A stretch of DNA of 49,437 nt from positions 1 to 49,437 of the forward strand of contig JANXAC010000009.1 in NCBI GenBank assembly GCA_025061835.1. Direction: 5' to 3'. Below the pieces are notes generated by a model. That model ran no database searches and was not told the DNA's origin. It saw only the letters and a list, made by a program, of their open reading frames with translations. Within the stretch, counting starts at the first letter, position 1; each line of letters starts with the position of its first letter. Below are positions 1-49,437 of the stretch, in pieces. This DNA is from Spirochaetota bacterium. GTDB taxonomy: Bacteria; Spirochaetota; Brevinematia; DTOW01. Made by a program: the position numbers and the translations under genes.

Positions 1-206
1 AGTAGTTTTATTTCACTTTTCAGTTCCTGGAACTCTGATCTTACTTCGCTTTTATCCGCTTTGGTTTCTGTTTTATCGTCAAGAGTTTTGTAGACATCGT
101 CATAGATAACTTCTGCTACAGTTTCAATCTGATCTTCTGAGAGAGTATCCTTGAGAGACTTCTTGAGTTTCTGCTTTATTTCTTCCTTTGTTATCACAAC
201 TGGCAT
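1..206 (-). CDS. Coiled-coil/membrane-anchor protein, tandem copy 1 (C-terminus outside window)
   Basis: This is the N-terminal part of a third copy of the coiled-coil gene found at 217-666 and 677-1126. Bases 1 to about 229 match 461 to about 689 base for base by eye, so it starts MPVVITKEE like its neighbour. The start is the ATG at 204-206, six bases after AGGAGG; a TTG two codons upstream directly abuts the ribosome binding site and is unlikely. The rest of the gene lies before base 1. Function unknown; see copy 2 for the complete protein. It is probably co-transcribed with copies 2 and 3, since only 10 bp separate the genes. Confidence 0.75.
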   Translation of the reverse strand, partial: MPVVITKEEIKQKLKKSLKDTLSEDQIETVAEVIYDDVYKTLDDKTETKADKSEVRSEFQELKSEIKL

Positions 207-216
207 ATCCAACCTC

Positions 217-666
217 CTAGGAGTTGAAGATTCTCAATAGAACTATGATAGTAGATAGAAACCCCATCCACGGAGAGACTATCCAGATAAGTAGGTTTAT
301 CTTCTTGTTCATATCCTCAAATCGCTTGTTCATATCCTCAAATCGCTTGTCAATGTAGTGAATGAGGTCTTCAAATCTTTTATCAATTGCTTCGAACCGC
401 TTATCGACTGCTTCAAACCTTTTGTTTATCATCTCAAATCCAATCTTCATAGTTTCGGCGAGTAGTTTTATTTCACTTTTCAGTTCCTGGAACTCTGATC
501 TTACTTCGCTTTTATCCGCTTTGGTTTCTGTTTTATCGTCAAGAGTTTTGTAGACATCGTCATAGATAACTTCTGCTACAGTTTCAATCTGATCTTCTGA
601 GAGAGTATCCTTGAGAGACTTCTTGAGTTTCTGCTTTATTTCTTCCTTTGTTATCACAACTGGCAT
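217..666 (-). CDS. Coiled-coil protein with C-terminal membrane anchor, tandem copy 2
   Basis: A 149-residue protein with a charged N-terminal segment (VITKEEIKQKLKKSLKDTL), a long predicted coiled coil, and near its C-terminus repeated 7-residue units of the form xKRFExx (MINKRFEAVDKRFEAIDKRF and further DKRFEDM units), followed by one hydrophobic segment (LLIWIVSPWMGFLSTIIVLL) ending at the C-terminus. The layout suggests a helical oligomer anchored by its tail in the inner membrane. It resembles the DUF1640-like or DUF3782 N-terminal coiled-coil proteins multiplied in many thermophiles; that family link is from memory. The ATG at 664-666 is chosen because AGGAGG lies six bases upstream, whereas the in-frame TTG at 670-672 touches the binding site. 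The upstream copy's TAG stop lies within CCTAGGAGG, so termination and re-initiation signals overlap. Function unknown. Confidence 0.75.
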   Translation of the reverse strand: MPVVITKEEIKQKLKKSLKDTLSEDQIETVAEVIYDDVYKTLDDKTETKADKSEVRSEFQELKSEIKLLAETMKIGFEMINKRFEAVDKRFEAIDKRFEDLIHYIDKRFEDMNKRFEDMNKKINLLIWIVSPWMGFLSTIIVLLRIFNS

Positions 667-676
667 ATCCAACCTC

Positions 677-1126
677 CTAGGAGTTGAATATTCTCAATAG
701 AACTGTGATGGTTGATAGAAGCCCCATCCACAGAGAGACTATCCAGATAAGTAGGTTTATCTTCTTGTTCATATCTTCAAACCGCTTGTTCATATCCTCA
801 AATCGCTTGTCAATGTAGTGAATGAGGTCTTCAAATCTTTTATCAATTGCTTCGAACCGCTTATCGACTGCTTCAAACCTTTTGTTTATCATCTCAAATC
901 CAATTTTCATAGTTTCGGCGAGTAGTTTTATTTCACTTTTCAGTTCCTGGAACTCTGATCTTACTTCGCTTTTATCCGCTTTGGTTTCTGTTTTATCATC
1001 AAGGGTTCTATAGACATCGTCATAGACTACCTCAACTACTACCTCAATCTGGTCTTCTGAAAGAGTGTCTTTTAGTGACCTTTTGAGTTTATCTCTTATC
1101 TCCTCTTTGGTTATCGTTGCTGGCAT
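677..1126 (-). CDS. Coiled-coil protein with C-terminal membrane anchor, tandem copy 3 (first gene of the unit)
   Basis: A 149-residue paralogue of the gene at 217-666. From about residue 45 to the C-terminus the two proteins are nearly identical, including the KRFE heptads and the tail anchor; the first 45 residues differ at many positions (MPATITKEEIRDKLKRSLKD against MPVVITKEEIKQKLKKSLKD). This pattern suggests recent duplication plus gene conversion of the 3' part, with the promoter-proximal 5' end left unhomogenised. The ATG at 1124-1126 follows GGGAG at good spacing; a further in-frame ATG at 1151-1153 lies upstream of the predicted transcription start and is rejected. The gene heads the tandem unit, transcribed from the promoter at 1144-1173. 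Function unknown. Confidence 0.75.
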   Translation of the reverse strand: MPATITKEEIRDKLKRSLKDTLSEDQIEVVVEVVYDDVYRTLDDKTETKADKSEVRSEFQELKSEIKLLAETMKIGFEMINKRFEAVDKRFEAIDKRFEDLIHYIDKRFEDMNKRFEDMNKKINLLIWIVSLWMGLLSTITVLLRIFNS

Positions 1127-1143
1127 TACCTTCTCCCTAAGAA

Positions 1144-1173
1144 AATATAACAAACGAATGTTGTTGTTTTCAA
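1144..1173 (-). promoter_or_regulatory. Promoter of the coiled-coil gene array
   Basis: On the minus strand TTGAAA (1168-1173), an 18-bp spacer and TATATT (1144-1149) form a sigma70-type promoter. Transcription would start near 1137, giving an 11-nt or so leader that contains the GGGAG ribosome binding site and excludes the upstream ATG at 1151-1153. Confidence 0.6.
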
Positions 1174-1274
1174 CAAGTCCAGTTATAAATAGGTAATATG
1201 TGAAGTTAATGACGAAATAATCTCAGATTTTTGGACTTTAATTTACTAACACACAGACTTATCTATAGAGGTAA

Positions 1275-1305
1275 TTGTCACTGTCAGAAATGTATTATTT
1301 ATAAT
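1275..1305 (+). promoter_or_regulatory. Promoter of the 1313 operon, leaderless type
   Basis: TATAAT at 1300-1305 lies only seven bases before the ATG at 1313; a weaker -35 (TTGTCA, 1275-1280) is 19 bp upstream. No Shine-Dalgarno precedes the ATG, so the transcript should begin at or next to the start codon. Confidence 0.5.
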
Positions 1306-1312
1306 AACTACT

Positions 1313-2476
1313 ATGCGAGATTGTGTTGTTATCACTATACCTCCTATTAACCTAGCAAATTTCTTGTCGTTATCAGAGGATAGAAGTTTTCACGAGATTT
1401 ATGTTGCCGGCAGATTTAAGGTAATAGATTGGCTAATAGGTAATTTTGAAAGGTTAGGAATTGAAGATTTTGTTGTTATAACTAACAATCCATCAGTTAA
1501 AGAACACATAATCTTGTCTTGGGATAATATAAGGTTTGTCTTGCTTATAAAGGTTGAGGATTACTTCAAGTTTGATTATGCTAACTTCGGTGTAGGACAA
1601 TATATTAGGCAGTTTTCAAACAGTGATAGGAATTACTTTGATTTAGAGAACTTTCTGTATCAAAACTACAAAAAAGTTTTCTGGGCTATCGGATACCCAA
1701 TATGGTTTCCGCTTGATGATTACTATCACGATATAAGGAACTTGTCAGTTGGTCTTATGTATTCAAGGATAGGCAATATACAGTATTACCATACTGGTGT
1801 ATTCTCACAGAGATACTTCTCTGAACTTTTTGAAGCGATAAAGAATGAAACCTTCAATACTTTCATTCAGTTATACAAGGAACACAACTCTTACGAGGTT
1901 AAGTATTTCATCTTCTACCCATTCTCAAATCTAAAGGAATACTTTAAGATGAACTTGAGTATATTGGATATTAAAATCATAAATGAGTTTGAAGTAATAT
2001 TCGGTAAGTATCCGATAAGGTCTAAATCAAGATACCTTAACCCTGCTGTTATAGGAAGACATGGTAAGTTTATAAACTCTCTGATAGGTGATGAATCGTT
2101 TGTGGATGGCGTAGTAGAAAATAGTATAGTATGCCCAAATGTGAGGATTGAAAAGGATACTAAGGTTAGGAATGCGATAATATACCCTGGCAACTGGATA
2201 GGTAAAGGAGTGGAGATGAATAATGTAGTCATTGATGAGACTACGATATCTTTGAAGTTTGCTAACATATCTGATGAGTGCGTTCTGGGAGGTAAAGGAT
2301 TAGGTGCTCCTAATACAAGATACCCTTCTATTATGAATTTTGATGCTACACTGATAGGTAAAAATGTCATACTTCCTAGAAAGACACAGGTTAGTTTGAA
2401 TGCTTATATTCCATCAAACATTGATGTAAGCAAACTGAAACTAGGAAAACATATAAAGAGTAGCACAGTCTTTTGA
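1313..2476 (+). CDS. GlgC/GlgD-like nucleotidyltransferase-fold protein, probably catalytically degenerate
   Basis: A 387-residue protein with the architecture of bacterial ADP-glucose pyrophosphorylase: an N-terminal nucleotidyltransferase domain and a C-terminal left-handed beta-helix. Recognisable blocks are AGRFKVIDWLIGNFERLGI near residues 32-50 (GlgC has GGKFRIIDFALSN) and PIRSKSRYLNPAVIG followed by hexapeptide-type repeats (VVENSIVCPNVRIEKDT, then the VVIDE block) after about residue 225. The N-terminal glycine-rich loop GGxGTRL, which binds nucleotide and catalyses transfer, is absent: the protein begins MRDCVVITIPPINLANFLSL. It is therefore more like a regulatory GlgD-type subunit than an active GlgC. 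It heads an operon with hisA (7-bp gap), ribF and pyrK, which gives no glycogen context, although two GH13 enzymes are encoded elsewhere in the window. No active GlgC is present here. Confidence 0.75.
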   Translation: MRDCVVITIPPINLANFLSLSEDRSFHEIYVAGRFKVIDWLIGNFERLGIEDFVVITNNPSVKEHIILSWDNIRFVLLIKVEDYFKFDYANFGVGQYIRQFSNSDRNYFDLENFLYQNYKKVFWAIGYPIWFPLDDYYHDIRNLSVGLMYSRIGNIQYYHTGVFSQRYFSELFEAIKNETFNTFIQLYKEHNSYEVKYFIFYPFSNLKEYFKMNLSILDIKIINEFEVIFGKYPIRSKSRYLNPAVIGRHGKFINSLIGDESFVDGVVENSIVCPNVRIEKDTKVRNAIIYPGNWIGKGVEMNNVVIDETTISLKFANISDECVLGGKGLGAPNTRYPSIMNFDATLIGKNVILPRKTQVSLNAYIPSNIDVSKLKLGKHIKSSTVF

Positions 2477-2483
2477 GGTAGTT

Positions 2484-3443
2484 ATGAAGTTAGTTATACC
2501 TGCGATTGACATATACGAAGGAAAGGTTGTAAGGCTTACAAAAGGGGACTTCTCTCAACAAACCGTGTATTCTGAAAATCCACTTGAATTTGTAAAATTC
2601 TTTGTATCAAAGGGCTTCAAGAGAATACACATTGTTGACTTGAACGCTGCTAAAACTGGTGAGATTAAAATACTAGGCTTGCTCAAGGAGATAAAGAAGG
2701 AACATCCAGAAACTATCATTCAGTTTGGTGGTGGCGTTAGGTCTTACAATACCGCACTAGAACTAGTAAATATAGGTGTGGATTTTGTTGTCATAGGGAC
2801 GATGTTTGTTAAAAATCCAGAAGAGTTTAGAAGAGTTATAAAAGATTTTAGGCAAAAGGTAATACTGTCATTGGATGTTAATTCAGAAACAGTTGTGATA
2901 CAAGGTTGGCAGTCGCAAACAAATGTCTCAATAAAAGAAGGGATTGAGAGAGCATTGAAAACAGGTGTTTTAAGAATAATGATTACTGATACAACTAGAG
3001 ATGGAACTCTTTTAGGACCTGATATAAACTTCATAAAATCTCTTTTAGACACGGTTAAAAGTGTTTATATGAGTATCTTGATAGACGAAATTATTAATAC
3101 TGAAACTTTCAGAAATACGCTAAATCAAGGTATTGATATGATCACTAGAAGTATAAACAGTTTTATGGATACTCTAAAGAGTAAGTATTCTGGGAGCTAT
3201 GAGTTGAAACAGAAGATTGAGGAGTATGATAAAAGCCTAAGTGAATACAAAGAATCTCTAAAAGACTCCATTCCTTGGGGAGTGTTACTTAAAAAGTATC
3301 CAAAACCTTTAGTCATAGTTTCTGGCGGGATTTCTAGCGATGTTGATATTGAGGAGATAATGGAAATAGATAATGGTTTTCTTGAAGGAATAGTTGTGGG
3401 GAAGAGTATATATGAAGGGAGAATATCATCATTCAACAGATAG
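2484..3443 (+). CDS. hisA: HisA, ProFAR isomerase, with a ~75-residue insertion
   Basis: HisA is a TIM-barrel isomerase that opens the ribose ring of ProFAR in histidine synthesis. Diagnostic blocks are PAIDIYEGKVVRL with catalytic Asp9, the phosphate-binding FGGGVRS (81-87) and VVIGT (102-106), Asp131 in ILSLDVNSETVVIQGWQ, TRDGTLLGPD (171-180), IVSGGISS (278-285) and GIVVGKSIYEG. The usual length is 240-250 residues; this one is 319. The surplus is a lysine-, serine- and tyrosine-rich helical stretch of about residues 196-272 between beta/alpha units 6 and 7. The reading frame is intact and the flanking barrel motifs are kept, so it looks like a genuine insertion rather than an error. GAGGTAG precedes the ATG. 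The reading frame ends 43 bp before the preferred ribF start. Confidence 0.85.
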   Translation: MKLVIPAIDIYEGKVVRLTKGDFSQQTVYSENPLEFVKFFVSKGFKRIHIVDLNAAKTGEIKILGLLKEIKKEHPETIIQFGGGVRSYNTALELVNIGVDFVVIGTMFVKNPEEFRRVIKDFRQKVILSLDVNSETVVIQGWQSQTNVSIKEGIERALKTGVLRIMITDTTRDGTLLGPDINFIKSLLDTVKSVYMSILIDEIINTETFRNTLNQGIDMITRSINSFMDTLKSKYSGSYELKQKIEEYDKSLSEYKESLKDSIPWGVLLKKYPKPLVIVSGGISSDVDIEEIMEIDNGFLEGIVVGKSIYEGRISSFNR

Positions 3444-3486
3444 AAATATTCTTGATAGGACAGGTTTATTCTTCACTCCTACGAAA

Positions 3487-4425
3487 ATGGAAGTAATTAG
3501 GGATATAAGAAAGATACCTAGAATGAAAAGGACTGCACTGTCAATAGGTGTTTTTGACGGAGTTCATATAGGTCATAGGAAGATAATTACTAGTTCAAAG
3601 GAGAAATCAATATGTTCAAAGAAAGATGATTCTGAGTGTTATGTATGTGTTTTAACATTCCAAAATCACCCTGACTGGTTAAGGACAAAAACAATATCAC
3701 CTAGGCTTATATCGCCTCCTTACTACAAGCTTGAGGTCTTTGAAAAAGAATTTAACATTGATAAAACATTTTTCATAAAATTTTCACCTGCAATTCAGAG
3801 GATGGAACCTGAAGAGTTTATAGAACTTCTAGTCTCAAAAATAGACCAACTTGATATTTTCGTTGGATACAACTTTAGGTTTGGATATCAAGCAAAAGGT
3901 GATACTGATTTTCTAATAAGGAATGCAACGAAATTTGGATATAGACCATTCATAGCGGATGAGATAACATATAACGGGTTTAAGGTTAGTAGCACCAACA
4001 TAAGGAGATTGATACACAGTGGTGATATAGATCTAGCAAACCAATTACTTCAAAGGAGGTTTTTCTTGGAGAGTAAAGTTATAAAAGGAAAGGGACTTGG
4101 CAAGGAAATAGGTTTTCCAACTGCAAACATAAGGAGTAGGGTTCAGATTTATCCGCCCTCTGGTGTCTATGGAACTGTAACTGAAGTTGACGGAAATAAG
4201 TATAAGAGTGTCACACATGTCGGAGAATCGTTTGCGTTCGGTGGAGATCCTGGTGATGTTGAGACACACATAATAGATTTTGAAGGAGATATTTATAACA
4301 AGAGAATAAGAGTCCACTTTTGTAAATTTCTAGGTGAAACTAAATTTGTAAGTTCTCTTAACGAACTAAGAAAAGTCATAAAAGAATATGTTGATATGTG
4401 GAGAAATGAGGAGGTTGAGATTTGA
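3487..4425 (+). CDS. ribF: RibF, bifunctional riboflavin kinase / FAD synthetase
   Basis: RibF phosphorylates riboflavin to FMN and adenylates FMN to FAD. The N-terminal FMN adenylyltransferase domain shows LSIGVFDGVHIGHRKII (the HIGH signature), the FVGYNFRFGYQAKGD block and SSTNIRRL; the C-terminal flavokinase domain shows GKGLGKEIGFPTANI, PPSGVYGT and ETHIIDF. Both catalytic domains appear complete. The frame is open upstream to 3394, with an ATG at 3412 that would overlap hisA by 32 bp. I prefer the ATG at 3487 (MEVIRDIRKIPRMKRTALSI) because it matches where RibF proteins begin; there is no clear ribosome binding site at either. It shares the operon with pyrK, whose product needs both FAD and FMN-type flavin chemistry, and overlaps it by 4 bp. 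Confidence 0.87.
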   Translation: MEVIRDIRKIPRMKRTALSIGVFDGVHIGHRKIITSSKEKSICSKKDDSECYVCVLTFQNHPDWLRTKTISPRLISPPYYKLEVFEKEFNIDKTFFIKFSPAIQRMEPEEFIELLVSKIDQLDIFVGYNFRFGYQAKGDTDFLIRNATKFGYRPFIADEITYNGFKVSSTNIRRLIHSGDIDLANQLLQRRFFLESKVIKGKGLGKEIGFPTANIRSRVQIYPPSGVYGTVTEVDGNKYKSVTHVGESFAFGGDPGDVETHIIDFEGDIYNKRIRVHFCKFLGETKFVSSLNELRKVIKEYVDMWRNEEVEI

Positions 4426-5189
4426 TAATAAGAACACAAAAGATATTTGATGAAGAGTGCTTAATAACTAATATACAAACTCTTGGTGGGTATTTTGAGA
4501 TTACCTTTGAGTCAGGTAACATATCAAGTAGCATTCTTCCTGGACAATTTGTAAATGTGAAATTGAGGGCTCCCCTTATAAGAAGACCATTTACACTATT
4601 TGACAAGACGAATGGAAAGTTTTCAATACTAGTTAAGGTTGTTGGTGTAGGAACAGAGGAACTTTCAAGGATGAAAGTAGGTCAGAGTTTAAGTATTCTT
4701 GGACCTTTAGGAAACTCTGTGTTTGATTTTGGGCTTCAAGAAGAGGATAGTATAGATCTCGTTGCAGGTGGGGTAGGGATAGCGAATATGCTCATAGTCG
4801 CTAAGTATTTGAGAAGCGAGGGTAGAAAAATTAGGTTATTCTGGGGTGTTAGAACAAAAGATGAGTATTTTGAAAAAGATTTTGAATACTTTGATGAAAT
4901 CTTTATAAGTTCTAACGATGGTAGTATAGGTGAGAGGGGGTTTATAACGCAAGTCTTTGAAAGACATTACGAGGGTGGGGTAGTGTATGCTTGCGGTCCT
5001 ATGCCTATGCTCAGTGCTCTTTCAAGATTACCTAAACTTGATGCAAGTAGAACCATACTCTCTCTTGAGACATTTATGGGATGTGGAATTGGTATATGTT
5101 ACGGATGTAATGTGAGAACGAGAGATGATGGATATATACTAGTTTGTAAAGAAGGTCCTAATATCCTACTAAAAAACATACTGGTCTAA
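4422..5189 (+). CDS. pyrK: PyrK-type dihydroorotate dehydrogenase electron-transfer subunit
   Basis: A 255-residue ferredoxin reductase-like protein that passes electrons from class 1B dihydroorotate dehydrogenase (PyrD) through FAD and a [2Fe-2S] cluster to NAD+. Visible features are the FAD-binding RRPFTLFD, the NAD-binding GGVGIANMLIVAKYL and ACGPMPML, and cysteines 221, 226, 229 and 242 in MGCGIGICYGC...LVC, the spacing expected of PyrK. The start is a TTG at 4422, six bases after GAGGAGG inside the ribF tail, with a 4-bp TTGA overlap that implies translational coupling. The usual partner pyrD is not in the window. A distant ferredoxin-NADP reductase role is possible but the cysteine pattern favours PyrK. 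Confidence 0.85.
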   Translation: MIIRTQKIFDEECLITNIQTLGGYFEITFESGNISSSILPGQFVNVKLRAPLIRRPFTLFDKTNGKFSILVKVVGVGTEELSRMKVGQSLSILGPLGNSVFDFGLQEEDSIDLVAGGVGIANMLIVAKYLRSEGRKIRLFWGVRTKDEYFEKDFEYFDEIFISSNDGSIGERGFITQVFERHYEGGVVYACGPMPMLSALSRLPKLDASRTILSLETFMGCGIGICYGCNVRTRDDGYILVCKEGPNILLKNILV

Positions 5190-5288
5190 CATCTTTGTGT
5201 TATCTATCAAGAATATAAATCTAAGAAAATCATTCAAGTGAAATTTATTGAGATATGTATTCTTTTGTTACAAGAAGACTTCAAGGTT

Positions 5289-6545
5289 TTAGTGTATTCT
5301 ATTGACGAAGACTTTTATACCTGCTCTCGGTATCTCAACTTCGTAGAACCTTGGCACTACTATGTTATACATCACATCAATTACATCATAATAGCCCATA
5401 ACCTGTGTGAAGTCAATGTATCTTTTCACTTTACGACTGGTGTTTCTATTCACTACGAACATAGCTACCTGATCCGTGTATTTACCTCGTTTTATGAACA
5501 TACTTACATCATCATCTATACTGACGAATTCTACGGACTTACCTTCCTCTCTAAGAATCTGGTGTTTTGATTTAACATCTATAACATATCTTATAAACTT
5601 TGAGATATCGTAGGATGGTATCTCCCAGTCATTCGGTGTTGTTGAAACAACATCAAGTTTTTTCTTAAAACCAAATTCAAATCCAACGGGTATCATAACA
5701 CCTTCATTTATGAAGGCTGTGAATATGAACCTCTGCTTTATTCTCATTAGATCCTCTTCATATTCTTCCGATATTCTTGGGGTATCGTGAGACTCTGGGA
5801 ATGCTACTGATGATGAGTATCTAGCAAAGATAGGATACTGTTCTACAAACCATGATTCAGTATAGTTCCACCATTTTGCACTACTGAATACATAGTCAAA
5901 CCCTGACTTCGTAACTTCAACATTCTTGTCAAAAGGACCTCCAAGTATTTCTGCCATAAACTTGACATCCGGCTTCTTTGACTTTGCAGATTTTATTACA
6001 AACTCCCATAGTTCAGTAGGAACATTGTATGCATAATCACACCTAAAACCATCAACTCCAAGTTCTATATACCACTCTACCAGATCCTTCCAATAATTCC
6101 AAAGGTTTATCTTATCAGGAGAACCTTCATTATCTATCTCCGCAAGATCTCCCCACTCAACCCAGATGCCATTATCCCAAGCGCCTGGTCTTTTTACATC
6201 TCCATCTTCTCTCAGTTTATACCAATTCTTGTGTTTCTCAATTAACACAGAGTCAATAGCAGTGTGATTGAGTATTAAGTCAACCATTACTTTCATACCT
6301 TTTATCTTGCATTCTTTTATAAAGTTTCTGAATTGGTTTTCCGGTGACTCTTTTGAATTCTTATCAACAAATAATGGATTAAACTTGTAATGGTCCTTTA
6401 CTGAATACAAGCTACCAGAAAACCCAGGATAAGAGACAGGGTTTATGTATATCCAATCCACACCTAGTTCCTTTATTCTATCAAGGTCCTCTATCCACTT
6501 GCTAAAAGGTCCATAAATTCTAGGAAACAGATTATAGACAAACAT
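5289..6545 (-). CDS. GH13 alpha-amylase-family enzyme, GlgE-like catalytic domain
   Basis: A 418-residue cytoplasmic (no signal peptide) GH13 (beta/alpha)8-barrel protein. All three catalytic acids are present: nucleophile Asp170 in GFRCDYA, acid/base Glu199 in FMAEILG and Asp254 in FPESHDTPR; DLILNHT (89-95) is conserved region I. The start YNLFPRIYG and the HKNWYKLREDG/LWNYW region recall maltosyltransferase GlgE, but the N-terminal and other domains of full GlgE (about 650-700 residues) are missing, so substrate and reaction are uncertain. GGGAGG precedes the ATG. It follows tsf by 29 bp and is probably co-transcribed with it, an unusual pairing. It ends tail-to-tail with pyrK. Confidence 0.8.
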   Translation of the reverse strand: MFVYNLFPRIYGPFSKWIEDLDRIKELGVDWIYINPVSYPGFSGSLYSVKDHYKFNPLFVDKNSKESPENQFRNFIKECKIKGMKVMVDLILNHTAIDSVLIEKHKNWYKLREDGDVKRPGAWDNGIWVEWGDLAEIDNEGSPDKINLWNYWKDLVEWYIELGVDGFRCDYAYNVPTELWEFVIKSAKSKKPDVKFMAEILGGPFDKNVEVTKSGFDYVFSSAKWWNYTESWFVEQYPIFARYSSSVAFPESHDTPRISEEYEEDLMRIKQRFIFTAFINEGVMIPVGFEFGFKKKLDVVSTTPNDWEIPSYDISKFIRYVIDVKSKHQILREEGKSVEFVSIDDDVSMFIKRGKYTDQVAMFVVNRNTSRKVKRYIDFTQVMGYYDVIDVMYNIVVPRFYEVEIPRAGIKVFVNRIH

Positions 6546-6574
6546 TTATTATCCTCCCTATACAACAAGTTTTT

Positions 6575-7402
6575 CTACCCTCCAATTTGAAACCGATAAA
6601 ACTTAACAATCTCAAAGTCCCGTGATTTTCTTTTCTTGTAGTCATTTATAAAATCCTTAACCTTTTTCTCACCTTTTTCATCTTTTATGAATGTTTGTTC
6701 ATAGAGGCATATCTCGGAATATAGCTTTGATAGTTTACCTTGCGCTGCTTTTTCGGCTATGTTTTCAGGTTTGCCAAGTTCAACAAATTCTTTGATGTAT
6801 TCTTTTTTCTTTTCCTCAACAAACGAAGGATCAAGATCTTCAACCTTGACAACCTGTGGTCCCATCGCAGCAACCTGTAAAGATATATCGTGTAGCAATG
6901 CTATAGCCTCGTTATCAGAAGTGTCAATCTTACCCTCAACAACAACACCAAGCTTATCTCCATGCTGGTAGGTGTCAAAAGTATTACCTTCCGTAAGTTT
7001 GAATATTTCCCATCTCTTCACGACTATGTTCTCTCCAAACTTCATAACTGCTTCTTTTCTACTATTCTCAATTTCATCATTTGTAGATGTTATGTTCTTT
7101 TGGAATATTGTTTTTGCTAGATTTTTAACGAATAGTCTAAACTCTTCGTTTCTTGCTACGAAGTCCGTTTCACAATTGACTTCTAATATGATACCCTTGT
7201 CTTCTTCTATATGTATGTAAATCAGACCTTCGTTCGCCTGTCTTTCTGATTTTTTCTCCGCTGCTGCGAAACCTTTCTCTCTAAGTATTTTCACTGCTCT
7301 CTCAATATCACCTTTACTCTCCTCTAGAGCTTTCTTACAGTCCATCAATCCTGCTCCTGTTCTATCTTTTAGTTGCTTTACCAGTTCCATATTTATAGCC
7401 AT
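6575..7402 (-). CDS. tsf: Elongation factor Ts
   Basis: EF-Ts releases GDP from EF-Tu so that it can be recharged with GTP. The 275-residue protein has the N-terminal UBA-like region (LVKQLKDRTGAGLMDCKKAL, first 25 residues or so), the NEGLIYIHIEEDKGIILEVN strand region and the signature CETDFVARNEEF, and continues through a full dimerisation domain. AGGAGG lies six bases before the ATG and a strong promoter sits at 7428-7457. rpsB, the usual upstream partner, is not adjacent: prfA is divergent instead, and a GH13 gene lies downstream. Confidence 0.95.
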   Translation of the reverse strand: MAINMELVKQLKDRTGAGLMDCKKALEESKGDIERAVKILREKGFAAAEKKSERQANEGLIYIHIEEDKGIILEVNCETDFVARNEEFRLFVKNLAKTIFQKNITSTNDEIENSRKEAVMKFGENIVVKRWEIFKLTEGNTFDTYQHGDKLGVVVEGKIDTSDNEAIALLHDISLQVAAMGPQVVKVEDLDPSFVEEKKKEYIKEFVELGKPENIAEKAAQGKLSKLYSEICLYEQTFIKDEKGEKKVKDFINDYKKRKSRDFEIVKFYRFQIGG

Positions 7403-7427
7403 AAAGAGCCTCCTAAATTTTCAAAAG

Positions 7428-7457
7428 ATTATAAAATATGAATAAAAGGTCTTTCAA
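7428..7457 (-). promoter_or_regulatory. Promoter of tsf
   Basis: Minus-strand TTGAAA (7452-7457), 18-bp spacer and TATAAT (7428-7433). The predicted leader is about 20 nt and includes AGGAGG, so this is a conventional promoter, in contrast to the divergent prfA promoter 50 bp away. Confidence 0.7.
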
Positions 7458-7506
7458 AAAGGTTTATCTGAAGCTAATAAATTCCAAAATTTGAGAGTCA
7501 TAGTAT

Positions 7507-7534
7507 TTGAGAGTGAAATTTGAATTTGTATAAT
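7507..7534 (+). promoter_or_regulatory. Promoter of prfA, very short leader
   Basis: TTGAGA (7507-7512), 16-bp spacer and TATAAT (7529-7534), ending ten bases before the prfA ATG. Transcription should start about four bases before the start codon, leaving no room for a ribosome binding site, and none is visible. Confidence 0.65.
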
Positions 7535-7544
7535 ATTAATTGGT

Positions 7545-8645
7545 ATGTCAAAGTTTCTTAAGACACTAGAGGCTTACTACAACAGACACAAAGAACTTGA
7601 AGAAAAGATATCATCAATGGATCCAACAAAAAAACTAGAAGAGTATTCAAAATCTCTTAAAGAGATGAAGAAACTTGAAGATTATGTTAATCTGTATAAG
7701 AGATTAAAGAAAGTGGTTGATATCATAAGCGAAGCAAAGAATGTAATTCAAACTTCTGATGATGAAGAACTGATAGAAATTGCTAAGGAGGAAGTTGCAA
7801 AGAATGAAGAAGAACTCAAACGCCTTGAGGAAGAAGCAGAAAACTTACTCCTCTCAACTGATGAGGATGCTAGGAATGTGATAGTTGAGATAAGGGCAGG
7901 TGCTGGAGGAGAAGAAGCAGCTCTTTTTGTAGCAGATCTATTTAGACTGTATTCAAAGTTTGCGGAGAAAAAAGGTTGGAAAGTTCAAGTTGCAGATTAC
8001 AATGAGACTGGTCTTGGTGGATTTAAGGAGATAATATTCACAATCTCTGGTAAGATGGCTTATAAGTATATGAAGTTTGAGAGTGGTGTTCATAGGGTTC
8101 AGAGAGTTCCGATAACAGAAGCAAGCGGAAGAATACATACATCAACTGCAACAGTGGCAGTTCTACCTGAAGCAGAAGAGACAGACATATCCATAGACCC
8201 AAAAGATATTGAAATTCAGACTTTCAGAGCAGGAGGTAAAGGAGGACAACACGTCAATAAGACTGAGTCAGCAGTCAGAGTAATACATAAGCCAACAGGT
8301 ATAGTTGTTCAGTGTCAAGATGAGAGATCCCAAATTCAAAACAGAGAGAGAGCGTTAAGTATCTTAAGGTCAAAACTCCTACAACTAGAGAAGGATAAGC
8401 AGAAACAACAGGAGGACTCCCAAAGAAGAGCCCAAATAGGAACAGGTGAAAGAGCAGAGAAGATAAGAACTTACAACTTCCCCCAAAACAGAGTAACAGA
8501 CCATAGGATAAATATGACAATCTATAACCTATCAAGTTTTATGGAAGGAGAAATAGATGAGATGATAGAACAACTTATAGCAGAAGAAAAGAGAAGAATG
8601 CTTGATGAAAAATCTCTAAAGACACAAGTTGAGGATAACTCTTAA
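7545..8645 (+). CDS. prfA: Peptide chain release factor 1
   Basis: RF1 reads UAA and UAG and triggers peptide release. The 366-residue protein has the coiled N-terminal domain, the GAGGEEA block (119-125), the stop-codon reading tripeptide PIT (189-191, in the RF1 PxT class, not the RF2 SPF class) and the catalytic GGQ (233-235) within [19 protein letters not shown]. Many genes here end in TAG, consistent with use of RF1. The last 30 bp overlap the 3' end of the convergent gene at 8616. No Shine-Dalgarno precedes the ATG. Confidence 0.95.
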
Positions 8646-9263
8646 ACCGGTCGGTTGGAATACTGGTGATCCTTCTAAATTAACTCCTTCGTAAGAGTAA
8701 GAGTTAGGAAATGCGTAAGAGAAATAACTTTTGATGAAAACATTTCTAAAAGCAATTAGATTAAATCCTACACCTAATGATACAGTCCTAGAATGGATAT
8801 CTTTAACATAACCTACTGTTATGAAATTCTGAAAATTAAATTGATTGTAGAATTTTAAGGTAGAATTATCTACGGATACTACAATTGAAGGTCCTAAGTA
8901 GAAATAATCTCTTACTATGGTGAATACATAAGATATGGAGAAAACATACATATCTACATAATCCATAACTTTGTTGTTATTAAAGTTAATCTCATTTCTA
9001 GGTAAAATTTTTGAGAGATAGTCAAACATTAGGACAACTCCTCTTGATGCGAAACCTATATTGAAACCGATCAGAAATCTATTGTTGTCTATATTCGGGC
9101 CTATGCTATTTTCAGGACCAAAGTGGTATGTATAGCCTCCAGAAATACCTAAAATAGCCTTTGAAAAAGCTTCCTCATCTCTCAAGGATTGAACATCTTC
9201 GTCCTGAGCAAAGCAGAAAGAAGCGAACAGTAAGATAAGAAAAGCAACAATAATGTTTTTCAT
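8616..9263 (-). CDS. Secreted beta-rich protein, possible outer-membrane barrel
   Basis: A 215-residue protein with a clear signal peptide ([19 protein letters not shown], cleavage before QDED). The mature part alternates hydrophobic and polar residues with many aromatic and glycine positions ([32 protein letters not shown]) and ends in the strand [10 protein letters not shown], the look of a small outer-membrane beta barrel. No family is recognised. It lies 24 bp downstream of the lytic transglycosylase gene on the same strand and is likely co-transcribed. Its 3' end overlaps prfA by 30 bp tail-to-tail; both reading frames are real, prfA by homology and this one by its signal peptide and composition. 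Confidence 0.65.
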
Positions 9264-9287
9264 AGTAGGAAAGTATGATTAAGGTTT

Positions 9288-11717
9288 TTAGTCATTTTCA
9301 ACATCGTCGTAGGTATCTTCTTTTTCTTCAATGCCGAGCCTTTCTTGAAGGGATTGTATTTTTAACTTGAGTTCCTCAAGGTTTTTGGTGTCGTTTACGT
9401 CAAATTCCTTCTTTACTATATCAAAATTGTATATTGATGAATAGACATTGTAATACTTGACAACTCTCTTTATATAATTCCTTGTCTCTCTAAACGCTAG
9501 GAATTCTGAAAATATGATGCTATCGTCTTCTGAAAGTCTATACTTTCGTTTAGTTTTCGTAAACACTCTTGGACCTCCGTTATATGCGGAAATAGCATGG
9601 TTTAGATCACCATACGACTCAAGCAACATTGACAGATAGGCGGTTCCAAGAAGTATATTTAGGTCAGTTCGGAATAAATCAACTCTACTGGATAAAACTT
9701 CTTTCATTTCAAGTTTTCTAGCAACTAGCTTACCGGTGCTATATAGAACTTGCATAAGCCCTATTGCTCCTGCTCTTGAGTATGCGCCTTCTTGGAAAAA
9801 GCTCTCTTGTTTCATAACAGCGTATATCAAGTTAGGATCGACCCCGAACCTTTCGGCAGAGTATATCACATCCGATACATAAGGTATAGGATACAGAACT
9901 TCTTGAATGCTAAAAGGTAAGAACTTTGAGTATCCGTCTACAAATTTATTTGCTGTTATGTTATTCCCCTCGTTGTAGATACCTCTTGTTATCTTCATCT
10001 CAAGTCTGTTTCTCATAACAACAACATAGGAGAATATATTGGAGAACCCCTTATACACGAGTTTATTTCTTATCATTCTGCTAATCACTATATAGTCATC
10101 AGAAAGTCTATAGAATATGTCTCTCAGTTTGGATTTTTCAATTCTGTCAATACTATCAATGATCTGATATGGTATATCTAAAAGAAATGGATTTAAATCC
10201 TTCGTATTGTGAAACACGAATGATTTATAGGTTTCCGTATTCTCTCTGTCAAAGTCAAATAATATCTTGGCAATATTTACTTTCTCCGTATTTTGAACTG
10301 TAGGATACACAAAATTATTGTAGTAAGACTTTATGTGTCTATCCGAAGCAATTTCACTTATCCTTCTAGTGGATAGAAAGTTGTAATATCCAGATGGTAC
10401 AGAGTAAGATGACTTCTCGTAGAACAGGATAGCATTATTTGTATCACCTAACGTTTCATGAGCATATCCTCTGAAAAAGAAGAACCTATCAACATCCCTT
10501 AATGTAAATTCCGATGGATCTATAACTTGGTTTTCTGAACCAGGGTATATTTCAGATATTGTCTTGTAATTTTTGTTTAGTATTAACTTGTCAATGACCT
10601 TGGATGCTATGAAATATCTTCTAGTATCGTTGTATGGACCTAACATGTTCAAAAACTCAACTGCTTTATCTAAATTATGGTTCATATAATGTATTACTAA
10701 TGATTTTAATAGAGCTTTTCTATCATCACCTACAGATTCATCAATTTGTTTTTCATATCTGTATGGTTCAAAGACAATACTTTCAAATCTTCCAGATAGA
10801 TAGGATCTAGCCAATGTTTTCCAACCTTTTACTTTAAGCATCTTTAGTTCAAGCAAAACCTCGGCGATAAATGAAGGTCCAAGTCCTGAAAGATGTGCTA
10901 CTTTGACTGCTTCTTCGTAGAACTTGTAGTCAACAAGTTCAAAAACTATCTCTCTAATTGCTTTCTTCTCTTCATCGCTCAAGTTGTCCATGCTATACTT
11001 ATTTAAATGAACAAAATAATCAACTACATATCTTATGTAGTCATACTTGTGTGTAAAGTCAAAAATTACAAGGTTTCTTATGAGTTTAATAGAACCAGTT
11101 CTGTCTCCGCTATCCAATTGAAGAATAGCTTTTGATACTGTGTATATAGGGCTATATACATTAGCTTTTAGGTTCTCGTAAATTTTTATGTATTCCCTTG
11201 CCATCTGGATATTCCCTGAACTTATGTTAGCCTCTACTATCTTTAGTAGAACTTCGTCATAAATGCTAGTGTTTGAAATGGAGTAGAGTAATTTCAGTGC
11301 CTCGCCATACCTGCCAAGTTTCATAAGTATATCAGCGTAGACAAGGCCAATATCTGCTTTGTATGGAGATGAGAATGGTGTTGAGTTGTATGCTTTAGAA
11401 ACACTTGCTAAAGACGATACCTTTACATCTTTTCTAGGAACTAGTATAGACATCCTTTTATATACTCTTCGTCCCCTGAAATCTCTCATTCTTTTAGCGA
11501 CTCTCTTGGTATCAAAGTAAGCATTTTTATAGACTTGAACTAGTTTATCAAGGTCTTCAATATTATTTAGGGGTTCGTATTTCTGAAATGAGAACTTGCT
11601 TAGATTTACAGCATAGTCATATGTGCTTTTAGTAACTACCTTATCGGGAAGGTTCATCTGCGAGAATAGAAATACAAAAACAAAAGCCCCCAAACCTCTC
11701 TTAAAGTAGTCAGCCAT
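9288..11717 (-). CDS. Slt-type lytic transglycosylase with long helical N-terminal region
   Basis: A 809-residue envelope protein. The N-terminus MADYFKRGLGAFVFVFLFSQ is a signal peptide or anchor; residues of about 30-600 are TPR-like helices (for example YKADIGLVYADILMKLGRYG and FYEKSS-type units), the arrangement seen in Slt70; the C-terminal SLT domain has catalytic Glu638 in MKQESFF, then AIGLMQV and SAYNGGPR. It should cleave the MurNAc-GlcNAc bond to give anhydromuropeptides in the periplasm. The ATG at 11715-11717 is chosen because AGAGG lies eight bases upstream; an in-frame TTG two codons earlier is an alternative. The acidic tail EEKEDTYDDVEND is unusual. Confidence 0.85.
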   Translation of the reverse strand: MADYFKRGLGAFVFVFLFSQMNLPDKVVTKSTYDYAVNLSKFSFQKYEPLNNIEDLDKLVQVYKNAYFDTKRVAKRMRDFRGRRVYKRMSILVPRKDVKVSSLASVSKAYNSTPFSSPYKADIGLVYADILMKLGRYGEALKLLYSISNTSIYDEVLLKIVEANISSGNIQMAREYIKIYENLKANVYSPIYTVSKAILQLDSGDRTGSIKLIRNLVIFDFTHKYDYIRYVVDYFVHLNKYSMDNLSDEEKKAIREIVFELVDYKFYEEAVKVAHLSGLGPSFIAEVLLELKMLKVKGWKTLARSYLSGRFESIVFEPYRYEKQIDESVGDDRKALLKSLVIHYMNHNLDKAVEFLNMLGPYNDTRRYFIASKVIDKLILNKNYKTISEIYPGSENQVIDPSEFTLRDVDRFFFFRGYAHETLGDTNNAILFYEKSSYSVPSGYYNFLSTRRISEIASDRHIKSYYNNFVYPTVQNTEKVNIAKILFDFDRENTETYKSFVFHNTKDLNPFLLDIPYQIIDSIDRIEKSKLRDIFYRLSDDYIVISRMIRNKLVYKGFSNIFSYVVVMRNRLEMKITRGIYNEGNNITANKFVDGYSKFLPFSIQEVLYPIPYVSDVIYSAERFGVDPNLIYAVMKQESFFQEGAYSRAGAIGLMQVLYSTGKLVARKLEMKEVLSSRVDLFRTDLNILLGTAYLSMLLESYGDLNHAISAYNGGPRVFTKTKRKYRLSEDDSIIFSEFLAFRETRNYIKRVVKYYNVYSSIYNFDIVKKEFDVNDTKNLEELKLKIQSLQERLGIEEKEDTYDDVEND

Positions 11718-11900
11718 ATTCAAAACCTCTTAGAAATTTTCGGTAATAACAACTTGACCTCAATATTTACCAAGGATAGCATAAACGAACAAGATAAGTT
11801 TGTATAAGTACATATACCTGATCCTATTCCTACTTGCGTTATTCTTGAGGCTACTTGAATAACTTCTTTCATTTCAGTTCCAAAAATATAGATCCAAGCG

Positions 11901-12716
11901 TTAATTTTTGGAACCTAGTAGTTTCTTTACAGTATCCTGTATGTCTGTAGGTATAAAAAGTATAGTTGTATTATTTGACTTGGCTATTTCCTTGATAGCG
12001 TTTACATACTCCTTCGCTATGAAATACATCATGGATGCCATTCCACCTTCTATTATAGCTTGTGTAACAAATCTTATTGAGTTCGCATCTGCTTGTGCTA
12101 GTCTCTCCCTTGCTTCAGCTTCTCTTTGAGCTGCTTCCTTCAAAGCCTCTGCTTGAAGTATGGTAGCACGCTTCTCCCTTTCTGCTTTCATCTGAAGCGT
12201 CATAGCATTTTGTATATCCGCCGGTGGTGATATATCCTTTATCTCAACTCTTGTTATTTTTGTTCCCCACTCATCTGTAGCCATGTCTAACTCTCTTCCT
12301 AGTTCCTCGTTTATTTGGGCTCTTGAAGATAAACTCTCATCCAAGGTTAGCTTACCCATTATTGACCTTAGATTAGTCATAGTAAGTTGTTCAATAGCTC
12401 TATTAAGGTTTGTAACACCATAAGCTGCTTTTTTGGGGTCTATTACTTTGTAGAATACAACAGCATCAACCTCAACAGTAGCATTGTCCTTGGTAATTAT
12501 TGTCTGTTTTGGTAAGTCTAAAACCTGTTCCATAACATTTATTTTGTAAGAAATTTGATCAAAAACAGGCATTATTAGGTTTAAACCAGGTTGCAAAACC
12601 TTGTTGAATCTACCAAATCTTTCAACCACGTAATTGTACCCCTGCGGAACTGTTTTCAAGCCAGTTATCACTATTATTGCAACTGCAGAAAGTATTACTA
12701 TTATGAATATCTCCAT
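11901..12716 (-). CDS. SPFH/Band 7 membrane protein, QmcA/slipin-like
   Basis: A 271-residue member of the stomatin/prohibitin superfamily, which forms large oligomeric rings on membranes. One N-terminal transmembrane segment (about 2-20), then VPQGYNYVVERFGRFNKVLQPGLN at the start of the SPFH domain, the LDLPKQTIITKDNATVEVDAVV core and DEWGTKITRVEIKDI, and an alanine/glutamate-rich coiled coil (KAEREKRATILQAEALKEAA). These match the QmcA/slipin-1 group. AGGAGG precedes the ATG, with an 11-base gap. The NfeD partner usually encoded next to slipins is absent. Confidence 0.85.
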   Translation of the reverse strand: MEIFIIVILSAVAIIVITGLKTVPQGYNYVVERFGRFNKVLQPGLNLIMPVFDQISYKINVMEQVLDLPKQTIITKDNATVEVDAVVFYKVIDPKKAAYGVTNLNRAIEQLTMTNLRSIMGKLTLDESLSSRAQINEELGRELDMATDEWGTKITRVEIKDISPPADIQNAMTLQMKAEREKRATILQAEALKEAAQREAEARERLAQADANSIRFVTQAIIEGGMASMMYFIAKEYVNAIKEIAKSNNTTILFIPTDIQDTVKKLLGSKN

Positions 12717-12909
12717 AATATACTTGACCTCCTTGAGTATAAAAAATAAATCCCTGTATGCTCTTATTTCAACTAGACACAGAAAATGTTAGTAAATACT
12801 AATCCCCATTAGGTGAGAAGTTATTCTAGGCTTTTTGCTTGCCACTTCAGTTCTGGATAGCGTTCATAATTACAAAATTTAGACTTTGATTACTATATTC
12901 TAACTGACT

Positions 12910-12939
12910 TTGCCTTGGTAGAAAGTAGTAGTTTATAAT
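12910..12939 (+). promoter_or_regulatory. Promoter of the tRNA-Ser(CGA)-argC unit
   Basis: TTGCCT (12910-12915), an 18-bp spacer and a consensus TATAAT (12934-12939). The start should be near 12946, about nine bases before the mature tRNA 5' end. No separate promoter fits between the tRNA and argC, which are two bases apart. Confidence 0.6.
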
Positions 12940-12954
12940 CTTATTTGAAAAATC

Positions 12955-13042
12955 GGAGAGGTGCCAGAGCGGACGATTGGGACAGACTCGAAATCTGTTG
13001 TCCTCCTTCGGGGGACCGCGGGTTCAAATCCCGCCCTCTCCA
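12955..13042 (+). tRNA. tRNA-Ser (anticodon CGA)
   Basis: Acceptor strands GGAGAGG (12955-12961) and CCTCTCC (13035-13041) pair fully. The anticodon stem ACAGA/TCTGT carries loop CTCGAAA, anticodon CGA, reading UCG. A long variable arm (GTCCTCC TTCG GGGGAC) and the T arm GCGGG/CCCGC with loop TTCAAAT confirm a class II serine tRNA. The discriminator position is A (13042) rather than the G usual for tRNA-Ser, and CCA is not encoded, so it must be added by a nucleotidyltransferase. The argC ATG begins three bases after the discriminator. Confidence 0.95.
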
Positions 13043-13044
13043 AT

Positions 13045-14073
13045 ATGGATAAAATAAGGGTAGGTATAGTTGGTGCTAGTGGATATACTGGTTCAGAACT
13101 CATCAGAATCCTACAAAGGCACAGATATGTAGAGATTTCATTCATTACCTCAAGAACACTCGTAGGAGAGAGAATATCAAAGGTATTTCCAGAGTTTCAA
13201 GGTCTGAACCTAACATTTTCCAATACCGAAGAAGTCTCAAAAAGGTTGTCTTCAAGCGATGCAGACATTGTATTCCTTACACTACCTCACGAACCAGCTA
13301 TTGAATTTGTAAATATCATCCATTCAAATAACATTAAAGTCATTGACTTAAGTGCATCTTATAGGTTTAAGAACAAAGGTATTTTTGAAGACACATATAA
13401 GATTCATCATCCTTATCCAAATTTACTTGAGAAGTCTGTCTGGGGACTTACTGAAATGTTTAGGAATGAAATAAAGAATACTAGCATAGTTGGAAATCCT
13501 GGTTGCTACCCGACGAGTGTCTCACTTGGACTGATGCCGTTAAAAGAGATAAAAGATAAGATAAATCTGAATGATATAGTTATAGACGCAAAGTCTGGTA
13601 TCTCCGGTAAAGGTAAGAAGGTATCGGAAGATTCAATATTCGTTGAACACAATGAAAACTTCTACGCATACGGGCTACCATTTCATAGACACACACCTGA
13701 AATTGAGCAGTTTATAGATTTCAATTTTGGAATGAAGGTAAAAGTAACATTCATTCCTCAAGTTGTTCCTATGGATAGGGGAATATTTTCAACAATATAC
13801 ATCCAAGCAGAAGGAGTAAATCAAAAGATGTTAAATGACCTCTATGTTTCATATTATGAAAACGAGTATTTCGTTAAGGTTATTGAAGACATACCTCAAA
13901 CTAAATGGGTTTCAAACACAAACAATTGTTTCATAAATGTTAGATACCTCGATAGGACTGGAAAGATTGTGATATTTTCAGTGATAGACAACCTCGTCAA
14001 GGGAGCGTCAGGACAGGCAGTTCAGAATATGAATGTAATCTTCGGATTTGACGAAAAAGAAGGACTAGTGTAG
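13045..14073 (+). CDS. argC: ArgC, N-acetyl-gamma-glutamyl-phosphate reductase
   Basis: ArgC reduces N-acetylglutamyl phosphate to the semialdehyde in arginine synthesis. The protein starts MDKIRVGIVGASGYTGSEL with the Rossmann GASGYTG loop, has the active-site cysteine in SIVGNPGCYPTS, SGISGKGK and the HRHTPEI block, and ends with DNLVKGASGQAVQNMN; 342 residues, full length. The frame is open upstream through the tRNA to 12961, but that extension translates the tRNA and is not protein. The ATG at 13045 follows the mature tRNA 3' end by only AT, so tRNA 3' processing would leave argC mRNA with a two-base leader. argJ of the same pathway is far away at 44306. Confidence 0.93.
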   Translation: MDKIRVGIVGASGYTGSELIRILQRHRYVEISFITSRTLVGERISKVFPEFQGLNLTFSNTEEVSKRLSSSDADIVFLTLPHEPAIEFVNIIHSNNIKVIDLSASYRFKNKGIFEDTYKIHHPYPNLLEKSVWGLTEMFRNEIKNTSIVGNPGCYPTSVSLGLMPLKEIKDKINLNDIVIDAKSGISGKGKKVSEDSIFVEHNENFYAYGLPFHRHTPEIEQFIDFNFGMKVKVTFIPQVVPMDRGIFSTIYIQAEGVNQKMLNDLYVSYYENEYFVKVIEDIPQTKWVSNTNNCFINVRYLDRTGKIVIFSVIDNLVKGASGQAVQNMNVIFGFDEKEGLV

Positions 14074-14111
14074 TAGATTTTTCTCAATCTTAACTATTCA
14101 AAAACATAGGT

Positions 14112-14726
14112 TTAATACTTAGTTCTAACTTGTTTGTTTGTGTTTGTTATGACTGATATTCTATAGAACTGTTTTCTATAAACACTGTTTGCGTAATCAA
14201 CCAGTTGCTTTGCCTTTGAGTAGTCGGACTTAAAGAGTATGAGTTTAGACAGATTTGATATTGCCTCTTGTAAGTTTTCATACGACATAACTTCGTTATT
14301 CAGCAACGAATATGAGACAGAGAGAGAGGTTAAGAGTTCTATGTAGTTCAGCGTGTAAATGTTCTTTTTATCGGACTTTTTATACACTTTCAAGGCATTT
14401 GTGCCATAATATAGTGATAATTCAGGAATGCCTCTTAAGGAGTATATGAGAGACATTCTAGCGAGTGACACAAAATCTTCGGGGAACTTTTCTAGGACGA
14501 TCTCATAATATTTCATAGATGCAACCTTTGAACTTTCAAAGACCATGTCTGCTATTGCTCTGTACCTAATATGCTCCTCGTATTCACTAACTTTGTCCTC
14601 GTCAATTGGAATACCGTTTATGTAAATTTTTTTTGCCAGAGAGATAGAGACGATTAGGAAGACAAAAAGGAAAACTAGGACTATTTTTTTCATCATAATT
14701 ATTGTCGTCATATTTTTGGGATCCAT
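14112..14726 (-). CDS. Secreted TPR-like protein of unknown function
   Basis: Up to 204 residues. A signal peptide is clear from the MM pair at residue 11 (MMKKIVLVFLFVFLIVSISLA), so translation may begin at 14696 or 14711 rather than the outermost ATG at 14726; no ribosome binding site decides it. The mature protein is helical with tetratricopeptide-like spacing (KYYEIVLEKFPEDFVSLARM, then LYYGTNALKVY), typical of periplasmic adaptor proteins. No family is recognised. It is divergent from the lytic transglycosylase gene at 14781, with only 54 bp between them. Confidence 0.6.
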   Translation of the reverse strand: MDPKNMTTIIMMKKIVLVFLFVFLIVSISLAKKIYINGIPIDEDKVSEYEEHIRYRAIADMVFESSKVASMKYYEIVLEKFPEDFVSLARMSLIYSLRGIPELSLYYGTNALKVYKKSDKKNIYTLNYIELLTSLSVSYSLLNNEVMSYENLQEAISNLSKLILFKSDYSKAKQLVDYANSVYRKQFYRISVITNTNKQVRTKY

Positions 14727-14746
14727 AATTTTAAGACAGTAAAAAT

Positions 14747-14774
14747 TTGAATTTTTTTAAGTAATTACGATACT
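14747..14774 (+). promoter_or_regulatory. Promoter of the 14781 transglycosylase gene, leaderless type
   Basis: TTGAAT (14747-14752), 16-bp spacer, GATACT (14769-14774), ending six bases before the ATG at 14781. The transcript should start at the ATG itself; no ribosome binding site is present. Confidence 0.5.
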
Positions 14775-14780
14775 TAAGGT

Positions 14781-15470
14781 ATGGTGGAAGGTGTATCTTC
14801 TATTTACTCAAGAATTAGGTCAATATACGATAGGATTAACGAGATACAAAGACAAATAGGTTCTGTTTATTCCACCATAAATTTAAACAGCGTTCAGAGA
14901 ACATATAATTATCAGGTACAGCAAGAGAGTAGTCAAGCGAATCAAGGTAAAACATTTCAGGATGTTTTAAACGAAGTTATTCTTGAGAGTAAGAGTTCCG
15001 ATAGTGATAACAAGGTTAATATTCTTTCAAAGACAGAAAGTTCTTGGAAGGAAGTTTTACTGAGTACATCGGAAAGTAGAGATAACAAGTTTGATGAAAT
15101 AATAGAAGAAGCGTCAAAAAGATATGATCTTCCTAAAGAGTTGATAAAAGCCGTTATAAAAGCAGAGTCAAACTTTAATCCGATAGCGATATCACCAAAA
15201 AATGCAATGGGACTTATGCAACTTATACCTTCAACTGCGATGGAGATGGGAGTTGAAGATGTTTTTGATCCATTCCAAAACATTATGGGAGGAACGAAGT
15301 ATTTAAGAAAAATGCTTGATAGATTTAACGGAAATCTATTCTTAGCACTTTCTGCCTATAATGCTGGTCCTGAAAGAGTTTCTAGGTCAGGAGGGATACC
15401 AGATATTGAAGAAACGAAGGATTATGTTGATAGAGTTATAAGATTTTACAAAGAGTATTCTACTAGGTAG
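14781..15470 (+). CDS. Small SLT-domain lytic transglycosylase
   Basis: A 229-residue protein: residues 1-45 hold helical SIYSRIRSIYDRINEIQRQI, 46-105 a low-complexity serine/glutamine/lysine linker, and about 110-225 a complete SLT domain with catalytic Glu129 in IKAESNFNP, then AMGLMQLIP, GGTKYLRKML and SAYNAGPERV. No signal peptide or membrane segment is visible, unlike the Slt protein at 9288. Transglycosylases with this type of N-terminus and no signal are often linked to flagellar rod assembly; that is only a suggestion, since no flagellar gene is nearby. Confidence 0.85.
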   Translation: MVEGVSSIYSRIRSIYDRINEIQRQIGSVYSTINLNSVQRTYNYQVQQESSQANQGKTFQDVLNEVILESKSSDSDNKVNILSKTESSWKEVLLSTSESRDNKFDEIIEEASKRYDLPKELIKAVIKAESNFNPIAISPKNAMGLMQLIPSTAMEMGVEDVFDPFQNIMGGTKYLRKMLDRFNGNLFLALSAYNAGPERVSRSGGIPDIEETKDYVDRVIRFYKEYSTR

Positions 15471-15755
15471 TATCAAATATTTGACTCTAACTTCCATTAT
15501 TTATTAAAGTGATGTCATATTCTTCCTATTTTCAGTAGGATTAGAGTTGGTTATTACAAAAGGTTTTGATTTGCTTAACTACCTTGAAGAGTTAGCAAGG
15601 TATGAATATGTTTATTATTTTGTATTTTTAAAGCAGTGATGGTAAATCTATTAAAAATCTGTAAATAATGGTTTATGAGGTTATTGAAAAGTTAGGAATT
15701 TAGTTAATCCTATTAGTAAATATAGTTCAGAGTCTTGTAGTTTTGAAGATTAAGT

Positions 15756-16074
15756 GGCGTAGGGATATACCCCGGATTCTGTTATTGAGGTCATCTATCT
15801 CTAGCACCGACTTGCGAAGGTGCTTCTGCCTTCTACCCGTGGTATAGGTGTAGCATATCCTACTACCACTGCTTGAAGTTGTATCTTTAGAGGCAGCCAG
15901 ACACTTAACCTCACGGCTAAGCCGGTGAGCTCTTACCTCACCCTTTCACCCTTACCAGTAGAGACTGGCGGTCTAGTTTCTGTGACTAACCTCTACAATA
16001 CTGGTTCTTCACCAGTAAAGATGCTACATCTATCCGGAAGTTCCTCTCCGAAGAGCGACCTCTATCCCTACGCC
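15756..16074 (-). ncRNA. rnpB: RNase P RNA (class A-like)
   Basis: About 319 nt, bounded by the P1 helix GGCGTAGGGATA (16063-16074) and TATCCCTACGCC (15756-15767), a perfect 12-bp stem. On the minus strand the conserved blocks appear in order: GAGGAACTTCCGG (region I), CACAGAAACTAGACCGCC, GGTAAGGGTGAAAGGGTGAG and GGTAAGAGCTCACC, the L15-like CGGGTAGAAGGC and ACAGAATCCGG (region V). It is the catalytic RNA that trims tRNA 5' leaders. Two oddities: in helix P4 the usual AAGUCCGG/CCGGCUU reads ACUUCCGG/CCGGGGU, with pairing kept; and the RNA's 5' end overlaps the ilvB stop codon by seven bases. No convincing dedicated promoter is visible, so it may be processed from the ilvB transcript or driven from within ilvB. 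Confidence 0.93.
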
Positions 16075-17759
16075 ATTGCTTCTATCATCTCCATAAGTCC
16101 TCTTCCAGCAGGAACCATAGGCAATACATTCTCTTCTTTCTCAACCCATACATCTAGAAGGAAAGGACCTTTGTGTTGAAGCATCGTTGATATTGCACTC
16201 TTTAATTCGCTAGGCTTTTCAACTCTCAAACCTTTGATGTTATAAGCATCAGCGAGCTTGACAAGGTCAGGTAAATATTGGTTTTCAGATAAACCGAGAA
16301 ACACGGATGAGTATCTTTTACCATAAAACAGTTCTTGCCATTGTCTAACCATTCCTAGATAGAAGTTATTCATTATGATGATTTTGACTGCTAGGTTGTA
16401 TTCAGAAACCGAAGCTAGGTCCTGTAGAGACATTTGGAAAGCACCATCTCCAACGACTGCAATCACCTCGGCGTCAGGTTTAGCAACTTTAGCTCCTATA
16501 CCAGCAGGGAATGCATATCCCATAGCTCCAAGACCACCAGAACACAGCCATGTTCTTGGGTACTTGAACTTGTAATACTGGGCTACCCACATAAGATGCT
16601 GACCAACATCCGCAGTTACTATTGCATTACCATAAGTCATATCTGAAAGCACTTCAACAAGGTATTGCGGTTTTATAACACTTTCACTACTATTATACCT
16701 CAATGGATGCTCTCTCTGCCATTCGCTTATCTGTCTGAGCCAATCTTCGGTATCTAACCTATCAACTAAAGGTATGAGATCCTTTAGAACTTCTTTAACA
16801 TCACCTACGATAGGAACATCAACAACAACATTCTTACTTATAGAAGAAGGGTCAATGTCTATATGTATTTTAACAGCGTTTGGAGCGAATGTTTCAACTT
16901 TTCCTGTAACTCTATCGTCAAACCTAGCACCTATCGCTATCAAAACATCGCAATTGCTTACAGCATAATTCGTAGCAACACTTCCATGCATTCCTAGCAT
17001 ACCAAGGTTAAGTGGATGTTTTGAATCTATAGCTCCAAGTGCCATGAGAGTGGTTGTAACAGGAGCATTCAACTTTTCTGCTAATTCTACCAACTCTTTT
17101 GATGCATTTGAAGTGATAACTCCTCCACCACAGTATATTATTGGTCTTTTTGATCTCTTTATAACTTCTACTGCTTTCTTTATCTGTATCGGATGTCCTT
17201 TGTATTGGGGTTTGTAGCTCTTTATATCAACCTGATCTGGATAGTTGAATTCGGTCTCCATTACTTGAACATCTTTAGGCAGGTCAATCACGACAGGTCC
17301 AGGTCTTCCTGAATTCGCTATATAATATGCTGCTTTCACCGTCCATGCTAAATCTTCAACTCTCTTTACTATTCTATTCCATTTTGTTATAGGTCTCGTT
17401 ATACCGGTTGTATCAACTTCTTGAAAAGCATCACTACCTATCATAGAAGTAGACACCTGACCGGATATGACAACAATAGGTATAGAATCCATGTACGCAC
17501 TAGCAATACCAGTAACGGTGTTGGTAGCTCCCGGGCCGCTTGTAACAATTGCTGTTCCGGGATGGCCAGTTACTCTAGCATAACCATCCGCAGCAAAAGC
17601 TGCATTCTGTTCATGTCTTACAAGATATACTCTTATATCTTTTTCTTTGTAAAGTTCATCAAACGTAGGTAATATAGCACCACCAGGATAACCAAAGACT
17701 ATATTCACACCCTCTTTTTTGAGAGACTCAAGGAGTATCTTCGCACCAGAAAGTTTCAT
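16068..17759 (-). CDS. ilvB: Acetolactate synthase large subunit
   Basis: A ThDP-dependent enzyme that condenses pyruvate (or pyruvate plus 2-ketobutyrate) in branched-chain amino-acid synthesis. The 563-residue protein has VFGYPGGAILP with the catalytic-Glu region VRHEQNAAFAADGYAR, GPGATNTVTGIA, GQVSTSMIGSDAFQE, ARFDDRVTGK and the ThDP/Mg motif GDGAFQMSLQDLAS...IIIMNN. The start at 17757-17759 follows AGAGG at six bases; an upstream in-frame ATG (17810) precedes the predicted transcription start. The regulatory subunit ilvN is not adjacent: the gene runs straight into rnpB, whose 5' end contains the ilvB TAG stop. Confidence 0.93.
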   Translation of the reverse strand: MKLSGAKILLESLKKEGVNIVFGYPGGAILPTFDELYKEKDIRVYLVRHEQNAAFAADGYARVTGHPGTAIVTSGPGATNTVTGIASAYMDSIPIVVISGQVSTSMIGSDAFQEVDTTGITRPITKWNRIVKRVEDLAWTVKAAYYIANSGRPGPVVIDLPKDVQVMETEFNYPDQVDIKSYKPQYKGHPIQIKKAVEVIKRSKRPIIYCGGGVITSNASKELVELAEKLNAPVTTTLMALGAIDSKHPLNLGMLGMHGSVATNYAVSNCDVLIAIGARFDDRVTGKVETFAPNAVKIHIDIDPSSISKNVVVDVPIVGDVKEVLKDLIPLVDRLDTEDWLRQISEWQREHPLRYNSSESVIKPQYLVEVLSDMTYGNAIVTADVGQHLMWVAQYYKFKYPRTWLCSGGLGAMGYAFPAGIGAKVAKPDAEVIAVVGDGAFQMSLQDLASVSEYNLAVKIIIMNNFYLGMVRQWQELFYGKRYSSVFLGLSENQYLPDLVKLADAYNIKGLRVEKPSELKSAISTMLQHKGPFLLDVWVEKEENVLPMVPAGRGLMEMIEAMA

Positions 17760-17782
17760 ACAATTCCTCTCTTTGATAGAAA

Positions 17783-17810
17783 AATATAAGAAAATCCATA
17801 CGAAAATCAA
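17783..17810 (-). promoter_or_regulatory. Promoter of ilvB (and possibly rnpB)
   Basis: Minus-strand TTGATT (17805-17810), 16-bp spacer, TATATT (17783-17788). The predicted leader is about 17 nt with AGAGG, too short for a T-box or peptide attenuator. Confidence 0.55.
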
Positions 17811-18052
17811 ATTAACATTATCTAACTAGGGTTTGTTTAGTGATAAACTATCAAATCACTCTACTGTTTGGAAAACCAACTCCTTAACTTCTTGCTTTAT
17901 TTAGGTTCAACACAAGTAGTCTTAAAACCATATCTCGTATCTTTCATTGAAAGAGATAACTTCGTCATAGTATAAAACTAGATTGGCACACTGAGTGTCT
18001 AAACTCAAATACTATCCTTGTTCTAGGATGCTTCTTAACATATATCTCCCTA

Positions 18053-18820
18053 CTATAGGTTTGGTTTTAGAAGTCTTAAAACAAACGAAACACCAACGCA
18101 GACAGTATCTGAACGAAGTAGTATTCTTTTACCAAGATTTACAGGCTTGAACCCTAAAGAAATGATACTATCCTCTTCCTCATCGGTGAATCCCCCCTCA
18201 CTACCAACACAAATAACGATCCTCTCAAAACCTTTCAAGGCAGGTATAATATCTAGAAAGTCAAACGAGACATTATTGATTACTCTGTTTGTAAGCAATA
18301 GAAATTCTGTTTTACCATCAAAGTTACTGATGAATTTCTTGAAGTCATTCAGGTTCTTGGTTATGCTAAAGGGTTTTAGAACTGTTGTTGGAAATGGGTT
18401 ACCTACGGTCTTTGCACCTTCGTAGGATATGCGTCTAAGTCTATCCATATACTTATCGTCAAAGCCGAAGTTTTGGGAATGCCTTGATATTATGGGCTGT
18501 AGGTAGTCGACGCCAAGTTCAGAGAGTCTATTAAGTTCATCCTCAAAAGTTCCCTTCTGAACGAGTGCTTGAACGATGAAGATCTCTGGCTTACTTCTTA
18601 CTAGTCTTTCACTTGATAGAACCCTTAAGATTATACTATCCTTACCGAAATCAACAACCTTTGCCTTGTATTGTGTCTCTTCTTCAACTTGGTAGAAGAG
18701 TATTTCCTCACCAATCTTTATTCTTTGAACCTTTTTAAGATGCTTAAAGTCTTTCTGGTCCTCTATCGTAATCTTATCTCCGAAAATTCTGTTCTTTTCG
18801 CTAGAAAAGACGATCTTCAT
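18053..18820 (-). CDS. rsmE: RsmE, 16S rRNA m3U1498 methyltransferase
   Basis: A 255-residue SPOUT-class methyltransferase that modifies U1498 in the decoding region using S-adenosylmethionine. Residues 1-70 form the PUA-like domain (HLKKVQRIKIGEEI); the knot domain shows IVQALVQKGTFEDELNRLSE, EGAKTVGNPFP, ICVGSEGGFTDEEED and LGKRILLRSDT, all characteristic of RsmE. The ATG overlaps the upstream PII gene's TGA by four bases (ATGA), so the two are translationally coupled; GAGAGG lies just upstream. Confidence 0.88.
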   Translation of the reverse strand: MKIVFSSEKNRIFGDKITIEDQKDFKHLKKVQRIKIGEEILFYQVEEETQYKAKVVDFGKDSIILRVLSSERLVRSKPEIFIVQALVQKGTFEDELNRLSELGVDYLQPIISRHSQNFGFDDKYMDRLRRISYEGAKTVGNPFPTTVLKPFSITKNLNDFKKFISNFDGKTEFLLLTNRVINNVSFDFLDIIPALKGFERIVICVGSEGGFTDEEEDSIISLGFKPVNLGKRILLRSDTVCVGVSFVLRLLKPNL

Positions 18821-19161
18821 ATAGCCTCTCTTCCTCTCTCACCAGTCCTTATCCTTATCACCTCTTCAAGAGGTAGAATGAATATTTTACCATCACCAAT
18901 TCTGCCATCTTCGCTTCTTGCTACTTTAAGTAGAGTGTTTATCGTAGGTTCAACAAATTCGTCATTGACTGCAATTTCAAGTTTGACTTTTCTAACAAAC
19001 CTTATTCCCTTGTCTATCCCCATGGTCTCATCAAGATACCCTCTTTGTCTTCCATATCCTTGAACTTCTGTAACGGTCATTCTAGAAACATCTATCTCTC
19101 TTAATGCCTCCTTGACTTCATCAAGTTTTTCGGGTCTTATAACTGCTATTATATACTTCAT
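18817..19161 (-). CDS. PII family nitrogen-regulatory protein without the T-loop tyrosine
   Basis: A 114-residue trimeric signal protein of the GlnB/GlnK family, which senses ATP/ADP and 2-oxoglutarate. Hallmarks are MKYIIAVIRPEKLDEVKEAL, Gln39 in GYGRQRG, the T loop from about residue 37 to 55, the B loop RIGDGKIFI and the C loop IRIRTGERG. Aligned to GlnB, the uridylylated Tyr51 position is lysine (GYLDETMGIDKGIRF replaces the usual GHTE-YRGAEY block). The ATG at 19159-19161 is the family start; an upstream frame extension to 19236 is rejected. It is coupled to rsmE; no amtB or glnA is in view. Confidence 0.85.
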   Translation of the reverse strand: MKYIIAVIRPEKLDEVKEALREIDVSRMTVTEVQGYGRQRGYLDETMGIDKGIRFVRKVKLEIAVNDEFVEPTINTLLKVARSEDGRIGDGKIFILPLEEVIRIRTGERGREAI

Positions 19162-19675
19162 ACCTCTATTTTGAAAATCGTAGTTATTGACATTCCAACT
19201 AGCACAGTTCAAGTTCAGTGAAGTCTGAAAAGGCAAGGTAAGTCTATAAGTTTGTCATTGCTTTTTGGTTTTGTATCTGTAGTTTTGTTAGTTCATTACT
19301 TCCTTAACTAGACTCCTCAATAGTTGTAAAAGTTTTCAATAAAATTCTAGGCTTTACTAACTGATGAAAAATAACAATTCTGAATTACAAAACTTAGTTA
19401 TACTAAAGTTTGTGCTAGAGTTTGGTAAAGATTAGGGTGAAGAAGTATAACAAATAGAGAAACTATTAGAGAAACTATAGACACTTTATCAAAGTATATT
19501 CTTCTGCCTTCTAGGCGGGTTTAGCGGTGTTAGGGGAAGAAGGTTTTAAAAGGTACTTCGGTAAGTTATAGAAATGGGTATTCAGAGTACTTCCAACAAA
19601 AGACTCTTAACTAAACTTCGTGAGATAGTTATAGAAAACAAAGTTTTATGACATACATAATACTCTAGGTAGCGA
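19162..19675. other. Non-coding interval between divergent PII and helicase genes
   Basis: About 510 bp without a credible reading frame. It contains a 12-bp tandem repeat (19455-19478) and, next to it, a potential fold at about 19499-19543 in which TTCTTC pairs with GAAGAA around a small GCC/GGC hairpin (GCCTTCTAGGC) and a G-rich stretch. No tRNA, known riboswitch or clear terminator is recognised. The last 40 bp should hold the helicase promoter, but no good -35/-10 pair is obvious. Confidence 0.5.
19455..19478. repeat. 12-bp tandem direct repeat
   Basis: TAGAGAAACTAT occurs twice without a gap, immediately upstream of a possible stem-loop in the non-coding interval before the helicase gene. 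It could be a protein-binding site or a chance slip. Confidence 0.55.
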
Positions 19676-22600
19676 ATGGATGAAAAACTAAAACTACAGT
19701 TTGACATATACTCAAAGTTTGATATAGTTCATGTAAAGCCCTACACGCATCCAGAATACGAGGAAGGTGTTGAATTGTGTGAATATTCAAAAACACTACT
19801 TGAGAAACTCGGTATCAAACTTTACAAACATCAAGCAGAAGCAATTAATAAATTTTCAGAAGGTAATAATGTTGCTCTTGTCACACCAACTGCTTCTGGT
19901 AAAACATTAGCGTATTTGATATCATATCTAGAAGAACTCTACAAAGACCAAAACGCAGTAGCACTGTATATTGCTCCTACAAATGCACTCATAAATGATC
20001 AGGCAAAGAAGGTTGATAGTTACATAGGGAATGTAGTTCCATTCGTTGAAGTATATCCTCTAACTTCAGGTACCAGTGATAGCGTAAGAGCTAGAATAAA
20101 AAGTAGAGGAGGATTTGTCTTAACAAATCCTGAGATGCTTGTATATTCGCTCATACTATACAACCGAAGTTGGGAGAGGTTTTGGAAAAATTTAAAGGTA
20201 ATAATCGTTGATGAGATACATGAAATGTCTGGGATAAAAGGTTCTCACTTCGGGAACATAATACGGTTAGTTAATATGCTTAATCATGTTTATGGAAACA
20301 ACGCTAGATACTTCGCACTTTCTGGAACGATAGGAAATCCGAAGAGTTTTATAGAAAATCTATTTGGTAAAAAGTTCGTAATTATTGACAAAAGCACATC
20401 AGGCAACAAGAAAGTTGAATTTTTACTGCCTAACAGAATCTACCTATCAACTACCAGTAGTAGTGGAAGAATCGTTGATACTCTCAGAACCTTTGTAGAT
20501 ACACTTTCTAAAAAAACTATTGTCTTTGTTAACTCTAGAAGGATGGTAGAGAGGATAACAAAGATTATTAAAAATTCAAAACTATCTCATATCATAAGTC
20601 CTTACAGATCAGGGTATAATCATAAGGATAGAGTTGCAATTGAAAACATGTTCAAAGACGGGAAAATCAAAGGACTTATCACTACTTCTGCTTTTGAGAT
20701 GGGAATTGATATTGGGGATCTTGATGTTGTATGTGCTATTGGCTTTCCATTTTCAAAGATTTCATTGAGACAGAGGTTCGGGAGAACAGGAAGAATAAGG
20801 GATGGAACTGTCGTATTCTTTCCTACTGAAAACATTCTAGACAACTACTACTACAACAATCCTCAAGAATTGTTTTCTGATGAAGTTGAAAACTTAAGTG
20901 CAAACGTACTAAATGACAGAATCATAGGATACTACATTGCGACATCCATAATTGCGTATAATGAGGCTACAGAGAGTACTAGTAACTACATAACTGATAC
21001 TCTAATAGAAAAATACTGGGGGCAGGACAGTATATATACCATTGAAAAGTTCATAAAGAATCTTTCAGATAAGCAGAAGGGAGTCCTTTTCGGTGGTGCA
21101 AACCATAATAATGAAAAATATTTCTTTACGCAACTCACAAAAAACGATATAAGAAGGATGGTAAATATCCGCGGAATAGGAGTCTCATTTGACATATACG
21201 ACGTTACAAAAAACAAAAGAATAGGAGAAATAAGTATTGAACGTATCTTCTGGGAGTGTCATCCGGGAGGAATATACATACACATGGGAGACAGTTATGA
21301 AGTAGTTAGTCTAGATTTTGACAATAAGATTGTCAGAGTAAAGCCTACTGAAAAAGATTTTTCAACAGAAGTTATAAACGACAAAGACATTGAAATACTA
21401 GGTGTTATCAAGACAAAAAAGTATAAAAATCTTTCACTTAACTACTGTAAGTTGAGAGTAAAGGAGATTTACACAGGCTATATCAAGTTTGAATATAGAC
21501 CTAAAAACGTTAATGGCGAGATTATAAACGAAAAGGTTGTAATAAGCTACACTGAATATCCATCACCATATACTCTTGAATATGAAACTGAAGGAGTAGT
21601 TATCCTGTTTGACGGAAGGGAGATTAGAAAGATTATAAAGTATGATGAGGATATAAAATTTGTTAGGAGCAACAGATCAATGCAGAACTACAAGATTAAT
21701 GAAGAGAATATTCTCAGGGCAGGTCTTCACTCTGCTGAGCACTCCATAATAGGTATGTATCCGTCGGAAATACTATGTAGTAGGAGTGAGATAGGCGGTC
21801 TTTCGTATGTAAGCGAAGGTGAAATGCCTGCGATCTTCATATACGAAGGTGTTGAAGGAGGGGTGGGATATTCTGAAATAGCATTTGAAAAGTTTGATAG
21901 GATAGTAAGAAGAGCATTCCTAGGTGTTAAATCCTGTTCATGTAAAGAAGATAGTGGATGTCCTGCTTGCATCCAATCACCTAAATGCGGAAATGCAAAT
22001 AATTTACTATCAAAAAGAATAGGGTTAAAAGTTTTGAGTTTCATACTTGACTCTCTTGAAAGTTCAGTTGTAGAAAACAAAGAGGTTCTAACACCAAGAC
22101 TCGTAAAATATTCAATAACTCATCTTAGAAAAGATATTCCAGAAGTTGAAGAAAATGAAAAGTATGGTTATTACAACCTCCTTGAGTATCCACTTGAAAA
22201 TTTTAGAAAACCATTAGTTTTTGATGTTGAGACACAGATGTATTCCTACGAAGTAGGTGGTTGGGATAACGCAAAAGATATGCGTCTATCAATAGCGGTA
22301 GTTTATGATATAAAAGAGGACAATTTTCTCATATTCAACGAAAATAATGTCAGAGCACTCATAGATTTACTTTTTTCTTCAGATATAGTAATAGGTTATA
22401 ACACAAGGAATTTTGACTACAAGGTCCTGTCTAGGTATGATAAACGTTTTGAAGTGAGCGACAATGTAAAAACTTTTGATATTCTTAATGACCTGATCAA
22501 GAGATATGTAGGAGAAACAAGAATTTCACTTAACAACCTTGTAAAGAATAATATCAACAAAGTTGGTAAGACGATGCATAGTAAGGATATGCCAAACTTC

Positions 22601-22768
22601 TTCAGAGAAGGGAAAATAGACCTAGTGATAAAACATTGTGAAGAAGATGTCATTTTCACTTACGAAATAATGAAGAAGATACTCAAAGATAGGTGTCTGA
22701 AGTATGAGAATAAAAATCAGGTCTTCACGATAGAATTTGACGAAGTTATTTTCAGGTTCAAACTATAA
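19676..22768 (+). CDS. MrfA-like DEAD/DEAH helicase fused to an RNase H-like (MrfB-like) exonuclease domain
   Basis: A 1030-residue protein. Residues 45-400 form the helicase core: Walker A TPTASGKT (70-77), DEIH (179-182), ALSGTIGNP (motif III) and QRFGRTGR (motif VI). Residues of about 500-800 form the YprA/Hrq1-type C-terminal region ending in a DUF1998-type zinc site with cysteines 754, 756, 762, 765 and 771 (CSC, CPAC and PKC clusters). Residues of about 845-1000 add an RNase H-fold exonuclease: FDVET with Asp850 and Glu852, GYNTRNFDYKVL, and CEEDVIFTYEI with Asp991, the DEDD pattern. In Bacillus subtilis the two activities are the separate MrfA and MrfB proteins that excise mitomycin-type DNA damage; here they are one polypeptide. 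Single gene, weak AGG before the ATG. Confidence 0.85.
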   Translation: MDEKLKLQFDIYSKFDIVHVKPYTHPEYEEGVELCEYSKTLLEKLGIKLYKHQAEAINKFSEGNNVALVTPTASGKTLAYLISYLEELYKDQNAVALYIAPTNALINDQAKKVDSYIGNVVPFVEVYPLTSGTSDSVRARIKSRGGFVLTNPEMLVYSLILYNRSWERFWKNLKVIIVDEIHEMSGIKGSHFGNIIRLVNMLNHVYGNNARYFALSGTIGNPKSFIENLFGKKFVIIDKSTSGNKKVEFLLPNRIYLSTTSSSGRIVDTLRTFVDTLSKKTIVFVNSRRMVERITKIIKNSKLSHIISPYRSGYNHKDRVAIENMFKDGKIKGLITTSAFEMGIDIGDLDVVCAIGFPFSKISLRQRFGRTGRIRDGTVVFFPTENILDNYYYNNPQELFSDEVENLSANVLNDRIIGYYIATSIIAYNEATESTSNYITDTLIEKYWGQDSIYTIEKFIKNLSDKQKGVLFGGANHNNEKYFFTQLTKNDIRRMVNIRGIGVSFDIYDVTKNKRIGEISIERIFWECHPGGIYIHMGDSYEVVSLDFDNKIVRVKPTEKDFSTEVINDKDIEILGVIKTKKYKNLSLNYCKLRVKEIYTGYIKFEYRPKNVNGEIINEKVVISYTEYPSPYTLEYETEGVVILFDGREIRKIIKYDEDIKFVRSNRSMQNYKINEENILRAGLHSAEHSIIGMYPSEILCSRSEIGGLSYVSEGEMPAIFIYEGVEGGVGYSEIAFEKFDRIVRRAFLGVKSCSCKEDSGCPACIQSPKCGNANNLLSKRIGLKVLSFILDSLESSVVENKEVLTPRLVKYSITHLRKDIPEVEENEKYGYYNLLEYPLENFRKPLVFDVETQMYSYEVGGWDNAKDMRLSIAVVYDIKEDNFLIFNENNVRALIDLLFSSDIVIGYNTRNFDYKVLSRYDKRFEVSDNVKTFDILNDLIKRYVGETRISLNNLVKNNINKVGKTMHSKDMPNFFREGKIDLVIKHCEEDVIFTYEIMKKILKDRCLKYENKNQVFTIEFDEVIFRFKL

Positions 22769-22847
22769 AACCCAAATTATATCTCCGATGAAACAAACGG
22801 AAAATTGTTGATGTTACATATATAGAAAGTATAATTCATTTGTAAAT

Positions 22848-24650
22848 CTACTGATTTATTTTCATCACTTCTAGAAAAGCCTCTTGGGGGATGCTTACAG
22901 TCCCTACCATCTTAAGGCGTTTCTTACCTTCTTTTTGCTTTTCTAGTAGTTTTCTCTTTCTTGTTACATCTCCCCCGTAGCATTTTGCTGTTACATCTTT
23001 TCTCAAGGCAGATATATCCTCTCTTGCTATCACCTTGCTGCCTATTGCTGCCTGGATAGCGATCGGGAAAAGATGCTTTGGTATAAGTTTTTGAAGTTTC
23101 TTAACAAGTTCTCTACCTCTTATCTGGGCGGAGTCCCTATGAACTAGAAATGATAATGCATCAACAGGCTTACCATTAACAAGTATATCAAGTTTCACTA
23201 TGTCTGACTCTCTGTATCCTATGAATTCATAGTCCATTGAGGCATATCCAGAACTTACACTCTTCAGTCTATCAAAAAAACCGTATATTACCTCTGACAA
23301 AGGCATTTCATATTTTAGTTCCACTCTTTTTGTATCTATGTAGTGCATACTTTTTTGCTCACCTCTTTTGTTTCTGATTATTTCCATAACTGAACCTATA
23401 TACTCCTCAGGCGTTATTACTGAAACCAATGTGAAAGGTTCTTCAATACTATCTATTCTTGAGAGTTCGGGCATCTCCATAGTATTCTCTACATACAATG
23501 TGCTACCATCCTTCATATTGATTTTGTATTTCACTGTTGGTATGGTGCTGACAACGGAAACACCAAACTCAGTATCAAGGCGTTCCATAACAATCTGCAT
23601 GTGTAGCAATCCGAGAAAACCACATTTAAACCCCATTCCCATAGAAGCAGAGTTTATCGGCTCAAATGTTATAGAAGCATCAGTGAGTTTGAGTTTATAC
23701 ATAACTTCCTTAAGTTCATTGAAGTCCTCATTTTCAGTTGGAAATATACAAGCATAGACCATAGGCTTTGGTTCTCTATATCCTGGAAGTGGTTCAGCGG
23801 TAGGATTGCTAGCAGAAGTTATAGTATCGCCTACTGTGAAGTCCGATATGGATTTTATATTACCTATTAGATATCCAACTTCACCTGCGGTAAGTTCATC
23901 CTTCTTGATAAACTTGAGAGCCATAGTTCCAACTTCTTCTACCTTATATTTTTTCTGTCCTCCCATGAAGAGTATTTCATCACCGGGCTTAACACTACCG
24001 TCAAATACTCTTATTTTTGCAACTACACCTTTGTAGTTGTCGTAGAAAGAGTCAAAAACTAGTGCTTTTAGGGGAGCGTTGATGTTTCCTTTCGGCGGTG
24101 GTATCCTTCTTATTATCTCCTCCATAAGCGTTTCTATTCCGATACCTTCTTTAGCACTTACGAGTATAGCATCATCGGAAGGAATACCGAGTTCTTTTTC
24201 AATCTCTCTTTTAGTTGCTTCAATGTCTGCACTTGGAAGGTCTATTTTGTTTATTACTGGAACTATCTCAAGCCCTTCCTCAAACGCAAGTAGAAAGTTA
24301 GTAAGCGTTTGAGCCTGAACACCTTGAGTTGCATCAACGAGTAGCAAAACTCCTTCACAAGCCTTTAGAGACCTTCTTACTTCAAAGTTGAAATCAACAT
24401 GTCCAGGAGTGTCTATCAGATTGAATATGTAAGTATTTCCATCCTTTGATGTGTATAAGAATGTTGCTGACTGTGCTTTAACTGTTATGCCGTGTTCTCT
24501 CTCCACAGGCATAAAATCAAGAGCTGGAGCATCGTCGTTAGTCCTCTCCTTAACACCACCTATTTCAAGCAGTCTATCCGCAAGTGTTGATTTTCCGTGG
24601 TCTATGTGAGCGATTATTGAGAAATTCCTTATTTTCTTAAGGTCTATCAT
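22848..24650 (-). CDS. lepA: Elongation factor 4 (LepA)
   Basis: LepA is a ribosome-associated translational GTPase. The protein (600 residues from this start) has IRNFSIIAHIDHGKSTLADRL (G1), REHGITVKAQSA (G2), LIDTPGHVDFNFEV (G3), NKIDLPSAD (G4), SAKEGIG (G5) and the LepA-specific C-terminal block with KCYGGDVTRKRKLLEKQKEG. The ATG at 24648-24650 (MIDLKKIRNFS) is chosen because it matches LepA N-termini and sits nine bases after a -10 box; an in-frame TTG eight codons upstream lies inside the promoter. It converges on the helicase gene. Confidence 0.95.
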   Translation of the reverse strand: MIDLKKIRNFSIIAHIDHGKSTLADRLLEIGGVKERTNDDAPALDFMPVEREHGITVKAQSATFLYTSKDGNTYIFNLIDTPGHVDFNFEVRRSLKACEGVLLLVDATQGVQAQTLTNFLLAFEEGLEIVPVINKIDLPSADIEATKREIEKELGIPSDDAILVSAKEGIGIETLMEEIIRRIPPPKGNINAPLKALVFDSFYDNYKGVVAKIRVFDGSVKPGDEILFMGGQKKYKVEEVGTMALKFIKKDELTAGEVGYLIGNIKSISDFTVGDTITSASNPTAEPLPGYREPKPMVYACIFPTENEDFNELKEVMYKLKLTDASITFEPINSASMGMGFKCGFLGLLHMQIVMERLDTEFGVSVVSTIPTVKYKINMKDGSTLYVENTMEMPELSRIDSIEEPFTLVSVITPEEYIGSVMEIIRNKRGEQKSMHYIDTKRVELKYEMPLSEVIYGFFDRLKSVSSGYASMDYEFIGYRESDIVKLDILVNGKPVDALSFLVHRDSAQIRGRELVKKLQKLIPKHLFPIAIQAAIGSKVIAREDISALRKDVTAKCYGGDVTRKRKLLEKQKEGKKRLKMVGTVSIPQEAFLEVMKINQ

Positions 24651-24659
24651 GCTATTAAT

Positions 24660-24687
24660 TCTATATGTTTCCAAACAAGTCTATCAA
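24660..24687 (-). promoter_or_regulatory. Promoter of lepA, very short leader
   Basis: Minus-strand TTGATA (24682-24687), 16-bp spacer, TATAGA (24660-24665), nine bases before the ATG. No Shine-Dalgarno; the leader would be 0-3 nt. Confidence 0.6.
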
Positions 24688-24802
24688 AAACGAAAATTTG
24701 TAGTTTGATAGCATAAATACATTACTACTCTAAATGTTTAGATACTGGACACTTTTGGTTTTTTGAACATCTTAAACACTACTTAAGTAGTTTATCATCT
24801 AT

Positions 24803-24831
24803 TTGATTAGAATGTTTAGTTTTATTATAAT
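24803..24831 (+). promoter_or_regulatory. Promoter of the 24840 gene, leaderless type
   Basis: TTGATT (24803-24808), a 17-bp spacer and consensus TATAAT (24826-24831), eight bases before the ATG. It is one of the best promoter matches in the window and leaves a leader of about 0-2 nt. Confidence 0.65.
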
Positions 24832-24839
24832 ATTTACCA

Positions 24840-27758
24840 ATGAGTATAAAAAAATTTTTGTATTCAGCATTGATAATACTTTTTTTCACTCCGTCTCATG
24901 ATCTGTTTGGTTTCGGCAAGAACAAGATAACATACCGAAATCACGATTGGTATATTTATGATCTCGGGAACTATAAACTTTTCCTTGATACGAGTCAAAC
25001 CAATGTTTTAGGTATAGTTATAAGAGCATTAAAGGATTCTGATGAGGATTTGAGAAGTCTTACTCAAAAGGAACTAGGTGAGGTTTTCCCAGTTATACTC
25101 TTTCCAAACCAGATTGACTTTCAAGCGAATAATGTAGTAGATGAGTTTATAAGCGAGGATACTGGAGGCTTCACTGAAGGTGTTAAGAACAGACTAGTTA
25201 TGCCAATAAATGGTAACTGGGGATTTTTCAAGAGAGTCTTGAAACATGAGATGGTACATGTTTATCAGTTTGATGCACTTAAATCACCACAGTTCAGAAG
25301 AATCTTGAGGACTAGTGATGTAATAATTCCTCTTTGGTTTATAGAAGGTATGGCTGAATACTACTCCGTTGAATGGGATTTCTCGACTGAAGAGATAATA
25401 AGAGATATATCAGTAAATAATAACATTGTCCCTATAAGCAGATTGTCTGACCTAAACCGACTATATCCAAGTGAGTATATACTGATATATAAACAGAGTC
25501 AAGCATTTTTAAAATACATCGGCGATAGGTTTGGAAAGCCAACAATATATAAGATATTCAAATCATACCTTACAGGTGCTAAGGAACCTTTCAAGTCTGA
25601 AACAGGGATGTCACTTGAGGACCTGGAGAAAAACTTCGTGTATGAAACTAGGAAGAAATATCTCTCTATGCTATCTGAATACGAAGAGGCTGAAGCTTTT
25701 GCTAGGTCAATTACTGACGAACCGTATGGTTCTTCAACATACAGCAAGTTTATACCAACATTTGTATCATCAAACCTTGTAGCATTTTTGACATACAAAG
25801 ACATTTACCCAAAAGTTGTCCTGTATGACACAAAAGACAAGAAGATAGTTAAAACACTAGTGATAGGAGGCTTTAATGAAAACTATCTGGAATTCCATAT
25901 AACAAGAAACAACATATCTGCATCGGACAATGGTATTCTGGTCTTTGTGTCAAGGTCAGGTGGAAGAGACGCTATAAATGTGTATAGCATAACAAATGAC
26001 TATACATACCAAATAACATTTGAGAATATAAGAATAATATCTTCTCCCGATATATCTCCTGATGGAGAGATTATAGTTTTTTCTGGATTTGATGGTAAGA
26101 GAGAAGATATATATCTATACTATTTAGGTACAAAGAATCTGGTCAGGCTCACGGATGACATTTTTTACGACTCAGAGCCGAGAATATCTCCTGACAAAAA
26201 GTATGTTTATTTCATCTCTACTAGGAATAAATCAAGTATATTCTCAACGGATACTGACATATACAGAGTAAGTCTGGAGGATAAAAGTATTGAAAAATTT
26301 ATAGACCTAGGTGGTGAAGAACAGAATCCGTTTTTATCAAGAGATGGTAAATACTTGCTTTTTGTTTCAACGATTGACGGTGTAAGGAATATATTTGTGT
26401 ATAACTTTGAGAACAACACCATAAGGAGATTTTCTAGGATCATAAGCGGTGCTTTCTCACCAAAACTGGATTTTACGTCTTCTAACATTATATTCTCATC
26501 AATTAACAATTTTACCTATAATCTGTATCAAAAAGAATTTGATATATCAAAGGTCTATACTAACGAAATAAAAAACCAAAAGGAGATACTACTATCAGAT
26601 ATAAGCAACTTTAACTTTGAAAATGAAAGAATATCAGGAATACAGCCAAGAGATGTGAATAGATATACACTAATACCGACTGTTGATTATATAACCGGTG
26701 CGTTTTCATTAAGCACTGATATAGGTTTCATAATTCTTCTAGGAGCAGGTTTCAGTGATATTCTCGGGGATCAGAGACTCTCTATACTATTCAATAACGC
26801 ATATATTACAGGTCCTACATCATTCAGTCTATCCGAAATCAATTTTATAGCGTCATACTATAACTACAAATACTACTTTGACTTCGGTTTTCAGGCATAT
26901 AACACTAGAGACTATATTTCGTCACTGATGAACTTTTTCTACCTACCATCTATGTTCTACGAAGTTGAGGGATATTACTATTCTAAAGCAGGTTTTGGTG
27001 GTATTCTGTCTTATCCTTTCTCAACATTCTCAAGGTTGGATCTATTTCTAGAAAGAACAGAGTATTTTGATATTCCAAGGATAGACTATCAGAACAATAC
27101 TGTTGTTCCAAGCAGGATGTATTCTCTCAACAATGTTTCACTAAATTATTCATACGACTCTACACTATGGACAGCAGTAGGTCCTGTAAATGGTATAAGA
27201 ACACAATTTAGGGCATCTTATTATCCTCCACTCTTTGATGGTGATAAGACATTATTTTCTCTCATAGGAGATTTTAGGGGATACTTAATGATAACGCTTA
27301 TTGACACTGTGGCTTTTAGGATCGTTGGAGGCTTGAAGGAAGGTAAGGATGCAAGAACTATAAAGTTTGCTTTAGGTGGTGTTGGAACAATAAGGGGATA
27401 CAGATTCAGAGAGTTTGAAGGAACTTATTTCCTTCTATCTAACCTAGAGATAAGGGTAGCACTCATAAGAGCTTTGCTTGGACCTTTTGGTTTTCCACTT
27501 CCACCCGTGTTTGCTAGCCTATTCTTTGATGCAGGAATGATAGGAGATAATCCGACACTATGGCAGATAACATACTTTGACGAAAATGAAAATGCTTTTA
27601 AACTCAAGGACCTGAAAATAGGTCTAGGAGTAGGTTTTGGTATTCTTTTGGGAACAGGTTTTAAATTAAGGTTAGATTTTGCATCACCGTTTGATGGTAG
27701 GAGAGTGCTTGACTACCAAAACTGGAAAGGATATCTGCAGATAGGATATGAATTCTAG
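24840..27758 (+). CDS. Secreted metalloprotease / beta-propeller / outer-membrane barrel fusion
   Basis: A 972-residue exported protein with four parts. Residues 1-24 form a signal peptide (IKKFLYSALIILFFTPSHDLFG). About 25-280 is a gluzincin-like peptidase domain with HEMVH (136-140) and downstream Glu169 in WFIEGMAEYYS. About 290-580 is a TolB/PD40-type beta propeller (repeats such as ISPDGEIIVFSGFDG and ISPDKKYVYFISTRN). About 610-972 is a beta-barrel region with Omp85/surface antigen-like features: LGGVGTIRGYRFREFEG recalls the barrel's conserved loop, and it ends WKGYLQIGYEF. This suggests a protease/propeller unit anchored in the outer membrane. Similar combinations are known, but target and function are not. 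It stands alone, convergent with tRNA-Ser(GGA). Confidence 0.8.
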   Translation: MSIKKFLYSALIILFFTPSHDLFGFGKNKITYRNHDWYIYDLGNYKLFLDTSQTNVLGIVIRALKDSDEDLRSLTQKELGEVFPVILFPNQIDFQANNVVDEFISEDTGGFTEGVKNRLVMPINGNWGFFKRVLKHEMVHVYQFDALKSPQFRRILRTSDVIIPLWFIEGMAEYYSVEWDFSTEEIIRDISVNNNIVPISRLSDLNRLYPSEYILIYKQSQAFLKYIGDRFGKPTIYKIFKSYLTGAKEPFKSETGMSLEDLEKNFVYETRKKYLSMLSEYEEAEAFARSITDEPYGSSTYSKFIPTFVSSNLVAFLTYKDIYPKVVLYDTKDKKIVKTLVIGGFNENYLEFHITRNNISASDNGILVFVSRSGGRDAINVYSITNDYTYQITFENIRIISSPDISPDGEIIVFSGFDGKREDIYLYYLGTKNLVRLTDDIFYDSEPRISPDKKYVYFISTRNKSSIFSTDTDIYRVSLEDKSIEKFIDLGGEEQNPFLSRDGKYLLFVSTIDGVRNIFVYNFENNTIRRFSRIISGAFSPKLDFTSSNIIFSSINNFTYNLYQKEFDISKVYTNEIKNQKEILLSDISNFNFENERISGIQPRDVNRYTLIPTVDYITGAFSLSTDIGFIILLGAGFSDILGDQRLSILFNNAYITGPTSFSLSEINFIASYYNYKYYFDFGFQAYNTRDYISSLMNFFYLPSMFYEVEGYYYSKAGFGGILSYPFSTFSRLDLFLERTEYFDIPRIDYQNNTVVPSRMYSLNNVSLNYSYDSTLWTAVGPVNGIRTQFRASYYPPLFDGDKTLFSLIGDFRGYLMITLIDTVAFRIVGGLKEGKDARTIKFALGGVGTIRGYRFREFEGTYFLLSNLEIRVALIRALLGPFGFPLPPVFASLFFDAGMIGDNPTLWQITYFDENENAFKLKDLKIGLGVGFGILLGTGFKLRLDFASPFDGRRVLDYQNWKGYLQIGYEF

Positions 27759-27769
27759 AAAAGATCGTT

Positions 27770-27857
27770 CGGAGAGGGAGGGATTTGAACCCTCGGTAGG
27801 GGATACCCCTACACAGCATTTCCAGTGCTGCTCCTTAGGCCGCTCGGACACCTCTCC
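27770..27857 (-). tRNA. tRNA-Ser (anticodon GGA)
   Basis: On the minus strand GGAGAGG (27851-27857) pairs with CCTCTCC (27771-27777), with discriminator G (27770). The anticodon stem CAGCA/TGCTG holds loop CTGGAAA, anticodon GGA, reading UCC/UCU. The long variable arm TAGGGGTATCCCCTA and T arm GAGGG/CCCTC confirm a serine tRNA. CCA is not encoded. It begins ten bases after the rpsR stop codon and is probably part of the rpsF-ssb-rpsR transcript. Confidence 0.95.
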
Positions 27858-27867
27858 AAAAAATTAT

Positions 27868-28158
27868 CTACCTGTCAGTGAAAGGTAATAAAGCCATTAT
27901 CCTAGCAATCTTTATCTCTCTAGTTATTCTTTTTTGAACTTTTTTACAGAGTCTAGTTATCTTTGAGGATCTTATCTTGCCTGTTATCGTGATAAACTGT
28001 GATAGGATATCAACATCTTTGTAGGTTACATTAAGAAGTTTCTCAGGACAAGTTCTCTTTTTCTTCCTAACAGAAAAGCCCTTCTGAGTCTCTTGAGTTT
28101 TATCTTCAACACTCTGTTTCTCCTCAAAAGACTGATTATCAATCTTTTCTTCCAACAT
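27868..28158 (-). CDS. rpsR: Ribosomal protein S18
   Basis: A 96-residue small-subunit protein that binds S6 and 16S rRNA in the platform. The C-terminal core is typical: RKKKRTCPEKLLNVTYKDVDIL, FITITGKIRSSKITRLCKKVQK and REIKIARIMALLPF. An N-terminal acidic/glutamine tail of about 28 residues (EKIDNQSFEEKQSVEDKTQE) extends it beyond common bacterial S18 (about 75-80 residues). GAGGAGG lies six bases before the ATG. Third gene of rpsF-ssb-rpsR, followed ten bases later by tRNA-Ser(GGA). Confidence 0.93.
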   Translation of the reverse strand: MLEEKIDNQSFEEKQSVEDKTQETQKGFSVRKKKRTCPEKLLNVTYKDVDILSQFITITGKIRSSKITRLCKKVQKRITREIKIARIMALLPFTDR

Positions 28159-28181
28159 CTCAAACCTCCTCTTGAAATGTT

Positions 28182-28802
28182 TTAAAATTTTTTATTAGTA
28201 TCCATATCTTCTACATCATCATCATGATTTCTATTATTATTTTCATCTGACTCATCAAGTCCTTCGTAATCATCCGTTTGATCTTCAATATCTTCAGGGA
28301 AACTATCATCAAGAGTATCCCCTTCACTACTTGAATCATCATAAGAATTGTCAATGTGGGGCTGATACTGTACTTCTCTAGACTGTATATCAGACTGAGC
28401 TACTTGTTTGCTAGTATCAATATTATGTTTTAAATTGCTGTTTTCTTGAATACTCACTTCTTCTTGAGGCTTTGGAGAAAGCAAAATTAGATCTTCTGCA
28501 ACTACTTCTGTCTTAACACTTACGACCTTATTACCGTTTTGGTCTTTTTTTTCTCTCCTTATCTGTATTAACCTACCTTCAACTAGTATCTTCGTTCCTT
28601 TCTTTGTATATTTTCTGACAACATCACTTATAGGTTCCCAGAAGTTCACATCAAAGTAAAAAGTATTCTTTTTATCTCTATATGTGTCATCAATTGCTAA
28701 CGTAACTTTAATTAGTTTTTTACCACTTTGTGCCAATAATATTTCCTCAGGGTCTTTCGTCAAGTTCCCGACAAGTATTACTTTATTAAAACTTCTAGCC
28801 AT
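28182..28802 (-). CDS. ssb: Single-stranded DNA-binding protein
   Basis: A 206-residue SSB. The N-terminal OB fold (about 1-105) begins MARSFNKVILVGNLTKDPEE and contains the FYFDVNFWEPISDVVRKYT and GTKILVEGRLIQIRRE blocks. The C-terminal half is a glutamine/serine linker followed by an aspartate/glutamate-rich tail. SSB tails normally end in DDxIPF, which binds partner proteins; this one ends EDMDTNKKF, so only the final phenylalanine survives and two lysines precede it. AGAGG precedes the ATG. It sits between rpsF (9-bp gap) and rpsR, the common bacterial order. Confidence 0.92.
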   Translation of the reverse strand: MARSFNKVILVGNLTKDPEEILLAQSGKKLIKVTLAIDDTYRDKKNTFYFDVNFWEPISDVVRKYTKKGTKILVEGRLIQIRREKKDQNGNKVVSVKTEVVAEDLILLSPKPQEEVSIQENSNLKHNIDTSKQVAQSDIQSREVQYQPHIDNSYDDSSSEGDTLDDSFPEDIEDQTDDYEGLDESDENNNRNHDDDVEDMDTNKKF

Positions 28803-28811
28803 AAATATCCT

Positions 28812-29162
28812 CTAATTAGTGTGTTTTATCTTCAGTATTATATGCCTTATGATGTTCTCGTTTATTCTAACTAGTCTATCTAGGTTTTCTACTGTAGAGT
28901 ATGTTCCTTCAAATACGATGAATTTGTAGATACCTTCTAGATACTTTTTCCTGTTCTTCCTTATAGGATATGCTAGTGTTCTTCTACCGAGCTCAGACTC
29001 ATTCAGAACTTTACCGCCATATTGTGTTATTATTCCTTTTACCTTATCCATTACTGTGCCGACAATTTGCTCAATAGGCTCTAGTATAAGACCAATCTCA
29101 TATGTCTTCAGCTGATTCTGTTTTGACTGTGATATAAGACTTCTTATCTCTTTTACATCCAT
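28812..29162 (-). CDS. rpsF: Ribosomal protein S6
   Basis: A 116-residue S6 with the ferredoxin-like fold: KTYEIGLILEPI, VKGIITQYGGKVLNESELGRR, TLAYPIRKNRKKYLEGIYKF and the helix NLDRLVRINENIIRHIILKI. S6 pairs with S18 in the 30S platform and, in many bacteria, represses its own operon through the mRNA leader. First gene of rpsF-ssb-rpsR-tRNA-Ser. No Shine-Dalgarno is visible, but a leader of about 80 nt with two inverted repeats precedes the ATG. Confidence 0.93.
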   Translation of the reverse strand: MDVKEIRSLISQSKQNQLKTYEIGLILEPIEQIVGTVMDKVKGIITQYGGKVLNESELGRRTLAYPIRKNRKKYLEGIYKFIVFEGTYSTVENLDRLVRINENIIRHIILKIKHTN

Positions 29163-29245
29163 ATATTCACAATTACAGTCTTGATCAAGACTGTAAAACC
29201 GAGAATTTTTTTGCCCCCTCGGTCATAGGACATGTTTTTGCAGAC
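29163..29245 (-). promoter_or_regulatory. Structured rpsF leader, candidate S6:S18 autoregulatory element
   Basis: Two inverted repeats lie between the predicted start (about 29245) and the rpsF ATG. The first pairs ACCGAG (29218-29223, minus strand) with CTCGGT (29198-29203) across a 14-base loop. The second is a perfect 24-bp palindrome at 29173-29196 (half-site TTACAGTCTTGA), which would fold into a strong hairpin ending ten bases before the ATG. S6:S18-binding rpsF leaders are known to carry a conserved CCG in a paired context, and the ACCG here may be its counterpart. As DNA the palindrome could instead be a dimeric repressor site. Confidence 0.6.
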
Positions 29246-29251
29246 TACAAT

Positions 29252-29279
29252 TCTATATAAGAAGTTCGGTATCTTTCAA
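29252..29279 (-). promoter_or_regulatory. Promoter of rpsF-ssb-rpsR-tRNA-Ser
   Basis: Minus-strand TTGAAA (29274-29279), 16-bp spacer, TATAGA (29252-29257). Transcription would start near 29245, about 83 nt before the ATG, the longest predicted leader in the window. Confidence 0.6.
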
Positions 29280-29419
29280 TCTGGTAACATTCTTGTCAGG
29301 ATGTCTAAAAATTGTTAGGACCTTTCAATGAATTACCTTAATCTAACTAAATCTTAACTTCCGAAATCAACCAAAAATTGCGAAGGATAGTAACGCGATT
29401 TTAAACTTGATGCAAATCA

Positions 29420-30127
29420 ATGGAGAAAATAGATTTGGATGGTTTAATAAGAAGGTTAGAACTCCTTGCTAAAGACGAACCATTCTACTCAGGATTATTT
29501 TCCAATAGTGGTGATAAAAAAACTAATCAAACAACCATCAAATCAACTACAACATATAATCAAAAGTCAGATGAAAAACTCAAACAGCTTAAGCAGATAG
29601 ATAAAGAGATAATATCGTGTAAGAATTGTAATCTGCATACTGGTAGGACCAAAGCAGTTCCCGGCGAAGGTAGTTACTACGCGAAGGTTATGATAATAGG
29701 TGAAGCACCAGGTAGAGAAGAAGATATACAAGGAAGACCATTTGTTGGAAGAGCAGGGCAATTGCTAACAAAACTCCTTTCAGAGATAGGTTTAAGTAGG
29801 AATGAAGTATATATAACAAATATTGTAAAGTGCAGACCTCCTGAAAATAGACAACCATCACAGGAAGAAGCAATTGCTTGTAATCCATTCCTTAAACGAC
29901 AGCTGGAACTAATATCTCCAAGGGTTGTAGTCCTTCTAGGTGCTACCGCTTCAAAGTATGTAATAGGTGAAGACAAGATAACAAAGATAAGAGGTAGGAT
30001 TTTTGAGATAGACAACATTATATTTCTACCAACCCTACATCCTGCAGCGGTTCTGAGAAATGAATCGCAATTACCTCTTATAAGAGAGGATTTTGAAAAA
30101 CTTAGAGAAATACTTAAGAATGTTTAG
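29420..30127 (+). CDS. Family 4 uracil-DNA glycosylase
   Basis: A 235-residue Fe-S uracil-DNA glycosylase of the thermophile type (TTUDGA-like), which removes uracil produced by cytosine deamination. The signature GEAPGREEDIQGRPFVGRAG binds uracil; HPAAVLRN is the second active-site motif. Cysteines for the [4Fe-4S] cluster are CKNCNLH, NIVKCRPP and AIACNPF. Residues 1-60 are a variable serine/threonine/lysine-rich N-terminal extension seen in many family 4 enzymes. A weak promoter (TTGCGA ... TAAACT) ends 12 bases before the ATG. It is divergent from rpsF. Confidence 0.9.
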   Translation: MEKIDLDGLIRRLELLAKDEPFYSGLFSNSGDKKTNQTTIKSTTTYNQKSDEKLKQLKQIDKEIISCKNCNLHTGRTKAVPGEGSYYAKVMIIGEAPGREEDIQGRPFVGRAGQLLTKLLSEIGLSRNEVYITNIVKCRPPENRQPSQEEAIACNPFLKRQLELISPRVVVLLGATASKYVIGEDKITKIRGRIFEIDNIIFLPTLHPAAVLRNESQLPLIREDFEKLREILKNV

Positions 30128-30205
30128 ATGTTATAATTTGGTAAAGATCTACTTAAAAAATACTTTAACTTTCTTCAATTTAGTTATGCAGGTTGTCTAT
30201 GGGAT

Positions 30206-31027
30206 TTACATATACTCATCGTATATCATAGATATTAATTTGCAGTCAACGAAGTGACCACTTTTTCTTGCTATAAACTCACCTACTATTCTTGGATAAA
30301 ACAGTGCAATAGCACCAAGAAGGTCCAATACCTTGTGTCTAACACTCTCATTAGAATACCTACTCTCATTCAGAGACCTTCTTTCAGTCCTACTATACAC
30401 ATGTACATTATCTAACCCTGCTCCAAGTGCTAACCCCGACTTTCTCAAAATTTCAGCATCCTCAATAAAACCAAAAGTTCTTGCATTACATATTTCTCTC
30501 AAGAAACTATCCTCATTGATTTCAATTCTCATATGTTCCCTGCCTATCACATCAAATTCTATCTCATAATCAATAACAAGCCTATCATTTGGCTTGAATT
30601 TGATATACTGGTCTTCATTCTTATGAAAGTAAAATTCAATATCGGGATAGAAATAATTTTTCTTATCCTTTTGCTTAACTATACCCGCTTCCAGCATTCG
30701 TTCAACGAAGACCTTTGAACTACCGTCAAGGATAGGTATCTCGCTTCCTCTAACTATTCTTACGATTACATTATCAATCCCTAGACCAAACAGAGATGCT
30801 AACAAGTGCTCAACAGTCATGATCTTATAATCACCAAAGCACAACGAAATGTTGTGCAGAGTATCGCATACACTTTTTATACTACATTCAAAAGTTTTAT
30901 CCTCTACTTGGAACAATATACCACTATTTTCTTCAGCAGGCAGTAGTTCAATGGCGGAGTATTCCCCAGTGTGTAGTCCAATTCCCTCAAAAAATACAGG
31001 TCTTGACAAAGTTTTTTGATAATCCAT
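30206..31027 (-). CDS. lpxC: LpxC, UDP-3-O-acyl-GlcNAc deacetylase
   Basis: LpxC catalyses the first committed step of lipid A synthesis. The 273-residue protein has TVEHLLASLFGLGIDN (zinc ligand His74 with Glu73), EIPILDGSS, CNARTFGF and RHKVLDLLGAI (ligands His231 and Asp235) and the general-base region KSGH (His258). Both alpha/beta repeats are present and the length is normal for a stand-alone LpxC. It shows that the organism makes an LPS-type outer membrane. It is convergent with the glycosylase gene; other lpx genes are not nearby. Confidence 0.93.
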   Translation of the reverse strand: MDYQKTLSRPVFFEGIGLHTGEYSAIELLPAEENSGILFQVEDKTFECSIKSVCDTLHNISLCFGDYKIMTVEHLLASLFGLGIDNVIVRIVRGSEIPILDGSSKVFVERMLEAGIVKQKDKKNYFYPDIEFYFHKNEDQYIKFKPNDRLVIDYEIEFDVIGREHMRIEINEDSFLREICNARTFGFIEDAEILRKSGLALGAGLDNVHVYSRTERRSLNESRYSNESVRHKVLDLLGAIALFYPRIVGEFIARKSGHFVDCKLISMIYDEYM

Positions 31028-31143
31028 AGACTTATTAACATTAAAAATCTAATAAAAACTGACGAGTATGTAAAATCTTACTTTAGGTTCAACATCCATT
31101 TAGCCATTGAATAAACTAGAATTTTTTTGTATCCGAGTGAATT

Positions 31144-31173
31144 TGATAAAGATTTATACAGGCTTATATACTT
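31144..31173 (+). promoter_or_regulatory. Promoter of the tRNA-Leu unit
   Basis: TTGATA (31144-31149), 18-bp spacer, TATACT (31168-31173; the overlapping TATATA at 31166 would give a 16-bp spacer). The start would be near 31180, seven bases before the tRNA. Confidence 0.6.
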
Positions 31174-31186
31174 TGTATAGGTCCAG

Positions 31187-31269
31187 CCGAGATGGCGGAA
31201 CTGGCAGACGCGCCTGACTCAAAATCAGGTGGTGGCAACACCGTGCGGGTTCGACTCCCGCTCTCGGCA
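31187..31269 (+). tRNA. tRNA-Leu (anticodon CAA)
   Basis: Acceptor GCCGAGA (31187-31193) pairs with TCTCGGC (31262-31268), discriminator A. The anticodon stem CCTGA/TCAGG holds loop CTCAAAA, anticodon CAA, reading UUG. The variable arm TGGTGGCAACACCG and T arm GCGGG/CCCGC with TTCGACT fit a class II leucine tRNA. CCA is not encoded. A membrane-protein gene starts 25 bases downstream, and no promoter is seen between them. Confidence 0.96.
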
Positions 31270-31294
31270 ATGTAAATGAGAAAGAGGTAGTATT

Positions 31295-33061
31295 GTGAAA
31301 AAAACATTAAAATTCCTTCTATACACTCTAGTCACTATCATCACAATAGCGTTTATAGTAGTTATATCAGCATTCTCAAATTTCTATAACAACTTATCAT
31401 CACTTGGTATAAGTTCCATAGTGCTATCAAATATATCCATAATAACTATAATAACTGTTCTAGTCTTCTTATTCACACTTATTCCTTTCACTACCAGAAC
31501 AAGTATATCCTTCTCAAGATACCAACTCAAAACTGACCTTAAGCAAGGTCAAAAAAAGTTTTTTATAGCCCTAGATGTTATAGTATCTCTAATACTAACA
31601 GTAATAGTTATACTGAATTACAAAAACATCTATGCGTATGTGAGTCTAGTAAAATCTATGGATAACATACTTGATTTCTATAACTATCCATTCATACTGC
31701 AGATTCTAAAGACAATTATAATATACATCTGCTTGTTTGTCATCTATCTCATCCTGCCTATACTATACTTTTCACATAAATCCTACAACATCAGGTTTTT
31801 ATTTTCGGGAATAGTTCCTCACAAATTCTCACCTTTCATATCACTGTACCTATTCATATCACTCATATTCATTTCTTTGTCAATATTGCTGTTGTCTCTA
31901 ATCTTTTCCGTTGAGGTATATCCAGACTATTCAATTATTCTAACAACAGGTTTCGTAGCATCCTTGGTAGTTTTACTCTATTCCTTACTACTTTTCACAA
32001 ACTTATTAAGGAATGTTTCTATACCATGGTATATAAACGTAATACCAGTATTCTTCGTAGTTTTATTTATTGTTGTTAGCACATTCTCAAAAAACATACC
32101 TTCAGTGAGTCTTTTGAAACTTGAATTAATAGACACTATACACGAAGAACAATCCTCTTCAAAGTTTATTGTAAAAGTCAGAGAATCTAGTGTAGAAGAA
32201 CTTTTTGAAAAGATTGACTTGAAGAAACTAGAATACCTAAACACAATTCAGATAACAGATTACTCGCTGCCCAAAAACGAAGATGCTTTCGTTAAGGTTA
32301 TAAGGAAGTCAAAAATACTTGAGAGATTGTTTTTATTCATAAGTTCAGGAGTTTTAGATTATTTAGTCAAACAAAACCTTACAATCACAAACTACCTAAA
32401 CCTCTCCGATGTGTTTGAGATTTTAATACCATATTCATTTTCCTTATATTCAAAACTTGGCAATACTAACTTTCTAGAAGTTTCAATACCTTATGAGTTT
32501 AACGAGCAAATATTCTTCTATAAGCTTTACTTGCTACTGTGGTATAACAGCGATATGGAGATACAAACCAAAACAACACCAGAAATCCAGAGTGATCTAC
32601 AACTATTTACTTCCAAAGACTACTATATCATTACCAAGAAACTTAGGATAAGAAAAGGTAATGAATTTGTGTTCTACACGAAGGGCACTAATTATTACTA
32701 CTACATCTTAAGTGGAGTAGGTTTCTGCGTCATACTTTCAAATGAAAACTACCTCAACTATAAGGTTAAAGATTATGTGAGTGGTGAGAACTTTGTATTT
32801 GTTGAGGGAGTTCCATTGTTTATAAGCAATATTTCATTAGGTAGCAAGGTTGTAGGATTAAAAGTAAGATATTTTGATGTTGAAGGAAGGGGTGAAAATA
32901 TTCAAAGTAGTATTTCAAACCTTATCGGCAACGCAAATTATTACTATAAAGTTATTGAACTTACCAATAGGATTGGAGCTCTAAAGAGATATCTGAAAGA
33001 CAACGAAGATAAGATACCACCTGATATCCTTGATAAGATAAGATCATTTATACCAGAATAA
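31295..33061 (+). CDS. Polytopic membrane protein of unknown function
   Basis: A 588-residue protein. Residues 1-265 contain about seven hydrophobic segments (around 8-28, 40-65, 90-108, 135-158, 183-205, 215-235 and 243-262); the remaining 320 residues are mainly soluble with short beta-prone stretches and a lysine/aspartate-rich helical end. I do not recognise a family. The start is GTG at 31295, seven bases after AGAGG. The gene directly follows tRNA-Leu and is followed four bases later by the CorC-like CBS gene and then tsaD, so these probably form one transcript headed by a tRNA. Confidence 0.7.
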   Translation: MKKTLKFLLYTLVTIITIAFIVVISAFSNFYNNLSSLGISSIVLSNISIITIITVLVFLFTLIPFTTRTSISFSRYQLKTDLKQGQKKFFIALDVIVSLILTVIVILNYKNIYAYVSLVKSMDNILDFYNYPFILQILKTIIIYICLFVIYLILPILYFSHKSYNIRFLFSGIVPHKFSPFISLYLFISLIFISLSILLLSLIFSVEVYPDYSIILTTGFVASLVVLLYSLLLFTNLLRNVSIPWYINVIPVFFVVLFIVVSTFSKNIPSVSLLKLELIDTIHEEQSSSKFIVKVRESSVEELFEKIDLKKLEYLNTIQITDYSLPKNEDAFVKVIRKSKILERLFLFISSGVLDYLVKQNLTITNYLNLSDVFEILIPYSFSLYSKLGNTNFLEVSIPYEFNEQIFFYKLYLLLWYNSDMEIQTKTTPEIQSDLQLFTSKDYYIITKKLRIRKGNEFVFYTKGTNYYYYILSGVGFCVILSNENYLNYKVKDYVSGENFVFVEGVPLFISNISLGSKVVGLKVRYFDVEGRGENIQSSISNLIGNANYYYKVIELTNRIGALKRYLKDNEDKIPPDILDKIRSFIPE

Positions 33062-33065
33062 CGCT

Positions 33066-33797
33066 ATGCCAAAGCGTAGAAGTTTTCAAAATCTTCAGAG
33101 AACGGTTTCCAAATATTTATCAAATATCTATGCTGGTGAGATGGTTCTTCCTAGACCACATGCAGTTGTTTGCTATAGTGATGATACAATTGACGAAGTG
33201 TTAGACAAATTCAAGAAATACATGTATTCAAGACTCCCTCTGATTGATAGAAACACTGACAAGATAGTTGGCTACATTTTCTACAAAGACTTCTTCGGCA
33301 AATATATTGAAACGAACGGCAAGTTTGATCTGAATGGAATAAGAAGGAATATCATATTTGTTCCTGAAAATATGAATGCTAGTAATATTCTTTCTCTTAT
33401 GAAGCAAAAGTTCACAAATATAGCTGTTGTCGTTGATGAGTATGGAAACCACATTGGTATCATAACACTAGAGGACATAGTAGAGAAAGTTATGGGGGAG
33501 ATGCTTGATGAGACTGATAACAAAGAGGATGAAGATTTTGAGATACAGAAGTTGTCACAAGATGAGTATCTTGTTAGTGCATGGGCACCTATTGAGCAAG
33601 TATCTATTGAAATTGGGCTTGATATTGATGATGAACTGCTTGACAAACTTGATGTCAGAACGCTTATGGGCTTCATAATGTTTATAACTGGTAATATTCC
33701 AAAATATAACAATGTTTGTGAATATAAAAACTTTATATTCAAGGTTGTTGAGATTGAAAACAACAGACCTTCAAAAATACTAGTAAAGAGAAAGTGA
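33066..33797 (+). CDS. CBS-domain protein, CorC/HlyC-like
   Basis: A 243-residue cytosolic protein with a CBS pair (about 30-150, including YSRLPLIDRNTDKIVGYIF and AVVVDEYGNHIGIITLEDIVEKVMGEM) and a C-terminal CorC_HlyC domain (about 165-240, LVSAWAPIEQVSIEIGL onward). It matches E. coli CorC and the cytoplasmic half of DUF21-CBS transporters, but the DUF21 membrane domain is absent. CorC-type proteins are linked to magnesium/cobalt efflux. The membrane protein four bases upstream might supply the missing transmembrane part, though it does not look like DUF21. Confidence 0.85.
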   Translation: MPKRRSFQNLQRTVSKYLSNIYAGEMVLPRPHAVVCYSDDTIDEVLDKFKKYMYSRLPLIDRNTDKIVGYIFYKDFFGKYIETNGKFDLNGIRRNIIFVPENMNASNILSLMKQKFTNIAVVVDEYGNHIGIITLEDIVEKVMGEMLDETDNKEDEDFEIQKLSQDEYLVSAWAPIEQVSIEIGLDIDDELLDKLDVRTLMGFIMFITGNIPKYNNVCEYKNFIFKVVEIENNRPSKILVKRK

Positions 33798-33798
33798 T

Positions 33799-34809
33799 AT
33801 GCTCGTTCTTGGCATAGAAACTTCGTGTGATGAAACATCAGTAGCAATAGTCAAAAATGGTAAGGAAGTATTGTCAAATGTAGTAATCTCACAAATAGAT
33901 TTTCATAAGGAATTTCATGGAGTTCTACCGGAGATTGCTTCAAGAAAACACCTTGAGTTTATAAATATAGCACTACAGAGGTCTCTTGAGGAGTCAAGAG
34001 TAAGACTTGAGGAGATTGATAGTGTTGCAGTAACATTTGGTCCAGGATTACTATCATCGCTTCTCATAGGAGTGAATGTTGCAAAAACTATTTCGTTCTT
34101 TCATAACAAACCACTCATTAAGGTTGATCACGTTGAAGCACATCTTTTTTCACCATTCATTGAATATGATGTAGAATTCCCTTTTATTGGTCTTGTTGTC
34201 TCAGGGGCACACACAAACCTTTTCATTGTCAGAGACTTTTATAACATTGAAATGGTTGGATATACCGTTGATGATGCGGTTGGTGAAGCGTTTGATAAGG
34301 TTGCTAAGATGCTAGGACTTGGTTATCCGGGAGGTCCAATCATTGACAAACTCTCAAAAGAAGGTAATCCCGAGAAGTTCAACTTCCCTCTAGGAGCAAT
34401 TGATAAGCATTATGATAGGTATAACTTCAGCTATAGTGGTCTTAAAACGAGTGTTCTTTACACTATGAGAAAGATTGGTAGTCTGGATGAACAAACAGTC
34501 AAAGATATATGTGCTTCATTTCAGAAGTCAGCAATTGATGTTTTGCATATCAAAACCAAGTGGCTTTCGGATGAAGTTGGTATAAGAAATATCGTTGTAG
34601 CAGGCGGAGTATCTGCAAATTCGTATTTGAGAAAAAAGTTTCTAGAAGACAGAGATATTAAGTGCTATATACCTTCTGTAAAATACTCAACTGACAACGC
34701 TGCTATGGTGGCATCGCTCGGATACTTTAAGCCTACTCCTGCAAGATATGAAGATGAACCATACCCCAGAATACAACAGATTGTAAAAGGAAAAAGAAAA
34801 GTTAGATAA
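33799..34809 (+). CDS. tsaD: TsaD, tRNA N6-threonylcarbamoyladenosine transferase subunit
   Basis: TsaD transfers threonylcarbamoyl to A37 of ANN-reading tRNAs together with TsaB and TsaE. The 336-residue ASKHA-fold protein shows LGIETSCDETSVAIV, LPEIASRKHLEFI, GPGLLSSLLIGV, metal-binding HVEAH, VVSGAHTNL, GEAFDKVAKMLGLGYPGGP and VVAGGVSANSYLR. It starts one base after the CBS gene's TGA. Full length. Confidence 0.95.
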   Translation: MLVLGIETSCDETSVAIVKNGKEVLSNVVISQIDFHKEFHGVLPEIASRKHLEFINIALQRSLEESRVRLEEIDSVAVTFGPGLLSSLLIGVNVAKTISFFHNKPLIKVDHVEAHLFSPFIEYDVEFPFIGLVVSGAHTNLFIVRDFYNIEMVGYTVDDAVGEAFDKVAKMLGLGYPGGPIIDKLSKEGNPEKFNFPLGAIDKHYDRYNFSYSGLKTSVLYTMRKIGSLDEQTVKDICASFQKSAIDVLHIKTKWLSDEVGIRNIVVAGGVSANSYLRKKFLEDRDIKCYIPSVKYSTDNAAMVASLGYFKPTPARYEDEPYPRIQQIVKGKRKVR

Positions 34810-34812
34810 CAT

Positions 34813-34841
34813 TTTTCAATAAGCTCTTGTTATGTTATATT
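34813..34841 (+). promoter_or_regulatory. Promoter of the 34849 gene, leaderless type
   Basis: TTTTCA (34813-34818), 17-bp spacer, TATATT (34836-34841), seven bases before the ATG. No ribosome binding site. Confidence 0.45.
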
Positions 34842-34848
34842 TATATCT

Positions 34849-35328
34849 ATGAAAAAGGAAAACTATGTTTTTGTCTATGGGACTCTAAGAAAAGGTTTAG
34901 GAAACCACTATCTCCTTAAGGAAGCGAAATTCATCGGCTTTGCCAAAACTAAAGAGAGATACACCATGTACGCAAGAACAATACCATTCGTAAATAAGAA
35001 CATAAAAACAAGTCAGATAATAGGGGAAGTTTATTTGGTTGATGATGAAACATTATCCAAGTTAGATTACCTAGAGGGTCATCCCAGTTGGTATTATAGA
35101 GAGATGATTGATGTAATTTTGGATAAAGGACAATACGATACTATTCCAGAAAATATCCATGATTACAGTGAAGAACTAAAAGCGTGGATCTACTTTAACG
35201 ATACAGAAGAGGGTAGAATTGTCACTAGTGGCGATTATCTAGATATATTTAGACTAGAGTTTAAAAAAGTTAGACCTTCTAGAAGACTGAAGTCTAGTCA
35301 AGAGGTTGGTATTTTTATAGCATTTTGA
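34849..35328 (+). CDS. Gamma-glutamylcyclotransferase-like (AIG2/GGCT fold) protein
   Basis: A 159-residue protein starting NYVFVYGTLRKGLGNHYLL, the nucleotide-loop-like YGTLR motif of the GGCT fold, followed by IIGEVYLVDDETLSKLDYLEGHPSWYYRE with the candidate catalytic Glu in the YLEG block and a final AWIYF strand. Members release 5-oxoproline from gamma-glutamyl amines or peptides, but the substrate cannot be told from the sequence. The tail (KKVRPSRRLKSSQEVG) is basic. It is a single gene with its own promoter. Confidence 0.8.
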   Translation: MKKENYVFVYGTLRKGLGNHYLLKEAKFIGFAKTKERYTMYARTIPFVNKNIKTSQIIGEVYLVDDETLSKLDYLEGHPSWYYREMIDVILDKGQYDTIPENIHDYSEELKAWIYFNDTEEGRIVTSGDYLDIFRLEFKKVRPSRRLKSSQEVGIFIAF

Positions 35329-35611
35329 ATGCCTGATTTACATAACTCACATACACAATTCCTAAATCTTCTTCTAACCTTAGCAATACCTAATCTGCTT
35401 GGAAGGTAGAAAAATACAAAAATTCCAGAATACCTCACTTACACATTTACACTCAAACGCACACACGTACTCTCTCCTTATCAGCCTAACATTTAACGCT
35501 ATAATCAAAAAATAACGACTTCACAAAGTTCCTAAAATCCTTAATCTGTTGAATTGTTATTACGCTTTTGTTCAAAATAAGTATCTGATAACATTAGACA
35601 GGAGGTATATT

Positions 35612-38155
35612 ATGTATCGTTTGATGCTTATTCTGATGAGTGTAACCTTTTCTATAGGGATTTTACTGAGTAGTTGTGTTCCACCGGAGGAGGAGACGGC
35701 AGAGGTAAAAGAACAACCAGAATATAAGTTGCAAGTAGTTGTTGCTTCTGCGATAGATGAAACCAATGTTAGTGTAACTTTAAAGTACACTCCCCCTCAA
35801 GGATTTGAGTTTAAACCTGATATGTTTGTCATAAGGTCAGACGCTGATACTAACAAACAGATAAAGGTAATTGATGTAAAGCCTCTCAAGAAAAAGGAGG
35901 TTAGGCTTACTCTGGGTTCTCCTATAACTGTTGATGATGTTTGGGCTATCTCAACTAGTGATGATACTACCTTTAGAAACAAGAGGTTTATAAACTACGA
36001 GAAGATACTATATAAATTCTACTCGGACAAGCCATTAGGACATAATATAGAAGGAGGTGTTAATGTTTTTAGAGTTTTCTCATCAAGGGCTACTAAGATA
36101 ACGCTTGTGATTGCAGATGACCCGATTGAGATGAAGAACAAAAAAGAGTATGATATGACAAGGGATCCAAACGGTGTATGGGAAGCTAAAGTTGAAGGAA
36201 ACTTGTTTGGAAAGTATTATGGATATAGAGTTAGTGGTCCAAAACACTTTACTGAGGCTTTTGACCCAGACCTTGTAATATTTGACCCTTACGCAAAAGC
36301 AATAGCAGTTGAGAATTCATACAAACAGAAAGGTATGGGAGTTATAATAGATACTTCAAAGTATAACTGGGAAGGAACTGACTGGGTAAGACTGAAAGCA
36401 GAGGATGCAATAATATATGAGTCACACTTGAGAGATTTTACAGCACATCCCTCTTCAGGTGTTCCTGAAAACATAAGAGGAACATATAAAGGCTTTATCT
36501 ACACTGGTAAAGGTGTTATCGGTGGGATAACCTGGCTTAAGGAACTAGGAGTTAATGCTGTTGAGTTTCTACCTATACATGAGTCTGGAACTTACGAGCC
36601 ACCATTTGGTCAGCAAGTAGAACACGCAGGTGCTGAAAAAGGTGGAACAATAGTCAATACCTGGAATGCTCACTCTAGAAATCACTGGGGGTATATGACA
36701 ACTTCTTTCTTCTCTCCAGAATCATACTATTCTTCAGGTGATTTGACACCCGGGAAGTATAGTGGTTTAGGTGGTGTTCAGGTTAATGAGTTTAAAGATG
36801 TTGTCAAGGCTTTACATAAAGAAAAGATTGCAGTGATGCTTGATGTTGTGTATAACCATGTATCGCAATATGACTACAATCCTCTTAAGAGGCTTGACAA
36901 GAAATACTACTTCTTTATGAACGACTTCCACGGTTATGATGCAAGAAGTGGATGTGGTAATGATGTTGATACAGCAAAACCTATGGCTAGTAGATTGGTT
37001 GTTGATAGCGTCAAATACTGGATGGTAGAGTATAAGATTGACGGATACAGATTTGACCTTGCGACTATAATTGACTGGAAAACGCACGAGAAAATTATAG
37101 CTGAAACTAAGAAACTTAATCCTGAAGTTATACTAGTTGCTGAACCTTGGGGTGGTGGTAGAGGAGAACCAAGAGATGGTGGTGGATACACACTAGTAGG
37201 CTTCTCAAAGAGAGGAATGGGTGCTTGGAATGATAGAGTGAGAAACTTCATAAGGGGTAGTGCTTCTGCTTCTTCAAAGCCTGGAGCTGGTATAGTATTT
37301 GGCAAAGGTAGTAATGATGATATGAGAAGGTTTGTGCTAGGGTTCTTAAGGGATGTTGGAGGAGAGTTCTACGAGAAGGGACATAACATAAATTATGGCG
37401 AATCGCACGATAACGAAACACTTGGAGACTTTATAAGGATAGGGAACGGTGATTATAAGACGCATCAGGTTGTAAATGTTAGTAAAGCCGAGTTTGTCAA
37501 ACTTACACCAAAACAACTCGCTCAAAACAAGATTGCTGCACTTTTCCTATTTACAATACAAGGTGGTATAATGATCCATCAGGGTCAAGAATTTGCTAGA
37601 ACCAAGATTGTTGATCCCAACAGTCCTTGGTTAAAGGATTTCAAAAAGGATGAAAAGGGTAACTGGTATAAGGAAATTATTCTACCTAATGGAAAGACCA
37701 ACAGGGTGAATTGGCCTGGTGGTAAAGCAAAACCTCTAACCGTTGACCACGATAGTTATGAAAAAGATGATGATACGAACTGGATAAATTACGAAGAAGC
37801 ACTTAAAATTGAACCTAACAGAGAACTTCTAGAATACTACAAAGGATTGATTGCGATAAGAAAGAAGTTCAATCCATTTAGAAAAGCAGATATTAAGGCT
37901 ATCAAGTTTATAAACGCTAAAGAAAATATAAGTCCAACCTTGGGGTGGATATTACCCGGTGATGCTACTACTGGTGGTAAAGATATTGTAGTTCTCGTTA
38001 ATGCAAACCACAATAGTTCAGCAACATTTACTTTACCTGAAGGTGAATGGGATGTTCTAGCAAACGAGAAGGTCGCAGGCTTGAAGCCTGTTGGAACAGT
38101 CTCTGGTGAAGTGGTCATTCAGCCTATAGCAGGTATGATACTGATAAAGAAATAA
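35612..38155 (+). CDS. Pullulanase-type GH13 debranching enzyme, lipoprotein
   Basis: An 847-residue lipoprotein: signal MYRLMLILMSVTFSIGILLSS with lipobox LSSC (Cys22). About 35-150 is an Ig-like/N-domain, about 155-250 a CBM48-like module (NVFRVFSSRATKITLVI ... GYRVSG), then the GH13 barrel with IIYESHLRDFT, VMLDVVYNHV, nucleophile Asp482 in DGYRFDLATI, Glu511 in LVAEPWG and Asp600 in GESHDNE, and a C-terminal beta domain. This is the pattern of type I pullulanase/isoamylase, cleaving alpha-1,6 links in branched glucans, tethered to a membrane surface. The ATG at 35612 follows AGGAGG at six bases; the frame's upstream extension is not signal-like. Confidence 0.87.
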   Translation: MYRLMLILMSVTFSIGILLSSCVPPEEETAEVKEQPEYKLQVVVASAIDETNVSVTLKYTPPQGFEFKPDMFVIRSDADTNKQIKVIDVKPLKKKEVRLTLGSPITVDDVWAISTSDDTTFRNKRFINYEKILYKFYSDKPLGHNIEGGVNVFRVFSSRATKITLVIADDPIEMKNKKEYDMTRDPNGVWEAKVEGNLFGKYYGYRVSGPKHFTEAFDPDLVIFDPYAKAIAVENSYKQKGMGVIIDTSKYNWEGTDWVRLKAEDAIIYESHLRDFTAHPSSGVPENIRGTYKGFIYTGKGVIGGITWLKELGVNAVEFLPIHESGTYEPPFGQQVEHAGAEKGGTIVNTWNAHSRNHWGYMTTSFFSPESYYSSGDLTPGKYSGLGGVQVNEFKDVVKALHKEKIAVMLDVVYNHVSQYDYNPLKRLDKKYYFFMNDFHGYDARSGCGNDVDTAKPMASRLVVDSVKYWMVEYKIDGYRFDLATIIDWKTHEKIIAETKKLNPEVILVAEPWGGGRGEPRDGGGYTLVGFSKRGMGAWNDRVRNFIRGSASASSKPGAGIVFGKGSNDDMRRFVLGFLRDVGGEFYEKGHNINYGESHDNETLGDFIRIGNGDYKTHQVVNVSKAEFVKLTPKQLAQNKIAALFLFTIQGGIMIHQGQEFARTKIVDPNSPWLKDFKKDEKGNWYKEIILPNGKTNRVNWPGGKAKPLTVDHDSYEKDDDTNWINYEEALKIEPNRELLEYYKGLIAIRKKFNPFRKADIKAIKFINAKENISPTLGWILPGDATTGGKDIVVLVNANHNSSATFTLPEGEWDVLANEKVAGLKPVGTVSGEVVIQPIAGMILIKK

Positions 38156-38167
38156 TAACTAATCAAA

Positions 38168-38181
38168 GGGGGGTATCCCCC
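38168..38181. terminator. GC-rich hairpin after the pullulanase gene, possible terminator
   Basis: GGGGG (38169-38173) and CCCCC (38177-38181) form a five-pair stem with a TAT loop, twelve bases after the stop. It lacks a following T-run, so it may be only a partial terminator or an mRNA-end stabiliser. Confidence 0.35.
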
Positions 38182-38197
38182 TCGTATTCAATTAACT

Positions 38198-38227
38198 TTG
38201 ATTAAACTTGAGTTCGTTGAGTAAAAT
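38198..38227 (+). promoter_or_regulatory. Promoter of the DnaJ-like gene, leaderless type
   Basis: TTGATT (38198-38203), 18-bp spacer, TAAAAT (38222-38227), six bases before the ATG at 38234. No ribosome binding site. Confidence 0.6.
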
Positions 38228-38233
38228 TTATGT

Positions 38234-38917
38234 ATGGATGAAAGTGATTTTAAAGACTACTACGAGATACTTGAAGTTGAGTATGGAGCACCAGTTGAGA
38301 AAATAAAAACAAACTTTAGAAAACTTGCTAAAAAGTATCATCCTGATGTGATTGGTAGTAGTGATGGAAGTATTGATTTCAAGATAATATTGGAGGCTTA
38401 TAAAGTTTTAACTGATGAGAAGTTAAGAGAGAGTTATAATAAAGAATACCTAACCAAGAAAAACAAGGTAGTTTCAAAAAATTCTGATGCTATTAAAAAC
38501 GTAATTGATCCAAGCAGAGTTGAGTATAAGCTTTCGCTACTTAACATATCAAAAGCAGGATTTGACCTTTCAAAGGGTTTTTCTAGACAAGAATTTCTTG
38601 AGGAGCTGGGTGAGGACCTTGTTGTCTATCTTACAGACAAGGAAATTGAGGAAGGTGCCGTTCTTGTTATTCAACTTCCTGCTAGGTCGGTGTGTAATGT
38701 ATGCTATGGAGCTAATAGGAACTGTTATAGGTGTGACGGTACAGGTTATATAACTACATTGGAGGATGTCAAGGTAGTTATACCTCCAGGAGTTAAACAT
38801 TCTGAGGTTATGTTTGTTGATCTGAAGAAAATAAAGAAAAGAAGAGGAGTAACAAAATTTTCACCTAATGATCTAAAAATAAAGGTTATGTGGTTGTCAG
38901 TTATGGATATAAAATGA
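38234..38917 (+). CDS. Short DnaJ-like co-chaperone with a single zinc module
   Basis: A 227-residue protein. Residues 5-72 form a J domain (DYYEILEVEYGAPVEKIKTN, then the HPD motif in KYHPDV, and FKIILEAYKVLTDEKLRE). About 150-175 is one zinc module, CNVCYGANRNCYRCDGTGY: CxxCxG and CxxCxGxG back to back, half of the four repeats in standard DnaJ. A short beta region follows (VKVVIPPGVKHSEVMFVDL), resembling the start of the DnaJ substrate-binding domain. The Gly/Phe linker and most of the C-terminal domains are missing. It probably stimulates a DnaK on a specific client. It ends one base from the convergent SurA-like gene. Confidence 0.82.
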   Translation: MDESDFKDYYEILEVEYGAPVEKIKTNFRKLAKKYHPDVIGSSDGSIDFKIILEAYKVLTDEKLRESYNKEYLTKKNKVVSKNSDAIKNVIDPSRVEYKLSLLNISKAGFDLSKGFSRQEFLEELGEDLVVYLTDKEIEEGAVLVIQLPARSVCNVCYGANRNCYRCDGTGYITTLEDVKVVIPPGVKHSEVMFVDLKKIKKRRGVTKFSPNDLKIKVMWLSVMDIK

Positions 38918-38918
38918 A

Positions 38919-40325
38919 CTATAGTTCTTTTGCGAACTTTGATATATCCTTTATCTTCACATCACCGCTTCTCTCTATCATCTTACTCCAATCCGAGAAT
39001 ATTGCTTCCTGATACAGAAACTGATAAGCAGAGAAGATTTTGTCCGCAACTTCTGAAACTTTTGACGGTATCCTGTCTCTAGAGATTATTTTATAAATTA
39101 CCTTAGTCTGGTTGTCTATGTCTTGGATACCAACCTCTCCCGCAGGTTTCTTGAAAAATGATACCATAATTGAAATATCGTAAATACCTCTTGGTAAAGA
39201 TAATGCTTCACCCTTAGTATCGGGAACGTACTCTGTCAAGGCTTTAACTATGCTAAATTTACCAGTTCTATAAGTTTTAACTCCATACAATCTACTTATG
39301 CCTGTAATGTCGTTCTTTGATAGAAGTTCCTTTATATTATTGAGTGCTTCCTTTATCTTGTCCGAATACTTGCCTTGTAGCGATGAATATTTATCAAGCA
39401 CATACTTCAGAGATACATAATTTTTTACTTTCTCTTCAAGTGATGAGAATGGAGTTATACTACTAACCCTGTATATCACATATTTTCTGTTCTCAAAAAA
39501 TGGTTTGGATATTTTGTTTATATCATCTGGTAATCCTGTTATTATGTTTTTGTTCTTTTCAGGGTCTAGTTTTACTAGGGTTTTCTCCTCGTAGTTCTCA
39601 ACTTGGTTTGATATGAATGAGTATGCTGATTTTCTATCGCTGAAGATCAGTTTCTCAACTGTGATGGGTATCTTCGCATTGAGCGACATATCCTTGTAGT
39701 TTGATATGTAAAAAGCCTCAATATCTTTAGGGTTGGAGTTTATTTCACTTTTTCTTATGAACTCTACTTCATCAAACTCAACTATGTCCATTGAGACTTT
39801 TAGGTCATCAAGTGTCTTGAAGAGGTAGAAACTTGTTTGTGATCTCTTCGGTATTCTACTTATGAATGTGTTTATCTTTGTTGGTAGGTATGAAGATTTA
39901 AGCAGTGATTCAACATTTAATCTTGCTACCTTTATGTCTGATGATGTGATATCCGTTTTTCTTGCTATGTTGTAGACATTGTCTGCAGTTACTTTGTCTA
40001 TAAAGTCCTCTGGTAGTGAGAAACCATTGTTTTTGGCGAACTCCTCTGTGAGCATACTAACAACAACATTCTGAACTGCTTTGTTAAGAATCTCTTCTTT
40101 GGTTCTGGTTTTATACATTTCACGGAGTCTCTCATACTCTCTTATAACAGGAGAGTTTCCGTAGAATTCAACACGCTTTCCATTTACTTCTGCTATATAT
40201 TCCATATCTTGAGGTATAGCAGTTTGACCACTATAGGATAGAAATATAGAAACAGTGAATATGAAGGCTATGAATACAATAACCACAGTCGCCCAAAACC
40301 GCTTCCAGTTAAATTCCTTCTTCAT
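38919..40325 (-). CDS. SurA/PpiD-like membrane-anchored periplasmic protein
   Basis: A 468-residue protein with one N-terminal transmembrane segment (about 11-30, FWATVVIVFIAFIFTVSIFL) and a large periplasmic part. Its early region (AEVNGKRVEFYGNSPVIREYERLREMY ... EEILNKAVQNVVVSMLTEEFAKNNGFSL) has the order of SurA_N/PpiD N-terminal chaperone domains. No convincing parvulin active-site motif is visible, so it is likely a chaperone-type paralogue rather than a working prolyl isomerase. GGAGG lies five bases before the ATG. Identification is structural and moderate. Confidence 0.65.
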   Translation of the reverse strand: MKKEFNWKRFWATVVIVFIAFIFTVSIFLSYSGQTAIPQDMEYIAEVNGKRVEFYGNSPVIREYERLREMYKTRTKEEILNKAVQNVVVSMLTEEFAKNNGFSLPEDFIDKVTADNVYNIARKTDITSSDIKVARLNVESLLKSSYLPTKINTFISRIPKRSQTSFYLFKTLDDLKVSMDIVEFDEVEFIRKSEINSNPKDIEAFYISNYKDMSLNAKIPITVEKLIFSDRKSAYSFISNQVENYEEKTLVKLDPEKNKNIITGLPDDINKISKPFFENRKYVIYRVSSITPFSSLEEKVKNYVSLKYVLDKYSSLQGKYSDKIKEALNNIKELLSKNDITGISRLYGVKTYRTGKFSIVKALTEYVPDTKGEALSLPRGIYDISIMVSFFKKPAGEVGIQDIDNQTKVIYKIISRDRIPSKVSEVADKIFSAYQFLYQEAIFSDWSKMIERSGDVKIKDISKFAKEL

Positions 40326-40348
40326 ACTTACCTCCAGTGTTGGAATAT

Positions 40349-40377
40349 ATTATATTTCATCTAGGATACTAGATAGA
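40349..40377 (-). promoter_or_regulatory. Promoter with inverted-repeat spacer before the SurA-like gene
   Basis: Minus-strand TATAAT (40349-40354) is a good -10, while the -35 position (40372-40377, TCTATC) is poor. Between them lies ATCTAG-GATA-CTAGAT (40359-40374), an inverted repeat overlapping the -35, a plausible operator for a regulator that either blocks or replaces -35 recognition. Confidence 0.4.
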
Positions 40378-40595
40378 AGTTTTTGAATATTCTTTCATTA
40401 AACTTTGATGTTTTCTTGAGAATTTTTAGGACTGTTAAGGGAGTAATTTACAGTAAAGTCGGAGAGCATAACTTCAATATTGAAGATTAACCATATGCGA
40501 GTTTTAGGATTGAAAACCAAGAAAAATTTAGGTCAAAGAAATGCTTTAAACTCGTAATATAGATAAATTCCTAATTATCATCATAGTCTAAAGGA

Positions 40596-43307
40596 CTATA
40601 AGTCCCCCCAGCTTTTACCAAAACTGTAATCAACTACTAGAGGAACTTTCAGTTTAACTGCATTCTCTAGGATTTGCTTTATTTTTGGGGACCATTCTTC
40701 CTCACTACCAGAAGGTATCTCAACGAGTATCTCGTCATGAACTTGTAGTAGCATCCTCACAGGTTTGTTCTTAAGAAATTCATAGAGTTTAGTCATAGCA
40801 ATCTTGACTATTTCGGCAGCACTACCTTGTATAGGTGTGTTTATGGCTATTCTTTCTGGCTTTCCGAAGTTTAACTTGCTTCTGTCAAAGTTTTTGCCGA
40901 GTAGTTCTGGAATATTCCTTCTTCTTCCAAACATCGTCTCAACATACCCATTTGCAGAAGCAAACTCAAGTGTGTTGAAGATATAATCCTTTACTCCAAT
41001 GTAGGTTTCGAAATATTTTTCTATTATCTCGCTCGCTTCTGAAGGAGAGATACCAAGTTGCTTTGATAACCCATACGGGCTTATACCATAGACTATACCA
41101 AAATTGATAGTTTTACCTAGTCTTCTATGCTCTGGTGTAATATCTTCAGGCTTAATCTTTAGAACTTTTGAAGCGGTTTCGGTATGAATATCTTTGTTTT
41201 GAATAAAATGTTCTATAAGTTCCTTGTCTTGCGATACGTCTGCTAGTACCCTAAGTTCTATCTGTGAGTAGTCAAAACTACCAAGCGAAAAACCATCCTC
41301 TGCTACAAAGGCTTTTCTAATTTTCTTTCCCACTTCATCCCTTACGGGAATGTTCTGTAGGTTCGGATTGCTTGAAGATAATCTACCTGTTGCGGTTATC
41401 GTCTGATTGAAGGATGTATGAACTCTACCTGTTTTAGGTATCACCATATTCGGAAGTTCATCAACATATCCACTCTTGAGTTTCATCAGTATCCTGTATC
41501 TTAAAATATGTCCAACAATCTCGTGTTCTCCAATAAGTTCTTCCAAAACTTCTTCGTCTGTTGAGTAGCCAGTCTTCGTTTTCTTAACAGGTTTCAGTCT
41601 GAGTTTTTCAAACAGAATAGAGGAGAGTTGCTTCGGTGAGTTAAGGTTAAACTTCTCACCCGCGAGTTCAAATATCCTATCAACAGTTTGATTAATCTCT
41701 CTATCAAGTTCAACACCTAAGTGTCTTATGTATTCAATATCAAGTTTTATACCGTTATACTCCATATTACCAAGAACTTCTACAACTGGCATCTCAATAT
41801 CGTAGAATAATCTCTTAAGTCTATGCTCACTTTCTATCTTCTTGGAAAGTTCTTCGTATAGTCTCAAAATTATCTCTGCTTCTCTAGAAACCTTCTTCAC
41901 AGTCTCTTCAAGGTTTGCTTCTGCAAAGATTGATATCTGATTATCCTCATCTTGCATCTTGTGTATCTCTATTCCCAAGTATTCACTAGCAAGTCTTTCT
42001 AAAGTAGGATTTGTCAGTTCAGGTCTTAAGACATACGACGAGATAGTACTATCAAAATGTATACTCTTTAACTCTACACTATATCTTTTCAAAACTACAT
42101 ACGCAAGTTTAAGATTATGCCCGACTTTTCTAATATTCTCATTCTCACATACTCTACGAAGAAAATCAGTTATTTGGTTGTAACTTAGTTCTGAAGGAAT
42201 GTTGAAAGGAAGATAGTATCCAAACCCCTTATTCGTTGATAAACCAATACCTTCAAGGTTTGACTGCATAAAGTGTCTATCATCTGTTTTAATAACTATT
42301 GAGACAAGACCTTTACTTTCTATCTCCTTTTCCAATTTTTCTAGTTCTGAAGGTTTTGTAATCAGTTTGTATTCAAACATTTCTTCAACCTCGTTTAGAG
42401 GTTGCGGGGTAAATAATGACAAATCTGCGTCGGATTTAGTAGATAATTTGAGTTCTTTGATTATGGAGTTGAATTCGTAATATCTCAAAAATTCCATAAC
42501 TTTGGGTGTTTTGATGTTATCAAGTGAAAACTTTTTTACAGGTATCTCAGTATCACTTGAAGAAAATAGTTTTAATAGAGTTTTGCTTAAGAATACATCT
42601 TCTTTACTTTCAGATAGTTTCTTCTTTATGGTTTCACTTAGTTCATCAAGGTTCTGGTAAATATTTTCTATCGTTTTATACTTCTGTATAAGTGGTAATG
42701 CTGTTTTCTCGCCGATTCCTTTTGCGCCGGGGATATTATCAACGTCGTCACCAATTAGTGATAAGTAATCAACTATGTATTCAGGTTCAAAGCCATTCTC
42801 TTCTATAAATGAACTTCTAGTTATCAACTTATAGTCTGTCTTTGAAGGTGAGAAAGAAATTATCCTAATGTTGTCTGATGTAAGGAGTTGTATCAAATCC
42901 TTGTCTCCGGAAACAATGTAAATTTCGTATATGTCTTTGTAATTATTGACTGCTACAGATATTATGTCATCTGACTCGTATCCCGGTATTTCAACGCACT
43001 CAATCTCGGCGGCTTTGAGGAATTCTATGGTTTTTCTAATCTGTAGTTTGAGGTCGTCTGGTGTTTTTTCTCTATTCATTTTGTATTCTTTGAATAAATC
43101 ATACCTTTTGGTTTTCTCTCTCGGGCCATCAAGTGAGAAGATGACATTTTCAAACCGAAAGTCGTTGTATAGCTTTATGAGTGTTCTTATAGTTCCAAAC
43201 ACACCTGATGTGATTTCACCTCTTGATGTGGTTAAATGTCTTCCTGAAAATCCAAAAAATGACCTATAGACTATATTGCTTGTGTCAAAGATGAAAAGTT
43301 TTTCCAT
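40596..43307 (-). CDS. polA: DNA polymerase I, proofreading domain degenerate
   Basis: A 903-residue PolA. Residues 1 to about 285 form the 5' nuclease (FIFDTSNIVYRSFFG, PGYESDDIIS, IVSGDKDLIQLL, SLIGDDVDNIPGAKGIGEKTA). The middle domain, about 310-480, has lost the 3'-5' exonuclease acids: the DTET position reads VSIVIKTDD, and NLKYD reads NLKLAY. The polymerase domain is complete: SSNPNLQNIPVR, FDYSQIELRVLADVSQD, RRLGKTINFGIVYG, GYVETMFGRRR and LLQVHDEILVE. It should work in repair and Okazaki fragment processing without editing. Preceded by a leaderless-type promoter. Confidence 0.95.
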   Translation of the reverse strand: MEKLFIFDTSNIVYRSFFGFSGRHLTTSRGEITSGVFGTIRTLIKLYNDFRFENVIFSLDGPREKTKRYDLFKEYKMNREKTPDDLKLQIRKTIEFLKAAEIECVEIPGYESDDIISVAVNNYKDIYEIYIVSGDKDLIQLLTSDNIRIISFSPSKTDYKLITRSSFIEENGFEPEYIVDYLSLIGDDVDNIPGAKGIGEKTALPLIQKYKTIENIYQNLDELSETIKKKLSESKEDVFLSKTLLKLFSSSDTEIPVKKFSLDNIKTPKVMEFLRYYEFNSIIKELKLSTKSDADLSLFTPQPLNEVEEMFEYKLITKPSELEKLEKEIESKGLVSIVIKTDDRHFMQSNLEGIGLSTNKGFGYYLPFNIPSELSYNQITDFLRRVCENENIRKVGHNLKLAYVVLKRYSVELKSIHFDSTISSYVLRPELTNPTLERLASEYLGIEIHKMQDEDNQISIFAEANLEETVKKVSREAEIILRLYEELSKKIESEHRLKRLFYDIEMPVVEVLGNMEYNGIKLDIEYIRHLGVELDREINQTVDRIFELAGEKFNLNSPKQLSSILFEKLRLKPVKKTKTGYSTDEEVLEELIGEHEIVGHILRYRILMKLKSGYVDELPNMVIPKTGRVHTSFNQTITATGRLSSSNPNLQNIPVRDEVGKKIRKAFVAEDGFSLGSFDYSQIELRVLADVSQDKELIEHFIQNKDIHTETASKVLKIKPEDITPEHRRLGKTINFGIVYGISPYGLSKQLGISPSEASEIIEKYFETYIGVKDYIFNTLEFASANGYVETMFGRRRNIPELLGKNFDRSKLNFGKPERIAINTPIQGSAAEIVKIAMTKLYEFLKNKPVRMLLQVHDEILVEIPSGSEEEWSPKIKQILENAVKLKVPLVVDYSFGKSWGDL

Positions 43308-43314
43308 ATATGTT

Positions 43315-43344
43315 ATCTTAAAAAGATGTAGAAATTCGTATCAA
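43315..43344 (-). promoter_or_regulatory. Promoter of polA, leaderless type
   Basis: Minus-strand TTGATA (43339-43344), 18-bp spacer, TAAGAT (43315-43320), seven bases before the polA ATG. No ribosome binding site. Confidence 0.6.
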
Positions 43345-43508
43345 CTATGAATTTGATTGAAGTTTTGTAAGAGGAATTTAAGTGTTGTTTTTACTTCATT
43401 ATTTAGTCAGTATTACTTGTAGAAGACTTAGACTTGTTAAGGGTTTTTATTTGACTTTCTTGGTGTGAAAAACCAATCTCTGTAATTTGAGGACAAACCT
43501 TTTTGGAT

Positions 43509-43536
43509 TTGAATAAAAGCTGGATTAACCTAAATA
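43509..43536 (+). promoter_or_regulatory. Promoter of pdxJ, short leader
   Basis: TTGAAT (43509-43514), 16-bp spacer, TAAATA (43531-43536), eight bases before the ATG at 43545. It overlaps the in-frame upstream TTG (43503), which argues against that start. Confidence 0.45.
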
Positions 43537-43544
43537 ATGTTGGT

Positions 43545-44309
43545 ATGGAGAGAATAATTAGGAAAAAGAAGTTGGGTGTTAACATAGACCATATAGCAAC
43601 TTTGCGACAGGCTAGGATGGGTATAGAACCGGATCCTGTGGCAATAATACCGATAGCTGAACTTGCTGGAGCAGATAGTATTACGATGCATTTGAGGGAG
43701 GATAGAAGGCATATTCAGGATAGAGACTTGTATCTAGCAAAGCATATTGTAAAAACCTCTCTTAACCTTGAGATGTCAATAAATGATGAAATCGTCAAGA
43801 TTGCCCTTGATGTCGTTCCAAATGAAGTTTGTATAGTTCCCGAGAGGAGGGAGGAGATAACTACCGAAGGAGGACTTCAGATTAAACCTATAAAATCAAG
43901 ACTTGAAGATGTTATCGTTGAACTTAAGAAGAAAAATATAATAGTAAGTTTGTTTGTAGAACCTGATAGGGAAGCGATCGAACTGTCAAAGGAGGTTGGT
44001 GCTGATTATATTGAAATACATACGGGTAAATATTCAAACGCTTATGGGAAAGAGCAAGAAAATGAACTTGAGAAGATAAGACGGTCTGCAGAGTATGCCT
44101 GTAGTATTGGACTTGGTGTCAATGCTGGGCATGGTCTTAATTACAAGAATACTTACGATATAGCAAGTATTCCTGAAGTGGAGACTCTAAACATAGGACA
44201 TAGCATAATTAGCAGGTCTGTTTATGTTGGTATAAGACAGGCAGTTGTTGAGATGAAGGATATTATATTGAGAGCGTATTACGATTTGATTTCTGTTACA
44301 AATCGTTAG
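43545..44309 (+). CDS. pdxJ: PdxJ, pyridoxine 5'-phosphate synthase
   Basis: PdxJ condenses 3-amino-2-oxopropyl phosphate with 1-deoxyxylulose 5-phosphate to pyridoxine 5'-phosphate. The 254-residue TIM barrel has LGVNIDHIATLRQARMG, AGADSITMHLREDRRHI, catalytic-Glu region LNLEMS, VPERREEITTEGGL, YIEIHTGKYSNAY, VNAGHGLNYKNT and LNIGHSIISRSVYVG. The ATG at 43545 (MERIIRKKKLGVNIDHIATL) fits the family start. It overlaps the end of argJ by four bases tail-to-tail. The presence of PdxJ implies the DXP-dependent B6 pathway. Confidence 0.95.
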   Translation: MERIIRKKKLGVNIDHIATLRQARMGIEPDPVAIIPIAELAGADSITMHLREDRRHIQDRDLYLAKHIVKTSLNLEMSINDEIVKIALDVVPNEVCIVPERREEITTEGGLQIKPIKSRLEDVIVELKKKNIIVSLFVEPDREAIELSKEVGADYIEIHTGKYSNAYGKEQENELEKIRRSAEYACSIGLGVNAGHGLNYKNTYDIASIPEVETLNIGHSIISRSVYVGIRQAVVEMKDIILRAYYDLISVTNR

Positions 44310-45502
44310 GTATATTCTGCGTTTATCTTGATATAGTCATAACTTAAGTCATTAGTATATAATGTAAATGTCTCTTTGCCTATTCCGAGATCTACTATCA
44401 GGTTTATATATCTTTCTTTCAATATGTCATTGCTTGGATATCCTATGTAGCTTCCTTTGTCGTATATCTTTTTTTGGTTTATAACTACTTTGAGTTTGTA
44501 AGGATCTATATTTTCTTTTGTTGAACCTATTGCAGATATTATTCGTCCCCAGTTGGGGTTTTCACCAAAAAACATTGTTTTGACAAGTAGAGAGTTAGCA
44601 ATCTTTCTTGCTATGTTTTCTGCGGATTGTTTCTTTCGTGCGTTTATAACCTCTATTTTTATAACTTTTGTTATCCCCTCACCATCTTCAACTATCATAA
44701 GTGCCATACTATTCATCACTTCTTTCAAGTATGAAACGAATATCTTATACTTCTCATCCTTCTTATTGACCGTAAATTCCGAGAGACCACTTGCCAGTAT
44801 GAATACGGTATCATTTGTGCTCATATCACCGTCAACGGATATTGAATTAAAAGTATCTTTAACTGTCTCACTTAGCGCGCTTTGTAGTAATTCCTTTGAT
44901 ATTTTGACATCAGTCGTTATGAAGCATAGCATAGTTGCCATAGATGGGTTTATCATACCACTTCCCTTTCCTATCGCTCCTATCTTGAATGTTTCAAGAC
45001 CGGATATATACTGAACTGCAACTTCTTTAGGTCTTGTATCGGTTGTCATTATCCCCTCGGCAGCAGAGATTGATGAGCTTTCCTGTTTTATTTTATCGCA
45101 GGCTTTTGCTATACCATACTCAACAACTTCCATAGGTAAGAACTTTCCAATAATCCCCGTTGATGCAACAAGTACAGTATTTTTAGCAAAACCCATTTTT
45201 TCTTCGACGATCATACCCATAACCCTCGCATCATTAATCCCTTTCTCGCCAGTAAGACAATTAGCATTACCACTGTTTGCAACAATACCTCTTATATCTG
45301 TTGGATTTTTCTCCAGTATCTCTTGGCTTACTATAACAGGAGCAGCCTTGAAAATGTTTGTTGTGAAAACACCTGCAGCAACACAACTAACATCGGATAT
45401 TATCAAGGATATATCCTTCCTACCAGATAATTTTATCCCTCCTGCAACTCCAATTGCTCTAAACCCCTTTGGAGCAATTACACCCCCCGAAATCTTTTGC
45501 AT
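44306..45502 (-). CDS. argJ: ArgJ, bifunctional glutamate N-acetyltransferase
   Basis: ArgJ transfers the acetyl group from N-acetylornithine to glutamate, closing the acetyl cycle of arginine synthesis. The 398-residue precursor has the self-cleavage site AAEGIMTTDTRPKE, where the Thr becomes the nucleophile of the beta chain, plus GVAGGIKLSGRKD, VANSGNANCLTG, STGIIGKFLPM, GSGMINPSMATML and SISVDGDMSTNDT. GAGGT lies just before the ATG. argC is 30 kb away, so the arginine genes are scattered. Confidence 0.95.
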   Translation of the reverse strand: MQKISGGVIAPKGFRAIGVAGGIKLSGRKDISLIISDVSCVAAGVFTTNIFKAAPVIVSQEILEKNPTDIRGIVANSGNANCLTGEKGINDARVMGMIVEEKMGFAKNTVLVASTGIIGKFLPMEVVEYGIAKACDKIKQESSSISAAEGIMTTDTRPKEVAVQYISGLETFKIGAIGKGSGMINPSMATMLCFITTDVKISKELLQSALSETVKDTFNSISVDGDMSTNDTVFILASGLSEFTVNKKDEKYKIFVSYLKEVMNSMALMIVEDGEGITKVIKIEVINARKKQSAENIARKIANSLLVKTMFFGENPNWGRIISAIGSTKENIDPYKLKVVINQKKIYDKGSYIGYPSNDILKERYINLIVDLGIGKETFTLYTNDLSYDYIKINAEYT

Positions 45503-45523
45503 ACTTACCTCACAATAAATCCA

Positions 45524-45552
45524 AGTATAAAACTTTACTATTATGTTATCAA
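45524..45552 (-). promoter_or_regulatory. Promoter of argJ
   Basis: Minus-strand TTGATA (45547-45552), 17-bp spacer, TATACT (45524-45529). The -35 lies inside the first codons of the divergent ORF if that starts at 45543. The leader is about 16-18 nt with GAGGT. Confidence 0.65.
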
Positions 45553-46601
45553 ATTACGATAATATTTACAAGACTATGAAACTTAATATAAACATAAACC
45601 CAGCGCAGATAATTATGGACCTAAAAGCACTCCTAAGGTTCATTTACATTCTGTTCGTATCTCTTCTAATTTTTTTAGTTTTCTCAATACTCTACGGTGT
45701 AGAAAATCTCATAAAGATAACATACATTCTAACGAAACCTAAATTCATTGACCTTGTTGCTATACACTTTCTTGGAAACATCGTTGATATTTTGCCGTTT
45801 GTTGTGATATTTTCTTTGGCGTATTTCACATATAAACTCAACTACGGTAAAACTTCGGATGTAATAAGATTATCGGTTATAATAGGAATATTTGTATATT
45901 TAGTTTTTTTTATAGTAATACTATTATCCCCTCGCATAGATGAGTTGGTTTTAAAGGCGTATAAGAATTTCTCAACATCTGATTCTTCTCCAAAGTATCT
46001 TTTCAATAAAACAAAGATAAATTTTGTAGGTAATGAGAAAATAATTCCAACAAGAATTTATAAAAATACATTCGACGGAGTAATTGTGAAAGATGGTAGG
46101 TTCAGAAATTACAGTAATCTTAAAGTTGTTCCATACGACAGTGGTATAAAAGTCAAAAGTTTTGGTAAAGATGTAGTTGTGATACCTTATGAGAAGATAA
46201 TACCATCTAGTTTTGGAAAACTGTATGAATACATATATAGAGGTTTTCTCAAAGTAGCAACACAGTTCCCACTTACAAGGTATGTTCAGAAGTTTGGTTT
46301 TTCAGATTTTTTAAACCTTATGCTTTATGTTCAGGCATTGGCGATAGGTATAATGTATGTTGTTTGGCTATTCAGAGATTACTCAACTACTAAGGTCATT
46401 CTTCTATCGGTTTTTGTCTCTGTGATGGGCATAACAGTTATAGGTTTCTTATCAGGTGTGTTTGAGTTTATGAAACTATCATCATACCTTGAGTTCGTGA
46501 AGGACATAGTATCTGGGTTGTTAGCAATTGCACTCGCAATACTGGTTGTTATGGGGTCATATAAAGTTGACCAGATCTTGAAGGGTAGGGTAGGGGGTTA
46601 A
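45543..46601 (+). CDS. Six-TM membrane protein, candidate divergent LptF/LptG
   Basis: Up to 352 residues. Three transmembrane helices (about 32-55, 78-100, 113-135), a periplasmic beta-rich region of about 135-250 (LFNKTKINFVGNEKIIPTRIY, GVIVKDGRFRNYSNLKVV) and three more helices (about 262-282, 290-312, 322-342). This 3+3 layout with a beta domain between is that of the LPS-export permeases LptF and LptG; no sequence signature is convincing, so the call rests on topology, on the similar next gene and on LpxC in this genome. Translation may begin at the second ATG (45576), because the first overlaps the argJ -35 box; neither has a ribosome binding site. Confidence 0.55.
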   Translation: MLSNYDNIYKTMKLNININPAQIIMDLKALLRFIYILFVSLLIFLVFSILYGVENLIKITYILTKPKFIDLVAIHFLGNIVDILPFVVIFSLAYFTYKLNYGKTSDVIRLSVIIGIFVYLVFFIVILLSPRIDELVLKAYKNFSTSDSSPKYLFNKTKINFVGNEKIIPTRIYKNTFDGVIVKDGRFRNYSNLKVVPYDSGIKVKSFGKDVVVIPYEKIIPSSFGKLYEYIYRGFLKVATQFPLTRYVQKFGFSDFLNLMLYVQALAIGIMYVVWLFRDYSTTKVILLSVFVSVMGITVIGFLSGVFEFMKLSSYLEFVKDIVSGLLAIALAILVVMGSYKVDQILKGRVGG

Positions 46602-46605
46602 GTTT

Positions 46606-47481
46606 ATGTATTCGTATGTGAGTATTAGACTTCTTGGAATCTTTGTTCTCATACTCTCACTACTCATAGTTGTATCCTATTTACTAACAGGAACAACTGA
46701 TGAGAATGGAATATCTTGGTTTCTTAAGTTGTTTCTGTTTGAACTTCCTGTCGCTTCAACTTCTAGTATAGTTATTACATACACATTCTTTATGACAGAA
46801 AACAGGTTAGCTAAACTACCAACTAGAAATATGTTGTCTGCCTTTACTCCGTCACTTTTCTTCACAGTTGCGATAGTTTTGTTGATAATTCTTCTTCAAG
46901 ACATTGTCCTTCCTAGTTTAACAAAGCAAGAACTACAAAGCAAGGGGGTTAAAGATATTGTATTTGCTGTTGATAAAAACAGGTATTTGGTCGTTGATAA
47001 AGTTGAATATGATAAGAAGAGAAGTGTTTATGTTCTTAAGGGGGCTGATCTTGTAAATAAAAACTTCTCAGTTGTAGGAAGTTATAGAAATATTACATAC
47101 ACCCCTAGTAAGAATACACTCGCTATGGGCGGAAGAGAAATTGAGTTAGATAAGAATTTAGAAACTGTTTTGATGTTCTATACCGACAGAAACTACTTCT
47201 TCAGTATTTGGCAGTTTAATGATGTAAAGGATGCTTTTCTTGTTTTTGATATCAAAACATCTTTCATAAATTTTGTGATGTATGAGAAAATATTTATACC
47301 TGTAATAACTTTTGTGGTTATGGTTTTTGCAATCACTTTTGGATGGCGTTGGCGAATGAGTAGAGATACTAAACTAATGCCACTTTACATAGTAGTTGGT
47401 ATTGTGATAATAACCGTAGGGATCAAGATGACATACTATCTATCAATAAGAGTATTTGAATATCTAGTTTTCCCGTTTTAG
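46606..47481 (+). CDS. Membrane protein, candidate second LptF/LptG-like subunit
   Basis: A 291-residue protein with hydrophobic helices at about 7-28, 40-62 and 78-103, a beta-rich segment of about 108-215 (KDIVFAVDKNRYLVVDKVEY, KRSVYVLKGADL) and helices at about 228-248 and 255-280. The plan mirrors the gene four bases upstream and suggests a heterodimeric permease pair. It is shorter than typical LptF/G (350-400 residues). G-rich sequence about eight bases before the ATG may serve as the ribosome binding site. Family identification by eye is tentative. Confidence 0.55.
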   Translation: MYSYVSIRLLGIFVLILSLLIVVSYLLTGTTDENGISWFLKLFLFELPVASTSSIVITYTFFMTENRLAKLPTRNMLSAFTPSLFFTVAIVLLIILLQDIVLPSLTKQELQSKGVKDIVFAVDKNRYLVVDKVEYDKKRSVYVLKGADLVNKNFSVVGSYRNITYTPSKNTLAMGGREIELDKNLETVLMFYTDRNYFFSIWQFNDVKDAFLVFDIKTSFINFVMYEKIFIPVITFVVMVFAITFGWRWRMSRDTKLMPLYIVVGIVIITVGIKMTYYLSIRVFEYLVFPF

Positions 47482-47648
47482 GAATGCTCACATCTAGGAT
47501 TAGTAGTGTCTAATGTTGCTTTAAATTTCCTCAAGGTATTCCATTGTATTTAAGGTATATTACTATGGTTATTTTGAAATGCTTTAGAATAGTGGTTTTC
47601 ACATCTGTTTGTTATGGGGTAGCATCTGCAACCTCTAGATATTAGAGA

Positions 47649-49007
47649 CTACAAATTCTCAATCACTTTTTTAGTGTATTCAACGAATTCCTTGTCGCCT
47701 TCAAATATTATTCTTGTAATTGGTTCGGTGTTTGATGGTCTTATGTGTAGCCAACCTTTGTCAAACCTAAACCAGTTGCCATCAATGTCTGTAGATTCAA
47801 CGAGTTTGTAGTTATTTTGGATTTTATCCAATATATCTTTAATCATCTCTTTACTTATAACACTGTTTGTTTTAGTTTTTACCATCTCCAATGTTGGGAG
47901 TTTTGAAACAACTTCTGAAACTTTCACATTTTCCTTTGCTAGAAGGAGTAGTATTAGAATCATTCCTACTAAACTGTCTCTTGCGGGATTGATAGGAGGG
48001 AATATAACACCACCATTACCTTCGCCACCTATGAAACCATTAACTTCTTTTAGGGTGCTTACTACATTAGCTTCTCCAACCTTGCTTCTTATAATCTCAA
48101 AGCCAAATTTACTGGCAATGTGTTCGGTTAATGAAGAAGTTGAAAGGTTTATTACAATCTTTTTTGAATAGGAACCTATACTAACATACTTCAGTGCAGA
48201 GAATACGGAAATAGGTAATGTAAATTCTTCTCCAGGTATTTCTCCATCGTTTGAGACAACTGCAAGCCTATCACCGTCAGGGTCAAGTGCAAACCCTATA
48301 TCACAACCATTTTCAACTACAGTCTTTGATAAGTCTTTCAAAGTGGATTGAGTAGGTTCTGTCCCTCTTTGAGGGAATTTTGAGATATCGTCGTTTATAC
48401 TAAAAACCTTACAACCGAGGTATTCAAGAATTTCTCTGCCAACAATGCTTCCTGCTCCATTGACAGGGTCAAAGCCTACTCTGAATTTCTTGTTCTTTAT
48501 CAGTTCAGTATCTATTACTTTTTCAACTTCGTTTATGAATCTTCTTAAAATATTATCCGGTCTTACTTCTTCCTCTTCTCCTACCTGGTCCCATTCAGAA
48601 ACTCTTGGTTTTTCAAAGGAAGATATAATATTAACAACATCTTGAGATATGAAAACACCACCTCTATCAACGAACTTCAGTGCGTTCCATTCAGGTGGAT
48701 TATGACTTGCTGTAATTATTACACCACCGTCGGCTTTTGTTTCTCTTATTGCGAAAAGTGTAAGAGGGGTCGTTAGCACTCCAAGGTTTATAACCCTAAT
48801 GCCGTATGATCTCAAGACAGATGATACAAAGTCTAGTATTAAGGGACTAGTTTTCCTAGTGTCTCTGGCAACTACAACTGTGTTGCTAGAATCATTCTTG
48901 GATTTGAGGTAATGTATAAAGGATGATAAGTAGTCATTTATTATCTCAAGGTCTAATCCCTTGCCCCAAACACCTCTCAAACCAGATACAGTAAATTTTA
49001 AAGTCAT
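47649..49007 (-). CDS. Phosphohexomutase (phosphoglucosamine/phosphomannomutase family)
   Basis: A 452-residue alpha-D-phosphohexomutase. Domain 1 has the phosphoserine loop ITASHNPPEWNALKF, domain 2 the Mg-binding DPDGDRLAVV, domain 3 the sugar-binding GGEGNGGVIFP and domain 4 the phosphate-binding RPSNTEPITRIIFEG. The N-terminus FTVSGLRGVWGKGL and overall pattern resemble the archaeal-type GlmM/ManB group, so the product could be glucosamine-1-P, mannose-1-P or glucose-1-P. It follows the partial gene at 49018 by ten bases on the same strand. Confidence 0.88.
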   Translation of the reverse strand: MTLKFTVSGLRGVWGKGLDLEIINDYLSSFIHYLKSKNDSSNTVVVARDTRKTSPLILDFVSSVLRSYGIRVINLGVLTTPLTLFAIRETKADGGVIITASHNPPEWNALKFVDRGGVFISQDVVNIISSFEKPRVSEWDQVGEEEEVRPDNILRRFINEVEKVIDTELIKNKKFRVGFDPVNGAGSIVGREILEYLGCKVFSINDDISKFPQRGTEPTQSTLKDLSKTVVENGCDIGFALDPDGDRLAVVSNDGEIPGEEFTLPISVFSALKYVSIGSYSKKIVINLSTSSLTEHIASKFGFEIIRSKVGEANVVSTLKEVNGFIGGEGNGGVIFPPINPARDSLVGMILILLLLAKENVKVSEVVSKLPTLEMVKTKTNSVISKEMIKDILDKIQNNYKLVESTDIDGNWFRFDKGWLHIRPSNTEPITRIIFEGDKEFVEYTKKVIENL

Positions 49008-49017
49008 AAGGTAAATC

Positions 49018-49437
49018 CTAAACTGTTATAATGTTTACTCCGTTTTGTAAAGCAACCTGTTTTGCTTCTTTAGTGATGTAAAAGGTGACTATTATTTTTT
49101 CTATCCCTTTTACACCTGTTTCTTCTTCGTAGAAATTCACAGCCTTGAGAAATCTGATTACGTCCTGTGTGCCACAACTTGATTTCACTTCAACAAGCCT
49201 TTGTTCTCCATTAGTTATTACAATGTCTATTTCGTAGGTGTCAATGATTTTACTGTTTCCTATCTCAATCAATATTTCCTTCCTCCATTTTGTAACTTTT
49301 CCTCCCCACTTTTTTACGAGTTCTCTTGCGAAGTTTGATATAGATTTTTCTGCTCTTATTCCCCACCTCTGACCAAGCGAACCAATTTGAGCACTTATGT
49401 AATCTTTTAAATCCCTTGATTGTTTAAGAAGTTTTTT
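49018..49437 (-). CDS. PD-(D/E)XK nuclease-like DUF3782-type protein, N-terminus outside window
   Basis: The frame is open to the right edge, giving 139 visible C-terminal residues. It reads GSLGQRWGIRAEKSISNFAR early, then YEIDIVITNGEQRLVEVKSS, which supplies the Asp and the E-x-K of a PD-(D/E)XK nuclease fold, and ends VALQNGVNIITV. Such DUF3782-like proteins are common in thermophiles and archaea; catalytic function is unproven. An internal TTG (49272) could be mistaken for the start, but the conserved upstream residues show that translation begins outside the window. It lies ten bases before the phosphohexomutase start. Confidence 0.75.
   Translation of the reverse strand, partial: KKLLKQSRDLKDYISAQIGSLGQRWGIRAEKSISNFARELVKKWGGKVTKWRKEILIEIGNSKIIDTYEIDIVITNGEQRLVEVKSSCGTQDVIRFLKAVNFYEEETGVKGIEKIIVTFYITKEAKQVALQNGVNIITV

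Follow-up and report, generated by a model that had tools for sequence, protein, structure and literature searches.

The DNA analyzed here (the window) is a 49,437-nucleotide stretch from a Spirochaetota bacterium, in which a gene for tRNA-Ser(CGA) is followed so closely by argC that next to nothing separates the two. This arrangement raises the question of how the 5' end of the argC mRNA is made and how ribosomes may start on it.

The tRNA-Ser(CGA)–argC Junction

At the 3' end of the tRNA, the acceptor stem (GGAGAGG/CCTCTCC) is followed by the discriminator A at 13042, the dinucleotide AT, and the argC ATG at 13045 (Table 1), such that the folded tRNA stem ends 3 nt upstream of the start codon. 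The product of the ORF at 13045 matches the ArgC model TIGR01850 above its curated cut-off (E-value 2.7e-113), and the first position of the model aligns with residue 4, indicating that this ATG is the natural start of argC. A previous sequence-only reading had placed the tRNA end at 13042 without an encoded CCA and the argC start at 13045, and ARAGORN, the sequence, and TIGR01850 bear out all three assignments. It had also assigned a single promoter to both genes. The TTGCCT-18-TATAAT upstream of the tRNA is indeed exact and is the sole sense-strand promoter-like match in 12720-14200, although a match of this kind does not prove function, and shuffled sequences contain at least as many sites when both strands are counted. 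The view that argC lacks a ribosome binding site holds as well. There are only 2 nt of space, and no Shine-Dalgarno (SD) sequence was found before argC (best duplex, +1.9 kcal/mol), even though the anti-SD of the 16S rRNA is of the usual type.

Table 1. Features of the tRNA-Ser(CGA)–argC unit, in window positions.
Feature	Position	Strand	Basis
Predicted sigma-70-type promoter of the tRNA–argC unit (TTGCCT-18-TATAAT)	12910..12939	+	Consensus match alone
tRNA-Ser(CGA), discriminator A, CCA not encoded	12955..13042	+	ARAGORN; Rfam RF00005, 54.7 bits; acceptor pairing
Predicted two-base 5' leader of the argC mRNA (AT)	13043..13044	+	Sequence; orthologous leaders A, A, AAGT; cleavage inferred
argC, N-acetyl-gamma-glutamyl-phosphate reductase, 342 aa	13045..14073	+	TIGR01850, 378.7 bits (cut-off 233.6)
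In-frame but spurious upstream continuation of argC through the tRNA, GTG at 12961	12961..13044	+	ORF 12961-14073; the extension is tRNA sequence

The unit is isolated in the window genome (G000), with a divergent gene upstream (11901-12716) and a convergent gene downstream (14112-14726). A tRNA is present 5' of argC and none 3', where the end of argC adjoins the convergent gene. The discriminator of this tRNA is A, whereas it is G in the four other tRNA-Ser of the same genome and in the tRNA-Ser(CGA) orthologues of three relatives (G001, G003, and G004).

Conservation of the Pair Within the Family

The family was sampled by five incomplete draft genomes, including that of the window. In all four of these that have argC, tRNA-Ser(CGA) lies directly before it, and the leaders behind the discriminator are AT in G000, A in G003, AAGT in G001, and A in G004, which belongs to another genus. 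This recurrence with leaders of 2, 1, 4, and 1 nt is more than chance. The sequence-only reading had proposed comparing this spacing among relatives, and the comparison gives 1–4 nt in four of four genomes, held over approximately 70% protein identity and two genera. The flanks of the pair differ in all four genomes. Based on gene names read from translations, the neighbor is a divergent SPFH-type gene in G000, a same-strand V-ATPase subunit I-like gene in G003, and yet other genes in G001 and G004. That the flanks change while the pair persists suggests that the tRNA–argC pair itself has been kept. Eight argC loci from the other families of the class were inspected, and none has a tRNA before argC. 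The SD-like duplex before argC has energies of -5.9 to -11.4 kcal/mol in those families, compared with 0.1 to 1.9 kcal/mol in the window's family.

Other tRNA–Gene Junctions

The stretch behind every tRNA of G000 and most tRNAs of its relatives was read for further junctions. A tRNA abuts an ORF with a leader of 0–5 nt (once 8 nt) in 20 junctions that represent five pairs; in addition to tRNA-Ser(CGA), the tRNAs for Glu(CTC), Val(CAC), Met, and Gly(GCC) each have a conserved gene immediately behind them in the majority of the five genomes. The tRNA-Glu(CTC) precedes a conserved exported-type protein by 1 nt in four of four genomes (1/1/1/1). The tRNA-Val(CAC) precedes a V-ATPase-G-like protein, a weak match (TIGR01147, E-value 9e-5), in all five genomes with leaders of 2/1/1/1/1 nt; the scripted value of 0 nt in four of these becomes 1 nt with a standard 7-bp stem. 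The tRNA-Met is followed by yggS (TIGR00044, over the cut-off) after 3/2/3 nt in three genomes, and yggS was not found behind this tRNA in G004. The tRNA-Gly(GCC) is followed by a DUF2905 gene (PF11146, over the cut-off) in four genomes after 5/4/5/8 nt, the last being alternatively 5 nt to a GTG; DUF2905 was not found behind this tRNA in G004. At 4–8 nt, this is the weakest of the five pairs.

Other junctions are less fixed. A SpoIIE-domain protein follows tRNA-Leu(CAG) after 1 nt in G004, 1–2 nt in G002, and 10 nt in G000. An alkaline-phosphatase-like gene (L050, L093) behind the initiator tRNA directly abuts it in G003 (0 nt) but is 35 nt away in G000, which suggests that such pairs may be gained or lost. 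In G001, tRNA-Ala(GGC) has a junction with a 0-nt leader. The remaining tRNA-linked genes of G000 (secE-, rpmG-, rpmF-like, and others) have leaders of 11–25 nt, mostly with an SD.

The locus of the exported protein, which has no family assignment, has the order tRNA-Gln(CTG)–tRNA-Glu(CTC)–exported protein (L046:2380-3000 (-), L158–L161). Its 1-nt leader is fixed in four genomes, whereas the signal-peptide-like N-terminus of the product diverges.

To set these junctions against a background, a pattern consisting of a tRNA T-arm, the acceptor, 0–3 nt, and ATG was searched in the five family genomes and in nine genomes of other families. In the former, 19 of 32 matches begin a long frame, nearly all with orthologues. 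Among the 31 matches in the latter, no convincing gene start was found, and two are chance open frames. The resulting Fisher p of 8e-8 (19/32 vs. 0/31), or 9e-6 when the two chance frames are counted, is too small because matches from related genomes are not independent. Counted as independent gene pairs, there are five to eight in the family and none in the other families. By chance, an ATG within 0–5 nt that opens 70 codons or more occurs at a rate of 1.7% in G000; for 46 tRNAs, 0.8 such junctions would be expected, and five were observed. Two candidate junctions from other families of the class were rejected. L189 has a stop in its relative L190 and a later start at +41 in both; L195 has an SD-led start at +21, and its frames are broken in relatives.

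Signs of Leaderless Genes in the Window Genome

Start sites were surveyed in 629 kb of G000 containing 455 genes. An SD is present in 221 of these and absent in 201 (about 44%). Leaderless genes may be recognized by a TANNNT about 12 bp before the start (PMC3160421). A TTG-TANNNT promoter-like match with the -10 hexamer beginning at -16 to -12 of the ATG, a placement that brings the transcription start to the ATG or a few bases from it, was found for 44 of 165 SD-less genes with an upstream gap, compared with 2 of 158 SD genes. This difference in promoter placement is a strong sequence sign of leaderless expression; leaderless mRNAs seem routine in G000, and their translation looks routine as well. 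A tRNA-derived leader of 1–5 nt fits leaderless-type initiation, as far as can be read from these sequences.

Examples of SD-less genes with a -10 box in the leaderless position are found in the window at 24839, 7544, and 1312 (all on the + strand). These signs look much stronger in G000 than in other families of the class, for which the sample is small. Regarding the ribosome, a 5' phosphate is reportedly required (Giliberti et al.) and an AUG near the 5' end is said to help (Krishnan et al.), both works being listed among the references of PMC9031893 and both in agreement with a monophosphate AU-AUG end.

Proposed Processing of the Transcript

We propose that the single promoter would produce a dicistronic tRNA-Ser(CGA)–argC transcript and that a tRNA 3'-finishing endonuclease would cut it right behind the discriminator. 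This cut would free both the tRNA and an mRNA starting with (5'P-)AU-AUG, which ribosomes of this lineage could translate as a leaderless or near-leaderless message. CCA is unencoded in all 46 tRNAs of G000 and a CCA-adding enzyme is present, and thus each tRNA needs trimming to the discriminator. With only 1–4 nt before the AUG, the start codon would be lost if the transcript were cut farther downstream and then trimmed back; an intact argC mRNA would therefore require an endonuclease that cuts just behind the discriminator. In the uncut transcript, a stable acceptor stem stands three bases away from the argC start codon and should keep the ribosome from reaching it. It is plausible that tRNA maturation would "license" argC translation, as a structural necessity. 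Overall, we put the probability at about three in four that tRNA 3' cleavage behind the discriminator yields a near-leaderless argC mRNA and that this pair and others in the family, at least five in total, represent bacterial tRNA punctuation. In a simpler view, a lineage that tolerates leaderless mRNAs can readily obtain 5' ends from a tRNA gene with its strong promoter and precise 3' cleavage. Counting against this explanation are the small number of genomes (five of one family, all incomplete drafts), the RNase Z results given below, and the G-run in the acceptor strand of tRNA-Glu, which could serve as an SD in an unfolded tRNA (-7.8 kcal/mol).

The sequence-only reading had attributed the cut to an RNase Z-type enzyme. 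Cleavage after the discriminator and the near-leaderless product gain from the 1–4 nt spacing and at least four further pairs, whereas the type of enzyme is uncertain. No protein over the cut-off of TIGR02651 was found in 18 genomes of the class; as a control, 9 of 14 other genomes pass it. TIGR02650 had no match in the five family genomes. The best TIGR02651 match in G000 scores 48.7 bits in a six-frame search and 80 bits as a protein (cut-off, 293). This best match, L071, is of the RFWGVRGSIP type and aligns with both ends of the model but not with the stretch between, where the substrate-binding arm lies. L071 was rejected as RNase Z, being of a different MBL family that is common to all class members; L155 was rejected as a PhnP/GPMC-type MBL, and a third candidate, a 722-aa MBL that carries a cyclic-nucleotide-binding-like tail, was dropped. 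The loci that bear on a canonical RNase Z not being found in the 18 class genomes, although the tRNAs of this family do not encode CCA, are L071, L155, L167, L169, and L171.

The tRNA 3' cut would then be made by a highly divergent RNase Z or by a different enzyme. Given that a canonical RNase Z could not be detected in the class and that a 1-nt spacing requires endonucleolytic cutting at an exact position, we tentatively consider that tRNA punctuation by a 3' endonuclease other than canonical RNase Z may be the family's standing source of leaderless mRNAs, a suggestion that we hold at well below even odds. A U no more than 2 nt from the discriminator stimulates RNase Z in Bacillus subtilis (PMC10100781); such a U is present at argC in the window and absent from the 1-nt leaders.

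Alternative Explanations

The closeness of the genes may reflect plain genome compaction, such that genes abut tRNAs by chance, an uncut or variously cut transcript is translated ordinarily, and the tRNA is cut without any special role. The genome is small (1.8 Mb), and not all pairs are fixed, as the 10-nt leader of the Leu(CAG) pair in G000 and the 0- and 35-nt leaders of the initiator pair illustrate. However, compaction does not readily account for a distance of 1–4 nt kept over the protein divergence and the two genera described above, with leaders that lack an SD. The 30S subunit should be unable to bind with a folded tRNA only three bases away from the AUG, and the design is absent from the sister families examined. 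We consider compaction improbable. A promoter of argC inside the tRNA gene, which would give a primary leaderless or short-leader mRNA independent of tRNA processing, appears slightly less probable still. The sequence-only reading had stated that no space exists for an argC promoter; strictly, one could sit within the tRNA gene, and promoter-made leaderless genes are common in G000, but no promoter-like match was seen there. The -10 position is occupied by acceptor/T-stem sequence (CCCTCT before argC) rather than TANNNT, this sequence is also GC-rich in the other pairs, and the same absence applies to five different tRNAs.

The sequence-only reading further suggested that the junction couples serine tRNA supply to arginine synthesis. 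Conservation of the pair in four genomes would be in line with such a regulatory circuit, but the idea finds no parallel at the other junctions, where the partners (the V-ATPase-like subunit, YggS, DUF2905, the exported protein, and the SpoIIE-domain protein) share no amino-acid logic with their tRNAs, and no sensing element was seen. A single primary transcript fixes a 1:1 production ratio without a sensing step, and therefore joint transcription alone is no sensor. A serine–arginine circuit is thus very unlikely, and the tRNA–mRNA link probably serves to generate a 5' end. Translation of argC from a start inside the tRNA (GTG 12961 or further upstream) has a negligible chance of being correct. 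Although all four genomes keep the frame open across the tRNA, the extension changes frame between relatives with the lengths of the leader and the variable arm and does not match ArgC, the model of which begins at residue 4 of the product from the ATG.

Relation to Known Systems

Both tRNA–mRNA operons and leaderless mRNAs are well known in bacteria. Operons of the tRNA-Trp–secE and tRNA-Thr–rpmG type, both of which are also present in G000, resemble the tRNA–argC unit in having the tRNA upstream and presumably cotranscribed. However, their leaders are 11–25 nt long, mostly with an SD, and cleavage leaves a normal ribosome site, whereas argC has 2 nt and no SD. Promoter-made leaderless mRNAs, as described in work on TA-led genes (PMC3160421) and in a review (PMC9031893), have a leader too short for an SD and begin at or close to the AUG, as the argC mRNA would if cut behind the discriminator; its 5' end, however, would come from RNA cleavage and carry a monophosphate. 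The passages of that review considered here do not list tRNA processing as a source of leaderless mRNAs. It discusses and questions the MazF-made leaderless mRNAs of Escherichia coli, which would be alike in arising by cleavage after transcription. MazF is a stress toxin that makes sequence-specific cuts in mRNAs, whereas the tRNA–argC transcript would be cut in the course of constitutive tRNA maturation.

The closest parallel comes from animal mitochondria, where tRNAs punctuate the mRNAs (Ojala, Montoya and Attardi, 1981, cited in PMC11996679). In both cases, the tRNA abuts the ORF, 3' cleavage would make the mRNA 5' end with a leader of 0–4 nt, and CCA is unencoded. In contrast to the mitochondrial arrangement, in which tRNAs lie on both sides of mRNAs within genome-length transcripts, the window unit is bacterial, has a tRNA on the 5' side only, and does not have its mRNA 3' end set by a tRNA; a handful of genes are involved, with a separate promoter ahead of the tRNA in every unit. 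A bacterial tRNA-punctuated leaderless mRNA, the fusion of a tRNA–mRNA operon with a leaderless mRNA, was not found in the largely open-access literature searched. The proposed design is functionally like mitochondrial punctuation and differs from it in genome organization and the small number of units.

If the proposed processing is correct, a free-living bacterial lineage uses tRNA maturation to generate the 5' ends of mRNAs, as is otherwise associated with mitochondria, and punctuation needs just leaderless translation and an exact tRNA 3' nuclease. It would also point to a further tRNA 3' nuclease in the class. The conserved natural junctions would provide a test set for ribosome starts on short monophosphate leaders. 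Finally, the argC frame is open through the tRNA (12961-13044), and gene callers may annotate an N-terminally extended ArgC that overlaps it; the same warning applies to other tRNA-abutting ORFs, which may be extended into the tRNAs.
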